64,000 bases of DNA from Siansivirga zeaxanthinifaciens CC-SAMT-1 (lineage in GTDB: Bacteria > Bacteroidota > Bacteroidia > Flavobacteriales > Flavobacteriaceae). The notes beneath the pieces are model-generated. The model saw only the letters and a list, made by a program, of their open reading frames with translations, made no database searches and was not told the origin of the DNA. Positions 1-64,000 of the stretch are shown here, one piece after another. The DNA is taken from contig NZ_CP007202.1 in assembly GCF_000941055.1 (NCBI RefSeq), positions 678,001 through 742,000 on the forward strand. Direction: 5' to 3'. Made by a program: the position numbers and the translations under genes. Position 1 is the stretch's first letter. Each line of letters begins with the position of its first letter.

Positions 1-25
1 ATTTTGAAAGGGATTTAGAAAAAAA

Positions 26-1045
26 ATGTACTTTTACAGTATGCCTAGAATTTCATTATTAACCATCGTATTTATAGCTGTTTTTTTCTTCGGAAAAACA
101 ACACTTTTAGCACAAAATAACTCGTATAAATTGATACAACCACCTTACCTAAAATCTGGCGATACCGTTGCTATTGTTGCACCATCTGGCATCTTAAAAA
201 ACAGAACTGCCGAAATTGAGAAAGCTAAAAACCTTCTTAAAAGCTGGGGTTTGCATGTTGTAATTGGAAAGCATGTTTTTAGTCAGGCTAACCATTTTGC
301 AGGTACAGACGATGAGCGCTGTGAAGATTTTCAAAAAGCAATGGACGATGCCAACATAAGCGCCATTTGGTGTGCCCGCGGCGGTTATGGTGCGGTTCGA
401 ATTTTAGATAAACTCGATTATACCAAATTTAAAAAAAAACCAAAATGGCTTATTGGATATAGCGACATTACAGCACTTCACAGCCAAATGCAGGTTAAAG
501 GTTTCGAGAGTATTCATGCCATGATGTGCACCAGCTTGCAAGACGACAACGATACTATTAAAGAAACCATTAGCACGTTTAAAGACGCGCTTTTTGGCAA
601 CCCAATAGAATATACGCTGGAACCCTCAAATTATAATGTTGATGGTTCTGTTACCGCGCCTCTTGTTGGAGGAAATTTAAGTATACTGTATAGCATGTTG
701 GGATCTAATACCAGTATCGATACTTCAGGGAAAATTCTGTTTATAGAAGAAATTGGAGAATACAAATACCATATAGATCGCATGTTACAAAGTTTAAAAC
801 GCGCAGGGTATTTCGATAAATGTGCCGGTCTCATTATTGGCGATATGACTAAAATAAAGAAAAACACAACACCTTGGGGTGCTTCAATAGAACAATTAAT
901 AATGGATGTTGTTTCAAGTTATAACTTTCCGGTAGCTTTTAATATGCCTGCGGGACATAATAAAGACAATCGTGCCTTAATTCTGGGCAGAAATGTTTCG
1001 TTGAACGTAAAAAACAGACAATCAGCTATTAAATTCAGCAATTAA
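26..1045 (+). CDS. LD-carboxypeptidase (peptidase family S66)
   Basis: This enzyme is expected to remove the terminal D-alanine from murein tetrapeptides (L,D-bond) during peptidoglycan recycling. A hydrophobic N-terminus ending near residue 30 (TLLAQ) looks like an export signal. The S66 landmarks are present: GGYGAVR near 119-125, the nucleophile serine in GYSD (Ser146), the EE pair near 241-242 and the histidine in PAGH (His311), which together form the Ser-Glu-His triad. The length is normal for the family. A second ATG at 41 (MPRIS) is an equally good start. It stands alone upstream of a small secreted protein gene. The family call is firm; the exact substrate is inferred. Confidence 0.93.
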   Translation: MYFYSMPRISLLTIVFIAVFFFGKTTLLAQNNSYKLIQPPYLKSGDTVAIVAPSGILKNRTAEIEKAKNLLKSWGLHVVIGKHVFSQANHFAGTDDERCEDFQKAMDDANISAIWCARGGYGAVRILDKLDYTKFKKKPKWLIGYSDITALHSQMQVKGFESIHAMMCTSLQDDNDTIKETISTFKDALFGNPIEYTLEPSNYNVDGSVTAPLVGGNLSILYSMLGSNTSIDTSGKILFIEEIGEYKYHIDRMLQSLKRAGYFDKCAGLIIGDMTKIKKNTTPWGASIEQLIMDVVSSYNFPVAFNMPAGHNKDNRALILGRNVSLNVKNRQSAIKFSN

Positions 1046-1095
1046 GAAAACTTCCAGTAGGTTCGTAATTAAATGTACTCTCAAAATTTTTAATT

Positions 1096-1338
1096 ATGAA
1101 AAAACTACAACTACTTACTTTTACAGCCATGCTTTTACTTACACTAAGTGTAAAAGCAAACGATTCGAAATTAAACCTAAACAATCCCGATGTTCGCAAA
1201 TGTTTAATTGAAGCTTCAAAAAGTGAAGGATGGGATTTATCTGCTACGTACTTAAACTCTGAAGATAAAATTGTTTTAATCTTTTCAAAAGATGGGCAAT
1301 CGCGAGTTTACACTAGCAACCAAATGTTTAAAATGTAA
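1096..1338 (+). CDS. Small secreted hypothetical protein
   Basis: This is an 80-residue protein with a clear signal peptide (KK followed by a hydrophobic run ending around VKA, residue 21). The mature part is about 58 residues, has one cysteine and no motif I recognise. It follows the LD-carboxypeptidase gene by about 50 bases and ends just before a strong bidirectional terminator, so the frame is well bounded. I cannot assign a function. Confidence 0.7.
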   Translation: MKKLQLLTFTAMLLLTLSVKANDSKLNLNNPDVRKCLIEASKSEGWDLSATYLNSEDKIVLIFSKDGQSRVYTSNQMFKM

Positions 1339-1357
1339 GCATTAATGCATGTAATAA

Positions 1358-1392
1358 TAAAAAAACCAACTAAAATTTAGTTGGTTTTTTTA
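1358..1392. terminator. Bidirectional intrinsic terminator
   Basis: A perfect 9-bp stem (CCAACTAAA / TTTAGTTGG, 1366-1384, one-base loop) is flanked by an A run on the left and a T run on the right. It separates two convergent genes and can serve both strands. Confidence 0.9.
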
Positions 1393-1393
1393 T

Positions 1394-2158
1394 TTAAAAG
1401 CCGCGTTCCTTCTGCAATTGTTCGTAAGCAGCCTGAACTTGCCTAAATTTCTCTTCGGCACCTTTTTGGTGTTCTTTCCCTAAGTGAAGCACCTTATCTG
1501 GATGGTATTTTTTAGCCATAGTACGATAGGCTTTCTTAATCTCGTCGTTTGTAGCCGATTTATCAATTTCTAATATTTTATAAGCAGTATCGGCCGATTC
1601 GTAAAACATCGCCTTAATACTTTCGTAATCGCTATGGCTTATACCTAAATAACCCGCCATTGTATAAATAACAGAAACCTCATCGTTGGTTACTAAACCA
1701 TCTGCTTTTGCAATACCAAATAAAAAATGAATTAATTGCAAGCGCGATGGATGCTCCATCATTTGTCTAATTTGCAAACAAACCTGTCTTGTAGAAATGT
1801 TTTGTTGTTTATTAATTTCTTTAAAAAGTCTAAAAGCATGATTGGCGCGTTCTTTTCCATACATACCAACAAATTGTTGGCGTACAAAATCCAACTCCCG
1901 CTGGTCTTGTTTTCCATCGGCTTTTATAACAATAGATGCCAAAATTAACAAACTTACCTCAAAATCGCCTGGTTGTGTTCTTTGTGATTGATGAGACTGT
2001 CTGTTGCCTTGCCTTGTTTCGGCTTCAGTAAAAACTGTATTTGCGCTTCCATTTCCAAAGGCATCAACTATACCGCCCAAAGCCATTCCTATTATAGCCC
2101 CTATGGGACCTCCAAACGACCAACCCAAGGCGGCACCAATCCATTTTGAAAAACTCAT
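1394..2158 (-). CDS. TerB-like / DnaJ-domain protein (DjlA type)
   Basis: The N-terminus is a glycine-rich, zipper-like membrane-associating segment (GGPIGAIIG). The middle (about 65-170) resembles the alpha-helical TerB fold. The C-terminal about 65 residues form a J domain with the HPD motif (YHPD) that would stimulate DnaK ATPase. This order (glycine zipper, TerB, J) is that of DjlA-like co-chaperones. The start at MSFSKW is preferred over an ATG 12 bases upstream because related proteins begin there. It converges on the preceding gene across a shared terminator. The client is unknown. Confidence 0.87.
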
Positions 2159-2319
2159 GTAAGTAATCATTTAAATTTGCGTCAAACCTACATATAATTT
2201 CATTCTTTTAAAAACAGAAAACCATGAAGTAAACTGGTTTTAATAATTTAAATTAGATGTTATTAAAATAGGTTTAATATTTGTTTGTAGAATAACCGCC
2301 AATTTTGTTACACAATTGG

Positions 2320-2327
2320 TATCTTTG
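2320..2327 (+). promoter_or_regulatory. -7 box for the bacilliredoxin gene
   Basis: TATCTTTG matches the Bacteroidota -7 consensus TAnnTTTG exactly and lies 32 bases before the ATG at 2360. Just upstream, CCAATT and AATTGG (2299-2304 and 2314-2319) form an inverted repeat with a 9-base spacer, a possible operator. Confidence 0.6.
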
Positions 2328-2359
2328 CAAACTAAAATTGTTAATTAAAAATTTAAAAT

Positions 2360-2770
2360 ATGTATCCAGCAGAATTAGTAAAACCAATGCGTGAAGATTT
2401 AACGAAAGTTGGTTTTGAAGAATTACATACAGCAGAAGCTGTTGATGCTGCTTTAGCAAAAGAAGGAACTACTTTAGTAGTTGTAAATTCGGTTTGCGGT
2501 TGTGCCGCTGCTAACGCGCGCCCAGGAGCAAGAATGAGTTTAAATAATGAGAAAAAACCAGACCATATTGTTACTGTATTTGCAGGCGTAGATAAAGATG
2601 CTGTTGCACAGGCAAGACAACATATGGTTCCGTTTCCTCCTAGTTCACCAAGTATGGCCTTATTTAAAGATGGTGAGTTAGTACACATGTTAGAGCGTCA
2701 TCACATTGAAGGCAGACCAGCAGAATTAATTGCGGAAAATCTTATAGATGCTTACAACGAGTTTTGCTAA
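2360..2770 (+). CDS. Bacilliredoxin, BrxA/BrxB (YphP/YqiW) family
   Basis: This 136-residue cytosolic thiol protein has the redox motif C-G-C (Cys46, Cys48) followed by AAANARPG, the hallmark of the family that removes bacillithiol from proteins in Firmicutes. Bacteroidota homologues are widespread and bacillithiol or a similar thiol is presumed to be the partner. The length is typical. It is a single-gene unit with its own -7 box and a strong terminator directly behind it. Confidence 0.93.
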   Translation: MYPAELVKPMREDLTKVGFEELHTAEAVDAALAKEGTTLVVVNSVCGCAAANARPGARMSLNNEKKPDHIVTVFAGVDKDAVAQARQHMVPFPPSSPSMALFKDGELVHMLERHHIEGRPAELIAENLIDAYNEFC

Positions 2771-2801
2771 GAATTAAAAAATCTAATTTTTAGATTTATA
2801 A

Positions 2802-2833
2802 TAAAAATCCACGGCCACACCGTGGATTTTTTA
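2802..2833 (+). terminator. Intrinsic terminator after the bacilliredoxin gene
   Basis: An 8-bp stem, ATCCACGG / CCGTGGAT (2807-2827, 5-base loop), sits between an A run and a T run. It ends about 14 bases before the next ATG. Confidence 0.9.
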
Positions 2834-2846
2834 TTTATTTTTGAGC

Positions 2847-3584
2847 ATGAAAAAAATCTTATCATATCCTATTACTGCCATTTATTATTTGTGTTTTTTC
2901 TTAACACTTATAATATTTCATCCCATACAATGGTTTTGTTTTAATGTATTTGGTTATCAGGCTCATAAAAAAAGTGTAGATGCATTACAATTTTGGTTAA
3001 TGCGCTGTGGTAATATTTTAGGCACGCGGTATTCGTTTTACAATCCTTATAAAATTGATACCAATCAACCTTTAATAGTTGTAGCTAACCATCAAAGTTT
3101 ACACGATATTTATCCGCTTACTTGGTTTATGCGCAAGCATCACCCTAAATTTATTAGTAAAATAGAATTAGGAAAAGGGATTCCGAGTGTATCTTTCAAC
3201 CTTCGTCATGGCGGTGCTGCTTTAATTGACAGAAAAAACCCAAGACAATCGCTTCCTGCTTTAATGAAATTTGGCGAATACATAGAAACCAACAAACGTA
3301 CAGCCGTTATTTTCCCTGAAGGAACAAGAAGTAAAAACGGAGCGCCTAAACCCTTTCAAACAAAGGGTTTAGAAATTTTATTAAAAAAAATTCCATCGGC
3401 TCATGTTGTACCTGTTACCATAAATAACTCCTGGAAAATGTTACGATACGGTAATTTCCCCATGAATTTAGGGACTCATATTACTTTTACCGTGCATAAG
3501 CCTTTAAAAGTTAGTACCTTTGTAGATAAACAGGAACTTATTAATAGTGTTGAAACCACTATTAAAGAACATATAACCATTTAA
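2847..3584 (+). CDS. 1-acyl-sn-glycerol-3-phosphate acyltransferase (PlsC family)
   Basis: The protein has an N-terminal hydrophobic anchor, the catalytic HX4D motif (NHQSLHD) and the FPEGTRS motif that binds the glycerol phosphate. It should acylate lysophosphatidic acid at the inner membrane, although Bacteroidota also use PlsC paralogues for other lipids such as ornithine or glycine lipids. The ATG at 2847 is preferred to an in-frame TTG at 2841. It lies 10 bases upstream of an acyl-ACP desaturase gene, which suggests a membrane-lipid operon. Confidence 0.92.
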   Translation: MKKILSYPITAIYYLCFFLTLIIFHPIQWFCFNVFGYQAHKKSVDALQFWLMRCGNILGTRYSFYNPYKIDTNQPLIVVANHQSLHDIYPLTWFMRKHHPKFISKIELGKGIPSVSFNLRHGGAALIDRKNPRQSLPALMKFGEYIETNKRTAVIFPEGTRSKNGAPKPFQTKGLEILLKKIPSAHVVPVTINNSWKMLRYGNFPMNLGTHITFTVHKPLKVSTFVDKQELINSVETTIKEHITI

Positions 3585-3594
3585 AAACTAAAAG

Positions 3595-4584
3595 ATGTCG
3601 TTAAAAAATGTAAGACTTGAAGTGATGCAGTTTTTGGAAAAAGACGTAGAATCTTTAATAGAGAAATATTTAATTCCAGTAGAAAAAATATGGCAACCAA
3701 CAGATTTTTTACCAAATTCTGAAGGTGATAATTTTTTTGAAGAAGTACGTGAAATTAGAGAACTGTCGAAAGAACTCCCATACGATTTTTGGGTTGTTTT
3801 AGTAGGTGATATGATAACCGAAGAAGCCCTGCCAACTTACGAATCTTGGTTAATGGATGTTGAAGGTGTCGGACAAGTAGAACGCAATGGTTGGTCTAAA
3901 TGGGTGCGCCATTGGACTGCCGAAGAAAACCGCCATGGCGATGTACTTAACAAATACCTTTACCTTTCTGGTCGCGTTAATATGAAAGAAATTGAGAAAA
4001 CCACACAATATTTAATTGCAGATGGTTTCGATATTGGTACCGATAGAGACCCTTATAAAAACTTCGTTTATACCAGTTTCCAGGAACTTGCCACCTATAT
4101 TTCACACAATCGAGTGGCAAAAATTGCTAAAAAAAGTGGCAATAAACAATTGGCAAAAATGTGTCAAATTATTTCTGGTGATGAAATGCGCCACCACCAC
4201 GCTTACTCGGAGTTTGTAGAACGTATATTTAAAGTAGATCCAAGTCAAATGATGATGGCTTTTTATCAAATGATGAAACTAAAAATTACGATGCCTGCTC
4301 ATTTTTTAAGGGAATCTGGAAACCAAATAAGTACTGCTTTCGAAGAATTTTCGAATACTGCCCAGCGTATAGGGGTTTACACGTCTAACGATTATGTTGA
4401 AATTTTAGAAAAACTCATTGAGCGTTGGGAAATTGGAAAAGTAACAGGCCTTACAGACGAGGCAGAAAAAGCAAGAGATTATTTAATGAACCTTCCTGCC
4501 AGAATGTATCGACTATCTGAGCGTATAAAAATACCAGAAAATTCATTTCAATTTAAATGGGTTGAGCCTGCGATAATTAAATAA
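3595..4584 (+). CDS. Acyl-ACP desaturase (soluble, ferritin-like di-iron)
   Basis: This 329-residue protein matches plant-type soluble stearoyl-ACP desaturases. The di-iron ligands are visible as EENRH (about 110-114) and DEMRH (about 196-200), with further carboxylates in TEE (76-77) and QE (163-164). It should insert a cis double bond into acyl-ACP using O2 and reduced ferredoxin, adjusting membrane fluidity. The immediately preceding acyltransferase gene supports a lipid role. The regiospecificity cannot be read from sequence. Confidence 0.94.
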   Translation: MSLKNVRLEVMQFLEKDVESLIEKYLIPVEKIWQPTDFLPNSEGDNFFEEVREIRELSKELPYDFWVVLVGDMITEEALPTYESWLMDVEGVGQVERNGWSKWVRHWTAEENRHGDVLNKYLYLSGRVNMKEIEKTTQYLIADGFDIGTDRDPYKNFVYTSFQELATYISHNRVAKIAKKSGNKQLAKMCQIISGDEMRHHHAYSEFVERIFKVDPSQMMMAFYQMMKLKITMPAHFLRESGNQISTAFEEFSNTAQRIGVYTSNDYVEILEKLIERWEIGKVTGLTDEAEKARDYLMNLPARMYRLSERIKIPENSFQFKWVEPAIIK

Positions 4585-4603
4585 TATTTCAAAATATACT
4601 TTT

Positions 4604-4634
4604 AAAAATTCCTTTCATACCGAAAGGAATTTTT
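4604..4634 (+). terminator. Intrinsic terminator after the desaturase gene
   Basis: A 13-bp stem (AAAAATTCCTTTC / GAAAGGAATTTTT) with a 5-base loop ends 12 bases before the next start codon. Confidence 0.88.
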
Positions 4635-4645
4635 ACTTTTATGAT

Positions 4646-5302
4646 ATGATGATTGAGGAAAAAATTATTGAAAATACCATCGTTTTTGTAAAAAAAACAT
4701 TAGAAAATGCTGAAGGTGGACACGATTGGTTTCATATAGAGCGGGTTTATAAAAACGCTTTACTTATAGCAAAAAACGAACAGGTAAATACCTTTATAGT
4801 GGCTCTTGGTGCCCTATTGCATGATATTGCAGATAGTAAATTTCATAACGGTGATGAAACTTTAGGCCCTAAACTAGCTCGCGAATTCTTATTAAAACAG
4901 AATGTAGATACTTTAATAATGGAGCATGTTATTAAAATTATTGAAAATATATCGTTTAAAGGTGGCAACGAAATGGCTCAATTTAAGTCTTTAGAGCTCG
5001 ATGTGGTTCAAGATGCCGATAGATTAGATGCCATTGGCGCTATTGGGGTTGCCAGATGCTTCAACTACGGTGGCTTTAAAAACAGGGCTATATATGACCC
5101 TGAGATTGAGCCCAATTTAAAAATGACTAAAGAAGCTTATAAAAATTCTTCGGCACCAAGTATTAATCATTTTTATGAAAAATTATTGTTGCTTAAAGAT
5201 AGAATGAATACAAAAACTGGGAGCAAAATTGCTAAAAAACGTCATGAATTCATGCTTTCATTTCTTAAACAATTTTACAGTGAATGGGAAGGACGTATCT
5301 AA
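4646..5302 (+). CDS. HD-domain metal-dependent phosphohydrolase
   Basis: The 218-residue protein carries the HD signature: HDWFH near 25-29, the LLHDIAD core near 57-63 and a downstream D (DADRLDAIG). These residues bind the divalent metals of HD hydrolases. The YedJ-like subgroup is the best fit. The substrate is unknown, perhaps a nucleotide. Two adjacent ATGs (4646, 4649) give the start. It converges on the AraC gene with no gap. Confidence 0.85.
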   Translation: MMIEEKIIENTIVFVKKTLENAEGGHDWFHIERVYKNALLIAKNEQVNTFIVALGALLHDIADSKFHNGDETLGPKLAREFLLKQNVDTLIMEHVIKIIENISFKGGNEMAQFKSLELDVVQDADRLDAIGAIGVARCFNYGGFKNRAIYDPEIEPNLKMTKEAYKNSSAPSINHFYEKLLLLKDRMNTKTGSKIAKKRHEFMLSFLKQFYSEWEGRI

Positions 5303-6178
5303 TTACGATCCTATAATCATTTTAATTTCCTTTCGGTAGTTAGAAGCACTTTTACCAGTTATTTCATTAAACTGTTTGTTAAAGTGAGAAAAATTATTAA
5401 AACCGCATTCAAAACAAACATCGGCTATACTCATTTGGCTTTCGTTAAGTAGTTTCGTAGCATGAACTACTCTGTATTCGTTTACTAGCTGAGTAAATGT
5501 TTTTCCGGTAACCTTTTTAAAATATCTACAAAAAGCTGGTACCGTCATGCTTACTTGGTCGGCAATTTCATCTAAAGAAATATGGTTCTGAAAATTTTTA
5601 TTTACATACTTAAAAATAATATCAACCTTCGAACTGTCTTGTGCTTCTGCTTCAAAAGCAAAACCGTCGGCATTTAAAAGGGTATAATCTTCGGTGGTAG
5701 CTAAGTAATCTAAAATTTCTAAAAACTTTAAAACGCGCTTTAAACCAGTATGCTCCAATAATTTTTCAATTTTTGGACCAATTTTTTGTTTAGTTTCAAC
5801 CTTATAACGTATTCCTTTTTTAGCCCTTTCAAATAACGATACTATATTAGACATTTCGGGAACTTGAAGAAAATCGTCTCCCAAAAAATTTGACTTAAAT
5901 TGTATCGTTGTTTCGGTTCCATTGGCCGTTAATCGATCGGTGAATCCATTATGCGGTAAATTAGACCCTATTAATATTAATTGACTATTATTAAAATATG
6001 ATAAATGATTTCCTATATGTGTTTTGCCCTGCCCTTTGTTAATGTAAATAAGTTCTAATTCTGGATGGAAATGCCAGTAAGCGAAGTTCTTATCTACAGT
6101 ATCTACATGTTGTTTAACTAATATAGAGCTTCCGAAACTTGGGGTGAGCTTCCTAAAAGTTGGCTTCTTATTAATCAT
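5303..6178 (-). CDS. AraC family transcriptional regulator with cupin sensor domain
   Basis: Residues up to about 130 form a cupin-like N-terminal domain (HFHPELELIYI, a typical AraC-binding segment), and the last 100 carry the two helix-turn-helix motifs of AraC (SLDEIADQVSMTVPAFCRYF and ADVCFECGF). The ATG at 6178 is chosen. An in-frame TTG at 6199 is excluded because a -7 box (TAATTTTG on the minus strand, 6197-6204) overlaps it. It is transcribed away from the tandem secreted-protein cluster; whether it controls that cluster or carbohydrate use is not known. Confidence 0.9.
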   Translation of the reverse strand: MINKKPTFRKLTPSFGSSILVKQHVDTVDKNFAYWHFHPELELIYINKGQGKTHIGNHLSYFNNSQLILIGSNLPHNGFTDRLTANGTETTIQFKSNFLGDDFLQVPEMSNIVSLFERAKKGIRYKVETKQKIGPKIEKLLEHTGLKRVLKFLEILDYLATTEDYTLLNADGFAFEAEAQDSSKVDIIFKYVNKNFQNHISLDEIADQVSMTVPAFCRYFKKVTGKTFTQLVNEYRVVHATKLLNESQMSIADVCFECGFNNFSHFNKQFNEITGKSASNYRKEIKMIIGS

Positions 6179-6291
6179 AACAAAAATATTATGTAACAAA
6201 ATTACAACTAAAAATAAAATAAATTCAATATATATTAACCCGAATCTGTGTTATTTTACCGCTTATCATATTTAACAATTCGTTAACAGGT

Positions 6292-6353
6292 AATATAGCA
6301 TAGAATGTTGTCAAATTAGATGTTTTTTTAGGTTTGTCTTTGCCATAAATTTG
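6292..6353 (+). promoter_or_regulatory. Relic promoter of the fourth family member
   Basis: AATATAGCAT (6292-6301) sits exactly 54 bases before a perfect -7 box TAAATTTG (6346-6353), and GATGTTTT lies 27 bases before it. The same boxes at the same 54-base spacing precede the three intact genes downstream, so this is a homologous promoter. What follows no longer encodes a full protein. Confidence 0.7.
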
Positions 6354-6355
6354 TC

Positions 6356-6500
6356 ATGTACAACAATAGTAATATTGAGTATAAGTTAAAAAGTCTTTTA
6401 GGTCATAAAATTTTAAATAAAGGATTTACAAATTTAAAATTTATTTAAATAAAAATATAACTCTGACATACAAGAGTATACAAAATTCATTAATAATTAG
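6356..6500 (+). pseudogene. Remnant of a fourth tandem secreted-protein gene
   Basis: After the relic promoter an ATG at 6356 opens only 30 codons before a stop. Further on, codons read in the frame of the final TAG (6498-6500) spell KYNSDIQEYTKFINN, matching the C-terminus FNSNNKEYTKFINN of the gene at 7741-8331. The central part of the gene is gone. The identical 76-bp 3' repeat and terminator follow. The intergenic span 6179-6824 is thus explained mostly by this relic and by the next promoter. An expressed short RNA from this unit is possible. Confidence 0.7.
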
Positions 6501-6559
6501 TTTAATGTCTTATTTAGTTTAGTTGGTAAAGTGAGCTGTGGTGGCTCACTTTTTTTTTG
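6484..6559 (+). repeat. 76-bp 3' repeat, copy 1, with terminator
   Basis: This 76-bp block is base-for-base identical to 7402-7477 and 8315-8390. It covers the last five codons and stop of the family, a short untranslated stretch and a terminator hairpin GTGAGC / GCTCAC (about 6530-6549) followed by nine T. Here it follows the gene remnant. Similarity to copy 3 extends upstream, giving 86 bp (6474-6559) nearly or fully identical. Confidence 0.93.
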
Positions 6560-6734
6560 CACTTAATTTAAATTTTTTCCTTTTTTAAAAAACCTATAAC
6601 TTTCTAAATAGGGGTATTCATTTTATAGTTAAAAATTAGAAGTAAATAAAAGCCCGAATTGGTAAATATGTGAAAATTTAACATCAATATATGTTATTTT
6701 AACCCCATCTAATCCCAACGACTATCAATCTGAT

Positions 6735-6796
6735 AAAATAGCATATAAATTTGCAAAAATCGATGTTTTTCTACTTCTTCTTCTGGCATATCTTTG
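6735..6796 (+). promoter_or_regulatory. Promoter of the first secreted-family gene
   Basis: AAAATAGCATATA begins at 6735, GATGTTTTT at 6762 (position of the -33 element) and the -7 box TATCTTTG at 6789-6796. The 54-base and 27-base distances to the -7 box are the same in the gene at 7741. The upstream box is a candidate activator site. Confidence 0.72.
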
Positions 6797-6824
6797 CCTT
6801 GTATAACAATTAATACACATAATC

Positions 6825-7418
6825 ATGAAAAATCTAATTTCAACAATAAAAAAAGGAAGCTTAGTAGTGGCTGTTTTAACATCATTAATAGGTAACGCTA
6901 AAGAAACTACACTTTTAAAAGATAAAATGTTAATAGAAAAAACAGCTTTAACACTTAATAATGTAAAAGCTGGTAATGTATTAACTATTAAAGATCTTGA
7001 TGGTATTATACTTTATAAGGAACTAATTAAAATGTCTGGCACTTACAAAAAAGGGTTCGATTTAACTGCTTTACCTAATGGCGATTATTTCTTTGAGGTA
7101 GATAAAGATTTAGAAATTCAAACCATTCCGTTTACAGTTACTAATAACATTGTTTTTTTAAATAAAGACAAAGAGACTACAACTTTTAAACCTTATGTTA
7201 AAAAGGTAAACGACTTAGTATATGTTACTAAATTGGCTCCTAAAAAAGAAGCTATGACAATTAGTATTTATTCTTATAACAATTCTGAGGAATTAATTCA
7301 TACTGAAAAAGTTGAAGGCACTCAAACCATTGAAAAAGTATACAAATTGCAAAAAGGCGATTATAGAATAGTTTTTAAAACAGAAGATAAAGAATTTACA
7401 GAATTCATTAATAATTAG
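6825..7418 (+). CDS. Secreted tandem-family protein 1 (unknown function)
   Basis: The 197-residue protein begins with a signal-peptide-like segment (KKGSLVVAVLTSLIGNAK). The mature part is predicted to be beta-rich and resembles an Ig-like module: LTLNNVKAGNVLTIKD, then GTYKKGFDLTALPNGDYFFEV, then QTIPFTV. A second half ends in GDYRIVFKTEDKEF. No catalytic motif or cysteine pair is visible. It is the first of three adjacent paralogues with one promoter and terminator each. A DUF3244-like or periplasmic adhesive role is a guess only. Confidence 0.85.
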   Translation: MKNLISTIKKGSLVVAVLTSLIGNAKETTLLKDKMLIEKTALTLNNVKAGNVLTIKDLDGIILYKELIKMSGTYKKGFDLTALPNGDYFFEVDKDLEIQTIPFTVTNNIVFLNKDKETTTFKPYVKKVNDLVYVTKLAPKKEAMTISIYSYNNSEELIHTEKVEGTQTIEKVYKLQKGDYRIVFKTEDKEFTEFINN

Positions 7419-7477
7419 TTTAATGTCTTATTTAGTTTAGTTGGTAAAGTGAGCTGTGGTGGCTCACTTTTTTTTTG
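7402..7477 (+). repeat. 76-bp 3' repeat, copy 2, with terminator
   Basis: This copy is identical to 6484-6559 and 8315-8390. It contains the C-terminal codons of gene 1, its stop and the GTGAGC / GCTCAC hairpin with nine T. The 263 bases between it and the next ATG hold only the next promoter. Confidence 0.95.
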
Positions 7478-7650
7478 TTTAATAGTCATAGTTTTTTCTG
7501 TTGAAATTTTGAAAATTTACAATCAATACTTCGTTGTTAAGTTATAACCTTTAAACCTTAAGATGGCTTCTGTTTTTTTAATGAAAAAAAGGAAATACAA
7601 TAAATTAACCTTAAAATATGCTCAATTAACATCAACCAATAACTGTTGTT

Positions 7651-7712
7651 AAAATAGCATATATATTAGTAAAAATGGATGTTTTGAAACCTTTTAAACC
7701 ATCATATCTTTG
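7651..7712 (+). promoter_or_regulatory. Promoter of the second secreted-family gene
   Basis: AAAATAGCATATA starts at 7651 and the -7 box TATCTTTG is at 7705-7712, 54 bases later. TTTG at 7683-7686 with an 18-base spacer gives a canonical -33/-7 pair. Confidence 0.78.
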
Positions 7713-7740
7713 TATTGTTAATTAGTAATAACCCCAAATT

Positions 7741-8331
7741 ATGAAAAACCTAATCTTATATATAAAAAGAAGCGCCTTACTAATAACGGCATTAAGCACA
7801 TTATTAAGCAACGCAACAGAAACTTCAACTTTTAAAGATAACATTAAAAAAACAGCACTTACTTTAAGTAATGTAAAGCCAGGTGATCTTTTAACCATTC
7901 AAGACACAAATGGTGTTACACTTTATAAAGAATTGATAGAAATTGAAGGGACTTACAAAAAAGGATTCGATTTAAATTCATTACCTAATGGAAACTATTT
8001 CTTCGAACTACAAAAAGCATTCGAAGTACAAACCATTCCTTTTACTGTAAATAATAAATTAGTTGTATTCAATAAAGCTGAAAAATCAACTACATTTTTA
8101 CCTTATACAAGACTAAAAAACAACATGCTTTTTGTTACAAAATTAGCCCCAAACAACGAAGCATTAAAAATTAGTCTTTTCATAGAAAACACCTCAGGAT
8201 TCGAATTAATTCACACTGAAGAAGTAGAAGGCATTCAATCGATAGAAAAAGTATATAAATTACAAAAAGGAAACTATAAAATAGTTTTCAACTCTAATAA
8301 CAAAGAGTATACAAAATTCATTAATAATTAG
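7741..8331 (+). CDS. Secreted tandem-family protein 2 (unknown function)
   Basis: This 196-residue paralogue of the gene at 6825 keeps the same layout: signal peptide (LLITALSTLLSNATE), LTLSNVKPGDLLTIQD, GTYKKGFDLNSLPNGNYFFEL, QTIPFTV and a C-terminal half ending EYTKFINN. By eye it agrees with gene 1 at well over half of positions, whereas the DNA at its 3' end is fully identical to that of gene 1. It has its own promoter and terminator. The function is unknown. Confidence 0.85.
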   Translation: MKNLILYIKRSALLITALSTLLSNATETSTFKDNIKKTALTLSNVKPGDLLTIQDTNGVTLYKELIEIEGTYKKGFDLNSLPNGNYFFELQKAFEVQTIPFTVNNKLVVFNKAEKSTTFLPYTRLKNNMLFVTKLAPNNEALKISLFIENTSGFELIHTEEVEGIQSIEKVYKLQKGNYKIVFNSNNKEYTKFINN

Positions 8332-8390
8332 TTTAATGTCTTATTTAGTTTAGTTGGTAAAGTGAGCTGTGGTGGCTCACTTTTTTTTTG
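8315..8390 (+). repeat. 76-bp 3' repeat, copy 3, with terminator
   Basis: This copy is identical to 6484-6559 and 7402-7477 and holds the stop of gene 2 and its terminator. The 211 bases up to the next ATG contain only the promoter of gene 3. Confidence 0.95.
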
Positions 8391-8510
8391 TTCTTATTTT
8401 TAAATAAAAAACTATCATTTCAATACCATTGAAATTTTATAAAATAAATCAAAATTAACTCTAAAATATAGCCAATTAACCCAACAAAAAAACAGCCTGA
8501 AAAAATAGAT

Positions 8511-8572
8511 AAAATACCACATATATCAGTCAATATCAGCGATTTAAAACTTAAAAACAGGTGTTATATTTG
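8511..8572 (+). promoter_or_regulatory. Promoter of the third secreted-family gene
   Basis: AAAATACCACATATA starts at 8511, again 54 bases before the -7 box TATATTTG (8565-8572). The -7 box rules out the upstream in-frame TTG at 8575 as a start and supports the ATG at 8602. Confidence 0.7.
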
Positions 8573-8601
8573 TCTTGTTGAACGTTATAAAAACATATAT
8601 T

Positions 8602-9219
8602 ATGAAAAACGTAATTAAAAACACAAAAAAAGGAATCTTCATGGTAATCATGTTTGCTACCATGTTAAGTTTCGCAAATGAAGTTTCATTTTATTCTATT
8701 ACTAAAAATGGTAACGAAACTTCTTTAACATTAAACAATGTAAAAGCCGGTGACTTATTATCTATTTTAGATGACAAGGATGTTGTATTATATAAAGAAA
8801 TTATCCAGAACGACGGAAGCTATACGAAAGGTTTCGATTTAAGCACGCTGCCTGATGGATCTTATGCTTTCGAATTGAATAAAATGGTAGAGATAAAAAC
8901 AATACCTTTTACAATTTCTAACAACAACGTAACCATTAATAAAACAGCCGAAAAAACTATTTACAAGCCCATTACAAGAGTAAAAGGCAGTGTTGTATTA
9001 ATCTCTAGATTTTCGTTAGAAAAACAACCCTTAACCGTTGAAATTTATTATAGCGCAGACGACAGCGTTTATAATAATGCGGAATTAATTTACTCTGAAA
9101 AAATTAAAGACACTGAAAACTATAACAGAGTATTTAGATTGGCCGATGTAAATAAAGGTTCGTATCGCATTGTGTATAATACAGACGGGAGATCTTTCAC
9201 TGAAGAAATTAACAAATAA
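8602..9219 (+). CDS. Secreted tandem-family protein 3 (unknown function)
   Basis: This is the most divergent of the three paralogues, about 205 residues. It keeps a signal peptide (GIFMVIMFATMLSFANE), LTLNNVKAGDLLSILD, GSYTKGFDLSTLPDGSYAFEL, IKTIPFTISNN and a C-terminal GSYRIVYNTDGRSF. Unlike the other two it lacks the 76-bp repeat and has its own terminator. The start at 8602 is set by the -7 box at 8565-8572. The function is unknown. Confidence 0.85.
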   Translation: MKNVIKNTKKGIFMVIMFATMLSFANEVSFYSITKNGNETSLTLNNVKAGDLLSILDDKDVVLYKEIIQNDGSYTKGFDLSTLPDGSYAFELNKMVEIKTIPFTISNNNVTINKTAEKTIYKPITRVKGSVVLISRFSLEKQPLTVEIYYSADDSVYNNAELIYSEKIKDTENYNRVFRLADVNKGSYRIVYNTDGRSFTEEINK

Positions 9220-9242
9220 ACTATCAAACTAACACTTACTTT

Positions 9243-9284
9243 AAAAAAGCGACTCTAATTACAGAGTTGCTTTTTTTTTTTTGA
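9243..9284. terminator. Intrinsic terminator between convergent genes
   Basis: GCGACTCT and AGAGTTGC pair (one G-T wobble) and are followed by a long T run. It closes the secreted-protein cluster and faces the crotonase gene. Confidence 0.85.
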
Positions 9285-9294
9285 TATTTAGTCT

Positions 9295-10077
9295 TTATTC
9301 CCCAGGAAAATCTGCTTTTCTTTTTTGTAAAAAAGCAGTGGTACCTTCGGTAAAATCTTGGGTTTCGAAGCATTTTCCAAAAGCTTCAATTTCAAAATTA
9401 TAGCCATTAACACCATCTTTAAAATTAGCATTTACAGCTTTAATAGCTGCAGCGATGGCTACAGACGAATTTTGAGAAATTTTAGTTGCTAATTTTTCGC
9501 AAAATACCAGTAATTCCTCTTGAGTTGTTACATGGTTTACCAAGCCATAATTTAAAGCCTGTTGGGCGTCAATCATGTTGGCAGTCATTATAAGCTCCAT
9601 CGCCCGACCTTTGCCTATTAATTGGGGTAAACGTTGCGTGCCACCATAACCCGGAATAACACCCAGAGAAACCTCTGGAAGCCCCATTTTGGCATTGGTA
9701 CTAGCAACTCTAAAATGGCAGGCCATGGCCAATTCGAGTCCGCCGCCTAAAGCAAAACCATTAATAGCAGCAATGACAGGTGTTGACAGGTTTTCAATAA
9801 AATCGTATAAAATATCATGCCCTTTGGCCGATAAACGGGTTCCTTGCTCTACATTGAAATTTGCAAACTCGCTAATATCGGCACCAGCAACAAAAGCCTT
9901 TTCCCCACTTCCGGTTAAAATAATAACCTTACAGGTTTTGCTTTTACTTGCCTCACTAATGGCACGATGCAATTCTTCAATGGTTTGAATATTTAAAGCA
10001 TTTAACTTGCTTGGCCTGTTTACAGTAATTGTTGTAATACCATTAATTTCTTCTGAAATAATATTCTCGTAAGACAT
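9295..10077 (-). CDS. Enoyl-CoA hydratase/isomerase (crotonase family)
   Basis: The 260-residue protein has the crotonase signature: the oxyanion-hole segment AFVAGADISEF near residue 65, INGFALGGGLELAMACH with a catalytic glutamate, and LPEVSLGVIPGYGGTQRL with the second glutamate. Both glutamates present argue for true hydratase activity on short-chain enoyl-CoA, as in beta-oxidation or butanoate metabolism. The ATG giving MSYENIIS (10077) is preferred over the longer frame starting at 10116. It is downstream of and codirectional with a sensor kinase gene. Confidence 0.93.
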   Translation of the reverse strand: MSYENIISEEINGITTITVNRPSKLNALNIQTIEELHRAISEASKSKTCKVIILTGSGEKAFVAGADISEFANFNVEQGTRLSAKGHDILYDFIENLSTPVIAAINGFALGGGLELAMACHFRVASTNAKMGLPEVSLGVIPGYGGTQRLPQLIGKGRAMELIMTANMIDAQQALNYGLVNHVTTQEELLVFCEKLATKISQNSSVAIAAAIKAVNANFKDGVNGYNFEIEAFGKCFETQDFTEGTTAFLQKRKADFPGE

Positions 10078-10123
10078 ATTTAAGGGTTTTTTTTGATGAT
10101 TAAAAAGAACGAACAAAAATTAG

Positions 10124-11581
10124 TTATTCCTTTGGAAAAGAGACTTTAAAAACCGTACCCATATCTTTTTCGGTACTAAATGTTATGGTGCCTTTATAGG
10201 TCTCTACAATATTTTTTACCATGGCTAATCCCAGTCCCATACCACTGGTTTTGGTTGTAAATTTAGGTTCGAAAACTTTCTCTGTATTTTCCTCTAAGAT
10301 ACCAGAACCGTTATCGGCAATGGTAATTACAACCGTATTATTGGTTTCTGAAACATTTACAACAATTTTAGGAACGCGATCTGCAGGAATGGCTTGAATA
10401 CCGTTTTTTACCAAATTGGTAACAACGCGTATAAGCTGTGTTCTATCAAACTTAGCAATAATTTCTTCGGAATTGGAATTAAAGACGATATAATCTTCAT
10501 TAAATATATCGAGTGCTAATTTTGTAATTTTTACAACATCGAGGGTTTCATTTTGTTGCGCAGGCATTTTTGCAAAATTAGAAAATGCCGATGCTATAGA
10601 ACTCATGGTGTCTATTTGCTGAATGAGCGTGTTGGTATATTCATCTAACTTAGAATGTATATTTTCGTCGTTAGGGTTGAATTTTCTTTGAAAATTTTGC
10701 ACCGTTAAGCGCATGGGCGTTAATGGGTTTTTAATTTCATGGGCGACTTGTTTTGCCATTTCTCTCCAGGCCTGTTCGCGCTCGCTTTTTGCTAATTGTA
10801 TAGCACTTTCCTCCAGCTCGTCTATCATGCTATTATAGGAGTTTACCAAGGTGTAAATTTCTTCGCTAGTATCGTTTATTACAATTTTTTCGTTGCGCCG
10901 TTCTAATCGTGTGGTATTAATTTTATCGCTAATCGCTTTTAAAGATTTTGTAATGTATTTCGATAGCAAAAAGGCAATAACAATAGCCATAAGCAACACC
11001 AATAAAAATGCAAAAGCGATACGCTTTAAAAACTCTAAAAGTTCGTTGGTTAAAAAGTCGTCTTTTTCTAAATAGGGCAAATTTAAAATGGCAATGGCTT
11101 TCGATTTTTGGTCTCGCAAATAGGTGTAAGACGACTGGAAGGCTTCGCCGTTTTCAATATGTTTATCGACATACATATGCTCGGCAGTATTGGATATGGC
11201 ATTTAAAACCTCGGCAGGTAAACAGGCATCGGCAGCAAAATTTTGTAAACCTGCTTTAGAGGATACTAACAAGCCGCCTTCTAAATCGTATAAATTAATT
11301 TGTAATTTATGTATATCGGCAATATTGTAAATTTCTTCTTTAAAAATTAATGGAATATTTTCGGTTTTAACTTCCCAGGTGTTTTGTCGGCCATTTAACA
11401 CCCGTTTTAAATGGGTTTGTATATTTTCTTCTTTACGCTGTAAACGGCCCTCGTGGTAATCTTTACTTTGCTCTTTGTATTGGTATATTGCTACTGCAGA
11501 AATAAGTATAGAGGCCAATAATACAAGAAATATCATGGCAAAAAAGATGCGCGACCGAAGGGATAACTTTTTTAATTTCAT
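10124..11581 (-). CDS. Membrane sensor histidine kinase (NtrY-like)
   Basis: There is a transmembrane segment near residues 13-30, a periplasmic sensor stretch of about 150 residues, a second membrane segment around 185-205, a HAMP-like region, then HisKA with the phosphoacceptor in VAHEIKNPLTPMRL and an HATPase with N box (VTNLVKNGIQAI), G1 (DNGSGI) and G2 (GMGLGLAMV). NtrY-type kinases have this HEIKNPLTPM form. No response regulator is adjacent, so it is an orphan here. The start MKLKKLSLRS (11581) is preferred to the upstream frame. Confidence 0.92.
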   Translation of the reverse strand: MKLKKLSLRSRIFFAMIFLVLLASILISAVAIYQYKEQSKDYHEGRLQRKEENIQTHLKRVLNGRQNTWEVKTENIPLIFKEEIYNIADIHKLQINLYDLEGGLLVSSKAGLQNFAADACLPAEVLNAISNTAEHMYVDKHIENGEAFQSSYTYLRDQKSKAIAILNLPYLEKDDFLTNELLEFLKRIAFAFLLVLLMAIVIAFLLSKYITKSLKAISDKINTTRLERRNEKIVINDTSEEIYTLVNSYNSMIDELEESAIQLAKSEREQAWREMAKQVAHEIKNPLTPMRLTVQNFQRKFNPNDENIHSKLDEYTNTLIQQIDTMSSIASAFSNFAKMPAQQNETLDVVKITKLALDIFNEDYIVFNSNSEEIIAKFDRTQLIRVVTNLVKNGIQAIPADRVPKIVVNVSETNNTVVITIADNGSGILEENTEKVFEPKFTTKTSGMGLGLAMVKNIVETYKGTITFSTEKDMGTVFKVSFPKE

Positions 11582-11661
11582 TTGAAATATTAATGCATTT
11601 AAATATAGCAATAATTACACCAAAGGTTAAAAATTAAGTTTGAAACTTGTTGTTAGCTGGT

Positions 11662-11748
11662 GGTTTGCGTTAGGGATTGCAGCGGCATCCTTTTTTGAGG
11701 CACGATAAAAAAAGATATAGCGGAAAGCCCGACCCTTGGGTAACGCCC
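11662..11748 (-). repeat. Dispersed intergenic element, copy 1
   Basis: Read on the minus strand it starts GGGCGTTACCC, continues GGGTCGGGCTTTCCGCT and ends ATCCCTAACGCAAACC. The ends contain GCGTTA and TAACGC, an inverted pair. It is clearly related to 55760-55846 and more distantly to 22795-22934. It is richer in GC than its surroundings and carries no gene. It fills the gap between the kinase gene and hemJ. Confidence 0.75.
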
Positions 11749-11754
11749 AAATAA

Positions 11755-12303
11755 TTAAGCGTCTGGATTTTTTTCGCGTATGTTTTTATATACTTTAAAT
11801 CCTAGCATAATTAAAATGCCTAGCACAAAAATGCCAACAATACCCCAAACCCAATTAATGGCGCTTTTTAAAATAACCAAAAATACAACGGCAAATAGTA
11901 TAAATGTGGCGCCTTCGTTCCAGATTCGCATAAAACTGGACGATTTTTTTACAACATCGTTTTGTAGTTGCTTGTAATATTGGTGTGTTTTTAAGTGGTA
12001 TATGTAAAGCAAAACTACAAAGCCTAGTTTAACATGCATCCAGGGCATTTTAAGCCAAAAGGGTTGTAAAATAAGCAACCAAACGGCGAAAATAGTGGCT
12101 AAAATTGCAGATGGCCAGGTGATAATAAACCACAATCGTTTGGCCATAAGCTTTAATTGTTTTCCTAAAATTTCTTTTTCGGGCGATGGTTTATGAAAGG
12201 CTTCTATTTGATATACAAACAAACGCGGAATATAAAATAAGCCTGCAAACCAGGTGATTACGAAAATAAGATGAAAGGATTTTATGTAGTTATAATATTC
12301 CAT
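11755..12303 (-). CDS. hemJ: Protoporphyrinogen IX oxidase HemJ
   Basis: This 182-residue integral membrane protein of four or five helices matches the UPF0093/HemJ family: SFHLIFVITWFAGLFYIPRL at the N-terminus with the conserved histidine, and WMHVKLGFVVLLYIYH further on. HemJ oxidises protoporphyrinogen IX to protoporphyrin IX, the step before ferrochelatase. It lies next to a MATE exporter and hemH on the same strand, which fits the role. No HemG or HemY gene is seen here. Confidence 0.9.
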   Translation of the reverse strand: MEYYNYIKSFHLIFVITWFAGLFYIPRLFVYQIEAFHKPSPEKEILGKQLKLMAKRLWFIITWPSAILATIFAVWLLILQPFWLKMPWMHVKLGFVVLLYIYHLKTHQYYKQLQNDVVKKSSSFMRIWNEGATFILFAVVFLVILKSAINWVWGIVGIFVLGILIMLGFKVYKNIREKNPDA

Positions 12304-12306
12304 GGG

Positions 12307-13674
12307 TTATGAAATTGAATCTATTACGGGTTCCTGCTTTAAGGTTTTTACGATTTCGCGATTTAAAAAATAGGCGGTTAATAGGGTTGAAAGCACATCG
12401 GATATTGGAAACGACATCCAAACACCCATTTCGCCGTAATATATTGGTAAAATAAAAATAAGCGGAATAAAGAAAAAGCCTTGACGCGATAAGGTTAGTA
12501 ATAATGCGGGTTTAGCCTTTCCAATGGCTTGAAAATAGGCGGCTCCAATAAGTTGTACGGCAATAATTGGTGTGGCTGCAAATACCCATCGCATCGCATT
12601 TGGTGTTTGGCTTATAACTTCTAAATTGGTTGTAAACATTTTTGTTATGGCGCCTGGAAAAACCATAAGCACTATAAAAACCAACGTGGCTAAAATAGAG
12701 GCGTATTTTATGGCGGTGTTAATGGTTTCTCTAACCCTAGTATAATTTTGCGCACCATAATTAAAGCCGGCAATGGGCAAAAAGCCTTGTGTAACGCCCA
12801 ACACGGGAAACATAGCAAACATGAGCATTCTACCAACTATGGCGTACGATGTTACCGAGGTTTCACCGCCTAAATCGTACAAAATATTATTCATGAGTAG
12901 ATAGGTAATACTTACTACGGCTTGTCTGGATAGGGTTACAAAACCTAGGGAAGCTATTTCTTTTACAATGGGGAAATTTAAACCGAAATGGGAAAAATTA
13001 ATTTTTAATTCGGAGTGTTTTGATATGAAAAACCAAAGAATAAAAATAAAACAAAGTCCGTAAGAAATGGTGGTAGCCCATGCGGCACCTTCCATTCCGA
13101 AATCTAGCAGATTAATAAATATATAATCTAAAATAAGATTGGATACCGAAGGAATCATCATGGCATACATGGCAAATTTTGGCTTGCCTTCTGCCCTAAT
13201 AACCGTATTTCCCATCATGCTTAATGCCAGAATAGGCACCCCATAAAGCACAATTCTATAATAAATTTTAGCGGGTTCGAATATGGCGCCTTTACCTCCA
13301 AAGGCAGGAATAATGGCATCGATATACCACAAACCTAAAATAACCAAGGTAATGGTTAATAAGAGGGTTAATGTAATTTGATTGCCAAAGGTTTTTAATG
13401 CTTTAATAGCATCGCTGGCACCCAAGGCTCTTGAAATTATAGAAGACCCACCTATTCCTATACTCATCCCTAGGGCGGCAATAAAAAACGACACAGGAAG
13501 TACAACATTAATAGCAGCAATGGCTGTAGAGCCTATCCAATGCCCCACAAAAATGGTATCTACCAGTATGTTTAAAGACATGACTAAAATACCAATAGAT
13601 GCAGGCACGGCTTGCTTTATTAATAAAGCCCCTATGGGTTGAGAGCCTAAATCTTGTGCTGATGTTTTAGACAT
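12307..13674 (-). CDS. MATE family efflux transporter
   Basis: The 455-residue protein has about twelve hydrophobic helices in two related halves and starts with the GALLIKQAVPASIGILVMSL pattern of MATE exporters. These use a Na+ or H+ gradient to expel organic cations. Its start overlaps the hemH stop by 8 bases, and hemJ follows after 3 bases, so the three are cotranscribed. Export of a porphyrin intermediate is a tempting but unproven idea. Confidence 0.9.
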   Translation of the reverse strand: MSKTSAQDLGSQPIGALLIKQAVPASIGILVMSLNILVDTIFVGHWIGSTAIAAINVVLPVSFFIAALGMSIGIGGSSIISRALGASDAIKALKTFGNQITLTLLLTITLVILGLWYIDAIIPAFGGKGAIFEPAKIYYRIVLYGVPILALSMMGNTVIRAEGKPKFAMYAMMIPSVSNLILDYIFINLLDFGMEGAAWATTISYGLCFIFILWFFISKHSELKINFSHFGLNFPIVKEIASLGFVTLSRQAVVSITYLLMNNILYDLGGETSVTSYAIVGRMLMFAMFPVLGVTQGFLPIAGFNYGAQNYTRVRETINTAIKYASILATLVFIVLMVFPGAITKMFTTNLEVISQTPNAMRWVFAATPIIAVQLIGAAYFQAIGKAKPALLLTLSRQGFFFIPLIFILPIYYGEMGVWMSFPISDVLSTLLTAYFLNREIVKTLKQEPVIDSIS

Positions 13675-14707
13675 TATACGTTTCTAGTTTGGCTGTTTGC
13701 CATGTTTTTACCCATTTTGCCAGTAACGCTACCCATGGGTCACTGTCGTTTAAGCATGGAATGGTTGTAAATGTTTTTCCTCCCATTTCATGGAAAATTT
13801 CTTCTCCTTCCATGGCTATTTCTTCCAGTGTTTCAAGGCAATCGCTCACAAAGGCTGGTGTAACAATGGCCATATTTTTAATGCCTTGTTTCCCTAAGCG
13901 TTCGATAGTTCTGTCTGTGTAAGGTTGCAACCACGGGTCGAATCCTAATCGCGATTGAAAAGATGTTGAATAGGTACCTGGTTTTAATTGAAGGGCTTCG
14001 CCAACCAATCGAGTAACTTCTAAACATTGGTGACGGTAACAAAACTCGTGGGCTTTACTTGGTGTTATGCAACAACTGCCATCTATTTTACAATGCGATT
14101 TTGTGATGTCGCTCTTTCTAATATGGCGTTCTGGCACCCCATGATAAGAAAACAATAAATGCTCGTAGTTAGTGCCTTCTAGATGCGAATTTATAGCATT
14201 TGCAAGTACCTCGATGTAATCGGGTTTGTTATAAAACGCCGGAACCGATTCTATGGTTATATTCGGAAAAAACTCTGCGCGTAACTTTTCGGCTAAAACG
14301 GTGATAGTTTCTGTGGTTGCCATAGCAAACTGAGGATACAATGGAAATAACAACACCTCATCGACACCTTTATCAACCAATTCCTGAAGTCCTTTTTTAA
14401 TTGTCATACTTCCATAACGCATGGCTAAAGCCACTGGAATATCAACCTGTTGTTGTAATTTCTTTTGTAGTCTTTCTGAAAGCACAATTAATGGCGAACC
14501 TTCGTCCCACCATATTTTTTTGTAAGCAGCAGCCGATTGTTTAGGACGTGTATTTAAGATAATGCCTTTTACCAAAGCGGTTCGAGCCAGTTCTGGAATG
14601 TCTATAACACGCTCGTCCATTAAAAATTCGCCTAAATATTTTTTTACATCTTTGGGATCTGGACTATCTGGAGAGCCAAGATTTACTAATAAGATTCCTT
14701 TTTTCAT
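13667..14707 (-). CDS. hemH: Ferrochelatase
   Basis: HemH inserts Fe2+ into protoporphyrin IX. The N-terminus reads GILLVNLGSPDSP, and the active-site histidine is in LFSYHGVPERHIRKSD. Five cysteines follow closely (SHC, GSCC, EFC, HQC), a cluster found in many Bacteroidota ferrochelatases and possibly metal binding. PAFVSDCLETLEEI carries the conserved second-site glutamates. The ATG at 14707 (MKKGILL) is preferred to a TTG 15 bases upstream. The gene leads the hemH-MATE-hemJ unit. Confidence 0.96.
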   Translation of the reverse strand: MKKGILLVNLGSPDSPDPKDVKKYLGEFLMDERVIDIPELARTALVKGIILNTRPKQSAAAYKKIWWDEGSPLIVLSERLQKKLQQQVDIPVALAMRYGSMTIKKGLQELVDKGVDEVLLFPLYPQFAMATTETITVLAEKLRAEFFPNITIESVPAFYNKPDYIEVLANAINSHLEGTNYEHLLFSYHGVPERHIRKSDITKSHCKIDGSCCITPSKAHEFCYRHQCLEVTRLVGEALQLKPGTYSTSFQSRLGFDPWLQPYTDRTIERLGKQGIKNMAIVTPAFVSDCLETLEEIAMEGEEIFHEMGGKTFTTIPCLNDSDPWVALLAKWVKTWQTAKLETYNV

Positions 14708-14781
14708 TTTTTTAATTGCCAAAATAACAACATCTAATAAACGTTTTCGATGTCTTAGTATTTTTCTTTTTTATAGCTTAA

Positions 14782-14973
14782 TTATTTATTCTGATTATCT
14801 TTTAATTCGGTGGTTTTGTTTTCTGCCTTTTGATGGTGGTAAAGCTTAGGTCGTTCTTCGTTATAGTTGCAATCTTGAAAAATACCACAAGACACATTGG
14901 TACGCGCTAACGATTTTGAGTGGGTTCCTAATCCTTTTGATAATGCTTCAATTTCGGGACTTAAATATTTCAT
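14782..14973 (-). CDS. Small hypothetical protein
   Basis: A 63-residue frame (MKYLSPEIEALSKGLG...) lies between the truncated ThuA gene and hemH on the same strand. It has two cysteines (SCGIFQDC) and a polar lysine/asparagine-rich tail. There is no signal peptide or membrane segment. I do not recognise it, and it may be a real small protein or an incidental frame. Confidence 0.45.
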   Translation of the reverse strand: MKYLSPEIEALSKGLGTHSKSLARTNVSCGIFQDCNYNEERPKLYHHQKAENKTTELKDNQNK

Positions 14974-14988
14974 TTGCTCGTTTTTTAA

Positions 14989-15228
14989 TTAATGATACAT
15001 ACGATGTAAAATAACACCGAAAAGATGTTGTTTAAAATCTTGCTCTGTTTGAATAACTTCAAAGTTATTTTGATAGCCCAGTGTTTCTATAGTTTTTATA
15101 GCATTTTCTATTGATTGATATTTATATCTTGCCGATTTTGTAAAAACCAATAGCTTGTCTTTAGAAAAACCCATATTAACAGAAAATAATATCAAGAAAA
15201 CAGAAAGAAACACCAATATATTTTTCAT
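14989..15228 (-). pseudogene. Truncated ThuA-like protein
   Basis: The 79-residue product begins with a signal peptide (KNILVFLSVFLILFSVNMGFS) and then DKLLVFTKSARYKYQSIENA, which matches the first strand and helix of the ThuA fold (trehalose-utilisation-like, glutamine-amidotransferase-like). Full ThuA domains are over 200 residues. Here the match ends after about 50 residues of the mature part with an unrelated tail (GVILHRMYH). It starts 5 bases beyond the AraC stop. It is most likely a 3'-deleted gene. Confidence 0.65.
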
Positions 15229-15233
15229 AAAAA

Positions 15234-16133
15234 TTAATTTAAAGACATAATATATTTTTTAGGCGTTGTGCCATATTTCTTTTTAAATGCAGCAATAAAA
15301 TGACTGGCTGTACTGTAACCAACTTTTAAACCCACTTCGTTTACATTGTCATCGCCAGACTCCAACAACTTACGTGCAACTTCCATTTTATAATCGAACA
15401 AAAAACTAAATACCGAATCGCCATAAATTTGTTTAAAACCTTCTTTTAGCTTTTTTAAACTTAAGCCAATTTCGTCGGCAAGTTCCTGTAACGTTGGTGG
15501 TTCTGCCATTCGGGTTACAATAATATCTTTCGCCTTTCTAATTTTTATAACATTGGTTTCATCAACTAAAAAAGGGCACTGCTCTATGTTTGCATCTTCG
15601 CTTCTGTTAAAATACAAACTTAAAAGTTCGTAAGCCTTGCCTTTAAAGTATAATTTTTTAATAGATTGATTTAAACTGTAATTTATTAACTGATTTAAAA
15701 CGATAGCCATAGAGGGCGAAATAGCGCCGTCCTTATAGTATTTTTTATCTCTGTTATCGGCATTTAAAAACGAAATATAATCTGCTTCTTGCGAAAACAA
15801 CCCATGAAATTTTTTAATAGATATTAAAACAGAAACCATCCAAGAGTTTGGTTCTACCATTAAATGAATGGGTAAATCGCGTTGCGGATTATAAAGTAAT
15901 AATGAGTTTTCTTCTAGAATATTTAAAGTATATCGACCCTCATTAAAAATAAACTTACTAGCACCTTTTAAACAGAAATGAAATTGAATGTAATCACTAT
16001 CTATATATCTTTCAATACTTTGAGCGATACTTTTATCATTTTTAAAAGCAAAAACTAAAAAGCCATCATCGACTTCTGTCTCATCAAAAGTACTTTTAGC
16101 GACATTTTTAAAATCTATTTCTTGTGCACTCAT
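15234..16133 (-). CDS. AraC family regulator divergent from hemA
   Basis: The start MSAQEIDFKN (16133) is chosen; upstream codons are unlikely to be translated. The first 190 residues form a ligand or oligomerisation domain, and the last 100 carry two helix-turn-helix motifs (TLQELADEIGLSLKKLKEGF and NEVGLKVGYSTASHF). It is divergent from hemA with a 190-base shared regulatory region that contains nested palindromes, so it is the prime candidate regulator of the haem genes. Its effector is unknown. Confidence 0.9.
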   Translation of the reverse strand: MSAQEIDFKNVAKSTFDETEVDDGFLVFAFKNDKSIAQSIERYIDSDYIQFHFCLKGASKFIFNEGRYTLNILEENSLLLYNPQRDLPIHLMVEPNSWMVSVLISIKKFHGLFSQEADYISFLNADNRDKKYYKDGAISPSMAIVLNQLINYSLNQSIKKLYFKGKAYELLSLYFNRSEDANIEQCPFLVDETNVIKIRKAKDIIVTRMAEPPTLQELADEIGLSLKKLKEGFKQIYGDSVFSFLFDYKMEVARKLLESGDDNVNEVGLKVGYSTASHFIAAFKKKYGTTPKKYIMSLN

Positions 16134-16226
16134 AATTACTTTATTTAGATTAGTTCTAAATAAACAGGCGCAAAAACCCCTGTTTATATACAAAAGTATG
16201 ATATTTATCAGATATTAATTAAAAAC

Positions 16227-16270
16227 AACGCTAAAAAACCACAAGCGATACTAAAAGTTCTTTTAGCGTT
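16227..16270. promoter_or_regulatory. Nested palindromic operator candidate upstream of hemA
   Basis: AACGCTAAAA (16227-16236) and TTTTAGCGTT (16261-16270) are a perfect 10-base inverted repeat. Inside, CTAAAAG-TT-CTTTTAG (16251-16266) is a perfect 7-base palindrome sharing the right arm. The motif CTAAAA thus occurs in two direct and one inverted copies. It lies 22 bases upstream of the hemA -7 box, where an activator would sit. Confidence 0.65.
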
Positions 16271-16292
16271 ATTTTTTTAATAGCTATCAAAC

Positions 16293-16300
16293 TACATTTG
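16293..16300 (+). promoter_or_regulatory. hemA -7 box
   Basis: TACATTTG matches the Bacteroidota consensus TAnnTTTG and lies 22 bases before the hemA ATG. No good TTTG -33 element is present at the expected distance, consistent with an activator-dependent promoter. Confidence 0.65.
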
Positions 16301-16322
16301 CGTACTATTTTCAGGTATTAGC

Positions 16323-17582
16323 ATGCAAAAATATAACATTTCAAGGAGTAACTCCTTTTATGCCATTGGTTTAAGTTACAAAAAAGCCGATGCAGATATA
16401 AGAGGACGCTTTAGTTTAGACGACACTTCTAAATTGGCTCTAATTAATGAGGCAAAAGAAAATGACGTGGAAAGTCTTGTGGTTACTTCTACTTGTAACA
16501 GAACCGAAATTTATGGTTTTGCACAGCATCCTTTTCAATTAATACAACTTCTTTGCAATAATACCAGCGGTACTGTTGAAGAATTTCAAAAAGTAGCATA
16601 CATCTACAAAAACAACGATGCCATTGCGCACATGTTTAGAGTAGGTTCGGGTTTAGACAGTCAAATTCTTGGAGATTTTGAAATTATTAGTCAGTTAAAA
16701 ACCAGTGCAAGAATTTCGAAAAAGCATGGCTTATTAAATAATTTCACCGAACGTTTGGTAAATGCCGTTATTCAGGCCAGCAAACGCATAAAAACCGAAA
16801 CCGAAATTTCTTCGGGTGCAACATCCGTTTCTTTTGCTTCGGTTCAATACATTTTTAATACCGTTGAAGATATTAAAAACAAAAATATTTTACTTTTTGG
16901 AACCGGTAAAATAGGAAGAAACACCTGCGAAAATTTAGTTAAACACACTAAAAATGAGCATATTACTTTAATAAACCGCACTAAAGATAAAGCCGAACAA
17001 ATTGCCGGAAAGTTTAATTTGGTTGTTAAAGATTACTCCAATTTACAAGAAGAAATTTCAAAATCGGACATCTTAATTGTTGCCACCGGTGCACAACGAC
17101 CAACGGTAGATAAAGAAATTATTCAGTCTAAAAAACCATTACTTATTTTAGATTTATCGATACCAAAAAACGTAAACGCTAATGTTGAAAGTTTAGAAAA
17201 TGTATCTTTAGTGCATCTAGATGATTTATCTAAAATTACAGATAAAACCCTGGAAGATCGTAAAAAACACATTCCGTTTGCCGAAGCTATTATTGAAGAA
17301 GTGAAAGCAGAGTTTAACGATTGGTTAGAAACCAGAAAGTTTGCACCAACCATTAAGGCACTAAAAAATAAATTACAAGATTTTGCTTCAAGCGAATTAG
17401 AAACGCAGCGTAAAAAGAATGCCGATTTTAACGAAGCTCAAGCCGAAGCCATCAGTAAAAATATTATTCAAAAAATAACAAATCATTTTGCACATCACCT
17501 TAAAGATGATGCTGTATCTACCGATGAAAGTCTGGAACTCATAAAAAAAGTGTTTCAGTTAGAAACAAAAACACATGTCTAA
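16323..17582 (+). CDS. hemA: Glutamyl-tRNA reductase
   Basis: HemA reduces glutamyl-tRNA to glutamate-1-semialdehyde, the committed step of the C5 haem pathway. The catalytic cysteine lies in STCNRTEIYG (Cys58), the DSQILGDFEI motif follows, and a Rossmann NADPH site reads LLFGTGKIG near 190. The C-terminus is a helical dimerisation domain. At 419 residues the length is normal. The stop overlaps the start of hemCD by 8 bases, so the two are translationally coupled. It is driven by the regulated promoter at 16293. Confidence 0.97.
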   Translation: MQKYNISRSNSFYAIGLSYKKADADIRGRFSLDDTSKLALINEAKENDVESLVVTSTCNRTEIYGFAQHPFQLIQLLCNNTSGTVEEFQKVAYIYKNNDAIAHMFRVGSGLDSQILGDFEIISQLKTSARISKKHGLLNNFTERLVNAVIQASKRIKTETEISSGATSVSFASVQYIFNTVEDIKNKNILLFGTGKIGRNTCENLVKHTKNEHITLINRTKDKAEQIAGKFNLVVKDYSNLQEEISKSDILIVATGAQRPTVDKEIIQSKKPLLILDLSIPKNVNANVESLENVSLVHLDDLSKITDKTLEDRKKHIPFAEAIIEEVKAEFNDWLETRKFAPTIKALKNKLQDFASSELETQRKKNADFNEAQAEAISKNIIQKITNHFAHHLKDDAVSTDESLELIKKVFQLETKTHV

Positions 17583-19152
17583 AATTATAAGAATTGGTAC
17601 TCGCGACAGCGAATTAGCGCTATGGCAAGCAAAAATAGTTAAAAGTCAACTTGAAACTTTAGGATATCAAACCCAATTAGTTCCTGTAAAATCAACGGGC
17701 GATATTGTTTTAGATAAACCCCTTTACGAGTTAGGAATTACCGGAATTTTTACCCGCACACTCGATATAGCCATGTTAAATCATGATATTGATATTGCGG
17801 TACATTCATTAAAAGACGTGCCAACAGCCCTTCCCAAAGGCATCATTCAAGCCGCTGTTTTAAAACGCGGTAATGTTAACGACACCTTGGTTTATAAAAA
17901 CAATGAAGAGTTTTTAGGATCAAAAGAAGCCGTTATTGCTACAGGAAGTTTACGCCGCCGCGCACAATGGTTAAACCGTTTTCCAACGCATACCATAGTA
18001 GACCTTCGCGGCAATGTAAATTCGCGCTTAGAAAAGTTACAAAATAACGACCACTGGAACGGTGCTATTTTTGCCGCTGCTGGCATTGGTAGAATTGGTA
18101 TTAGACCCGAAGAGGCTATTAATTTAGACTGGATGATTCCTGCGCCTGCACAAGGTGCCATCATGATAACTACTTTAGCCGAAAACGAATTTGCTATCGA
18201 GGCTTGCAAAGCTTTAAACCACGAAGAAACCGAAATTTGCACCACTATAGAACGTGAATTTCTTAGCAAATTAGAAGGTGGTTGTACCGCTCCTATTGGC
18301 GCATTGGCAACTATAAAAAACGATGAAATTAATTTTAAAGGCGTTTTATTAAGTGTCGATGGCACCAAAAGAATTGATGTAACACGCGTTAAAAAAGTTG
18401 GCGAACACCATGATATTGCTGGATTCTGTGCCGAGTTTATTATTGAACGTGGTGGCAAACGTTTAATGGACAACATTAAAAACGCGACCCGAACTACCAA
18501 CGTGTATTCAACAAAATCGTTTACCGAATCGCAGCGTTTATTATTTCATGAAAAAGTGGTGGTTGAAAGCAGTGATTTTATTAAAATTAGCTTAAACAGA
18601 ATACACCCACGATTCATAAAAAACGAAATTCAAAACGTTGTAATTACCAGTAAAAACGCAGTTGAAGCCTTACTTACAAACTTTTCTCCAATAGAACTTC
18701 AGTTTAAAAATATTTATTGCGTTGGTCGTCGCACCAAACGTTTGGTTGAAGACCGCATAGGTAAAGTAACCCATTTTGAAAACAGTGCTAAAAAATTAGC
18801 CAACTATCTGGTTGAATATATTGAAGGTACCGAAGTAACTTATTTTTGTAGCGATTTAAGATTAGATGAGTTACCAACCATTTTAGAAAAAAACAATATA
18901 AAAGTAACCGAAGTTGAAGCCTACCAAACAAAATACGATGGCCTAAAAATTAATGGTTCTGTTGAAGGTGTTATGTTTTACAGTCCATCGACCGTAGAGA
19001 GCTATATACAAAAAAACAAAGCCGATATTATCGCTTTTTGCATTGGAGAAACTACTGCTGCCGAAGCTAAAAAACATTTTAAAGATGTGCGTATTGCTAA
19101 AGTACCAACGGTAGAAAGTGTTATCGAATTAGTAAACGAACATTATATTTAA
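17575..19152 (+). CDS. hemC: HemC-HemD fusion: porphobilinogen deaminase / uroporphyrinogen-III synthase
   Basis: The protein has 525 residues, whereas HemC alone is about 310. Residues 1 to about 300 are porphobilinogen deaminase: IGTRDSELALWQA, HSLKDVPT, GSLRRRAQW and the dipyrromethane cofactor cysteine in LEGGCTAPIG (Cys237). Residues from about 310 to 525 fit the poorly conserved two-lobe HemD fold (VVITSKNAVEAL, YCVGRRTKRLVE, VMFYSPSTVES, AFCIGETTAAE). Fusion would channel unstable hydroxymethylbilane straight to ring closure. No separate hemD is present here. Confidence 0.93.
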   Translation: MSKIIRIGTRDSELALWQAKIVKSQLETLGYQTQLVPVKSTGDIVLDKPLYELGITGIFTRTLDIAMLNHDIDIAVHSLKDVPTALPKGIIQAAVLKRGNVNDTLVYKNNEEFLGSKEAVIATGSLRRRAQWLNRFPTHTIVDLRGNVNSRLEKLQNNDHWNGAIFAAAGIGRIGIRPEEAINLDWMIPAPAQGAIMITTLAENEFAIEACKALNHEETEICTTIEREFLSKLEGGCTAPIGALATIKNDEINFKGVLLSVDGTKRIDVTRVKKVGEHHDIAGFCAEFIIERGGKRLMDNIKNATRTTNVYSTKSFTESQRLLFHEKVVVESSDFIKISLNRIHPRFIKNEIQNVVITSKNAVEALLTNFSPIELQFKNIYCVGRRTKRLVEDRIGKVTHFENSAKKLANYLVEYIEGTEVTYFCSDLRLDELPTILEKNNIKVTEVEAYQTKYDGLKINGSVEGVMFYSPSTVESYIQKNKADIIAFCIGETTAAEAKKHFKDVRIAKVPTVESVIELVNEHYI

Positions 19153-19234
19153 TGTTCAAATTTTGCTAATACCTTTAAAATTAAGACCTTTGAAAACACT
19201 TAATAGTATCAATTAAGTGATATAAATTATTTGA

Positions 19235-20977
19235 ATGAAAAGAGAATCTATACTCAATTACGTTTATCGGTTTTTTGATATTATCGTACTTTTTTTCATC
19301 GTTTTTGATTTTGGTTATGATTATGCCGAAAACTTTACAACACCCCACGTTCTTGGTCTTTTAATTTTAACTGGCTTTTTACTTTCGTTTAATACGGCCA
19401 AGTATTTTATTTATAAATACAAAACAAACAAGCGCGTGGCCTTTGTAAATATTATAATTATTTCGGCCTTATTAATTTTATCTCTAATAATTTCAATTGT
19501 TTACTCAGAGCATAGCTACCATTACATTTTACAAAAAATAAAGCCCATATTAGAAGGCGGCTTAATTTTATACTTTTTATTAAGACTTTTAATTTTAGTT
19601 CGTCATATTTACGATGTCTATTTTAATCCAGCTATTGTATTTGTTGGTAGTTTTTTAATTTTAGCGCTTTCTGGTGCTTTTTTACTTATGCTGCCCAGTG
19701 CCACTACCAATGGCATTAGTTTTACAAATGCTTTATTTACGGCAACCAGTTCGGTGTGTGTTACGGGTTTAGCAGTTTTAGATACGAGTCAGGATTTTAC
19801 AACCGTTGGTCAATCTATTATTTTAGTGCTTATTCAATTAGGTGGTATTGGTATTTTAACATTCACCTCGTTTTTCGCATTTTTCTTTCGAGGCAGTTCG
19901 TCGTTTAAAGAAGGTTTAAACACCAAAGATTTCTTGGCACACGAAGGTTTAAGAGATGTTTTTAGGGTCGCGCTTAATGTGGTTGTTTTTACTTTAACGG
20001 TAGAACTTGTGGGCTCTTTATTTATTTATTTCTCGTTAGGAAACAATAAAGAGATAGAAAATAAATTTTTCTTTTCCATGTTCCATTCGATATCGGCCTT
20101 TTGTAACGCTGGGTTTTCTATTTTTTCAAACGGACTATTTAACCAAAGCATCCGCTTTAACTATGCGTTTCAATGGATTATTATGACGCTGGTAGTATTT
20201 GGTGGTCTGGGTCATAACATCGTATTTAACTTTTTTCATTATTTAAAAACACTTGTTCTTGAGCTTTTTAACAAAAAACTAATACACAAACAAATACCTG
20301 TTATTACCGTAAATACTAAACTTGTAGTTTACACAACTTTAATCTTACTAACTGCAGGTTGGGTGTTTTTGTTTGTTTCAGAATACACCAACACCTTATT
20401 AGAGCATAAAACCCTTTTTGGTAAAATTACAAATGCTGCTTTTGGTTCTGTAAGTCCCAGAACAGCCGGATTTAATGTGGTCGATTATTCCGAAATGACG
20501 GTACCATCCTTATTATTTGTTATTTTCTTAATGTGGATTGGTGCTTCACCTGCCTCTACCGGTGGTGGTGTAAAAACAAGTACCTTTGCCATAGCAACCT
20601 TAAATATTTTTGCCATAGCCCGGGGAAAAAGTAGAATTGAAATTTTTGGACGCCGCCTTTCTGCCGAAACCACATTAAGAGCCTTTGCCATTTTATGCAT
20701 TTCGCTTATTGTTATTGGAATGGCTATTATGGCGCTATTAATATTAGAACCCAAAGACACCCCACTACTAACCGTAGTTTTTGAATGCTTTTCGGCATAT
20801 AGTACCGTTGGACTAAGCTTAAATTTTACACCAACCCTGTCGGAAGCCAGTAAGTACGTTATAATTGCTGTTATGTTTATTGGTAGAATAGGTATGCTCA
20901 ACTTAATGGTAGGCTTATTAAGGCAAATAAACCATCAGTTTTACGAGTATCCAAAAGAAAACATTTTAATTAACTAA
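19235..20977 (+). CDS. TrkH/KtrB-type potassium channel subunit
   Basis: The 580-residue membrane protein has extra N-terminal helices and then the four P-loop repeats of the Trk/Ktr family, with filter segments such as TATSSVCVTGL, HSISAFCNAGF, PRTAGF and STVGLS. It forms the K+ pore. The neighbouring TrkA-like gene supplies the regulatory ring. The pair sits in the middle of the haem genes. Confidence 0.93.
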   Translation: MKRESILNYVYRFFDIIVLFFIVFDFGYDYAENFTTPHVLGLLILTGFLLSFNTAKYFIYKYKTNKRVAFVNIIIISALLILSLIISIVYSEHSYHYILQKIKPILEGGLILYFLLRLLILVRHIYDVYFNPAIVFVGSFLILALSGAFLLMLPSATTNGISFTNALFTATSSVCVTGLAVLDTSQDFTTVGQSIILVLIQLGGIGILTFTSFFAFFFRGSSSFKEGLNTKDFLAHEGLRDVFRVALNVVVFTLTVELVGSLFIYFSLGNNKEIENKFFFSMFHSISAFCNAGFSIFSNGLFNQSIRFNYAFQWIIMTLVVFGGLGHNIVFNFFHYLKTLVLELFNKKLIHKQIPVITVNTKLVVYTTLILLTAGWVFLFVSEYTNTLLEHKTLFGKITNAAFGSVSPRTAGFNVVDYSEMTVPSLLFVIFLMWIGASPASTGGGVKTSTFAIATLNIFAIARGKSRIEIFGRRLSAETTLRAFAILCISLIVIGMAIMALLILEPKDTPLLTVVFECFSAYSTVGLSLNFTPTLSEASKYVIIAVMFIGRIGMLNLMVGLLRQINHQFYEYPKENILIN

Positions 20978-21042
20978 AAAACAACGCTAATAAAACCTTT
21001 AAAAGAAGTGGTTTAGCTAAGAATAATAACAAATAAAAACAC

Positions 21043-21759
21043 ATGAAAATAATAGTTTTCGGATTGGGAAATTTTGGTATGTCTTTATGTTTAAGTCTTA
21101 CCGAAACTGGCAATGAGGTTATTGCAATAGACAAGCAAATGGATAAAATTAATCTTGTTAAAGATAAAATTTCGCATGCCATTTGTATGGACTCAACCAA
21201 CGAATTAGCTTATAACGCTGTGCCGTTAAAAGATGCCGATAAAGTGGTTGTAGCCATTGGAGAAAACGAGGGTGCTGCTATTATTACAACCGCTATTATT
21301 AAAAAATTAAGCAACGTAAAAATTATAAGCCGTGCCTTATCGCCCATTCACGATACGGTATTGGAAGCTATGGGAATTCATAGTATTATTCATCCCGAGC
21401 AAGATTCGGCAGATAGACTTACCAAACAAATAAATTTCAAATCAACCCTAGAAAACTATCAGTTAGATAATAATTTCACTATTTCAGAAGTAAGAGCTAA
21501 ACCAGAATTTTACGGTAAGACCTTGCAAGAACTAGACTCTATCGATAAATACCATTTAACCTTAATTACAATCATTCGAGAAATAGAGAAAAAAAATCTA
21601 ATAGGTAAAAAAACAAAAGTAAAAGAAACCATTGGTCGTACCACCCCCGAAACCGTTGTTTTAGATAACGATATTTTAGTTGTTTTTGGTTATAACAAAG
21701 ACATCGAAAACTACTGCATGGGCGAAGAAGAGTACGATTTAAGAAACAAAAACATATAA
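21043..21759 (+). CDS. TrkA/KtrA regulatory subunit of potassium uptake
   Basis: The 238-residue cytosolic protein starts with a Rossmann nucleotide-binding RCK_N domain ([14 protein letters not shown], then VIAIDK) and ends with an RCK_C domain from about 135 on. It would gate the TrkH-type pore encoded 65 bases upstream in response to nucleotides. The stop is 4 bases from the hemE start, so it is probably cotranscribed with hemE. Confidence 0.93.
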
Positions 21760-21763
21760 TAAC

Positions 21764-22789
21764 ATGATAAAAAACGATCTGTTTTTAAGAGCATTAAAAG
21801 GAGAAACTTTAAACCGTCCGCCTGTTTGGATGATGCGCCAAGCCGGACGCTACCTGCCAGAATTTATAGCACTTCGCGAGAAGTACGACTTCTTTACACG
21901 TTGCCAAAAACCAGAATTAGCCAGTGAAATTACCGTGCAACCCATTCGTCGTTACGGTATGGATGCCGCTATTTTATTTAGCGATATATTAGTTATTCCA
22001 CAGGCCATGAATATCGAAGTACAAATGAAACCCAACTTTGGTCCCTACATCCCTAATCCGGTGCGTACGGCTAAAGACGTGCAAAACGTAATTGTACCCG
22101 ACGTAAAAGATGCTTTAAACTATGTTTACCAAGCCATTAAAGCAACCAAAGAACTTTTAAACGACGACATACCGTTAATTGGCTTTGCAGGCTCACCATG
22201 GACCATTTTATGCTACGTAGTACAAGGCCAAGGCAGCAAAACCTTCGATAAAGCCAAAGAATTTTGTTTTACAAACCCAGTGGCGGCGCATCAATTACTT
22301 CAAAAAATTACCGATACAACCATCGCTTATTTAAAAGAAAAAGTAAAAGCTGGTGTTAACGCCGTTCAAATTTTCGATTCTTGGGGCGGTATGCTTTCGC
22401 CGGTCGATTATCAAGAATTTTCATGGCAATATATCAATCAAATTATCGAAGCATTAAAAGACGATGCACCCGTTATTGCCTTTGGTAAAGGCTGCTGGTT
22501 CGCACTTGGCGAAATGGCAAAAAGTAACGCATCGGCTTTGGGTATCGACTGGACTTGCTCTGCGCGTAACGCCCGTTATTTAACCGGCGGAAACATTACT
22601 TTACAAGGTAATTTCGACCCGTCGCGTTTACTTTCGCCACCAGCCGAAATAAAGAAAATGGTTCACCAAATGATTAACGAATTTGGTAAAGACAAATACA
22701 TAGTTAATCTGGGGCACGGCATTTTGCCAAACATCCCTCTAGACAACGCTAAAGCATTCATCGATGCTGTAAAAGAATACGAAGCGTAA
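21764..22789 (+). CDS. hemE: Uroporphyrinogen decarboxylase
   Basis: HemE removes four carboxyl groups from uroporphyrinogen III to give coproporphyrinogen III. The N-terminal signature [17 protein letters not shown] (from residue 18) carries the substrate-binding arginines, and FSDILVIP holds the catalytic aspartate. GFAGSPWT and GHGILP are further family blocks. The 341-residue length is normal. A dispersed repeat lies directly behind the stop. Confidence 0.97.
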
Positions 22790-22794
22790 AATTT

Positions 22795-22934
22795 GGGCGT
22801 TACCTACTTTTTTAAGTAACATCTTAGCTTAACTAGCTACTAATAGGTTTAAAAAAGTAGGTCGCGTTTTCTCTACTCGCTCCCTCCTTAGGTCGGGGAG
22901 CTCAAACAGGCCGTTCAACCGCTAACGCGAAACC
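22795..22934 (+). repeat. Dispersed intergenic element, copy 2 (diverged)
   Basis: It begins GGGCGTTACC and ends CCGCTAACGCGAAACC, matching the ends of the elements at 11662 and 55760. The middle differs: it has an inverted pair built on ACCTACTTTTTTAA and TTTAAAAAAGTAGGT, then AGGTCGGGGAGCTC. It fills the hemE-EI24 gap and no gene is seen in it. Confidence 0.6.
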
Positions 22935-22940
22935 AACAAC

Positions 22941-23678
22941 ATGGTTAAAAACATTGTTTTAGGAATAAAAGCATATTTTGGAGCCTTTAGTTTAATTTCA
23001 AAACTAAAACTCTGGAAATACTTTGCCATACCTATACTTATTAGTGTGTTTTTTGCCATTGTGGTTACCCTATCGGTGTATGGCTTATCCGATAATATTG
23101 GCGCCTTCTTTTCTAAAGTATGGATCTGGAATTGGGGAAAAGAAACCTTTACAGCCATTAGCAACCTTATTGGCGGTCTTATTATACTTATTTTGGGGCT
23201 TATTTTATACAAACACATAGTTATGGCGCTGTCGGCGCCGTTTATGAGTCCGGTTTCAGAAAACATTGAAACCTATTTAGTAGGCGAAAAAGACATACAT
23301 AGAGACACCACATTTTCACAACAATTGTGGCGAGGCATTCGTATAAATGTTCGAAATTTATTCATGGAATTGCTTTTAACCATACCCATTTTAATGCTGG
23401 GCTTTGTTCCTGTTTTAGGACTCATATCGACCGTTTTATTATTTTTAGTTCAAGCCTACTATGCTGGTTTTGGTAACATGGATTACACCCTAGAACGGCA
23501 TTTTAATTACAGCGAAAGCATTAAATTTGTTAGTAAAAACCGAGGGCTTAGCATCGGTCTAGGTAGCGTATTTATCCTGTTTCTGTTTATTCCGGTTATA
23601 GGTGTTATATTAGTACTTCCTTTATCGGTAACGGCTGCAACAATTAAAACCGTCGAAGCACTTCAATTAAAACAATAA
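22941..23678 (+). CDS. EI24/CysZ-like membrane protein
   Basis: The 245-residue protein has four to six hydrophobic segments and the EI24 (Pfam) pattern, including ALSAPFMSPVSENIE and YYAGFGNMDYTLERH. CysZ of enterobacteria is a sulphate channel of this fold, but Bacteroidota members are uncharacterised. It is 8 bases upstream of nhaA and codirectional with the haem genes. Confidence 0.85.
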   Translation: MVKNIVLGIKAYFGAFSLISKLKLWKYFAIPILISVFFAIVVTLSVYGLSDNIGAFFSKVWIWNWGKETFTAISNLIGGLIILILGLILYKHIVMALSAPFMSPVSENIETYLVGEKDIHRDTTFSQQLWRGIRINVRNLFMELLLTIPILMLGFVPVLGLISTVLLFLVQAYYAGFGNMDYTLERHFNYSESIKFVSKNRGLSIGLGSVFILFLFIPVIGVILVLPLSVTAATIKTVEALQLKQ

Positions 23679-23685
23679 TAAAACC

Positions 23686-24975
23686 ATGAGCGAAAAGAAT
23701 CTTTTATCACCATTTCAAAAATTTGTAAAAATCGAAAGTTTTAGTGGTATTCTATTATTCTTTGCCACGGTTATAGCCCTTATTTGGGCCAATTCCCCAT
23801 GGTCTGAAAGCTACACAACACTCTGGCAATACAAATTCGGCTTTTCGGTACCTAGTTTCGAATTAAACAAACCGCTTATTCTATGGATTAACGATGGCCT
23901 CATGGCTATTTTCTTCTTTTTAATTGGGTTAGAAATAAAACGTGAATTTCTTATTGGCGAATTAAATTCAGCAAAAAAAATAGCCTTCCCCTTAGTTGGT
24001 GCTTTGGGAGGTATGATTATACCTGTTGGGTTGTTTATACTACTTAACAATAACCCAGAAACTTTTAAAGGTTGGGGCATCCCAATGGCTACCGACATTG
24101 CATTCTCGTTGGCTATTTTAAAAGTTTTAGGTAATAAAGTGCCTTTAAGTCTTAAAGTGTTTTTAACCGCATTCGCGATAGTAGACGATTTGGGGGCCGT
24201 TATTGTTATTGCTCTGTTTTATAGTGGTACCATTAAAATGAGTTTGTTACTAATAGCCTTCGTGCTTTTAGCCATACTTTATTTTTTATCGTTTAGAGGG
24301 TTTTATTCTAAATTCTTAATGATTGTATTAGGCATAATTATTTGGACCTTGTTTTTAAAATCGGGCATACATCCAACTTTGGCGGGTATTTTATTGGCTT
24401 TTTCGGTACCTATTCAGCAAAAAATTAGAACCACCGAATTTGTTCAAAATTTAGAAGAAATAACCAATAACATTAAAAAAGCATCGGTATTAAACAAACC
24501 TATTTTGTCAAGAGAACAAATTCAGGAAATAGACGATTTAGAAGCCTGGACGCACAAATTTCAATCGCCACTACAACATTTAGAGCACAATTTACACGAC
24601 TGGGTAGCTTACTTTATAATTCCCATTTTCGCATTAGCTAACGCTGGTGTGGTTATAGATAGCTCTATTTCTTTAGAAACGGCACTAGCAACCAATATTA
24701 TTATTTGTTTGGTTTTAGGAAAAAGCATTGGTATTTCGGCCATCGTGTTATTTGCTAAAAAAATGAAGCTAATTGAAATTCCAAAAGACATTACTAATTG
24801 GCACATTATAGGTGTATCGTTTTTAGCTGGTATAGGGTTTACTATGGCAATATTTATCGATAGCTTAGCTTTTGCTGGTAATGATTATTATATCGATTCT
24901 GCCAAAATAGGCATCTTAATTGGCTCTATTGTTGCCGCCATAATTGGTTATTTTATTTTAAAATTGAAAAAATAA
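23686..24975 (+). CDS. nhaA: Na+/H+ antiporter NhaA
   Basis: The 429-residue protein shows the NhaA fold: about twelve helices, ALIWANSPWS near the start, WINDGLMAIFFFLIGLEIKRE, the MATDIAFSLA segment and the ion-binding aspartate pair in AIVDDLGAVI. It expels Na+ against protons at alkaline pH, as expected for a marine bacterium. Its stop lies 2 bases before hemF, so it is embedded in the haem operon. Confidence 0.96.
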   Translation: MSEKNLLSPFQKFVKIESFSGILLFFATVIALIWANSPWSESYTTLWQYKFGFSVPSFELNKPLILWINDGLMAIFFFLIGLEIKREFLIGELNSAKKIAFPLVGALGGMIIPVGLFILLNNNPETFKGWGIPMATDIAFSLAILKVLGNKVPLSLKVFLTAFAIVDDLGAVIVIALFYSGTIKMSLLLIAFVLLAILYFLSFRGFYSKFLMIVLGIIIWTLFLKSGIHPTLAGILLAFSVPIQQKIRTTEFVQNLEEITNNIKKASVLNKPILSREQIQEIDDLEAWTHKFQSPLQHLEHNLHDWVAYFIIPIFALANAGVVIDSSISLETALATNIIICLVLGKSIGISAIVLFAKKMKLIEIPKDITNWHIIGVSFLAGIGFTMAIFIDSLAFAGNDYYIDSAKIGILIGSIVAAIIGYFILKLKK

Positions 24976-24977
24976 TA

Positions 24978-25880
24978 ATGAAAGACACATTTTATCAATA
25001 CATACAAACTTTACAAGACGCCATCACTTCAAAATTAGAAGAAGTCGATGGTAAAGCACGCTTTAAAGAAGACCTTTGGGAACGCCCTGAAGGCGGTGGC
25101 GGTCGCACCCGTGTTATAGAAAACGGAAATGTGTTTGAAAAAGGTGGGGTAAACATTTCTGGTGTGCACGGTAAATTACCAGAGAGTATGCAAGCCTATT
25201 TTGGTGTAACAGATGCTAATTTTTTTGCCTGTGGTTTAAGTTTGGTTTTACACCCTAAAAACCCTATGGTTCCTACGGTTCATGCTAATTGGCGTTATTT
25301 TGAAATGTATAATCAAGATGGCGAAATTGTAGACCAATGGTTTGGTGGCGGACAAGATTTAACACCTTATTATTTGTTTGAAGAAGATGCCATTCATTTT
25401 CACCAAACCTGTAAAACAGCTTGCGACAATCATAATCCAGAGTTTTATGAAACCTATAAAAAGCGATGCGACGAATATTTTTATAATACCCATCGTAACG
25501 AATCTAGAGGCGTAGGTGGTTTGTTTTTCGATTATTGCAAAACCACAGACCAAATGAGCATGGAAAACTGGTACAATTTTGTTACCGAAGTAGGTAATAG
25601 TTTTCTAGAAGCATATGTTCCAATTGTAGAGAAACGCAAAAATTTACCTTACTCCAAAGCACAACGCGATTGGCAGGAAATAAGACGAGGGCGTTACGTT
25701 GAGTTTAATTTAGTTCACGATAAAGGCACCTTATTTGGTTTAAAAACCAACGGGCGTATAGAAAGTATTTTAATGAGTTTGCCACCGCACGTTCAGTGGG
25801 TTTACGACCACAATCCAGAGCCTGGAAGCGAAGAAGAAACACTTTTAAATGTTTTAAAAAATCCTAAAAACTGGGTGTAA
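24978..25880 (+). CDS. hemF: Oxygen-dependent coproporphyrinogen III oxidase
   Basis: HemF converts coproporphyrinogen III to protoporphyrinogen IX using O2. Family blocks are GVHGKLPE, PTVHANWRYFE, WFGGGQDLTPYY, RGVGGLFFD and FGLKTNGRIESILMSLPP. The 300-residue length is normal. Use of HemF indicates aerobic haem synthesis. The stop codon overlaps the next ATG by one base. Confidence 0.97.
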   Translation: MKDTFYQYIQTLQDAITSKLEEVDGKARFKEDLWERPEGGGGRTRVIENGNVFEKGGVNISGVHGKLPESMQAYFGVTDANFFACGLSLVLHPKNPMVPTVHANWRYFEMYNQDGEIVDQWFGGGQDLTPYYLFEEDAIHFHQTCKTACDNHNPEFYETYKKRCDEYFYNTHRNESRGVGGLFFDYCKTTDQMSMENWYNFVTEVGNSFLEAYVPIVEKRKNLPYSKAQRDWQEIRRGRYVEFNLVHDKGTLFGLKTNGRIESILMSLPPHVQWVYDHNPEPGSEEETLLNVLKNPKNWV

Positions 25881-26266
25881 TGAATTGTTACTGCGGAAGT
25901 TTAAAACCCTATAAAAACTGCTGTGAAATTGCTCATAACCAACTAGCCCAGGTTAAAACAGCCGAACAACTTATGCGCTCCAGATACAGTGCTTTTGTTT
26001 TAGCAAATGGCGATTATTTAATGGAAAGCCACCACAGTAGCACCAGGCCAATAAAAGAGAAAAAAGCCATTACCAATTGGGCAAAATCGGTGCAATGGAT
26101 AAAACTTGAGGTTTTAGAAACATCAAAAGGTAAAGAACAAGATAACGAAGGTACAGTTACATTTAATGCGTATTTTTATGAAAACGGAAACGTAGAGGTT
26201 ATCCATGAAAAATCAGCATTTATAAAAGAAAATAATACCTGGAAATATTTAGGTTACAGTAAATAA
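25880..26266 (+). CDS. YchJ-like SEC-C protein (UPF0225)
   Basis: The 128-residue protein begins with a zinc-binding SEC-C motif (CYCGSLKPYKNCC) followed by an NTF2-like domain (MRSRYSAFVLANGDYLMESH, then a beta-rich region). Homologues are common stress-related zinc proteins of unknown biochemical role. The start overlaps the hemF stop, and hemB follows after 9 bases, so it is cotranscribed with both. Confidence 0.9.
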   Translation: MNCYCGSLKPYKNCCEIAHNQLAQVKTAEQLMRSRYSAFVLANGDYLMESHHSSTRPIKEKKAITNWAKSVQWIKLEVLETSKGKEQDNEGTVTFNAYFYENGNVEVIHEKSAFIKENNTWKYLGYSK

Positions 26267-26275
26267 ATAAAACAT

Positions 26276-27265
26276 ATGTTCCCATTACGAAGAAACAGAC
26301 GATTAAGAACCAACGAAGCCATTAGAAGTATGGTTCGTGAAACTATTATACACCCAAACGATTTTTTAGTGCCGCTTTTTGTTGTAGAAGGCAAGGGTGT
26401 AAAAGATGAAATCCCATCGATGCCTAACTACTTTAGATACAGTTTAGATTTACTGGAACAAGAAGTAAAAGAACTCTGGAGTTTAGGCTTAAAATCGGTG
26501 TTGCTGTTTGCCAAAGTACCAGACCATTTAAAAGACAATAAAGGTACCGAAGCATTAAACCCAAACGGACTCATGCAACGTGCTGTTAAAACCGTAAAAA
26601 ATGCATGTCCGGATATGTTGGTAATGACCGATGTTGCCTTAGACCCTTATTCGTCTTACGGACATGATGGTATTGTAAAAAACGGCATTATTTTAAACGA
26701 TGAATCGTCTCATGTTTTAGCCGAAATGGCGCTTACCCACGCACAAGCGGGTGCCGATTTTGTTGCGCCAAGCGACATGAACGATGGTCGTATTTTAGAA
26801 ATACGAGAATTGTTAGAAAACGAAGGGTTTATAAATACGGGGATTATGAGTTATTCGGCGAAATATGCATCGGCGTTTTACGGGCCTTTTCGTGATGCGC
26901 TAGACTCGGCTCCTGTCGATATGGTAAACATTCCAAAAGACAAAAAAACCTATCAAATGGATTACGCCAACCGCATCGAGGCCATTCGTGAAACCGAAAT
27001 GGATATTAACGAAGGTGCCGATATTGTTATGGTAAAACCAGGTTTGTGCTATTTAGACATCGTTCGTGAAATTAAAAATACTTTCGATGTTCCTGTGGCT
27101 GTTTATCAAGTATCTGGCGAATATGCCATGTTAAAAGCCGCCGCCGAAAAAGGCTGGCTAGACCACGATGCCGTCATGATGGAACAAGTTACCGCAATTA
27201 AACGAGCGGGAGGCGATATTATAGCATCTTATTTTGCTAAAGATGTAGTAAAATTAATTTCGTAA
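26276..27265 (+). CDS. hemB: Delta-aminolevulinic acid dehydratase (Mg-type)
   Basis: HemB condenses two 5-aminolevulinate molecules to porphobilinogen. The Schiff-base lysines are visible (SAKYASAFYGPF, Lys196; VMVKPG, Lys254). The metal-site stretch TDVALDPYSSYGHDG (118-132) has A and D in place of the cysteines of zinc enzymes, so this is the magnesium/potassium-type active site. The 329-residue length is normal. It is the last haem gene of the island. Confidence 0.97.
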   Translation: MFPLRRNRRLRTNEAIRSMVRETIIHPNDFLVPLFVVEGKGVKDEIPSMPNYFRYSLDLLEQEVKELWSLGLKSVLLFAKVPDHLKDNKGTEALNPNGLMQRAVKTVKNACPDMLVMTDVALDPYSSYGHDGIVKNGIILNDESSHVLAEMALTHAQAGADFVAPSDMNDGRILEIRELLENEGFINTGIMSYSAKYASAFYGPFRDALDSAPVDMVNIPKDKKTYQMDYANRIEAIRETEMDINEGADIVMVKPGLCYLDIVREIKNTFDVPVAVYQVSGEYAMLKAAAEKGWLDHDAVMMEQVTAIKRAGGDIIASYFAKDVVKLIS

Positions 27266-27283
27266 ATTAAAAAAACAAAACGT

Positions 27284-28402
27284 ATGGGCTTGCTCTTATT
27301 TTATGCTTTTATTTCCATTTTCTTTTCTTTCTTGTGTTCTATTCTAGAAGCTGTTTTATTAAGTGTTACACCAACATTTATAAATCTTCAAAAACAAGCA
27401 GGCAAGCAGTATGCAAATAGTTTAGAAGCTTTAAAAAAAGATGTCGATCGCCCTTTAATTGCTATTTTAACACTAAATACCATTGCCCATACTGTGGGCG
27501 CCATTTTGGTAGGTGTTCAGGCAAAAACAGCCTATGCAGAAGCATTTGGCAACGAGGTTAAAATATTTTTTGGTATTAAATTTACAGAAGATGTTATGGT
27601 GGGAGTCGTATCTTCTATAATGACTGTTCTTATCTTAGTAGCTTCAGAAATTATTCCAAAAACCATTGGCGCTACCTACTGGAAGCTTCTGGCCAATTTC
27701 ACTACAAAAGCGCTTCATATTCTTATTTTTCCATTAAAATGGACTGGTATATTATGGCTTTTGCAACTAACCACGAAGTTAATTGGTGGTAAAGGACATC
27801 ACGGCAGCGTTCTAAGTAGAGAAGATTTCCAAGCAATGACCGATATGGCTCATAAAGAAGGTGTGTTTCAGGAAAATGAAAGTAAAATCATTAAAAACCT
27901 TTTAATTTTTAAAGAAATTTTAGCGAAAGATATCATGACACCACGAACCGTCATGAAAACCGAAAACCACAATACAACCGTTGAAACTTTTTTCAAACAA
28001 AATTTAAATCTTCGTTTTTCGAGAGTGCCTATTTATTCTGAAAATACAGATAATATTATCGGACTCGTTTTAAAGGACGAAATTTTTAAAGAAATGGCCT
28101 TAGATAATGGCTCAAAACCCCTATCCGATTTAAAAAGAAATATCATTATTATTCACAGAAATTTACCCATTCCTAGTTTATTCGAACAATTAATTGAAAG
28201 CCGAAACCATATGGCTTTGGTAGTCGATGAATACGGAAGCGTGAGTGGCCTTGTAACCATGGAAGATGTTATTGAAACCCTTTTAGGTTTAGAAATAATG
28301 GATGAAAGCGATCATGTAAGCGACCTGCAACATTTAGCCAGAAAAAGCTGGGAATCTCGCGCTAAAAAGCTAGGTATTTTTGATAATAACAACCGCAAAT
28401 AA
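27284..28402 (+). CDS. CNNM/CorC-family membrane protein with CBS pair
   Basis: The 372-residue protein has an N-terminal DUF21 (CNNM) transmembrane domain of three or four helices with SEIIPKTIG, followed by two CBS domains from about 205 (MTPRTVM, VDEYGSVSGLVTMEDVIE). Relatives act in Mg2+ or Co2+ efflux, and older annotations call them haemolysins. The C-terminal transporter-associated domain is missing, which is common in short members. It is 18 bases downstream of hemB. Confidence 0.9.
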   Translation: MGLLLFYAFISIFFSFLCSILEAVLLSVTPTFINLQKQAGKQYANSLEALKKDVDRPLIAILTLNTIAHTVGAILVGVQAKTAYAEAFGNEVKIFFGIKFTEDVMVGVVSSIMTVLILVASEIIPKTIGATYWKLLANFTTKALHILIFPLKWTGILWLLQLTTKLIGGKGHHGSVLSREDFQAMTDMAHKEGVFQENESKIIKNLLIFKEILAKDIMTPRTVMKTENHNTTVETFFKQNLNLRFSRVPIYSENTDNIIGLVLKDEIFKEMALDNGSKPLSDLKRNIIIIHRNLPIPSLFEQLIESRNHMALVVDEYGSVSGLVTMEDVIETLLGLEIMDESDHVSDLQHLARKSWESRAKKLGIFDNNNRK

Positions 28403-28405
28403 ACA

Positions 28406-28878
28406 ATGGAAACTTGCATCATCAATACCCCTTTAGGTTGTGCTAAAATTATTGGTGATGCTTCAGGAATTTCATCTATTTCTATTTTAAATACTGAAGA
28501 AAAATTAAGTAAACGATTCCGCTTTCGCTGAAAACATGCGTTAATCAATTGAACGAATATTTTGAAGGTTCTCGCAAACATTTCAGCTTAAAATTACAAC
28601 CCGAAGGCACCGAATTTCAGAAAAAAGTTTGGAAACAACTAGAGCACATTTCCTTTGGTAAAACCATTTCATATTTAGAATTAGCAAAAAAACTGGGCGA
28701 CGTTAAAGCCATAAGAGCCGTTGCAAATGCGAATGGTAAAAATCCGCTTTGGATTGTTATTCCTTGTCATCGGGTTGTTGGTAGCGATGGCAGTTTAACA
28801 GGTTATGCCGGCGGATTGCATTGTAAAAAATGGCTTTTAGAACACGAAAACCCGTCTAAACAAGTGGCTTTATTTTAA
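28406..28878 (+). pseudogene. Methylated-DNA-cysteine S-methyltransferase with a frameshift
   Basis: The gene would repair O6-alkylguanine. The C-terminal part is intact and has the active site IPCHRVVGSDGSLTGYAGG. The N-terminus starts at ATG 28406 (METCIINTPLG) and runs in one frame to about 28512, where the next frame continues as TIPLSLKTCVNQLNEYFEG. The switch falls in an A run (28511-28513), and one extra A would restore a single 158-residue protein of normal length. Either the gene is broken or the assembly has a one-base error. It lies 3 bases after the CNNM gene. Confidence 0.85.
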
Positions 28879-28940
28879 TTAAAACAAACGCAGGAATCTA
28901 ACTGTAAATTCATATATTTATTTCAACTAAACATGTTGTA

Positions 28941-30095
28941 ATGAAATTCCTTAAAAAACTCTTTAAATGGTTAGGCATTTTAATAGCCTTATTAATTATT
29001 ACACTTTACATTACAGACACCGATTATCTTCTTAAAGCCGTTCGAACTATTTATTTAACAGGCCATTCTACAGCTTATTTAGAAGATTATAAAAAATTCG
29101 ACAACCAGCCTATCGAGATTGGCACACCCCAACCCTGGCCAAACCACAAAGAATATAACACAGTAAAAGAAACAGAAGCCCTCAGCCAGATTAATAAAGC
29201 CAATGGCACCATTGCCTACGTTATTATTAAAAATGATAGTATTTGGTTTGAAAACTATTACGATGGTTTTGGAGAAGACTCTAAAAGTAATTCCTTTTCT
29301 ATGGCTAAAAGTTATGTTTCTGGCCTTATGGGCAAAGCCATACAAGATGGTTATATTAAAAGTTTAGACCAACCTGTTGGGGATTTTCTACCAACATTTA
29401 GTGAGGGTTTAGCCGCTAAAATGACTGTTGGCGATTTATCCAGTATGTGTTCTGGAACCAACTGGGATGAGGCTTATTATTCACCATTATCTATTACCAC
29501 ACGTGCTTATTTTGATGATGATTTAGAAAAAGTTATGCTGGGCTTAAAAGTAGTAGACGAACCCGGTAAAAAATTTAAATACGCCAGTGGAGACACACAA
29601 ATGCTTGCCATGGTTATCGAAAAAGCTACAGGCAAAAAAATGTATTCGTATTTAGAGGAAAGTTTCTGGAAACCGCTGGGCTGCGAAAACGAAACCCTTT
29701 GGCAAGTAGATAGTGAAGCCCACGATTTAGTAAAAGCCTATTGCTGTATCGCCAGCAACGCCAAAGATTTTGCCCGTTTTGGGAAGCTTTACAAAGACTT
29801 TGGTAAATGGAACGGAAAACAAATTTTAGACTCGGCGTTTGTTGCTAAATCTATAAAACCAAGGTTTAAAGACGCTCCAGAATACGGTTACGGGTGGTGG
29901 CTTAAACAACAAAATGGTAAAAACTTTTTTATGATGCGTGGTCATTTGGGTCAATATGTTATTGTTGAACCCAACGATAATGTTATTATTGTAAGACTCG
30001 GGCATTCTAAAGGGTCTAATGTAGAAGTAGGTTCGTTTACACAAGATATTAGTACGTATATTGATGAAGCTTACAACATGCTAAACTCGAAATAA
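28941..30095 (+). CDS. Serine hydrolase of the beta-lactamase (class C / family S12) fold
   Basis: An N-terminal membrane anchor (WLGILIALLIITLYI) precedes a periplasmic domain. The nucleophile motif SxxK is in SFSMAKSY, the second motif appears as YASG (Y-x-S instead of Y-x-N) and an HLGQ motif lies near the C-terminus in place of KTG. This is typical of 6-aminohexanoate-dimer hydrolase or esterase-like members, so beta-lactam resistance is not implied. The natural substrate is unknown. It is followed after one base by the DUF4153 gene. Confidence 0.88.
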   Translation: MKFLKKLFKWLGILIALLIITLYITDTDYLLKAVRTIYLTGHSTAYLEDYKKFDNQPIEIGTPQPWPNHKEYNTVKETEALSQINKANGTIAYVIIKNDSIWFENYYDGFGEDSKSNSFSMAKSYVSGLMGKAIQDGYIKSLDQPVGDFLPTFSEGLAAKMTVGDLSSMCSGTNWDEAYYSPLSITTRAYFDDDLEKVMLGLKVVDEPGKKFKYASGDTQMLAMVIEKATGKKMYSYLEESFWKPLGCENETLWQVDSEAHDLVKAYCCIASNAKDFARFGKLYKDFGKWNGKQILDSAFVAKSIKPRFKDAPEYGYGWWLKQQNGKNFFMMRGHLGQYVIVEPNDNVIIVRLGHSKGSNVEVGSFTQDISTYIDEAYNMLNSK

Positions 30096-30096
30096 T

Positions 30097-31848
30097 ATGA
30101 AGCTTTTCAATTTTAGTGAAATTACAGAAAAAGCAAAATCGGCTTTTTTAAGATTCCCAATAACACTTTCCTGGGCTATTTTGGGCACTTTTTTCGTGCT
30201 ATTCCTTATTGAATTTGATATCGATTTTGACGAGCATATAAGAGAAATTTCAACCCTATTTTTAGGAATTAGCTGGCTAATTGGAACCCGTTTTCTCGTT
30301 GAACAACAAACCAATAGCCACAAAAAATGGTGGTTTTCATTAATAACCATTGCACTTCTAATGGGTTTTTATTTTTATTTACCATTGGTAGATAGTTTCA
30401 AAAACCCCATTCATTACTCAAGGTTTTTATTATATCTAGTTGCCGGACATCTTTTTTTATTTGTAGCGCCTTTTTTAAATACCTGGAATAAAAATGCCTT
30501 CTGGAATTACTTAAAAATGGTTTTTATCGCCATAGGTAGAAGTTCACTTTTTTCTATTGTTTTGTATTTAGGCTTGTCGTTGGCACTCTTGGCTATTGAA
30601 TATTTATTTAATGTTAGTATAAAAGGCGAACGCTATTTTCAAATATTTGTTTTCTGTTTAGGTATTGTTAATACCTGGACCTATTTATCAGACTTTCCGA
30701 AAGACATTCAAAATCAAACGGTTATAAGCTATAATAAAGCTTTAGAGGTTTTTGTAAAATACATTTTAATACCCTTGGTTTTACTGTATCTTATCATTTT
30801 ATATGCCTATAGTTTTAAAATTTTATTTACATGGAATCTTCCAAAAGGTTGGGTTTCATATTTAATTATTGCGTTATCGTTGCTTGGTTTTAGTATTCAA
30901 ACCATGATTAATCCCATACAAAAAACCATAAAATCGCCCGTAATTAACAGATTTTATCCATGGTTTTACTACTTACTTTCGCCACTTTTAATTTTACTTT
31001 TTATTGCCATTGTAAAACGTATTGGAGATTACGGCATCACCGAAAACAGGTACTTTGTTTTAATGTTAGCACTCTGGATTACTGGCATGACGCTGTATTT
31101 ACTAATAAGCAAAAACAAATATTTAAAAATACTTCCTATTAGCCTTACGGTTATTACGCTTCTTAGCTCGTTTGGTTTTTGGAGTGCTTTTAATGTATCT
31201 AAAAACAGTCAGTTTTCACAATTTGAAAATACTTTTAAAAAAGTAAAATCCAATAGTAACCAAGCTACTTTAGAGGAATACGAAACCTTAGAATCGGTTT
31301 TAAAATACTTCCATAAAAGAGAAAATTTAAAATATCTCAATCCAATTGTTGGCGTAGAATTAGATAGCATCTACAAAAAAAGAACCTCAAAATACAGCTA
31401 CTACTACTTAAATACAGAATATATTTTAGACAGTTTATCAATTATTAAACCAAAAGACAGCCTAAAAGACCGCTTTAAATATTGGTCATTTAACTTAGAT
31501 AAAACCACACTAAAAACAGATGTAACTGGTTATAAAACCATGCATTACGTTAGTTTTTTAGAACACGCAGAAAACAACACCGTTAACGATTTCAAATTTG
31601 AATTAATAAATAATAAAACTGAAGCTGTTGTTAAAAAAGAGGATGAGATTATATTTAAATTGAATTTAAAATCACTCATCGATAAAAAGTCGGGACCTTA
31701 TTATGAATCTTTCAATGCAGATGAAATGACTTTTATTTTGAAAAATGACAGCATTCAAATGAAGCTTATCGTAGAAGCTTTAAACATTGATTACGAAAAC
31801 GATAAGATTAAAATACAAAACTTAACCACCTTTGTTTTTATTGAATAA
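30097..31848 (+). CDS. DUF4153 membrane protein
   Basis: The 583-residue protein has about ten to twelve hydrophobic helices in its first 370 residues and a soluble C-terminal region of about 200 residues. The layout and the FPKDIQNQ-type segment fit DUF4153 proteins of Bacteroidota. The role is unknown. The stop overlaps the next ATG by one base, indicating coupling to the exonuclease gene. Confidence 0.8.
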   Translation: MKLFNFSEITEKAKSAFLRFPITLSWAILGTFFVLFLIEFDIDFDEHIREISTLFLGISWLIGTRFLVEQQTNSHKKWWFSLITIALLMGFYFYLPLVDSFKNPIHYSRFLLYLVAGHLFLFVAPFLNTWNKNAFWNYLKMVFIAIGRSSLFSIVLYLGLSLALLAIEYLFNVSIKGERYFQIFVFCLGIVNTWTYLSDFPKDIQNQTVISYNKALEVFVKYILIPLVLLYLIILYAYSFKILFTWNLPKGWVSYLIIALSLLGFSIQTMINPIQKTIKSPVINRFYPWFYYLLSPLLILLFIAIVKRIGDYGITENRYFVLMLALWITGMTLYLLISKNKYLKILPISLTVITLLSSFGFWSAFNVSKNSQFSQFENTFKKVKSNSNQATLEEYETLESVLKYFHKRENLKYLNPIVGVELDSIYKKRTSKYSYYYLNTEYILDSLSIIKPKDSLKDRFKYWSFNLDKTTLKTDVTGYKTMHYVSFLEHAENNTVNDFKFELINNKTEAVVKKEDEIIFKLNLKSLIDKKSGPYYESFNADEMTFILKNDSIQMKLIVEALNIDYENDKIKIQNLTTFVFIE

Positions 31849-32561
31849 TGATTTCCAAACTTAACTTAGAAAACATATTATTTCTTGATATTGAAACCGT
31901 TCCGGAAGTTCAGCATTTCTCTGATTTAGATGAAACCAAGCAAGCGCTTTGGGAACACAAATCGCAATACCAACGAAAAGACGATTTTACGGCTGAAGCA
32001 TTTTACGACCGCGCAGGCATTTGGGCCGAATTTGGTAAAATTGTGTGTATTTCTGTGGGTTACTTTACTTTTAAAGGCGACCTTAGAAACTTTAGAGTGA
32101 CCTCCTTTTATGGTGACGAAATTAAAATTTTAAAAGATTTTAAAAATTTACTTGTCACGCATTTTAGCGAAACCAAACACCTGCTTTGCGCGCACAATGG
32201 TAAAGAATTCGACTTTCCGTATATTGCACGCCGCATGATTATTAACCGCATAAAATTGCCTTATAAATTAAATCTTTTTGGGAAAAAACCATGGGAAGTG
32301 CCCCATTTAGATACTTTAGATTTATGGAAATTTGGCGACTATAAAACCTACACCTCTTTAAAGTTGTTAACCAATGTTTTAGGCATACCATCGCCCAAAG
32401 ACGATATAGACGGTAGTGAAGTTTACAGGGTTTATTACGAGGAAAATGAAATTGACAGAATTGTTACGTATTGCGAAAAAGACACCATAGCCGTTGCTCA
32501 AATATTTTTAAGATTGCGTGGAGATGATATTCTTCATGACAATGAAATTATTCATATATAA
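31848..32561 (+). CDS. 3'-5' exonuclease (PolB-like, RNase H fold)
   Basis: The 237-residue protein has the DEDD exonuclease motifs: Exo I FLDIETVPE, Exo II in LCAHNGKEFDFPYIARR and Exo III in YCEKDTIAVAQIFL. It belongs to the predicted PolB-like 3'-5' exonuclease family found widely in Bacteroidota. The substrate is unproven, probably single-stranded DNA. Its ends overlap its neighbours by one base on each side. Confidence 0.88.
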   Translation: MISKLNLENILFLDIETVPEVQHFSDLDETKQALWEHKSQYQRKDDFTAEAFYDRAGIWAEFGKIVCISVGYFTFKGDLRNFRVTSFYGDEIKILKDFKNLLVTHFSETKHLLCAHNGKEFDFPYIARRMIINRIKLPYKLNLFGKKPWEVPHLDTLDLWKFGDYKTYTSLKLLTNVLGIPSPKDDIDGSEVYRVYYEENEIDRIVTYCEKDTIAVAQIFLRLRGDDILHDNEIIHI

Positions 32562-34240
32562 TGCAGGAAAATCCTATTTTAGAAATTAAAAATTTGTCTA
32601 TTTCATTCGGAAAAAATGAAGTAATACATAACATTTCCTATCATTTAAATCAAAATGAAATATTAGGCATTGTGGGCGAATCGGGTTCGGGAAAATCGGT
32701 GTCTTCGCTAGCCATTTTAGGATTGCTGCCCAAAAAAGTTTCTAAAATTACGTCGGGTAGTATTTTATACAAAAATCAGGATCTAACACATCTGTCTTCA
32801 AAAAAATTTCAAACCATTAGAGGCCACAAAATTGCCATGATTTTTCAGGAACCTATGAGTTCTTTAAATCCTTCTATGACTTGTGGTAAACAGGTTCAGG
32901 AAATATTATTACAGCATACCGCATTAACAAAACCGTTAGCTAAAGAAGAAACCCTTTTACTATTTGAAAAAGTAAAACTGCCAACACCAGAACGTATTTT
33001 TAATGCGTATCCGCATGAAATTTCTGGAGGTCAAAAACAACGGGTAATGATTGCCATGGCCATTGCCTGTAAACCCGATATTTTAATTGCAGACGAGCCA
33101 ACAACCGCCTTAGATGTTACCGTACAAAAAGATATCATTAAGCTTTTAAAAACGCTCCAAACAGAAACAAAAATGAGCGTTATTTTTATAACACACGATT
33201 TGTCGTTAATATCTGAAATTGCCCATCGTATTTTAGTAATGTATAAAGGCGATATTGTAGAGCAAGGCGATGCAAACACCCTATTTAATAAACCGCAACA
33301 TATTTACACCAAAGCATTAATAAACGCGCGCCCTTCATTACACACACGTTTACAGGTTTTACCAACCATAAACGATTATTTAAATAAAACCACCAAAACA
33401 GATATTATAACTTCCGAAGACCGGGCTAAAAAACACCAGCTTATTTACAGCAAGTCACCTTTACTAGAGGTTATTAACGTTGAAAAAGCATATATTTCTA
33501 AAAGCGGATGGTTTAAAAAACCAGATGTATTTAAGGCCGTAGATAATGTTAGTTTTAAATTATATGAAGGTGAAACTTTAGGTTTGGTGGGCGAGTCGGG
33601 TTGTGGAAAATCGACTTTGGGAAATGCAATTCTTCAATTAGATAAAGCTACCGCCGGACAAATTTTGTATAAGGGAGTCGATATTACAATACTGTCAAAT
33701 TCTGAAATTAAGAAGCTTAGAAAAGACATTCAGATTATATTTCAAGATCCTTATTCTTCATTAAACCCCAGAATTCCGGTTGGTGAAGCTATCATGGAGC
33801 CCATGAAAGTTCATAATCTTTATCGTTCTGAAGCAGAACGTAAAGAAAAAACCATCGATATTCTTAATAAAGTAGGCTTATCTGAAGCCTATTTTAACCG
33901 CTATCCTCATGAGTTTTCTGGCGGACAAAGACAACGTATTGGTATAGCCAGAACCATTGCTTTACAACCCAAACTTATAGTTTGCGACGAGTCGGTTTCT
34001 GCGCTTGATATTTCGGTGCAAGCTCAGGTTTTAAATTTATTGAATGATTTAAAAGAAACTTTTGGGTTTACCTACATATTTATATCACACGATTTAGCCG
34101 TTGTGAAATATATGAGCGACCAGCTATTGGTTATGAATAAAGGAAAAATTGAGGAGTTAGATAATGCCGATGTTATTTACAGCACACCAAAAACTGCTTA
34201 TACAAAAAAACTTATTGATGCCATCCCAAAAGGGTTATAG
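32561..34240 (+). CDS. Fused dipeptide/oligopeptide ABC transporter ATPase (DppD-DppF type)
   Basis: Two complete ATP-binding domains are fused in 559 residues. The first has Walker A GESGSGKSV, signature SGGQKQR and Walker B ILIADEPTTALD; the second has GESGCGKST, SGGQRQR and LIVCDESVSALD. Each ends with the oligopeptide-transport extension. Fused YejF-like ATPases drive peptide import. The cognate permease and binding-protein genes are not in the window. Confidence 0.94.
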   Translation: MQENPILEIKNLSISFGKNEVIHNISYHLNQNEILGIVGESGSGKSVSSLAILGLLPKKVSKITSGSILYKNQDLTHLSSKKFQTIRGHKIAMIFQEPMSSLNPSMTCGKQVQEILLQHTALTKPLAKEETLLLFEKVKLPTPERIFNAYPHEISGGQKQRVMIAMAIACKPDILIADEPTTALDVTVQKDIIKLLKTLQTETKMSVIFITHDLSLISEIAHRILVMYKGDIVEQGDANTLFNKPQHIYTKALINARPSLHTRLQVLPTINDYLNKTTKTDIITSEDRAKKHQLIYSKSPLLEVINVEKAYISKSGWFKKPDVFKAVDNVSFKLYEGETLGLVGESGCGKSTLGNAILQLDKATAGQILYKGVDITILSNSEIKKLRKDIQIIFQDPYSSLNPRIPVGEAIMEPMKVHNLYRSEAERKEKTIDILNKVGLSEAYFNRYPHEFSGGQRQRIGIARTIALQPKLIVCDESVSALDISVQAQVLNLLNDLKETFGFTYIFISHDLAVVKYMSDQLLVMNKGKIEELDNADVIYSTPKTAYTKKLIDAIPKGL

Positions 34241-34417
34241 CATAAAAATCTTCTTGGTTAAATAAAATAAACCTTTTATAAACTTTAAATTCTCGCGAAG
34301 TGTTTGCTTGAATTTACTATCATTAAATGTAGGTTGTTCAGGTAGATTGGTTGCAAAATTCATAAGCTTTAAGTTTATGGTAGATTTGGGGAAATCTATA
34401 TTTAACTTTGGTTTCAT
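34235..34417 (-). CDS. Small hypothetical protein, convergent with the ABC gene
   Basis: A 60-residue frame starts with ATG at 34417 and its stop overlaps the stop of the ABC gene. The product is lysine- and asparagine-rich, ends in a hydrophobic stretch and matches nothing I know. It occupies a gap that would otherwise hold no gene, so a real small gene is possible but unproven. Confidence 0.4.
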   Translation of the reverse strand: MKPKLNIDFPKSTINLKLMNFATNLPEQPTFNDSKFKQTLRENLKFIKGLFYLTKKIFML

Positions 34418-34520
34418 TGGGGATTATAAATATAGAACAGATTTTCAATTTAATCGCTAAAAAACATTTTAAATCGATAAAACGCATAAATATTTAACAT
34501 TTGAAGTGTATTTCATCTGT

Positions 34521-35174
34521 TTAAAGCTTCATTTCGGGTATATCTCCTTCAATAATTAAAGTCCCCTCGGTGGCCTTTTTAATGGTGTCTACAGACACTC
34601 CAGGAGCGCGTTCCAAGAGTTTAAAACCAGCTTCTGTAATTTCTAATACGGCTAAATTTGTAACAATCCGTTTTACACAACGAACGCCTGTTAATGGTAA
34701 ACTACAGCTTTTAAGTAATTTTGACTCTCCTGCTCTATTGGTATGCATCATGGCAACTATTATATTTTCTGCACTGGCTACCAAATCCATAGCACCACCC
34801 ATTCCCTTTACCATTTTGCCGGGTATTTTCCAATTGGCAATATCACCTTGCTCAGACACTTCCATAGCGCCCAAAATAGTTAAATCGACATGCTTACCCC
34901 TAATCATTGAAAAACTCATGGCAGAATCGAAAAAACTAGCACCTGGCAGTGTGGTTATGGTTTGTTTTCCTGCATTAATAACATCGGCATCTTCTTCACC
35001 TTCAAACGGAAACGGCCCCATGCCTAAAACGCCATTTTCACTTTGAAATTCTACTTCAATATCATCGCGTACATAATTTGCAACCAAGGTTGGTATACCT
35101 ATACCTAAATTTACATAGTAACCATCTTTAACCTCTTTTGCTATGCGTTTTGCTATTCCTGTTTTATCTAACAT
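34521..35174 (-). CDS. scoB: 3-oxoacid CoA-transferase subunit B
   Basis: The 217-residue protein matches the beta subunit of succinyl-CoA:3-ketoacid CoA-transferase. The catalytic glutamate lies in QSENGVLGMGPFP near residue 42-54, and GGAMDLVAS and TNLAVLEIT are family blocks. It moves CoA from succinyl-CoA to acetoacetate in ketone-body or leucine catabolism. The A subunit is upstream at 35591, with a small unrelated gene between. Confidence 0.94.
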   Translation of the reverse strand: MLDKTGIAKRIAKEVKDGYYVNLGIGIPTLVANYVRDDIEVEFQSENGVLGMGPFPFEGEEDADVINAGKQTITTLPGASFFDSAMSFSMIRGKHVDLTILGAMEVSEQGDIANWKIPGKMVKGMGGAMDLVASAENIIVAMMHTNRAGESKLLKSCSLPLTGVRCVKRIVTNLAVLEITEAGFKLLERAPGVSVDTIKKATEGTLIIEGDIPEMKL

Positions 35175-35213
35175 ATTCTAATATTTTGATGTGATGATTT
35201 GAAAATTAGCCAA

Positions 35214-35573
35214 TTATACCTTTTTACTAGATGAAATAATTTTAGAAATGATTAAAATGACAGATTTTAAATCGCTTAATAATTTTTCATCAGGGTTTGG
35301 ATAATGTTCTGAAGCTTTACAAAGTTTCAACCAATACTCTAATTCATCGGCTTCTTTTGCTGCTATTTTGAACTTATGAATAAAATCTCGTTTACTTTCA
35401 GCATTTTGAGCTTCACGAATGTTAGCTCCAATAGAAGTACCACTTCTAAAAATTTGTGAAGCCATTTCAAACCTATTTCCTACTCTAATTCTTTCAGAAA
35501 ATGAAACGACATCTAGTGCCAATTCAAATGTTAATCTAACAATTAAATTATCTGTATCATTCCTCATTTTCAA
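35214..35573 (-). CDS. Four-helix-bundle protein (S23/IVP-like)
   Basis: The 119-residue protein has the pattern of the TIGR02436 family: LTFELALDVVSFSERI, then IFRSGTSIGANIREAQNA and a third block FIHKFKIAAKEADELEYWL. The family was first seen in 23S rRNA intervening sequences and also occurs as free genes in Bacteroidota. Here it lies between scoA and scoB on the same strand, about 17 and 39 bases away, and interrupts a normally contiguous gene pair. The function is unknown. Confidence 0.9.
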   Translation of the reverse strand: MKMRNDTDNLIVRLTFELALDVVSFSERIRVGNRFEMASQIFRSGTSIGANIREAQNAESKRDFIHKFKIAAKEADELEYWLKLCKASEHYPNPDEKLLSDLKSVILIISKIISSSKKV

Positions 35574-35590
35574 ATTAACTAATCATCAAA

Positions 35591-36292
35591 TTAATTTCTT
35601 GCTCTAACAGTGCGTTGCTCAATACGTTTTTCGTAGTGTTCTCCTTGAAAAATACGTTGCACAAAAATTCCTGGAATATGGATTTGATTGGGGTCTAAAC
35701 TTCCCAGTGGCACCAGCTCTTCAACCTCGGCAACTGTAATTTTAGCGGCTCCGCACATAACGGGATTAAAATTTCGAGCCGTTCCTTTAAAAATTAAGTT
35801 ACCAGCCGGATCGCCTTTCCAGGCTTTAACAAAGGCAAAATCGGCTTTAAAGGCCTGTTCTAAAACATACATTTTGCCATCGAATTCGCGGGTTTCTTTG
35901 CCCTCTGCAACTTCAGTACCATAACCAGCAGGCGTATAAAAAGCAGGAAATCCTGCTTGGGCTGCGCGACAACGTTCTGCTAAAGTGCCTTGCGGAATCA
36001 GTTCTACGTCCAACTCGCCCGAAAGTATTTGGCGTTCAAATTCATCATTTTCACCAACATAAGAGGAAATCATTTTCTTTATTTGATGCTTTTGAAGCAA
36101 TAAGCCTAAGCCAAAATCGTCTACTCCTGCATTGTTAGAAATACAGGTTAAATCTTTAACCCCAAGTTTAACTAATTCTGCAATGGCATTTTCTGGAATA
36201 CCACTTAAACCAAAACCACCAAGCATAAAAGTCATACCGTCTTTTACGCCTTGCAAGGCTATATTGACATTATTTACCTTCTTATTAATCAT
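35591..36292 (-). CDS. scoA: 3-oxoacid CoA-transferase subunit A
   Basis: The 233-residue alpha subunit has the glycine-rich [14 protein letters not shown] block near the N-terminus, [15 protein letters not shown], and [20 protein letters not shown]. It pairs with the B subunit at 34521 to form the active heteromer. The gene is first in the unit, followed by the four-helix-bundle gene and scoB. Confidence 0.94.
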
Positions 36293-36356
36293 TATCGTTA
36301 AATTTTACCTTATAAATTTACAAATAATCAAATTATAAACTAAACCAGATTTGAAA

Positions 36357-36390
36357 TAAAAAAGCCACTCGAAAACGAGTGGCTTTTAAA
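36357..36390 (-). terminator. Intrinsic terminator after the PBP1A gene
   Basis: An 11-bp stem (AAAGCCACTCG / CGAGTGGCTTT, 36361-36386, AAAA loop) ends in a U run when read on the minus strand. It lies 30 bases beyond the PBP1A stop. Confidence 0.88.
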
Positions 36391-36416
36391 AATTATGTGT
36401 GCTTTAAATTCGAAAT

Positions 36417-38756
36417 TTATCCGAAATCTAATTCTTCTTCAACCTTTTCTTTGGCATCTTCCATTCGCTCTCCTTCAGAATTTCCAGAACAATCTACATT
36501 AATTGAAAGTTCTTTAGGCACATCGAAATTACCGGTAGAAACGTTTAGCGTTTCATCTTTATAACAACTTTTCATATATAACCCCCAAATAGGCAATGCC
36601 ATGGCAGCACCTTGTCCGTATGTTATAGTTCTAAAATGGGCTGCTCTATCTTCTGCGCCTACCCAAACACCAGTTACTAAATTGGGTACCATACCCATAA
36701 ACCAACCATCACTTTGGTTTTGCGTAGTACCTGTTTTACCGGCAATAGGGTTTGTAAACGCATAAGGGTAACCTGTAATTATTTCTTTATAAACGCCGTA
36801 AGGCTCTCCGGTGCGTCTTAATCTGGCTCCAGAACCATATTGCGTAACCCCTTCTAAAAGTTTCACAGTAACATAGGCTGTTTCTTCGCCAACTACATCT
36901 CGAGTTTCGGGTTTAAATTGATATAAAACCGTACCATTTTTATCTTCTATGGTTGTAACCATTACAGGCTTAGTATAAACCCCTTTATTAGCAAATGCTG
37001 CATAGGCACCAACCATTTCGTAAACACTTATATCGGCAGTACCTAAAGCAATAGATGGTACTTCGGGGATATTGGAGTCTATACCCAATTTTTTAACTAA
37101 ATCGATAACGGTTTTAGGTCCAACTTTATCCATTAAACGCGCCGTAACCGTATTAACCGAATTAGCCAACGCATTTTTTAAGGTTCTAATACCACCATAT
37201 TTTCCATCGGAATTTTGAGGGCACCAATCTTCTGGGTTTCCAAACTTGTTTTTTTCTATACAAAAAGGTGTATCTGGAAATTCATCGCAAGGCGAATAAT
37301 GTAATTGATCGATGGCTGTGGTATAAACAAAAGGCTTAAATGTAGAACCCACTTGGCGTTTTCCTTGTTTTACCATATCGTATTGAAAATGACGATAATT
37401 TACACCACCAACCCATGCTTTAACATGACCGGTTTGAGGATCCATAGACATCATACCTGTGCGTAAAAACGATTTATAGTAACGCATAGAATCCATAGGT
37501 TTCATTATGGTATCTATCTCTGAAGGTTTTCCTTTAACATAGGCAAAAACTGTCATTTCGGTAGGCTTTTGAAAAGACGCTTTTATCTCTGCATCCGATT
37601 TTTTTAAATCGTATTTCATGTGTCGCCAACGTTCAGACTGACGCATAGAACGATTCATTAAGCTTTCAATTTCATCGTTATTTAAATCTAAAAAAGGAGC
37701 CGTAGCATTACGTTCGGGCGTATTTTGATTAAAAAATTCTTTTTGTAATCGTGCCATATGCTGCTCTACCGCATTCTCGGCATACTGTTGCATTCGCGAG
37801 TCGATGGTCGTGTAAATTTTTAAACCGTCGTTGTATAAATTCCATTTGCTTCCGTCAGGTTTCGGATTGTTTTTAATCCAATCTTTCATAAAACCATCGA
37901 GGTATGTTCTAAAATAAGTTGCAATACCTTCACGATGCGATTCTGGATTATAATTTAAATCTAAATCGGTTTTTTGAAGTGAATCTTTTACTTTTTCATC
38001 AATAAAATCATATTTATACATTTGTGCTAAAACCACATTTCTACGGTTTCTAACACCTATAGGGTTTCTATTGGGTCTTGGATTGTATAGTGATGAATTT
38101 TTAAACATACCCACCAACATAGCCGATTCTTTTAAATCTAAATCTTTTGGCTCTTTACCAAAATAAATTCTGGCGGCGCTGCGAATACCATCGGCATTGT
38201 TACCAAAATCGTATATATTGAAATATTGTGCTATAATTTCTTCTTTGGTATATTGGCGTTCTAAACGAATGGCTATAATCCATTCCTTAACTTTTTGAAG
38301 CATACGCTCAACTATGTTTTTAGAGCCTTCACCATGAAATAACTGTTTTGCCAATTGTTGGGAAATGGTACTGGCACCACCGCCACCGCCTAATTTAACA
38401 ACAGCTCTTAATGTACCAATAGCATCGATTCCCGAATGACTTTGAAAACGGGCGTCTTCGGTTGCAATTAAGGCATCAACTAAATGTTTTGGCAAATCTT
38501 CGTAACTAATAGGGGTTCTATTATCGTTTAAATAAAATTTACCAATGGTTTTTCCATCAGAAGATATAATCTCGGCAGCTAAATTTGTTTTAGGATTTTC
38601 TAGTACCGTATGATCTGGCATTTCACCAAAAGCACCCCATGAAGCCAATAAAAATATAAGAATAACAAATAAAATAGCGCCTGAGAATACGATCCAAAAC
38701 CAACGCACATATTTAGAAAAATCTTGTGTTGGTGGTGTTTGTTTTTTTGTTGTCAT
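36417..38756 (-). CDS. Class A penicillin-binding protein 1A
   Basis: The 779-residue bifunctional murein synthase has a short cytosolic tail, one membrane anchor (about 18-40), a GT51 glycosyltransferase domain (TEDARFQSHSGID, STISQQLAKQ) and a transpeptidase domain with SxxK (GSTFKPF), SVN (ANSVNTV) and KTGTT. It polymerises and cross-links peptidoglycan at the inner membrane. The C-terminal tail is acidic. It is followed by its own terminator. Confidence 0.96.
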   Translation of the reverse strand: MTTKKQTPPTQDFSKYVRWFWIVFSGAILFVILIFLLASWGAFGEMPDHTVLENPKTNLAAEIISSDGKTIGKFYLNDNRTPISYEDLPKHLVDALIATEDARFQSHSGIDAIGTLRAVVKLGGGGGASTISQQLAKQLFHGEGSKNIVERMLQKVKEWIIAIRLERQYTKEEIIAQYFNIYDFGNNADGIRSAARIYFGKEPKDLDLKESAMLVGMFKNSSLYNPRPNRNPIGVRNRRNVVLAQMYKYDFIDEKVKDSLQKTDLDLNYNPESHREGIATYFRTYLDGFMKDWIKNNPKPDGSKWNLYNDGLKIYTTIDSRMQQYAENAVEQHMARLQKEFFNQNTPERNATAPFLDLNNDEIESLMNRSMRQSERWRHMKYDLKKSDAEIKASFQKPTEMTVFAYVKGKPSEIDTIMKPMDSMRYYKSFLRTGMMSMDPQTGHVKAWVGGVNYRHFQYDMVKQGKRQVGSTFKPFVYTTAIDQLHYSPCDEFPDTPFCIEKNKFGNPEDWCPQNSDGKYGGIRTLKNALANSVNTVTARLMDKVGPKTVIDLVKKLGIDSNIPEVPSIALGTADISVYEMVGAYAAFANKGVYTKPVMVTTIEDKNGTVLYQFKPETRDVVGEETAYVTVKLLEGVTQYGSGARLRRTGEPYGVYKEIITGYPYAFTNPIAGKTGTTQNQSDGWFMGMVPNLVTGVWVGAEDRAAHFRTITYGQGAAMALPIWGLYMKSCYKDETLNVSTGNFDVPKELSINVDCSGNSEGERMEDAKEKVEEELDFG

Positions 38757-38823
38757 GTAATGTCTTTGAGGTAATAATTTTGATACATGTTCACTTTGAC
38801 AAAAATGAAATGATCTTAAAAAT

Positions 38824-39318
38824 TTATTCTTGATTTATTTTTTCTACTCTAAATCCAACATCTGTAATACCTTCTAAATCAACAACGCCATTCACTTTGC
38901 CGTGTTCTCGCATGGCTTGTTGTATGTTTACAGTATAGGTTCCTGCTTCTTTAAAAACAACAGCTTCTTTATACCACAGTTTATTTTCTTTTACATCGGT
39001 AAAACCTGTGCCTAACAGTTTGCCTGTGGGGTCTGCCATTTTATACTCTAAAGTATCCTTAATTGTTTTACCATGCGGAAAAACCATTTCAACAATTAAA
39101 AACAAGTTATTGTATTTGTAATCGTTAGTGTTTCTAAGGTTTACAAATAAATTGTAAGCGTTTGTTGAATCTGGAGCCTTTAATTGAAACGTTACAATAG
39201 AATTTTTATGCCACTTCTGCGGCACCGATTTATAAACGTCGTAAACGCTATTCGAATCGCAAGCGACAAATAAGAACGAAAAAATTAAAAAAAGTAACCA
39301 AACACTATTTCTTAGCAT
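38824..39318 (-). CDS. gldH: Gliding motility lipoprotein GldH
   Basis: The product is a 164-residue lipoprotein. The signal peptide ends in the lipobox FVAC (cysteine near residue 20). The mature start VYDVYKSVPQKWHKNSIVTF is typical of GldH, which is needed for gliding and for the type IX secretion-linked Gld machinery. The start at 39318 (MLRNSVW) is chosen because it begins a proper signal peptide; a longer frame to 39456 lies inside ricT. It overlaps the ricT stop by 14 bases. Confidence 0.93.
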   Translation of the reverse strand: MLRNSVWLLFLIFSFLFVACDSNSVYDVYKSVPQKWHKNSIVTFQLKAPDSTNAYNLFVNLRNTNDYKYNNLFLIVEMVFPHGKTIKDTLEYKMADPTGKLLGTGFTDVKENKLWYKEAVVFKEAGTYTVNIQQAMREHGKVNGVVDLEGITDVGFRVEKINQE

Positions 39319-40540
39319 CTTTATTCGTTTGAGGTTTTCTTTTGTTATTGTTTCTGGGCTTATTGTTGGTGTTGTTATTCTTGGTATTAGCGTTCTTGTT
39401 GTTCTTATTATTCTTGTTCCTATTGTTTTTACGTCTTTTATTCGGTTTTGGATCATCGAAGCGTGTTAAACTATCTTGACCAACAACGTTTTCAAACTCA
39501 TTTTTAGTATCTTCAATAAGATCTGAAGCATATTCTTCTAGACTAACAACTTTTTCTTTCTTCTTATTTAAAGCAATAATTTCGTTGGCTTGCTCGGTAG
39601 TAATTTTGTGCCAGTTGGCCCATTCGCCTTCGTAAGCATACCACATATGCCCTTTAAATATATCGGTTTTTTGGCATACGGCCACACCTTTTTCTGTATA
39701 CAGTTTAATGTCTGTTTTTGGAAAACTTTTTAATGCATCTAAATAGGTGTCTAACTCATAATTTAAACAACATTTTAATTTTCCACATTGCCCAGCAAGT
39801 TTTTGTGGGTTTAATGATAATTGCTGATATCGTGCTGCTGAAGTACTTACCGAACGAAAATCTGTAAGCCATGTAGAACAACATAATTCGCGCCCACAAG
39901 ACCCAATGCCTCCAAGACGTGATGCTTCTTGGCGAAACCCTACTTGTTTCATTTCTATACGCGTTTTAAACTCGCGTGCAAACACTTTGATAAGCTCACG
40001 AAAATCGACGCGATCTTCGGCAGTATAATAAAACGTGGCTTTACTAGCATCGCCCTGAAATTCGATATCGGAGATTTTCATTTGCAAATTTAAATCGATT
40101 GCAAATTGACGAGCACGCACCTTCATTGGTTCTTCTCGATCGCGCGCTGCTTTCCATATATCGATGTCTTTCTGACTTGCTTTACGGTAAATCTTTAAAA
40201 ATTCGTCTTGATTTTCAGGAATGTTTTTTCGTTTCATTTGAACACGAACCAATTCGCCTGTTAAGGTAACCATACCAATATCATGACCAGCTTGAGCCTG
40301 TGTAGCAACAACATCGCCAATACTAAGGGTTATATTCTCGGTATTTTGATAGTAATCTTTTCTTCCGTTTTTAAAACGAACCTCAACCCAAGGAAACGGT
40401 TTTTCTCCGTTAGGAAGCGACATATTTGAAAGCCAATCGAAAACCGTTAGTTTATTACAACTATCGGTACCGCATGTGCCATTATTTTTACATCCTTTAG
40501 GTTGACCGTCTTTTCCAGTTGAACAACTGTTACAAGCCAT
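39305..40540 (-). CDS. ricT: PSP1-domain protein RicT (YaaT family)
   Basis: The 411-residue protein starts with a cysteine-rich segment (CNSCSTGKDGQPKGC...CGTDSC) and contains the PSP1 domain with the conserved ASRLGGIGSCGRELCCSTW and CGKLKCCLNYE blocks. In Bacillus, RicT belongs to a complex that carries Fe-S clusters and promotes RNase Y activity; the Bacteroidota role is inferred. The C-terminus is a long lysine/asparagine-rich tail. It is coupled to gldH by overlap, a pairing common in this phylum. Confidence 0.92.
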   Translation of the reverse strand: MACNSCSTGKDGQPKGCKNNGTCGTDSCNKLTVFDWLSNMSLPNGEKPFPWVEVRFKNGRKDYYQNTENITLSIGDVVATQAQAGHDIGMVTLTGELVRVQMKRKNIPENQDEFLKIYRKASQKDIDIWKAARDREEPMKVRARQFAIDLNLQMKISDIEFQGDASKATFYYTAEDRVDFRELIKVFAREFKTRIEMKQVGFRQEASRLGGIGSCGRELCCSTWLTDFRSVSTSAARYQQLSLNPQKLAGQCGKLKCCLNYELDTYLDALKSFPKTDIKLYTEKGVAVCQKTDIFKGHMWYAYEGEWANWHKITTEQANEIIALNKKKEKVVSLEEYASDLIEDTKNEFENVVGQDSLTRFDDPKPNKRRKNNRNKNNKNNKNANTKNNNTNNKPRNNNKRKPQTNKDAKK

Positions 40541-40654
40541 ATGATTTTATATATTGAATTCGTTAATAATAAACTTATTACGAATGAAGGTTTATAAATA
40601 TTTTTAAAAGGTAAAGATAAGATTATTATATTGACTATTTAAATTGAATAAAAA

Positions 40655-40885
40655 TTAAATGTCTTTTACGTCTATTATCTTTACCGGACACGCTTTTGAA
40701 GCATTTTCGCAAGCTTCTAAAATAGTATGATCGTTAGATTTTAAAGTGAAAAAGCCTTTTTTATCTACACCATGCAACAAGACTGTTTTTCCGTCTTTTT
40801 TAGACATTTGAAAATGTTTTGGTGCAAATTCTACACAATAGTTGCAACCAATACATTTGTTACGCTGTAGGGTAATAACAACCAT
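40655..40885 (-). CDS. Single-cluster [4Fe-4S] ferredoxin
   Basis: The 76-residue protein has CIGCNYC (Cys11, 14, 17) with EFAP instead of a fourth local cysteine, and a distal Cys66 in ACPVKI. This is the pattern of ferredoxins with one [4Fe-4S] cluster. Its ATG overlaps the stop of the U32 peptidase gene, so it is translationally coupled to that gene and may be its electron donor. Confidence 0.93.
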   Translation of the reverse strand: MVVITLQRNKCIGCNYCVEFAPKHFQMSKKDGKTVLLHGVDKKGFFTLKSNDHTILEACENASKACPVKIIDVKDI

Positions 40886-42129
40886 TATGCTTCAACTTTA
40901 TTTTCAACAATTTTATATAATTTATCTGAAGGTCTTATTCTAAAACCAAGCGGAATAGTAACTAAATCGCCTTTAGTTCCTTTTGTAGATTTGGCATCAT
41001 TCACCATCATTTCGGTTACCTCCAATTCTTTAGCCCCAGTAGTTGGCCCTGTTATTAAAATGGTATCGCCAACGGTAACATCGTATGCTTCAATTTTAAA
41101 CTCGCCAATTTGAGGTTTAGGAAAAAAGTGTGTGCCCTTACCAATGTAAACTTTTTTTTGTGTGGCATGAGAACCCGAACCTTCGCTCCACGCCCCCAGT
41201 TTTTGTCCCAAATAATAACCATTCCAAAAACCGCGATTATAAACTTTTTCAAGTTCTTGCATCCAAGAAATAACTTTTTCTTTATCGAAAGTTTTAGTTT
41301 CTAAACTATTAATCGCCTCCCGGTAACACTTAATTACTTTGGCTACATATTCGGGAGCACGACCACGACCTTCAATTTTTAAAACCTTAATACCTGCATC
41401 GGCCACCTGATCGAGAATATCGATAGTACATAAATCTTTTGGAGACATAATATACTCGTTATCAATTTCCATCTCAAAACCTGTTTCCTGTTCGATAACC
41501 GTATATTTTTTTCTGCAATTTTGCTTGCATGCCCCACGATTGGCCGAAGAATTATAGGCGTGTAAACTCATGTAACATTTACCTGAAACAGCCATACAAA
41601 GTGCCCCGTGACCAAAAATTTCAATTTCAACTAATTTACCCGATGGCCCTTTTACCTGATCTTTTTCAATTTGTTCGGTAATTTTTTTAACCTGCCTTAA
41701 ACTTAACTCACGACTTAAAACCATGGTGTCTGCAAATAGGGCGTAAAACTTAACAGTTTCAATATTGGTTATGTTTATTTGTGTTGAAATATGCACTTCC
41801 ATACCAATTTCTCTGGCTGTCATAATAACCGCCTGATCCATGGCAATAACGGCCGTAATTCCTGCTGCTTTGGCTTTAGTAATTAAGGTTTTTACGATAG
41901 ATAAATCGTGGTCGTAAATAATCGTATTTAAAGTTAAATACGTTCGAACCCCTTTAGCCTGACAACGTTTTGCTATTTCTGGTAAATCATCTAAAGTAAA
42001 ATTTATAGATGCTCGCGCACGCATGTTAAGTTGCTCTACTCCAAAATAAATAGAATCTGCACCATTGTCTAAAGCCGCCTGCAAAGATTCGAAATTTCCT
42101 GCAGGAGCCATTAATTCAATTTTTTGCAT
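40885..42129 (-). CDS. U32 peptidase-family tRNA hydroxylation protein (TrhP-like)
   Basis: The 414-residue protein starts ELMAPAGNFESLQAAL and has the U32 signature EIFGHGALCMAVSGKCYMS, then GACKQNCRKKY with the cysteines that bind an iron-sulphur cluster in this family. The size and C-terminal beta domain fit TrhP (YegQ), which in Escherichia coli makes 5-hydroxyuridine at position 34 of tRNA. The next gene upstream is trhO, which performs the same modification by another route, supporting this call over protease or UbiU/RlhA roles. Confidence 0.85.
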   Translation of the reverse strand: MQKIELMAPAGNFESLQAALDNGADSIYFGVEQLNMRARASINFTLDDLPEIAKRCQAKGVRTYLTLNTIIYDHDLSIVKTLITKAKAAGITAVIAMDQAVIMTAREIGMEVHISTQINITNIETVKFYALFADTMVLSRELSLRQVKKITEQIEKDQVKGPSGKLVEIEIFGHGALCMAVSGKCYMSLHAYNSSANRGACKQNCRKKYTVIEQETGFEMEIDNEYIMSPKDLCTIDILDQVADAGIKVLKIEGRGRAPEYVAKVIKCYREAINSLETKTFDKEKVISWMQELEKVYNRGFWNGYYLGQKLGAWSEGSGSHATQKKVYIGKGTHFFPKPQIGEFKIEAYDVTVGDTILITGPTTGAKELEVTEMMVNDAKSTKGTKGDLVTIPLGFRIRPSDKLYKIVENKVEA

Positions 42130-42136
42130 TTTAAAA

Positions 42137-43207
42137 CTACTTTTTAGAATTGAAATGATCGAAAATATTCCTTAAATCCTTTTTGTATGGTAAGTGGTCG
42201 GCACGCCCTTTTTTAAAAATATCGTTGCTATTGGCTTGACCTTTTCTAAGTTCTTTTTGCTCTTCGTAAGGAAGCGCATGAATTTCTTTGCAGGTTGTAG
42301 AGCAACAATTATTCATTTCTTCTTTACAGGCATCGCATTGAATAAACAACAAATGGCAAGCATCGTTTGCGCAATTGGTATGCACATCGAAAGGGGTTCC
42401 GCATTGGTGGCAATTGGCTATAACATCGTCGCTAATGCGCTCGGCACGTCTTTCATCGAACACGAAATTTTGACCTAAAAATTTATTTTCCAGATTGTAT
42501 TCCTTTACTTGTCGTGTGTACTCGATAATACCTCCTTCTAACTGATAAACGTTTTTAAACCCTTTGTGTTTAAAATAAGCACTGGCTTTTTCGCAACGAA
42601 TACCACCGGTACAATACATTACTAGATTTTTGTCTTCTTTATGATTTTTTAAATCGTCTTCAATAATATCTAACGATTCTCTAAAGGTATCTACATCGGG
42701 TGTTACGGCATTTTTAAAATGGCCTATTTCACTTTCGTAATGATTTCGCATATCTACCAAAACGGTATTTTCATCTTCAATAAAGCGATTAAATTCTTCA
42801 GCTTTTAAATGAACACCTTTGTTGGTAACATCGAAAGTATCGTCGTTTAAACCATCGGCAACAATTTTGTTACGAACCTTAATTTTTAGTTTTAAAAACG
42901 ATTTATTATCCTGTTCTACAGCAATATTTAAACGAATATCTTTTAAAAAATCGATACTATCTAAATGGGCTTTAAACTCGTTGAAACGGTCGGCAGGGAG
43001 CGATAACTGGGCATTAATGCCTTCGTGAGCGACATAAATTCTGCCTAAAACCTCTAAGGAATCCCAGGTTATAAACAAGTGGTCTCTAAACGATTGTGGG
43101 TTGTCTATTTTGGCGTACTGATAAAAAGAAAGTGTTAATCGATTTTTACCTGTTTTATCGATTAATTCGGCTCTTTCTTTTGCGCTTAATTTATTGTACA
43201 GTTGCAT
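42137..43207 (-). CDS. trhO: tRNA uridine-34 hydroxylase TrhO (rhodanese family)
   Basis: The 356-residue protein has the YceA layout: an N-terminal acylphosphatase-like domain, a rhodanese domain with the active loop YCTGGIRC (Cys199) and a cysteine-rich C-terminus (CHQCGTPF, NCANDAC, CDAC, CC) that may bind zinc. TrhO uses O2 to hydroxylate U34 of tRNAs. It heads the trhO-trhP-ferredoxin group, with only 7 bases to the U32 gene. Confidence 0.93.
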   Translation of the reverse strand: MQLYNKLSAKERAELIDKTGKNRLTLSFYQYAKIDNPQSFRDHLFITWDSLEVLGRIYVAHEGINAQLSLPADRFNEFKAHLDSIDFLKDIRLNIAVEQDNKSFLKLKIKVRNKIVADGLNDDTFDVTNKGVHLKAEEFNRFIEDENTVLVDMRNHYESEIGHFKNAVTPDVDTFRESLDIIEDDLKNHKEDKNLVMYCTGGIRCEKASAYFKHKGFKNVYQLEGGIIEYTRQVKEYNLENKFLGQNFVFDERRAERISDDVIANCHQCGTPFDVHTNCANDACHLLFIQCDACKEEMNNCCSTTCKEIHALPYEEQKELRKGQANSNDIFKKGRADHLPYKKDLRNIFDHFNSKK

Positions 43208-43286
43208 GCTATACTAATTTATTTAAGGTTAAAGAATATTTTAAAGGCACAAAAGTACGATTTTAAAAAAAACCAGCCAATTTAAG

Positions 43287-43322
43287 GCAAAAAAAAGCAC
43301 TTAACAGTAAAATTAAGTGCTT
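43287..43322 (-). terminator. Minus-strand intrinsic terminator upstream of trhO
   Basis: A perfect 10-bp stem, AAGCACTTAA / TTAAGTGCTT (43295-43322, 8-base loop), is followed on the minus strand by a U run. It lies about 80-115 bases before the trhO start, so it cannot end a gene there but could attenuate trhO transcription. Otherwise the 287-base gap between trhO and recA shows no gene. Confidence 0.65.
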
Positions 43323-43494
43323 AGAAACAATTTGAGTTAGTCGTCTTAAAATGTTTTAAAGGTTATTTTCATAGCAAAAAAATTCCGCCTTTTAAATAAG
43401 ATGCAAAATTTAAAAAAAGGTTGCGTTATAAAATTGTATGATGACAAAAGTTATAGTATTTTAGCGTATTACTTCAGAAAAAATTAATTATAAA

Positions 43495-44508
43495 ATGAGC
43501 AGCGAAAAAGAAGCAAAATTAAAAGCATTAAAACTTACATTAGATAAATTAGACAAGGCTTACGGCAAGGGAACGGTAATGAAAATGAGTGATCAGGCGG
43601 TTGTTGATGTTGATGCGATTTCATCGGGATCTTTAGGTCTTGATATTGCATTAGGCGTTGGTGGTTACCCTCGTGGCCGTGTGATTGAAATATATGGCCC
43701 TGAATCGTCTGGTAAAACAACCCTAACATTACATGCAATCGCAGAAGCACAAAAAAGTGGCGGTATTGCTGCCTTTATTGATGCAGAGCATGCCTTTGAT
43801 AGATTTTATGCAGAAAAATTAGGTGTCGATCTAGAAAACTTAATTATTTCGCAACCAGATAATGGTGAGCAAGCCTTAGAAATTGCCGACAATTTAATTC
43901 GTTCTGGTGCTATTGATATTGTTGTAGTCGACTCGGTTGCTGCTTTAACACCTAAAAGTGAAATTGAAGGCGAAATGGGCGACTCTAAAATGGGATTACA
44001 TGCCCGTTTAATGTCTCAAGCTTTAAGAAAACTTACAGCTTCTATTAGCAAAACCAACTGTACGGTAATTTTTATTAACCAGTTACGTGAAAAAATTGGT
44101 GTTATGTTTGGTAACCCAGAAACAACCACGGGTGGTAATGCATTAAAATTCTACGCATCGGTGCGTTTAGATATTCGTCGTTCTACTCAAATAAAAGAAA
44201 CCGATGGCAATGTTACCGGTAACAAAACCAGAGTTAAAGTGGTAAAAAACAAAGTAGCACCACCATTTAAAACTGCCGAATTCGATATTATGTATGGCGA
44301 AGGTATTAGCAAAGTTGGAGAGGTTTTAGATATCGCAGTAGAAAACGAAATTATAAAGAAAAGTGGTTCGTGGTTTAGCTATGGCGAAACCAAGCTGGGT
44401 CAAGGTCGAGATGCTGTTAAATCGATTATAAAAGATAATCCAGATTTAATGGACGAACTAGAAGAAAAAGTAAGAGCAGTTGCCAAAGCCGCTTCTGCAT
44501 CAGAATAA
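43495..44508 (+). CDS. recA: Recombinase RecA
   Basis: The 337-residue protein has Walker [10 protein letters not shown] (68-76), the Walker B region [11 protein letters not shown], and the diagnostic [20 protein letters not shown] and [16 protein letters not shown] blocks. It drives homologous recombination and DNA repair. It is monocistronic with its own terminator. No obvious SOS box was seen. Confidence 0.98.
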
Positions 44509-44511
44509 TTT

Positions 44512-44543
44512 TTAAAAATCCCGTTTTATCGGGATTTTTTTTT
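44512..44543 (+). terminator. recA terminator
   Basis: A 10-bp stem (AAAAATCCCG / CGGGATTTTT) with a 6-base loop is followed by more T, immediately after the recA stop. Confidence 0.92.
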
Positions 44544-44599
44544 GGCCCTCACGCAACCAATTGAACCTAAGTGCATCTAATAAAAAAAGATTTTATTAC

Positions 44600-45010
44600 A
44601 TGAAAAAATTAATTGCCCTTAGTTTCATTTTATTATTGTTTAGTGCGTGTAGTGTAGACGACAATAGTAATTACAGCTTCGAGGTATTACCTGTTGAGAG
44701 TGTTACCATTCCCGACACCTTTACCCTTGGAGAAACCTACCCGATTACCATTTCGTATTTTAGACCCTCAACATGCCATTCGTTTAGAGAGTTATATTAT
44801 TCGAAAGACGATAACCAACGAACTGTAGCACCAATTACTGTGGCTATTGAAGATAAAAATTGTCAAACTTTAGTAGACGAATTAACCGAAACAACCTTTA
44901 ACTTTGTAGTAACCAGCACAGGCTCGTATATATTTAAATTTTGGCAAGGCGAAGATGAAAATGGAGAAGATCAATATTTAACAATAGAAGTACCTGTTAC
45001 AGAAAACTAA
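44600..45010 (+). CDS. Lipoprotein of unknown function
   Basis: The 136-residue protein has a lipoprotein signal (KKLIALSFILLLFSAC) with the lipidated cysteine near residue 18. The mature part is beta-rich and has cysteines in STCHSF and KNCQT. I chose ATG 44600 because it begins the signal peptide. It precedes an ECF sigma gene by about 23 bases and could belong to its unit. The function is unknown. Confidence 0.8.
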   Translation: MKKLIALSFILLLFSACSVDDNSNYSFEVLPVESVTIPDTFTLGETYPITISYFRPSTCHSFRELYYSKDDNQRTVAPITVAIEDKNCQTLVDELTETTFNFVVTSTGSYIFKFWQGEDENGEDQYLTIEVPVTEN

Positions 45011-45033
45011 ATATTAAACTAATTAAATAACCA

Positions 45034-45576
45034 TTGAGTTTAGACCAACTCATACAACGTTGTAAAAAAAACGATATTGTAGCACAAAGTGAATTGTATA
45101 AGCTCTACGCGAGTAAACTTTTTTCTTTGTGCTTAAAGTATTCGCGTAATTATGCAGAAGCAGAAGATAATTTGCAAGATGCCTTTTTAACCATTTTTAA
45201 AAAAATGGATCAATATAAAAATAAAGGTTCTTTTGAAGGTTGGTTAAAACGAATTACAATAAACACCGTATTACAACAATACAGAACACAGAAGGTTTTT
45301 GAAATTACCAATGAAAATATTGTTGAAGAGGTAGCATTAGAAGTAGATGAAGAAAGCCTTTCAATAGACTATTTATTGAAAATTATACAAGAATTACCAG
45401 ACCGCTACAGATTGGTTTTTAACCTGTATGTTTTAGATGGTTATTCGCATAAAGAAATAGCAGAAATGCTGGAAATTAATACAGGGACCTCCAAATCTAA
45501 TCTGGCACGTGCTAGAAATATTTTGAAGGAAACCATTGAAAATTATAAAGTTACACAACATTTAAAATCATTATAA
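45034..45576 (+). CDS. ECF-type RNA polymerase sigma factor
   Basis: The 180-residue protein has sigma region 2 (YSRNYAEAEDNLQDAFLTIF, GSFEGWLKRITINTVL) and region 4 (LPDRYRLVFNLYVLDGYSHKEIAEML). The TTG at 45034 is the only start that keeps region 2.1, since the next methionine is near residue 58. The following gene begins directly after the stop and encodes a membrane protein that is the likely anti-sigma or sensor partner. Confidence 0.93.
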   Translation: MSLDQLIQRCKKNDIVAQSELYKLYASKLFSLCLKYSRNYAEAEDNLQDAFLTIFKKMDQYKNKGSFEGWLKRITINTVLQQYRTQKVFEITNENIVEEVALEVDEESLSIDYLLKIIQELPDRYRLVFNLYVLDGYSHKEIAEMLEINTGTSKSNLARARNILKETIENYKVTQHLKSL

Positions 45577-47016
45577 ATGAGTGATAAAAAGCACATTGAC
45601 CGATTATTCCAGGAACGCTTTAAAGAATTTGAAGCCCATCCTAGCAATGCTGTTTGGAAAAATATTGAAGCAGCTCTACAAGGCGAACATAAAAAGCGTC
45701 GCATAATACCTATTTGGTGGCGCTATGCTGGTGCTGCAGCTATTTTACTTCTGGCACTTACCTTAGGAAACTTGTTTTTTAATGAAAATGCTTCTCCCGA
45801 AAACATAAAGGTTGTAGACACTAAAGATTTACCGGTTAAACCGAATTCAAATCTATTAAACGAGGCTTCAGAAGCAGAAGAAAACAACACGAATAATTCG
45901 GTTAAACCCAATAATATTTCAAATAGTTTAAATGCTTCGGAAGCATCTAAAATAGCTTCAGAGGAAACTACAAAAAGAAAAGAAACGTTGGTTTCTGGTA
46001 ATAAAAAAACCTTTCAGAATACACTTAAAAAATCGAACACATCGCCCGTTATTGCTTCTACTTCAGAAGAAAAAAATACAAACTTTAAAAAGGATGATAA
46101 ATCAGGTTTAATTTCAACTGAAGATGCAAAAAATATTATAAATCCTGCTTCAGATAATAAGACATCTGTTTCTAAAACCGAAACAAAAAACACCGCAGAA
46201 GAAAGTGCCAAACAAACAGACTCGAATGCGATATCTATTGAAGATGCCTTAAACAAAGAGCAAAAAATTGTTAAACAAAAAACGAAGCTAGACAAATGGC
46301 GTGTGGCACCTAATGTGGCACCCGTGTATTTTAATTCGCTTGGAGAAGGATCGTCTATAGACCCACAATTAAACGGCAATGACAAATCGGGAGAAATTAA
46401 TGTAAGTTATGGTATTACAGCATCTTACGCTATAAATAACAAACTTAAAGTGCGTTCTGGAATTAATAAAGTTAATTTGGGATACAACACAAATAATGTT
46501 GTTGCTTATCAAGCTATTGCCAACAATTCTGGTGCTAGCCCTGTGAAAAATATTAATTTTAGCCGTGCAGAAAATGGGGTTTCAAATTCTATTTCTTTTG
46601 TAAGCGGATCTAATGTAAGTACCAGTAAGGGTCCGCAATCTTTTACTTCATCTAACACATCTATTAATCAGAATTTAGGTTTTATTGAAGTACCTCTGGA
46701 AATAGAATACGCTATTAGTAATAATAAATTAGGTATTAATGTTATTGGTGGTTTTAGTTCTTTCTTTTTAAATGACAATTCGATTTATTCGAACCCCGAA
46801 AATGGTGCTAAAACTTTTTTAGGCGAAGCTAATAACATTAATAAAGTGAGTTACAGTGCTAACTTTGGGTTGGGTTTAAATTATAAGCTCGCCAAGAAAC
46901 TAGACTTTAATTTAGAGCCCATTTTTAAATACCAATTAAATACTTTTAACAATACATCTGGCGATTTTAAACCTTATTTTATTGGGGTTTACACAGGTTT
47001 TGCTATTAAATTTTAG
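45577..47016 (+). CDS. Membrane protein paired with the ECF sigma factor
   Basis: The 479-residue protein starts with a short cytosolic part (DRLFQERFKEFEAHPSNAVW), has one membrane segment (WWRYAGAAAILLLALTLGNL, about 48-67), a long low-complexity linker rich in N, K, S and E (about 80-220), and a beta-rich C-terminal region that ends like an outer-membrane barrel (YFIGVYTGFAIKF). This layout is common downstream of flavobacterial sigma genes. An anti-sigma or signal-relay role is inferred from position. Confidence 0.8.
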   Translation: MSDKKHIDRLFQERFKEFEAHPSNAVWKNIEAALQGEHKKRRIIPIWWRYAGAAAILLLALTLGNLFFNENASPENIKVVDTKDLPVKPNSNLLNEASEAEENNTNNSVKPNNISNSLNASEASKIASEETTKRKETLVSGNKKTFQNTLKKSNTSPVIASTSEEKNTNFKKDDKSGLISTEDAKNIINPASDNKTSVSKTETKNTAEESAKQTDSNAISIEDALNKEQKIVKQKTKLDKWRVAPNVAPVYFNSLGEGSSIDPQLNGNDKSGEINVSYGITASYAINNKLKVRSGINKVNLGYNTNNVVAYQAIANNSGASPVKNINFSRAENGVSNSISFVSGSNVSTSKGPQSFTSSNTSINQNLGFIEVPLEIEYAISNNKLGINVIGGFSSFFLNDNSIYSNPENGAKTFLGEANNINKVSYSANFGLGLNYKLAKKLDFNLEPIFKYQLNTFNNTSGDFKPYFIGVYTGFAIKF

Positions 47017-47029
47017 ATTTATACAAAAA

Positions 47030-47096
47030 GGATATTGATTTTATTGTGCCCAAAATCAATATCATAAAAAGCTGCTTTGGTTAGAGCAGCTTTTTT
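47030..47096. terminator. Double hairpin terminator between convergent genes
   Basis: A first inverted repeat GATATTGATTTT / AAAATCAATATC (about 47030-47063) is followed by AAAAAGCTGCT / AGCAGCTTTTTT (47066-47096). The second is a bidirectional intrinsic terminator that overlaps the stop of the minus-strand acyltransferase gene. Confidence 0.85.
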
Positions 47097-47835
47097 ATTT
47101 ATTAGACTCTTTTAAAGTATTTAAAATAACATTTCGTGCCGTTTCATTTAATGCCTTAGTATCGTCTGTTGATAAACCTTCGGTAGGGATAAACGTATTT
47201 ACAATGGCTCGCATTTTACCGGGAGACCCACTAAAAAACGTATATGAAAAGCGTTTTTTATTATCGGGAAATACAAGTGGCACAATGGGTATTTGATGAT
47301 TTATAGCTAACCTAAAAGCACCGTCTTTAAATGTATCCAACACCACAGTTTCGTCGTCGGGAACACCACCTTCAGGAAAAATACAAATACTTAACCCCGA
47401 TTTTAAACGCTGCTGGGCTCTTAAAAAAACGGCTTGCCTGCTTTTTGCCGAACTTCTATCAACCAAAATACAGGTGCGTTTATAAAAAAATCCAAATAAA
47501 GGAATTTTAACCAGTTCTGCTTTGCCAACAAACACAAACGGATTTTTTATTACCGTTAGCATAAGCATAATGTCGGTTATAGAAGTGTGGTTCGCAATAA
47601 ACATGTAGCTTTTATGGGCTTCTAAATGCGCTTCTCGTTTAATTTCAACTTTAAAACCCATGAAAAACAAGATGAATTTTGCCCAAATACGTGCCAACTT
47701 AAAGAAAAAGGGATACCAAGATTCTTTTAAAATAGAAATAAGCAGTATGGGAAACATAACCAGTATCGGCAAGCCCAGTAGAATGTAAAACCAAATACGG
47801 TAAAGAAACCAGAAAATATACTTTATAGCCTTCAT
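47095..47835 (-). CDS. 1-acyl-sn-glycerol-3-phosphate acyltransferase (second PlsC)
   Basis: The 246-residue membrane enzyme has an N-terminal anchor, HX4D (NHTSITD) and FPEGG motifs. It is a paralogue of the gene at 2847. The start MKAIKYIFW at 47835 is chosen; the frame continues far upstream but only into the antisense of trpS. It is divergent from trpS with a 115-base gap. Confidence 0.92.
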   Translation of the reverse strand: MKAIKYIFWFLYRIWFYILLGLPILVMFPILLISILKESWYPFFFKLARIWAKFILFFMGFKVEIKREAHLEAHKSYMFIANHTSITDIMLMLTVIKNPFVFVGKAELVKIPLFGFFYKRTCILVDRSSAKSRQAVFLRAQQRLKSGLSICIFPEGGVPDDETVVLDTFKDGAFRLAINHQIPIVPLVFPDNKKRFSYTFFSGSPGKMRAIVNTFIPTEGLSTDDTKALNETARNVILNTLKESNK

Positions 47836-47950
47836 TAAATTCAAAAATACACAATTGTATTGAGCATTTCTATTAAAAAAATTACCTTTGCTCGAAGAAA
47901 AATATTTAAGATTAACTTTAATGAGATTCCCCTTTCGTGGGAATAATAAT

Positions 47951-48919
47951 ATGGCAAGAATACTTACAGGTATACAAAGCACAGGAACTCCACATTTAGG
48001 AAATATTTTAGGCGCTATTTTACCAGCTATTAAAATGGCTGAAGCCCCCGAAAACGATTCGTATTTATTTATAGCAAATTTGCACACTTTAACTCAAATT
48101 AAAGATGCCGAAGAGCTAAAATACAATACCTATTCTGTAGCTGCTACCTGGTTAGCCTTTGGCTTAGATATTAATAAAACTGTGTTTTACAGACAAAGCG
48201 ATATCCCGCAAACTGCAGAATTATCTTGGTATTTAAGCTGTTTCTTTCCATACCAACGTTTAACATTAGCCCATAGTTTTAAAGATAAAGCCGACCGACT
48301 TGAAGATGTAAATGCTGGTTTATTTACCTACCCTATGTTAATGGCTGCCGATATTTTATTGTACGACGCCGAAATTATACCCGTTGGAAAAGACCAATTG
48401 CAGCATATTGAAATGACCCGAGATGTCGCATCTCGTTTTCATGCAAAAATGGGAGAGACATTTGTGTTACCAGAAGGAAAAATTCAAGAAAACACCATGC
48501 TTATTCCCGGAACAGATGGTGAGAAAATGAGTAAAAGCCGCGATAATACAATCAATATATTTTTAGACGATAAAAAACTTCGCAAGCAAATAATGAGTAT
48601 TCAAACCGATAGCACACCGCTTGAAGAACCTAAAGACTGGAAAACTTGTAATTGCTTTGCTATTTATAGCCTATTAGCCAATGCATCTCAAATTGAAACC
48701 ATGAAGGCTCATTACGAAAATGGTAATTATGGTTACGGACATGCAAAACAGGCGCTTTTTGAATTAATAATTGAGAAATTTGCCAACCAACGCGAGCGTT
48801 ACAACTATTATATGACCAATTTAGATGAGCTTGACAAAGCATTACAATTAGGTGCCGAAAAAGCCCGATTGGTTGCAAATAGTGTTATAAACCGAGTAAG
48901 AGAAAAGGTAGGTTATTAA
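47951..48919 (+). CDS. trpS: Tryptophanyl-tRNA synthetase
   Basis: This class I synthetase of 322 residues starts ARILTGIQSTGTPHLGN, where PHLGN is the HIGH-equivalent motif, and has the KMSKS loop in GEKMSKSRDN. It charges tRNA-Trp. The ATG at 47951 is chosen since the family begins just before the GIQ/TG motif. It converges on dprA. Confidence 0.97.
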   Translation: MARILTGIQSTGTPHLGNILGAILPAIKMAEAPENDSYLFIANLHTLTQIKDAEELKYNTYSVAATWLAFGLDINKTVFYRQSDIPQTAELSWYLSCFFPYQRLTLAHSFKDKADRLEDVNAGLFTYPMLMAADILLYDAEIIPVGKDQLQHIEMTRDVASRFHAKMGETFVLPEGKIQENTMLIPGTDGEKMSKSRDNTINIFLDDKKLRKQIMSIQTDSTPLEEPKDWKTCNCFAIYSLLANASQIETMKAHYENGNYGYGHAKQALFELIIEKFANQRERYNYYMTNLDELDKALQLGAEKARLVANSVINRVREKVGY

Positions 48920-48932
48920 AAAGTAAAACTAC

Positions 48933-50036
48933 TTAAACAACCTCAAATAATTTACCAGGCAAAGGCCTAACCACTCCTTTTAATTCCATATTTAAAAGCA
49001 CACTTGCTACTTTAAAAATAGGTAAATCGCAATCTATGGCAATCAAGTCTAGTTGTTGTTTTTGGTTTTCAGAGAGGTAGTTGTATATAGCTTTTTCGGT
49101 ATCGTCGAGCTCCACAAACAATTGTTTTTGAATGGCCGGTTTCTTATCGTCTTGAAGTTTCCAATTTAATATATAAGGCACATCAAAAGGGGTCGTTAAA
49201 ATATGAGCTTTTTGTTGTTTAATTAAGTTGTTGCAACCCACACTTAATACATCGGTTGGTCGTCCCGGAACTGCAAAAACATCCCGATTATAAGAATTTG
49301 CGATGTCGGCAGTAACAAGGCTACCTCCCTTTTCGGCAGATTCAATGACAATGGTCGCTTCACTTAAACCAGCAATCACGCGGTTACGCTTTAAAAAATT
49401 GTTTCTATCAAACTTGGCCGTACTCCAGAAATCGGTAAAAAAACCACCATTTTTTTCAACATCAACCATATATTTTTTATGCACTTTCGGGTAAATTTGA
49501 TTCAAGCCATGCGCCAAACAACCTATGGTTTGCAAATTGTTTTTAATAGCGGCTTTATGTGCCGTAATATCGGTTCCATATGCAAAACCAGATACTATAA
49601 CCGGATTGTAAACAGCTAAACTTTCTATTAAATCTTCACAAAAAGCTATACCACTGGTAGTAATTTTTCGAGTGCCCACAATACTTATAACAGGGCGATT
49701 TTTAAGATTAATGTTGCCTGTTTTAAATAGCAAAATGGGCGCATCAATACAATGCTTTAATTTCAATGGATAGGCGTCTTCTTCAAAATAAAAAGCCTCA
49801 ATATTATTTTCTTTAATAAACTGAAGTTCTTTTTCGGCTTCCAGCAAATGAATATCGTTAAATAATTCACTTAAAATTACGGTTCCTATGCCATCAATTT
49901 TAAGTAGATTTTGCTTTTTTTCCTTTAAAACAGCCTCGGCAGAACCGCAATGCTGTATAAGTTTTTTCGCCGTAATATCGCCAACATTGGGCACATGCTG
50001 TAAAGCTAAGGCATAAAGCAAATCATGTTCGGTCAT
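48933..50036 (-). CDS. dprA: DNA processing protein DprA
   Basis: The 367-residue protein has an N-terminal helix-hairpin-helix part (HVPNVGDITAKKLI), the Rossmann-like DprA core (SIVGTRKITTSG, VSGFAYGTDITAHKAA, YPKVHKKY, VIAGLS, AVPGRPTD) and a C-terminal winged helix. It loads RecA on incoming single-stranded DNA during natural transformation. recA is about 4 kb away on the other strand. Confidence 0.95.
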   Translation of the reverse strand: MTEHDLLYALALQHVPNVGDITAKKLIQHCGSAEAVLKEKKQNLLKIDGIGTVILSELFNDIHLLEAEKELQFIKENNIEAFYFEEDAYPLKLKHCIDAPILLFKTGNINLKNRPVISIVGTRKITTSGIAFCEDLIESLAVYNPVIVSGFAYGTDITAHKAAIKNNLQTIGCLAHGLNQIYPKVHKKYMVDVEKNGGFFTDFWSTAKFDRNNFLKRNRVIAGLSEATIVIESAEKGGSLVTADIANSYNRDVFAVPGRPTDVLSVGCNNLIKQQKAHILTTPFDVPYILNWKLQDDKKPAIQKQLFVELDDTEKAIYNYLSENQKQQLDLIAIDCDLPIFKVASVLLNMELKGVVRPLPGKLFEVV

Positions 50037-50140
50037 ACTATCTTATTGATTTTGAAGTTGCAATAAAAGAATTTTTAATCTGTTAATAAAAACTTACTTG
50101 GAAATTTTATCTAGAACCATATTTTTATAACTTTGTTTCT

Positions 50141-51076
50141 ATGCAATTAGAAACCTACATAAGCGATTTATTATATAGATATGAGTGTGTAAACGTACCA
50201 GAATTTGGTGCTTTTTTAACACAAAAAATATCTGCTACGATAGATGAAACTACTCATACGTTTTATCCGCCAAAGAAAATGGTATCGTTTAACGAGCAAA
50301 TTCAAAAAAATGATGGTTTATTGGCCAATTATATTGCCGATGTTGAGCACATCTCATTTGAAGCTGCTAACGAAAAAATTGCAAAACGTGTACAGGTTAT
50401 AAAATCGTTTTTAATACAAGGTGAAACGGTTAATTTTAAAAACATTGGCGATTTTGTTTTTAACAAAGAAGGTAAAATAGTTTTCGAACCTACTTATAAA
50501 GTTAATTACTTAACCGATGCTTTTGGTTTAACCCAAATGGTATCTCCAAACGTAACTCGCGAAATCCATAAGGAAACCGTTGAGAATATTGAAAAAGTTA
50601 TACCGCTTACTATCACGTCTGAAAAACGTAAATCGCGCCCATATTTTAAATATGCAGCCGTAGCCTTAGTAGCATTAACCCTTGGTGGTTTAGTGGCTTC
50701 TAATTACTACGTAAATGCTATTGAAACGCATAACCAATTAGCACAAGAAGAAGCTACAAAACAACTTGATGCTAAAATACAGCAAGCCACCTTTAACTTA
50801 AATACACTACCAACAATTACCCTTAATGTTAAAAAACAAACAGGAAACTATCACATTGTTGCTGGTGCTTTTAGAGTTGAAGAAAATTGTGACACCAAAA
50901 TAGAACAATTAAAAGCTTTAGGTTTTAAAGCTCGTAAAATAGGTGTTAACAAATATGGTTTGCATCAGGCCGTTTACGCTAGTTACGAAGACAGAAACGA
51001 CGCCATAAACGCTTTAAGAACTATTAAAGCGGAACATAATAAAGAGGCTTGGTTGTTGGTTAAAGAGCTGGATTAA
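50141..51076 (+). CDS. HU-CCDC81 and SPOR domain protein
   Basis: The 311-residue protein carries two N-terminal HU-like CCDC81 domains (YISDLLYRYECVNVPEFGAF and GETVNFKNIGDFVF), one membrane segment near 175-193 (YAAVALVALTLGGLVASNYY) and a periplasmic SPOR domain at the C-terminus (YHIVAGAFRVEENC). SPOR domains bind denuded glycan strands at division sites. A cytosolic nucleoid-type domain joined to a septal peptidoglycan-binding domain suggests a cell-division role. Confidence 0.9.
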   Translation: MQLETYISDLLYRYECVNVPEFGAFLTQKISATIDETTHTFYPPKKMVSFNEQIQKNDGLLANYIADVEHISFEAANEKIAKRVQVIKSFLIQGETVNFKNIGDFVFNKEGKIVFEPTYKVNYLTDAFGLTQMVSPNVTREIHKETVENIEKVIPLTITSEKRKSRPYFKYAAVALVALTLGGLVASNYYVNAIETHNQLAQEEATKQLDAKIQQATFNLNTLPTITLNVKKQTGNYHIVAGAFRVEENCDTKIEQLKALGFKARKIGVNKYGLHQAVYASYEDRNDAINALRTIKAEHNKEAWLLVKELD

Positions 51077-51080
51077 GTAT

Positions 51081-53265
51081 TCAAATAGACTTTTCAAGTT
51101 CTAATTCAGTCCAAAATTCGCTATAAAAATTCTTCGATTCCATAAGTTTTTTGTGATACCCAAAGTCAGTTATAATTCCGCTTTCCAAAACATAAATTCG
51201 ATCAGCAATTTTCGGTAATGAATGTAGTCTGTGAGAAATAAAAATGATTGTCAATTCAGATTTTAACTTATTTAACAAATCCAAAACGAACTGTTCCGTT
51301 TTTCTGTCCATTGCAGATGTAAATTCGTCCAACAAAAGGACTTTTGGTTTCTTATATAAAGCACGCATTAAAGCAATAACTTGTTTTTGACCACCTGAAA
51401 GATTAATACCTTCTTCGCCAAGTATGGTAGCATAGCTTTGAGGTAATGAATTAATAAAATTTTCAAAGCCATAATCTTGACAGAATTTTACAATATTTTC
51501 GGGTTTTTCGTCTTGCCCTAAAAGAATGTTTGTAATAACATTACCACCAAAAATAGTAACGTCTTGTGGTACGACACCTAAAATAGTTCGCCAGTTTTCG
51601 GTATTTAACTCTGTAAGATTAGTTTGATTATTAACAATTATCGCCCCATTTTCAAAGGGATAAAATTTTTGAAGAATTTGTCCTAATGTGCTTTTTCCGC
51701 TACCACTTTCTCCAACTATGGCAATACATTCGTTTTTAGTTACTTTAATATTAATATCTTTTAATAACTGACTTCTACCTGCAAAACGAAAGGATAGATT
51801 TTTAATTTCAAGTGCATTAAAATCTAGAATTTCTTTATTCCCTTTTTGCTCTTTATCCATTGATGCAAACTCGTACATACGGTTAAAAGCTACTTTGTCT
51901 TCATTTATTGGAATGGTTATTAAGGCTAAACTTGCAACGGATGGCAACAAACTACCTGCGACACTCAAAACAGCCATTAGCTCTCCTAATAGCATTTTTT
52001 GATTATAGACTTGAATAGATGTGTAAACCAAAATACCTATTAAAAACAACACACTAAAAACACCTGAAAAAACAGATAAACGTACATTGATTTTACCAAG
52101 ATTAAAGGCTTTTTCTTGAAAACTGCCATAAATAAGTTGGTTGATTTTTTGAAATATGGTTTGTCTGTTATTGTTTTTGATTGTAGCTATACCTTGCATT
52201 GAGGTTATGTAATTACTCTCGCTAAAAGCATAACCTTGCATCACTTCTTTTTGTGCATTAATGATACGCTTGTTAAAACTGTAAATCAATACAAAATAAA
52301 AGGGTAAACTTATAGAAGCAATTAGTCCTGTTTGCCAAGAATAGTAAAATAAAAAGCCTAATGAAACTATAGTTACTAAAGTATTGATAACCACATTACC
52401 AACAATTTGACTAATAACACGTTGTACGCGTTGGGTATCGTTTAATCGTGCCACTAATTCTCCAATTTTACGAGTATCGAAAAAGGATTTTGGTAGATTT
52501 AGTAATGATGAATAAAAACTATCAACAATACGTTTGTTAAAATCCTTTGTTTGACGTATTAAGAAATAATCACGCAATGCTGTAAACAATACCCTAACTA
52601 AAAGTAAAAAAGCAACTAATGCAATACCTGTAATTAGTTTTGTGAAATCTTTTGAAGGTAAAATATCATCAATCAATTTTTGTGAAAAAATCGCCATTGC
52701 CATACCTAGAATAGCAATACCCAAACCTAACAACACACTAAATGAAATTAAGCGATAATCTTCTTTAAGTAGTTTTAAAAACCATTGTTTTTTATTTTGA
52801 GTTTGAGTTTCGGCTTTTACAAAACTATCATTTGGTGTAAGTGTTAAACAGGTTTTGGATTTCCAAATGGTTTCTAATTGTTCTTTGGTGTAAGTTGTGA
52901 TTCCTTTTGCAGGGTCGCCAATGATAAATTTGTTATCCTCATAGCCATAACAGACTACATAATGCCGTAAACGTTCCTCGATTACGACGTGTAAAATTAA
53001 AGGTTCTTTGTGGTCTATTACGGCTCGAATATCTGCTTCGCTACCTTGTGCGGAAAAGCCTATTTTATTGGCTGCTTGATACAAACCCAAAAGGGTCGCC
53101 TTGTTTAGTTGTTCCGCTTAACTCACGTAACGATTCTAGACTGTTTGAGCCACCATAAAATTGAATAAGGGATAATAAACAGGCAACACCACAATCACTT
53201 TGGTCGTGTTGTTGCGTAAATGTTTGTTGTAAGTGTTTTTGTGATAGGTTGATTGCTTTAGTCAT
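51081..53265 (-). pseudogene. C39-peptidase ABC exporter (PCAT), frameshifted
   Basis: The gene would encode a transporter that cleaves double-glycine leaders and exports peptides. The first 66 codons (53265 down) hold the C39 catalytic cysteine in QSDCGVACL (Cys25). The frame breaks at about 53093-53100 and resumes as TLLGLYQAANKIGF. The remainder has the C39 histidine (RHYVVCYGY), the aspartate (IGDPA), six membrane helices, Walker A GESGSGKST, signature LSGGQKQ and a normal ABC end. Loss of two bases (or gain of one) between GGC and ACC explains the break. Confidence 0.88.
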
Positions 53266-53266
53266 T

Positions 53267-53785
53267 TTATTGTAATGCTCTTAAAATACCTTTGGCGTTG
53301 AGTTGTCCTTTATGTTTTTTGATTAGTTTTTGGTTTTTGTTGTAAATTAAGATGTAAGGAATACTGTTAGCATCAAATCGACTAGAAAAAGTACTAAGGC
53401 TATCATATAAAAAAGTAATGTTTTGTTGATTGTTTAATTTGTATTGTTCTGCAAATCGTTTAATTATTTCTATGGGTTCTGTAGATACAAAAATGAATTG
53501 CACATTTTTAAAGCTATCTACATTATCGCTAATGCTTTGGGCTTCGTGTTGGCAGAAATCGCACTCGCTGTTAAAATAGATAAAAATGGTATTTGTGTTT
53601 GGTCTTAGGTTTGCTTTGGTAAAAGTTTTTTGTGCTAAGGTTAACAAATCTAACTCTGGAATTATTTCTAATTGCTTTGCAATTTGATTTTTCTCTTTGG
53701 CTTTAGAAATAATATTGTAACCTAAATAAGATAATAAGCCTAAAACACCAGCTACAACTATAAATAAAAATGTTTTTTTACGCAT
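53267..53785 (-). CDS. Membrane-anchored thioredoxin-like protein
   Basis: The 172-residue protein has one N-terminal membrane anchor (KKTFLFIVVAGVLGLLSYLGY) and a thioredoxin fold with CxxC in NSECDFCQHE and a cis-proline segment (SIPYILIY). It faces the periplasm. It lies one base upstream of the C39 exporter gene on the same strand. A role in forming or reducing disulphides in the exported peptides is inferred, since both relic precursors have two cysteines. The start MRKKTF at 53785 is chosen. It is intact. Confidence 0.85.
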   Translation of the reverse strand: MRKKTFLFIVVAGVLGLLSYLGYNIISKAKEKNQIAKQLEIIPELDLLTLAQKTFTKANLRPNTNTIFIYFNSECDFCQHEAQSISDNVDSFKNVQFIFVSTEPIEIIKRFAEQYKLNNQQNITFLYDSLSTFSSRFDANSIPYILIYNKNQKLIKKHKGQLNAKGILRALQ

Positions 53786-53787
53786 AA

Positions 53788-54410
53788 CTAGCTCATATTT
53801 AATGTGAAAAACATTACACCAACCACCCAAATTAAAAGACTAACGCCATAACTACTCGCTACTATTGAAAAGCCCTTGTCGGTATTTTCATTGAGTTCTT
53901 TGCCAATTAGGAATGCTAAAATAAACCAATAGGCTAATTCAAAAAGATTAAGCACTTGAAACGGATAGATAAACCAAGTTTGTAAACCCTCATAACCTAT
54001 AATATTTAAAGCTGATAATGGATAGAAGTATTGTAAATCTTCTAAATTATAGCTTACTTTAAAAAAGTAAAACCAAGCGGTTTTAAATATGATAACTAAT
54101 AGAAATACAAATTCTGCTTTGACAGCAATATTAAATAGCCTTTTATATTTTATTTCTTTACTAAAGATGAAACAGCCTACGTCTAATATGGAAGCTATAA
54201 TTAATATTTTTATTAGAATAAAAAGAGGCAAAATAAAACTAACCCAAATTGAGTACTTATTGTTAATTTCGATGAGAGATTCCAGTTGTTCAGAGGATAA
54301 TTGTTCTAAATATGAATCATATAAAAGTGCTTCGGTAATGATTATATTTTGCTCTATGTAATTTGCAATTATGTACAGTAAACACAGTAGAATAAAGTTT
54401 AATTATTCAT
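53788..54410 (-). pseudogene. Multi-pass membrane protein (Yip1-like), frameshifted at its N-terminus
   Basis: An open frame runs from about 54402 to 53788 with about five hydrophobic segments and a hydrophilic N-terminal region (ANYIEQNIIITEALLYDSYL). It has no usable start in frame; the only in-frame TTG (54231) would cut off 55 residues including the first helix. An ATG at 54410, overlapping the stop of the upstream gene, gives MNN and then a stop; one extra T at 54401-54402 would join it as MNNLNFILLCLLYIIANY. The gene is probably broken by a one-base deletion. Confidence 0.65.
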
Positions 54411-54591
54411 TCTTATTTTTAAAATACGCTATAACATTTAAACTGAGATAAGATAAATAAGCTAAAATTATGATGAGATTAAAAAAGTTATCCCAGCTAA
54501 AAATGTTATTTATGTTTAATTTTCTTAAAGCACTAATGAACGCATAGAAAATTATTACATGAACAATTGCTATAGTTATTTTTTTTCTCAT
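54403..54591 (-). CDS. Small two-helix membrane protein
   Basis: The 62-residue protein has two hydrophobic stretches (IAIVHVIIFYAFI and FFNLIIILAYLSYLSLNVIAY). It has no recognised motif. It lies between a terminator and the frameshifted membrane protein and its stop overlaps the probable ATG of the latter, so it is part of the export cassette. An immunity or export accessory role is conceivable but unproven. Confidence 0.6.
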   Translation of the reverse strand: MRKKITIAIVHVIIFYAFISALRKLNINNIFSWDNFFNLIIILAYLSYLSLNVIAYFKNKNE

Positions 54592-54603
54592 AAATTATAA
54601 AAA

Positions 54604-54641
54604 GTAAAAAACAGCATTGGTTATTAATTAATACCAATGCT
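54604..54641 (-). terminator. Intrinsic terminator between peptide relics and export genes
   Basis: AGCATTGGT and ACCAATGCT (54613-54621 and 54633-54641) form a perfect 9-bp stem, followed on the minus strand by a U run. It lies 19 bases downstream of the stop of relic peptide A and before the 62-residue gene, where a partial terminator commonly sets the precursor-to-exporter ratio. Confidence 0.8.
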
Positions 54642-54659
54642 ATTATAGGTTAATTTTTG

Positions 54660-54838
54660 TTATCTGAAATAGTTTAAGCAACTTACAATAGGTACAGTTC
54701 TTAAAAAAGCCCTAGCAAAAACATTACTCCATGGTGCAAATATTGCGACACCGCAGGTCATACCTGCAATAAAAGCGTCCGTGTCATCATTGCCAGCAAT
54801 GATTTTTCTATTTGATTTATCTTAATAGTTTTTATATC
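54660..54838 (-). pseudogene. Relic bacteriocin-like precursor peptide A
   Basis: The open frame from 54821 to the TAA at 54660-54662 reads KIIAGNDDTDAF, then AGMTCGVAIFAPWSNVFAR and ends VSCLNYFR. Just upstream, one frame over, the codons give DIKTIKINQIEK; one extra A in the run 54803-54807 would join them as KINQIEKIIAGND, which resembles the NQMEN-type double-glycine leaders of Bacteroidota precursors. No start codon is left. Two cysteines are separated by 24 residues, exactly as in relic B. The call rests on leader form, core form and the neighbouring C39 exporter. Confidence 0.6.
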
Positions 54839-54857
54839 GATAATTTTTTAGTTGTTA

Positions 54858-55001
54858 TTATTGGGTGTGGCCGCCTAAACAAAGATTTAATTCATGTAAA
54901 GAAAACGGGCCTAAAACAGCAAATCCAGCTACTTATGCAATTATTCCAAATCCACAGGAAAAAGCATTAGGCTTTTATCCGCCCCCATTTGTAAGTTCCA
55001 T
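54858..55001 (-). pseudogene. Relic bacteriocin-like precursor peptide B
   Basis: From ATG 55001 one frame reads MELTNGGG, a stop, KPNAFSCGFGIIA, a second stop, then VAGFAVLGPFSLHELNLC and ends LGGHTQ with TAA at 54858-54860. The GG motif followed by a hydrophobic two-cysteine core parallels peptide A: both have C-G-[VF]-[AG]-I-[FI]-A, and 24 residues between the cysteines counting the stop as one. Two in-frame stops show that it is dead. The rest of the 54592-55239 gap contains only the terminator, this pair and the next promoter. Confidence 0.58.
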
Positions 55002-55212
55002 CTTAACTCACTTTTTTAAACTTTCTTTAAATTAAAGTATTTACCTTTCAAATATCTTACATAAAAACTTAATTCCTACAATTAATTTATGTGTTTTTTT
55101 ACTTATTTTGATATTTATTAATATTCTAACTACGGTTTTTCCACAAAATGATAAGTTTATAAGAATATCTTTATATCCATACAAATTATGTTTTAAACCA
55201 AAAATCCTTTTT

Positions 55213-55220
55213 TACCTTTG
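55213..55220 (+). promoter_or_regulatory. -7 box of the thioesterase gene
   Basis: TACCTTTG matches TAnnTTTG and lies 19 bases before the ATG at 55240. It excludes the longer frame that begins at 55108. Confidence 0.7.
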
Positions 55221-55239
55221 CAGCAACAAAAACCGCAGC

Positions 55240-55749
55240 ATGGAACCAAAAACCCCCGAACAATCTAAAACAACCCTAACCGATATGGTTTTACCCGGCG
55301 AAACCAATCCGTTAGGAAATCTCTTTGGAGGCGAACTACTAGCACGTATGGACCGCGCCGCAGCCATTGCCGCCCGCCGTCACAGCACACGCATTGTTGT
55401 AACCGCGTCGGTAAACCACGTTGCCTTTAACAAAGCCGTGCCATTAGACAGCGTTGTTACCGTAGAAGCCAAAGTTTCTCGGGCTTTTAACACCTCTATG
55501 GAAGTTTTTATTGATGCGTGGATTGAAGACCGCAAATCGGGTGAAAGAACCAAAGCGAACGAAGGCATTTACACCTTTGTCGCTGTAGACGAAACCGGAA
55601 AACCCGTAAAAGTACCCGAATTAATTCCCGAAACCAATTTAGAAAAAGAACGCTTTGCCGCCGCCTTACGCCGCAAACAATTAAGCTTATTACTTTCTGG
55701 AAAAATGAAACCTAGCGAAGCAACCGAATTAAAAGCTTTCTTCATTTAG
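55240..55749 (+). CDS. Acyl-CoA thioesterase (YciA/ACOT hot-dog family)
   Basis: The 169-residue hot-dog protein has MVLPGETNPLGNLFGGELLARMD with the catalytic asparagine/aspartate region, and SVNHVAFNKAVPLDSVVTVEA. It hydrolyses acyl-CoA to free acid and CoA. The start MEPKTPE at 55240 is set by the promoter and by the family. It has noticeably higher GC and more GCC/CGC codons than the neighbouring peptide cassette. A dispersed element follows. Confidence 0.93.
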   Translation: MEPKTPEQSKTTLTDMVLPGETNPLGNLFGGELLARMDRAAAIAARRHSTRIVVTASVNHVAFNKAVPLDSVVTVEAKVSRAFNTSMEVFIDAWIEDRKSGERTKANEGIYTFVAVDETGKPVKVPELIPETNLEKERFAAALRRKQLSLLLSGKMKPSEATELKAFFI

Positions 55750-55759
55750 TTAAAACATT

Positions 55760-55846
55760 GGGCGTTCCCTGCGGGTCGGGCTATACGCTGCAAGTCCGCG
55801 CTCGTACCTCGCTGTAGGCTTTCCGCTGCTATCCCTAACGCAAACC
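55760..55846 (+). repeat. Dispersed intergenic element, copy 3
   Basis: It starts GGGCGTTCCC, then GGGTCGGGCTATACGCTGC, and ends ATCCCTAACGCAAACCC. It matches the minus strand of 11662-11748 at both ends and in the GGGTCGGGCT block. It is GC-rich and lies between the thioesterase and EnvC-like genes. Confidence 0.75.
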
Positions 55847-55866
55847 CATCAGCCAAAAGCAACGGC

Positions 55867-57096
55867 TTACATTTTGTAAATCCAAGACGCTGGGTTTTGT
55901 GTTGCACCATCCTTAGAAATAATAAAACTTAAAATAGTTTCACCATTCGATGCATTGGTAAACACCTCGCCAATAGGCTGTTTAGTCGTTACCATATCGC
56001 CCATTTTAACGTACACTTTACTTAAATTTTTATACGCAGTAATGTAGTTACCATGTTTAATCATAACAATAGGGTTAACATTTTTCATGTTAACAATAGC
56101 AATAACTTCACCATTAAAAATAGCACGAACTTGAGCGCCCTTTTCGGTAGCAATTCTAACACCATTACTATTAATAGTTAACGACTTATCCAACGGATGC
56201 GGTTGCGACCCATACCCTACTTTTACAAAACCTTTCTCTACAGGCCATGGTAATTTGCCTTTATTAGAAACAAAATTAGAAGCTAACACCTTTTCTTCGG
56301 CCGTTAAAGCAAAACTTGACGAGCTTGAACTCTTTCCAGCTTTCTTGTTAGACTTCGCAATAGCTTCTTTAATAATTCTATCTATTTCGGCATCAATTCT
56401 ATCGGCTTCCTGTTGTTTCTGGCGTATTTGAGAAGCATACATCGATATGTTTTTTTGTATCGATTTTATAAGCTCTTGGTGTTGTTTCCTTTCGGCCTCT
56501 AAGGTTTTTTGCGTTTGTACATTTTCGGCAATTAACTTCTTCTTTTCATTTTGTTGCTCCAGTAAGCTGGTGTTTATATCTTGTAACTCCTGTGTTTTAA
56601 GCTTTATTTCCTCGCCTTGTTCCTTTTGGTGGTCGGTGTACTGCTTCATGTACTGCAAACGTTTGTAAGCTTGCTTAAAGTTATTTGAAGACAGCAAAAA
56701 CATAATCCTACTTTGCGTATTTTTACTCTTATAAGACTTCACAATCATATCGGCATAATCTGCCTTTAAAACCTTTAATTCGTTTCTTAAATTGGTTATT
56801 TTTTTCTGATTGCTGTTTATGTTTCGAGTTAATAAATTAGCTTGTTGGTTCGTTACTTTAATAAGGTTGTCTAAAACCCTTATTTTATAATTAAAATCTT
56901 CAATTAAAGTTAACTGCGATTTTTCTTTTGTTTTATTTTCATTGCGTAACTCGTTAATTTTCTGAATTTCTCTGCGTAATTCCTGTCTGCGAGTTTCTAA
57001 TTCCTTTTGCTTGTTATTTTGTGCCAATACAAGGGTTGCACAAAGCAAAAAACTAAGTGTTAGTAAAAATTTATATGCCGTATTTTTATGTGTCAT
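55867..57096 (-). CDS. EnvC-like murein hydrolase activator (coiled coil + degenerate LytM)
   Basis: The 409-residue protein has a signal peptide (FLLTLSFLLCATLVLAQ), about 220 residues of coiled coil, and a C-terminal M23/LytM domain. The zinc ligands of active M23 enzymes are not intact: the H-x3-D site reads NSNGVRIATEKG and the HxH site reads TAYKNL. As in EnvC, it is therefore probably not a hydrolase but an activator of amidases at the septum. Its ATG overlaps the stop of the DUF4292 gene by one base. Confidence 0.9.
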   Translation of the reverse strand: MTHKNTAYKFLLTLSFLLCATLVLAQNNKQKELETRRQELRREIQKINELRNENKTKEKSQLTLIEDFNYKIRVLDNLIKVTNQQANLLTRNINSNQKKITNLRNELKVLKADYADMIVKSYKSKNTQSRIMFLLSSNNFKQAYKRLQYMKQYTDHQKEQGEEIKLKTQELQDINTSLLEQQNEKKKLIAENVQTQKTLEAERKQHQELIKSIQKNISMYASQIRQKQQEADRIDAEIDRIIKEAIAKSNKKAGKSSSSSSFALTAEEKVLASNFVSNKGKLPWPVEKGFVKVGYGSQPHPLDKSLTINSNGVRIATEKGAQVRAIFNGEVIAIVNMKNVNPIVMIKHGNYITAYKNLSKVYVKMGDMVTTKQPIGEVFTNASNGETILSFIISKDGATQNPASWIYKM

Positions 57097-57863
57097 TAAA
57101 GTTCTATTTCTTTAAATCCCGATGGTATTTTAAACGGAAAACTTAAATCTTCATTAAGCGTTACGCCTTTAAATTCTAATTCTATAATAGCCTCGTTATT
57201 ACCTTCAACAGCAATTACTTTTATTCGTTCTGGCAATAGTTGTTTGTTTACTTCTTGATAGTTTAAATAATCTATTTGTAAATGTCTAAATTCTTTTGGT
57301 TGCGAAATTTGCTGAGATTTTACCTTAAACATCACAGGATCTAAAAGAAAGAAAATTTCAAAAAGATTGCGTTGGTTTTTAGGCTGCAGTACGTAAGCTT
57401 CTTCATTTACAGTTGCCTTATAATCGCTTTCTTTTAAACTAAATAGGGTTTCGCCGTAAAGTAAATTCTGTACTTTATTAAAGTCAATTTCGGTTCCTAA
57501 CAAATTACTTAAATATTTATAATCGCCATCAAAATAGGTATTATCTAATTTATTGTAAAAACTTACTTTATCGGGTGTAATTAAAGCTTTAACAACCGAA
57601 AAGGTGGCACTCATCCAGATAACTTCATCTTTTTTTGCTCGAAAACTTACCGTATGAGTTTGCGAATTATCGTTTTGTGTGAATGAAATTTTAAGCTTTG
57701 CTTGCAAGGTTTTAAAATTTGCTGCTTGCTTGGTGTGCTCCTTAATAAGTTGTTTGGTGCTTAAATTAAGGTTTGCTACACCGCCTCCTATGGTTTTAGA
57801 AGATTTACAGTTAAAAACAAAACATAACGACAGTATAGCAAGTGTATTTTTAATGTTGTTCAT
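57096..57863 (-). CDS. DUF4292 lipoprotein
   Basis: The 255-residue protein has a lipoprotein signal ending in FNCKSSK (cysteine near residue 19). The mature part has the LolA/LolB-like beta character of DUF4292 (TLQAKLKISF, KDEVIWMSATFS, NLLGTEIDFNKVQNLLYGE). A role in outer-membrane lipoprotein or lipid handling is possible by fold. It is placed between the TPR gene (3-base gap) and the EnvC-like gene, a pairing I know from other Flavobacteriaceae. Confidence 0.88.
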   Translation of the reverse strand: MNNIKNTLAILSLCFVFNCKSSKTIGGGVANLNLSTKQLIKEHTKQAANFKTLQAKLKISFTQNDNSQTHTVSFRAKKDEVIWMSATFSVVKALITPDKVSFYNKLDNTYFDGDYKYLSNLLGTEIDFNKVQNLLYGETLFSLKESDYKATVNEEAYVLQPKNQRNLFEIFFLLDPVMFKVKSQQISQPKEFRHLQIDYLNYQEVNKQLLPERIKVIAVEGNNEAIIELEFKGVTLNEDLSFPFKIPSGFKEIEL

Positions 57864-57866
57864 TAT

Positions 57867-59228
57867 TTAATTTGGGATTTTAATTTTGTCTGCTTTATCA
57901 CTAAACTTTTTTGCTTTACTTGTATTATTTAATAAGGTGTAGGCACTGCTTATTTGTGTATAAAAATCTTTTTCCATGTTTGGGTCGTCGATTAAATAAT
58001 CTAATCCCATTTCTAAAATATCGACTGCTTTTTTAGGCTCGTTTAATTGATTTAAAGCCACGCCATTAATCAAGTAAAATAAAGGCTGCGAAGGGTAATT
58101 TAAAAGTGCTTCTTCACTTTTAGATTTTGCTAAATCGAACTTTTTTAAATCGATGTAAAGTAACAATACATTTCTTAAAACATTAAAATTATTAGTATCT
58201 AATTTTAAGGCGGCTTCAAAATATTCTAAAGCTTTTAATTTATTGTTTTTTACAAGATAGTATTGCGCTAATTCTATTAATGTTTTACTATTATTATTGT
58301 CGCCTACCATCGAAGTAACCTCTACCAAATCGTCTTCATATTCTGGATTTTTACTTACAAACTGCACAAAATCTGATAAAACCTTAAGCTTAGAATCTGG
58401 TTTAATTTCAGAACTTTTAACAACAATTTTCATAGACTCTATGGCCTTTTCTGCGTTGTTATCGTCTATATAAAATTTGTAAAGCGCCAAATGTACTAAC
58501 TGCGAATTCGGATTTATTTTTAGTAATTCTTTGGCTGTTTCAAAGGCTTTTTCTTTATCGTTATTCTCGCTATAACGATAAATTAATGCTAAATAATTCG
58601 ATTCGTTTTCTGGGTGGTCTTCAACACGCTCCTCTAAATTTTTAATTTGGTCTTTTTTACGTCCCGTTGCATTGTAAATTTGATTACGCATAATATCGCG
58701 CGCCGTAGAAATACCAAATTGAGTGTCTAACTCATCTAAAATTTTTAATGCATCGTTATATTCTTTGGTTCGAACGTACAATGCCGCTAAATCTTCTTTA
58801 TAATCTGGATGATATTTTACTAATTGCTTAACGGCCTTAATGGCTTTATCGTAATCATTTTGCGAGACGTAATAACCGTACAATGCATCTAAATACCATT
58901 CGTTTTCCGGATCGAGACTCGATGCTTTTTTTAAGGCATCTTCTGCAGCTCCAAAATTTTTAAGTAAAATATAGTTTTTACCCAACTCGAAATACAATAC
59001 CGGAACAGATTTATCAATTTCTATACATTTAAGAAGCGCATCAACCGAACGATCGAAATTCTCGATACTTTTTTGTTTTAATGCTTCATAAAAAAGTTCC
59101 TGAAATTGATCTTCAACCACCCCTAAATCGTCATCGGGTTTTTTATTAAAATCTACCTGGGCATAGTTTATCTGCGGAAAGCAAAAGCTTCCGAAGACAA
59201 AAAGTAATATGTAGATTTTTTTATTCAT
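57867..59228 (-). CDS. Tetratricopeptide-repeat protein
   Basis: The 453-residue exported protein has a signal peptide (YILLFVFGSFCFPQINYAQ) and about ten TPR units from residue 30 to the end, with the usual A/L/Y spacing (VLYFELGKNYILLKNFGAAE, WYLDALYGYYVSQNDYDKAI). It should be a periplasmic or outer-membrane-associated scaffold. It lies between the sugar nucleotidyltransferase and DUF4292 genes in an envelope operon. Confidence 0.9.
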   Translation of the reverse strand: MNKKIYILLFVFGSFCFPQINYAQVDFNKKPDDDLGVVEDQFQELFYEALKQKSIENFDRSVDALLKCIEIDKSVPVLYFELGKNYILLKNFGAAEDALKKASSLDPENEWYLDALYGYYVSQNDYDKAIKAVKQLVKYHPDYKEDLAALYVRTKEYNDALKILDELDTQFGISTARDIMRNQIYNATGRKKDQIKNLEERVEDHPENESNYLALIYRYSENNDKEKAFETAKELLKINPNSQLVHLALYKFYIDDNNAEKAIESMKIVVKSSEIKPDSKLKVLSDFVQFVSKNPEYEDDLVEVTSMVGDNNNSKTLIELAQYYLVKNNKLKALEYFEAALKLDTNNFNVLRNVLLLYIDLKKFDLAKSKSEEALLNYPSQPLFYLINGVALNQLNEPKKAVDILEMGLDYLIDDPNMEKDFYTQISSAYTLLNNTSKAKKFSDKADKIKIPN

Positions 59229-59246
59229 TGTTTTCTAAAGAAAATA

Positions 59247-60266
59247 CTATTCTAAAACAGTATAGTCGCCTAAACTAACTTTTGTAAAATTGCCATTGTA
59301 TTGTACATGATTGCCTATCATGGCTTCATCTAAATTAGCATTTTTAATATGAGTATGTGTTTGTATTAAGCTGTTTTTAACAATTGAATTATCAATAACT
59401 GAATTATGACCAATGGATACATTCGGACCAATGATGCTGTCGGTTATTTTTACGTTTTCACCAATAAAACAAGGCTCAATAATTTCTGCATTGTCAAGTA
59501 TTACTGAAGATGCAATTAATTGCTCGTCGCCATCTGCTTTTAAGAAGCCCAACATTCGAGCATTTGTTTCGACAGTAATGGCTTTGTTACCGCAGTCCAT
59601 CCATTCGCTAACTGTGCCCGTTTTAAAGACTTTTCCATCTGCCATCATACGCTTTATACCGTCGTTAATTTGGTATTCACCTCCATTAGTAACGTTCTCG
59701 TCTAAAACTTGTTGTAATTTATCTTTTAAAACGGCTACATCTTTAAAGTAGTAAATGCCTATAACCGCCTGGTCGCTTACAAAATCTTTTGGTTTTTCAA
59801 CCAATTCTACTATTTCTTGCTTGTCGTTTAATTTTACAACACCATAAGCCTCCGGATTATTAACTTGTTTGGTCCAAATAACACTATCGGCCGTTGGATC
59901 TAAATCGAATTCGGCTCGAATTAAAGTATCTGCATAAGCTATCACCGAAGGGCCAGAAAGCGATGGTTTTGCACACATAATGGCATGACCGGTACCTAAA
60001 GGTAAATCTTGGCGGTAAATAGAGGCTTTAGCGCCTAAATTGTTTGCTAAAGTTTCTAAGCTTGCCACGACATCGTCGCCAAACCAAGCAGGATCGCCTA
60101 ATACAAAAGCAATTTCTTCTATAGGTTGTTTTAATACTTTGGCAATGTCTTTAACCAATCTATGAACAATGGGTTGTCCAGCCACTGGAATTAATGGTTT
60201 TGGTACGGTTATACTATGTGGACGTAAACGAGAACCTCGTCCTGCCATGGGTACTATTATTTTCAT
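59247..60266 (-). CDS. NDP-sugar nucleotidyltransferase with LbH domain
   Basis: The 339-residue protein starts with the nucleotidyltransferase motif MAGRGSRLRPHSITVPKPLIP and has VIAYADTLI for metal binding and EKPKDF for sugar binding. The C-terminal about 80 residues are a left-handed beta helix (hexapeptide repeats: IIEPCFIGENVKI, DSIIGPNVSI). It makes an activated hexose for cell-surface polysaccharide. The exact sugar cannot be read. A flippase gene is two genes upstream. Confidence 0.91.
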   Translation of the reverse strand: MKIIVPMAGRGSRLRPHSITVPKPLIPVAGQPIVHRLVKDIAKVLKQPIEEIAFVLGDPAWFGDDVVASLETLANNLGAKASIYRQDLPLGTGHAIMCAKPSLSGPSVIAYADTLIRAEFDLDPTADSVIWTKQVNNPEAYGVVKLNDKQEIVELVEKPKDFVSDQAVIGIYYFKDVAVLKDKLQQVLDENVTNGGEYQINDGIKRMMADGKVFKTGTVSEWMDCGNKAITVETNARMLGFLKADGDEQLIASSVILDNAEIIEPCFIGENVKITDSIIGPNVSIGHNSVIDNSIVKNSLIQTHTHIKNANLDEAMIGNHVQYNGNFTKVSLGDYTVLE

Positions 60267-60272
60267 AAACTG

Positions 60273-60286
60273 CCTGCGAATGCAGG
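60273..60286. repeat. Palindrome left of the GIY-YIG gene
   Basis: CCTGC-GAAT-GCAGG lies 6 bases from the start codon of the sugar nucleotidyltransferase gene. It shares the CCTGC/GCAGG core with the palindrome at 60640-60659 on the other side of the GIY-YIG gene. Confidence 0.65.
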
Positions 60287-60311
60287 TATCTTTTAAATGT
60301 TAAACTTAATT

Positions 60312-60623
60312 CTATCTTAATTTATTAAAGTTTAAATTCCAGTTAATACTTAAATCGGACCAACTGGGATTCATGTCTTCAATTAATTTAATTTTCCAAT
60401 CTCTTTTCCATTTTTTGAATTGTTTTTCTCTTAAACTCGCATTATCTGCCTGGTTAAACGTTTCAAAATAAATCAATTTATCACAATTGTATTTTGCTGT
60501 AAATGATTTTGGATACACTTTTAATTTATGTTCTTTTACTCGCTCATCAATATGGTTTGTAACACCAATATACAAAACACCATGTGACTTATTTGTAATA
60601 ATATATACATACCAGTGGTTCAT
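60312..60623 (-). CDS. GIY-YIG nuclease domain protein
   Basis: The 103-residue protein is a single GIY-YIG domain: VYIITNK for the first strand, VLYIGVTNHIDERVKEHK with the catalytic arginine, the conserved FETFNQADNASLREKQFKKW containing the metal-binding glutamate, and a C-terminal RDWKIKLIEDMNPSW. Such small proteins are very common and variable in number in Bacteroidota. It is flanked by related palindromes and inserted between dut and the nucleotidyltransferase gene, which suggests mobility. Confidence 0.93.
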   Translation of the reverse strand: MNHWYVYIITNKSHGVLYIGVTNHIDERVKEHKLKVYPKSFTAKYNCDKLIYFETFNQADNASLREKQFKKWKRDWKIKLIEDMNPSWSDLSINWNLNFNKLR

Positions 60624-60639
60624 ATATCTCTGTTATGAG

Positions 60640-60659
60640 ATTCCTGCCTTCGCAGGAAT
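60640..60659. repeat. Palindrome right of the GIY-YIG gene
   Basis: ATTCCTGC-CTTC-GCAGGAAT is a perfect 8-bp stem with a 4-base loop. It touches the dut stop codon and mirrors the smaller palindrome at 60273. Confidence 0.75.
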
Positions 60660-61093
60660 TATTTCACACCCGTACTTCCAAAACCACCTTCGCCTCTAAC
60701 AGTTTCTGAAAGGGTTTCAACGGTAATCCATTCGGCGCGTTCGTGTTTTGCTATAACTAATTGTGCAATACGCTCACCGTTGTTTATAATAAAATCTTCA
60801 TTGGAAAGATTAACCAAAATAACACCTATTTCACCTCTATAATCGGCATCGATAGTTCCTGGAGCATTTAAAACGGTAACACCTTTTTTTGCTGCCAAAC
60901 CACTACGTGGGCGTACTTGCGCTTCGTAACCTATGGGTAGTTCTATAAACAAGCCCGTACCAACAATGCTACGTTCTAGGGGTTTTAATATTCTTGATTC
61001 CGATAAATTGGCTCTTAAATCCATGCCTGCCGAAGCCAAGGTTTCGTAATGTGGCAACGCGTGATTGGATTTATTGATGATTTTTATTTGCAT
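60659..61093 (-). CDS. dut: dUTP diphosphatase
   Basis: The 144-residue trimeric dUTPase has its five motifs: [38 protein letters not shown] and the C-terminal GEGGFGSTG arm. It hydrolyses dUTP to dUMP and pyrophosphate. It starts one base after the flippase stop. Confidence 0.97.
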
Positions 61094-61094
61094 A

Positions 61095-62552
61095 TTATTT
61101 ATTTAAAAGTCTTTTTATCTCTTTTCTTTCGCTTAGGTAAATAAGAGTCAAAAATAATAAAACCAATATGGAACTAACATAATAATTCCCTCTAAATTCT
61201 GAATGAAAAGCTATTAAAGAAAAAATGGTGGTTATAATTAAATATCCCAAAATACGTTTAACATCGTAAGGCACCCTGTAATATTTTTTTCCAATAACAT
61301 AAGAAAGCAACATCATGCTACCATAAGCTGCTAAAGTAGCCCAAGCCGAAGCCATAAAACCAATAACAGGAATCATTGTTAGGTTAAAACCAATAGTAAC
61401 CAAAGCCCCAAAAATAGATATATACATACCATAGCTTGTTTTGTCGGTTAGCTTATACCAAATAGATAAGTTGTTGTAAATACCCAAACATAAATTTGCT
61501 AATAAAATAATGGGGACAATACTTAAGGCTTCAAAATACTCTTCTTGACCCAATAATAATTTTGAAAATAAATCGATGTAAGCCACGACAATAAGCATAA
61601 AAACAGCTCCTAAAATGGTAAACCATTTTAAAATAGTAGCGTAATTTTGTTTCGCATTAACCTCTTTAGCATGATTAAAAAAGAATGGTTCGGCACCTAA
61701 ACGAAACGCCATGATGTATAAAGTCATGAAAACACCCAGCTTGTAACAAGCCGCATAAATTCCCATTTCTTTATTGCCTATCATATCGCCTAGAAAAAGT
61801 TTGTCGACATTCTCATTGGTAACATAAGCTAAGCTCCCAATCATAATAGGTAAACCGTAAGTTAAAAGCTTTTTTAAAACCTTTACATCGATAACCCATT
61901 TCATTTTAATTATTATTGGTAATAGCAGAATAAGTGTAAACAAGCTGGCAATAACGTTAGCCAGAAATATGTATATCACTTGCGGTATACCATCATTATA
62001 AAAATTTAAAAATGAAGGCACTATATTTTGGTTGAAATCACCTTTAGGAATAAACCACAAAAACAACACGTTAAAAAAGGCAAAAACAACAATATTAAAA
62101 ACCTTAATTCCTGTAAATTTTATTGGGCGATTTGTTACTCGTAAATAAGCAAATGGAATCACTACAATGGTATCTAAAAAAACAGTCCAGATTAAAATTT
62201 TAACATGTAAGATGTCTTCAAATCCAAAAATACGAGTGATTTGAGGAGCATAAAACAAAGCCACTATTAAAAAAATACAAGTGGTGATTAACAAGGAAAT
62301 AAATGAGGTTGAAATTATTTTTCCTTTTTCCTGTTCTTTACTAAAAAATCTAAAAAAAGCAGTTTCTAATCCGTAAGTAAGTAATGCATTTAAGTAAGCC
62401 GCATACACGTAATAATCTGTATTTACAGCATATTTTTCTGCTCCAAATACATTTGTATGAAGTTTAACTAAAAAAATATTAATGGCTCTTGGCAAAATGG
62501 CCGCGATACCATAAATAATAGTGTCCTTAAAGAACTTTTTTAATGTACTCAA
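61095..62552 (-). CDS. Polysaccharide flippase (Wzx/MATE-like)
   Basis: The 485-residue protein has about fourteen hydrophobic helices and begins [20 protein letters not shown], as in polysaccharide-transport proteins of the MOP superfamily. It would flip lipid-linked glycans across the inner membrane. With the sugar nucleotidyltransferase two genes on it suggests a surface-glycan function, although no glycosyltransferase is in the window. Confidence 0.92.
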
Positions 62553-62637
62553 TTATCAGTTTTTATATTGCTAAAAATACGTTTTTAGAAGACGCTAACC
62601 AAAGATAAGTAATTGCTTTATGCTGTAGTTATTTAAA

Positions 62638-63111
62638 TTAAAAAAGTGGCTTAAAACTCATGTTTTCAATTTTAATCCATTTGGTGGTTTGTTTGTCTTT
62701 GTAGCTAACCATACAGGCGTTCTCTTTTAATTGAAAACTTTGCTTTTTAGGTATTTTAGGCACTGCATTACCATACTCCTTTAACGGATTGCTGCTCATT
62801 ACAATATCGGGTTTTCTGGTGTTTTCGTTTTTAATAAATCCTGTATATAAGCTATCGTTTATTTTAGAAAGTTTTGAAAGCCTGCCTTTAAAATAGATGC
62901 TGTCTAAAGTAATATGGTGCGCGTTTGAAGCCATTGGAATATAAATATTAAAACCTTCTTTAATATTGAATGTACTTGAAACCGAATCTTTGTAATACAC
63001 GAATCCAAAAAGTATGGATGAATGGTTATTTGCCAAATGAGCAGCACTTTTACATTGTAAAAATGAAAACACGATAACAAACGAATAGAGTATATATTTT
63101 ATAAATTTCAT
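62638..63111 (-). CDS. Hypothetical lipoprotein
   Basis: The 157-residue protein starts MKFIKYILYSFVIVFSF and has a lipobox LQC (cysteine near 20). The mature part is beta-rich with no motif that I recognise. The start at 63111 begins the signal peptide, so a longer frame to 63153 is not used. It lies between the atpG terminator and the flippase gene. Confidence 0.75.
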   Translation of the reverse strand: MKFIKYILYSFVIVFSFLQCKSAAHLANNHSSILFGFVYYKDSVSSTFNIKEGFNIYIPMASNAHHITLDSIYFKGRLSKLSKINDSLYTGFIKNENTRKPDIVMSSNPLKEYGNAVPKIPKKQSFQLKENACMVSYKDKQTTKWIKIENMSFKPLF

Positions 63112-63153
63112 TACATGAGTTGTTTTAAAGTATACTTCCAAAAGTAATGCCAT

Positions 63154-63183
63154 AAAAAAACCCCACTTTTAAGTGAGGTTTGA
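63154..63183 (-). terminator. Terminator after atpG
   Basis: AACCTCACTT and AAGTGGGGTT pair on the minus strand (one mismatch) and are followed by a U run. It lies about 40 bases past the atpG stop. Confidence 0.75.
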
Positions 63184-63221
63184 TGTTATAATGAGATACT
63201 GAAACAAATTCAGCATGACAA

Positions 63222-64000
63222 TTAATTATTCAAAGCTTCGGCACCACCAACAATTTCTAAAATTTCGTTTGTAATAGCTGCTTGACGCGCTTTGTTGTAG
63301 GTTAATTTAAGTTGATCTCTTAATTCGGTTGCATTGTCTGTTGCTTTGTGCATTGCAGTCATACGAGCACCATGTTCGCTGGCAAAAGAATCTCTAATAG
63401 CCTTAAATAATTGTGTTTTAAGAGATTTAGGAATTAACTCTTCAACAATTTCTAATTTTGAAGGCTCAAAAATATAATCTAAATTAACGTTGGCGTCTTT
63501 TTCTACAGGTACAATAGGTAAAAACTGTTCGGTAATTACTTCTTGTGTAGCTGCATTTTTAAATTTGTTGTAAACAATCTCGATTTTATCGAACTCGCCA
63601 GAAACAAATTTATCCATTAACATTTGTGCAATTGCCGAAACATTATCGAAAGATAAATCATCGAAAACTTGACTTTCGTTTGCAATAACCAAATTACGTT
63701 TTGCAAAAGCATCATTGGTTTTTTTACCAATTGCTACAATTGAAACTTTTTTCCCAGCATACGTTTTATTTATTAAGTTTTGTGTTTGCTTAATAATGTT
63801 AGAATTAAAAGCACCACATAAACCTCTATTAGAAGTTATTGGAACAATTAAAACATTGTTTACTTCACGTTGCTCAGAAAATTTACTTCCAGAATCTGCA
63901 TCTAAGGTAGCACTTAAACTTTGTAAAAGTTCGGTTAATTTATCTGCATAAGGACGCATAGCAGTAATAGCATCTTGTGCCTTTTTTAACTTTGCAGCCG
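63222..64000 (-). CDS. atpG: ATP synthase gamma subunit (5' end outside the window)
   Basis: The visible 259 codons match AtpG from before AAKLKKAQDAITAMRPYA to the C-terminus (ARQAAITNEILEIVGGAEAL). The gamma subunit is the rotor shaft of F1. NRGLCGAFNSNI and MTAMHKATDNA are diagnostic blocks. The frame stays open through the window edge, so about 30 N-terminal residues are missing here. It would be the last gene of an atp operon lying outside the window. Confidence 0.96.
   Translation of the reverse strand, partial: AAKLKKAQDAITAMRPYADKLTELLQSLSATLDADSGSKFSEQREVNNVLIVPITSNRGLCGAFNSNIIKQTQNLINKTYAGKKVSIVAIGKKTNDAFAKRNLVIANESQVFDDLSFDNVSAIAQMLMDKFVSGEFDKIEIVYNKFKNAATQEVITEQFLPIVPVEKDANVNLDYIFEPSKLEIVEELIPKSLKTQLFKAIRDSFASEHGARMTAMHKATDNATELRDQLKLTYNKARQAAITNEILEIVGGAEALNN

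Follow-up and report, generated by a model that had tools for sequence, protein, structure and literature searches.

Why should three stretches of 76 bp in one gene cluster be identical base for base, when the coding regions attached to them have diverged widely? The question is raised by a window of 64,000 nucleotides from a Flavobacteriaceae genome (a single contig of 3.3 Mb), in which an earlier note had reported such identity at 6484-6559, 7402-7477 and 8315-8390. We find the same identity, and the same divergence of the coding parts: the proteins of genes 1 and 2 are 59% identical and their four-fold codon sites agree at 47%, so that agreement at 76 of 76 positions lies far beyond chance. 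The note's description of the copies as 3' ends of tandem paralogues applies to copies 2 and 3, each of which carries the C-terminal codons INN-stop of its gene, followed by the 3' untranslated region and terminator, but not to copy 1, which is not a gene end; no open reading frame (ORF) of at least 60 aa finishes there, and the longest has 30 codons at most. The third paralogue, at 8602-9219, differs in its 3' end and lacks the module, as we refer to the repeat. A 101-nt query around copy 1 matched these three copies strongly, and no further place in the genome below E 0.04. The locus is laid out as follows.

5303..6178, minus strand: gene for an AraC-type regulator (291 aa), transcribed away from the cluster; Pfam HTH_18 and HTH_AraC above cut-off
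6262..6353, plus strand: promoter region of the RNA-only copy (~90-nt consensus), with ATAGCATA box, GATGTTTT at 6319-6326 and TAAATTTG (sigma-A type) at 6346-6353
6358..6483, plus strand: non-coding leader of the RNA-only copy, its start inferred from the box; stem ACTCT 6460-6464 / AGAGT 6473-6477
6484..6559, plus strand: RNA-only module copy 1: linker at 6501-6527, hairpin of the terminator at 6528-6552 (loop GTGGT), then a T tail
6762..6796, plus strand: promoter of gene 1 by pattern match, GATGTTTT and TATCTTTG (6789-6796)
6825..7418, plus strand: gene 1, 197-aa DUF3244-like protein; Pfam matches under curated cut-offs
7402..7477, plus strand: module copy 2, taking in the final codons and stop of gene 1; linker at 7419-7445, then the terminator
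7678..7712, plus strand: promoter of gene 2 by pattern match, GATGTTTT and TATCTTTG (7705-7712)
7741..8331, plus strand: gene 2, 196-aa DUF3244-like protein; Pfam matches under curated cut-offs
8315..8390, plus strand: module copy 3, taking in the end and stop of gene 2; linker at 8332-8358, then the terminator
8602..9219, plus strand: third paralogue (205 aa), with a different terminator and without the module

The earlier note had proposed either that gene conversion keeps the 3' ends alike, or that the RNA 3' end is constrained, for example as a 3'-derived small RNA, and had suggested comparing the repeat with third codon positions in sister species. A covariance model of the module, built from five copies in four genomes, has hits at E<=0.01 in 55 of 397 Flavobacteriaceae genomes (38 of 237 genera), although about four of the 55 genomes may be chance matches. 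Beyond this family, eight of 296 genomes of the order match, of which four are Flavobacteriaceae and four are weak (E 5e-4 to 8e-3), about the level of chance. When named genomes were scanned for an exact 21-mer, 82 stretches were recovered, every one of them belonging to Flavobacteriaceae or to unclassified Bacteroidota bins (one titled just 'Bacteroidia bacterium', another 'Flavobacteriales'). Eighty strong copies, which are the 107 matches at E<=0.1 minus 27 without the motif core, were retained; 70 of these have an exact 24-mer in common, and the 49-nt core of the window is unchanged in 16 copies from eight genomes. When gene-linked copies were paired between genomes (892 pairs), the module was 97.5% identical over its first 24 nt (a figure biased upwards, as copies were picked by their likeness to the model) and 78% in the terminator part, compared with 43% at four-fold codon sites, 50% in the protein and 49% in the 50 nt downstream. 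Because the first 24 nt are held at 97.5% while four-fold sites stand at 43%, constraint on the RNA explains the identity, and the second proposal of the earlier note gains support from conservation across genomes.

Conversion or recent tandem duplication acting alone, on a module without function, is by comparison most improbable. It would account for the private variants common to the copies of single genomes (G191, G396, G181 and G361) and for the six tandem copies with duplicate units in Tamlana nanhaiensis, but the same 49-nt core is found in seven other genomes, and identity between genera contradicts it. Mean mismatches are similar for copies of one genome (1.16, 44 pairs) and copies of congeneric genomes (0.96, 51 pairs), against 2.77 between genera, and homogenisation does not extend to the coding and downstream DNA alongside. 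The pattern argues for selection on the RNA, to which duplication or conversion adds without being the sole cause of identity. In the T. nanhaiensis array (L196, minus strand), units 3-4 and units 5-6 duplicate each other almost exactly, which suggests that this array has grown recently. Separately, genomes G106 and G313 hold seven family members apiece, three of them listed with an in-frame stop, and the gene cluster there seems to gain and lose genes fast.

At the 3' end of each unit, a short 5' stem just before the module is followed by a linker that is for the most part single-stranded, UUUAAUGUCUUAUUUAGUUUAGUUGGU, and by the hairpin of the terminator. In 30 of the 37 gene-less copies the 5' stem can form at least five Watson-Crick pairs (shuffles: mean 12.3, maximum 19; control with 5' arms swapped: mean 18.3, maximum 23). 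Among gene-linked copies, all five stem pairs are present in 15 of 41, where permutation expects 7.4 and none of 1000 permutations attains 15; double changes in the stem, taken alone, are not in excess over permutation in these copies (70/1000). The terminator loop hardly varies, most copies having TGTGGT, although the stem bases change between species, which is unusual for a plain terminator, and the UUUAG unit of the linker occurs two, three or four times depending on the species, resembling microsatellite-like slippage (e.g., window 6513-6524; L105 2996).

Such a structure might be thought to act purely in cis, as an efficient terminator or an mRNA-stabilising 3' end, given that a strong hairpin and T run close the module and that it begins 0 nt past the stop codon in most gene-linked copies. 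Conservation is highest, however, in the unpaired linker and not in the stem of the terminator, which changes between species; gene-less copies persist in many genera with a promoter of their own; and the linker matches the start regions of susC genes, as detailed below, for which a cis role offers no explanation. We consequently regard a purely cis-acting stability element as unlikely.

The gene-less copies are numerous. Of the 80 strong copies, 43 follow an ORF of at least 150 aa and 37 do not, two of the latter (L104 and L109) lying within 270 nt of a contig end, where their status cannot be judged; L104 resembles a truncated gene end, and L109 may duplicate a copy in L110. The motif TAnnTTTG, described as the sigma-A box of F. 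psychrophilum (PMC9723704), stands 100-235 nt upstream of 30 of the 35 judgeable RNA-only copies, as against 596 of 5000 random stretches (11.9%). A search of both strands of the window with [AG]ATGTTTT-N12..20-TAnnTTTG returned three matches, at 6319, 6762 and 7678, all on the plus strand. Across genomes, GATGTTTT-N12..20-TAnnTTTG is present in 20 of the 30 promoters of RNA-only units and in 18 of the 42 of gene-linked units, but in none of 100 susC stretches, and the promoter consensus of ~90 nt is common to RNA-only and gene-linked units. Repeated TTAACA and the ATAGCATA box recur at 6262-6353 of the window and in the promoters of L071-L121; this stretch may be an operator at which the AraC protein encoded next to it binds.

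RNA-only leaders vary in length (93-221 nt) and have no common frame. Ten of 30 can still be aligned by blastn with gene-linked units, chiefly with the 5' ends of the latter, and a decayed gene start remains in some, extending over 158 nt in L087. Of 51 carrier loci that were fetched, 47 have an AraC homologue lying divergently next to the modules (the closest named relatives of the window's own AraC gene being those of Mariniflexile and Aestuariibaculum), and the first copy follows it at ~270-500 nt where RNA-only and at ~780-920 nt where gene-linked. That first copy is RNA-only in 50 and gene-linked in 28 of 78 loci, across named Flavobacteriaceae genera, and on a quick AraC tree of the 78 loci its state changes 11 times, with at least six changes forced by starred branches. 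While the tree alone gives no direction, these changes in combination with the gene remnants in leaders read as repeated loss of the coding part, with promoter and 3' RNA retained. Copy 1 could instead be a strain-specific pseudogene, left by a recent deletion, in keeping with its want of an ORF and with the decayed gene starts seen elsewhere; the prevalence of the RNA-only state at this position, and the retention of promoter and module, make this the least credible of the explanations considered.

As FopS small RNAs (sRNAs) are reported to repress susC mRNAs in Bacteroides (PMC11697453), susC starts were tested as targets, using the duplex energy of the linker against positions -60 to +45 of the start, expressed as z. 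The 12 susC genes of the window genome have a mean z of -2.08, compared with 0.05 for 57 ORFs of the window. Over 42 susC starts from the window genome and six further carriers of the module the mean is -2.38, where other ORFs of the same loci give 0.00 (n=32) and the reversed linker -0.07; 30 susC starts from six non-carrier genomes average -0.85. In a larger set, from which four susC genes without a start codon were dropped, 97 carrier genes from seven genomes (all 12 over the cut-off in the window genome, and the best 85 of 158 in the six others) average -1.77, and 71 non-carrier genes (the best 71 of 139, six genomes) -0.50, with p=1.2e-6, these p values treating related genes as independent. 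The complementarity is confined to the start region: for 39 of the 42 genes (three were excluded because of their short flanks or their reading frame) the mean is -2.17 over -60 to +44, with 21 of 39 at z<=-2, but -0.20 over -130 to -26 and +0.13 over 0 to +104. The signal is strong in G197, G345, G181 and the window genome, moderate in G084, and weak in carrier G357 (n=24, -1.11); carrier G137 shows no clear susC signal (n=5, -0.60). Genome-wide, the antisense 13-mer is not in excess (271/234 versus 286/282 for controls). The start of the AraC gene and the three genes of the cluster were also considered as linker targets and ruled out (z +0.97 to +1.37).

Since non-carrier susC starts also score below zero, susC leaders have a general bias to such sequence. 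The susC leaders of one clade (L254-L265 and L284-L313) often have AACTAAACTAAA shortly before the ATG. The gene family is present in 20 non-carrier loci, with an AraC match in 19, one of these 19 being partial, and several gene 3' ends in these loci bear UUAGUUAG-type linkers. When linkers of four non-carrier genera (cut by eye from stop codon to terminator, one gene each) were compared with the Algibacter linker on the susC genes of their own genomes, two of the four were matched to their own lineage: G176 scored -1.84 versus -0.47 (paired p=0.0016) and G063 -1.44 versus -0.48 (paired p=0.006). G014, whose linker is that of one of five genes, chosen with AGTT repeats, and G091 showed no preference for the own linker (p=0.11 and 0.78, respectively).

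These comparisons bear on a further alternative, that the RNA binds a protein as a sponge, for instance through its UUUAG repeats, the susC match being secondary or a common translation-enhancer motif. The two to four UUUAG repeats, the invariant loop and the slightly negative scores of non-carrier susC leaders are compatible with this. The signal is nevertheless lineage-matched in two other genera and limited to the start region, and the genome has no Hfq, and no match to RRM_1 (PF00076) at E<=0.001 in a search that was positive in Bacteroides ihuae. A sponge is rather improbable, on a par with the cis-acting element. The want of Hfq and RRM_1 also counts against the reading that follows, as it leaves the RNA with no known chaperone.

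The reading that we prefer, at a probability of roughly 70%, is that the module defines a multicopy sRNA family, produced partly from mRNA 3' ends and partly from RNA-only genes, which represses SusC-type transporters and thereby probably turns sugar uptake down. Each unit would be transcribed from a promoter of the AraC cluster and would yield a stem, linker and terminator. Where the upstream part of a unit encodes a small secreted protein, the RNA would arise from the 3' end of the mRNA; in other units the coding part has decayed, leaving promoter, leader and module. The linker would pair with the start codon of susC-type mRNAs and the bases immediately before it, and pairing at that site would be expected to block translation of TonB-dependent glycan transporters. 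From genomic evidence we infer transcription, cleavage from the mRNA, repression, and AraC control of the RNA units. A more ambitious version, which we put forward tentatively and at somewhat less than even odds, holds that the RNA is the conserved product, that secreted-protein genes have repeatedly been made RNA-only, that linkers and susC leaders coevolve by lineage, and that all this forms one AraC-linked switch of glycan uptake across the Flavobacteriaceae.

The Flavobacteriaceae are prominent degraders of polysaccharides, and the family described here is small and countable, with predicted targets in many polysaccharide loci. It also shows, in nature, intermediate stages on the way from a protein gene to an RNA gene; to our knowledge such intermediates are rarely seen in bacteria, and our literature searches listed neither a fitting case of conversion of a protein gene to an sRNA, nor a flavobacterial sRNA with a susC target. 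Among Rfam 15 families, eight matches at E up to 5 fall in 6200-9300, none of which attains its gathering score; the Bacteroides sRNA BTnc049 matches weakly, at 20.8 and 19.7 bits against a gathering score of 81.9.

Two known systems invite comparison, within what their published accounts describe. FopS of Bacteroides thetaiotaomicron is reported to comprise 14 members (nine intergenic, four antisense and one 3'UTR-derived), to bind the RRM protein RbpB, and to pair through its seed near the start codon of susC mRNAs from polysaccharide loci, repressing their translation (PMC11697453). The present family resembles FopS in being multicopy and paralogous, with sigma-A-type promoters (three copies of a predicted RNA here, up to six in T. 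nanhaiensis), in the predicted complementarity of its seed to the susC start region, and in having members predicted to be 3'UTR-derived. It differs in that its copies are grouped next to a single AraC gene and roughly half come after a stop codon, that no RRM_1 protein is encoded, and that RNA-only copies look like decayed genes. As the genome lacks RRM_1, and as the two were compared by description, we do not file the module under FopS; our findings suggest that sRNA control of SusC arose here via a different RNA than in Bacteroides. In 3'UTR-derived sRNAs such as CpxQ, the 3'UTR is described as more conserved than the gene, having its own terminator and forming the non-coding arm of the protein gene's regulon (PMC9438474). 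The module is likewise more conserved than its coding sequence (0.975 against 0.43 at four-fold sites, the former biased upwards), has its own terminator and would serve as such an arm. Unlike the CpxQ type, its predicted pairing is with susC starts, Hfq is absent, and the RNA has repeatedly come to exist also as a promoter-driven gene without a coding part.
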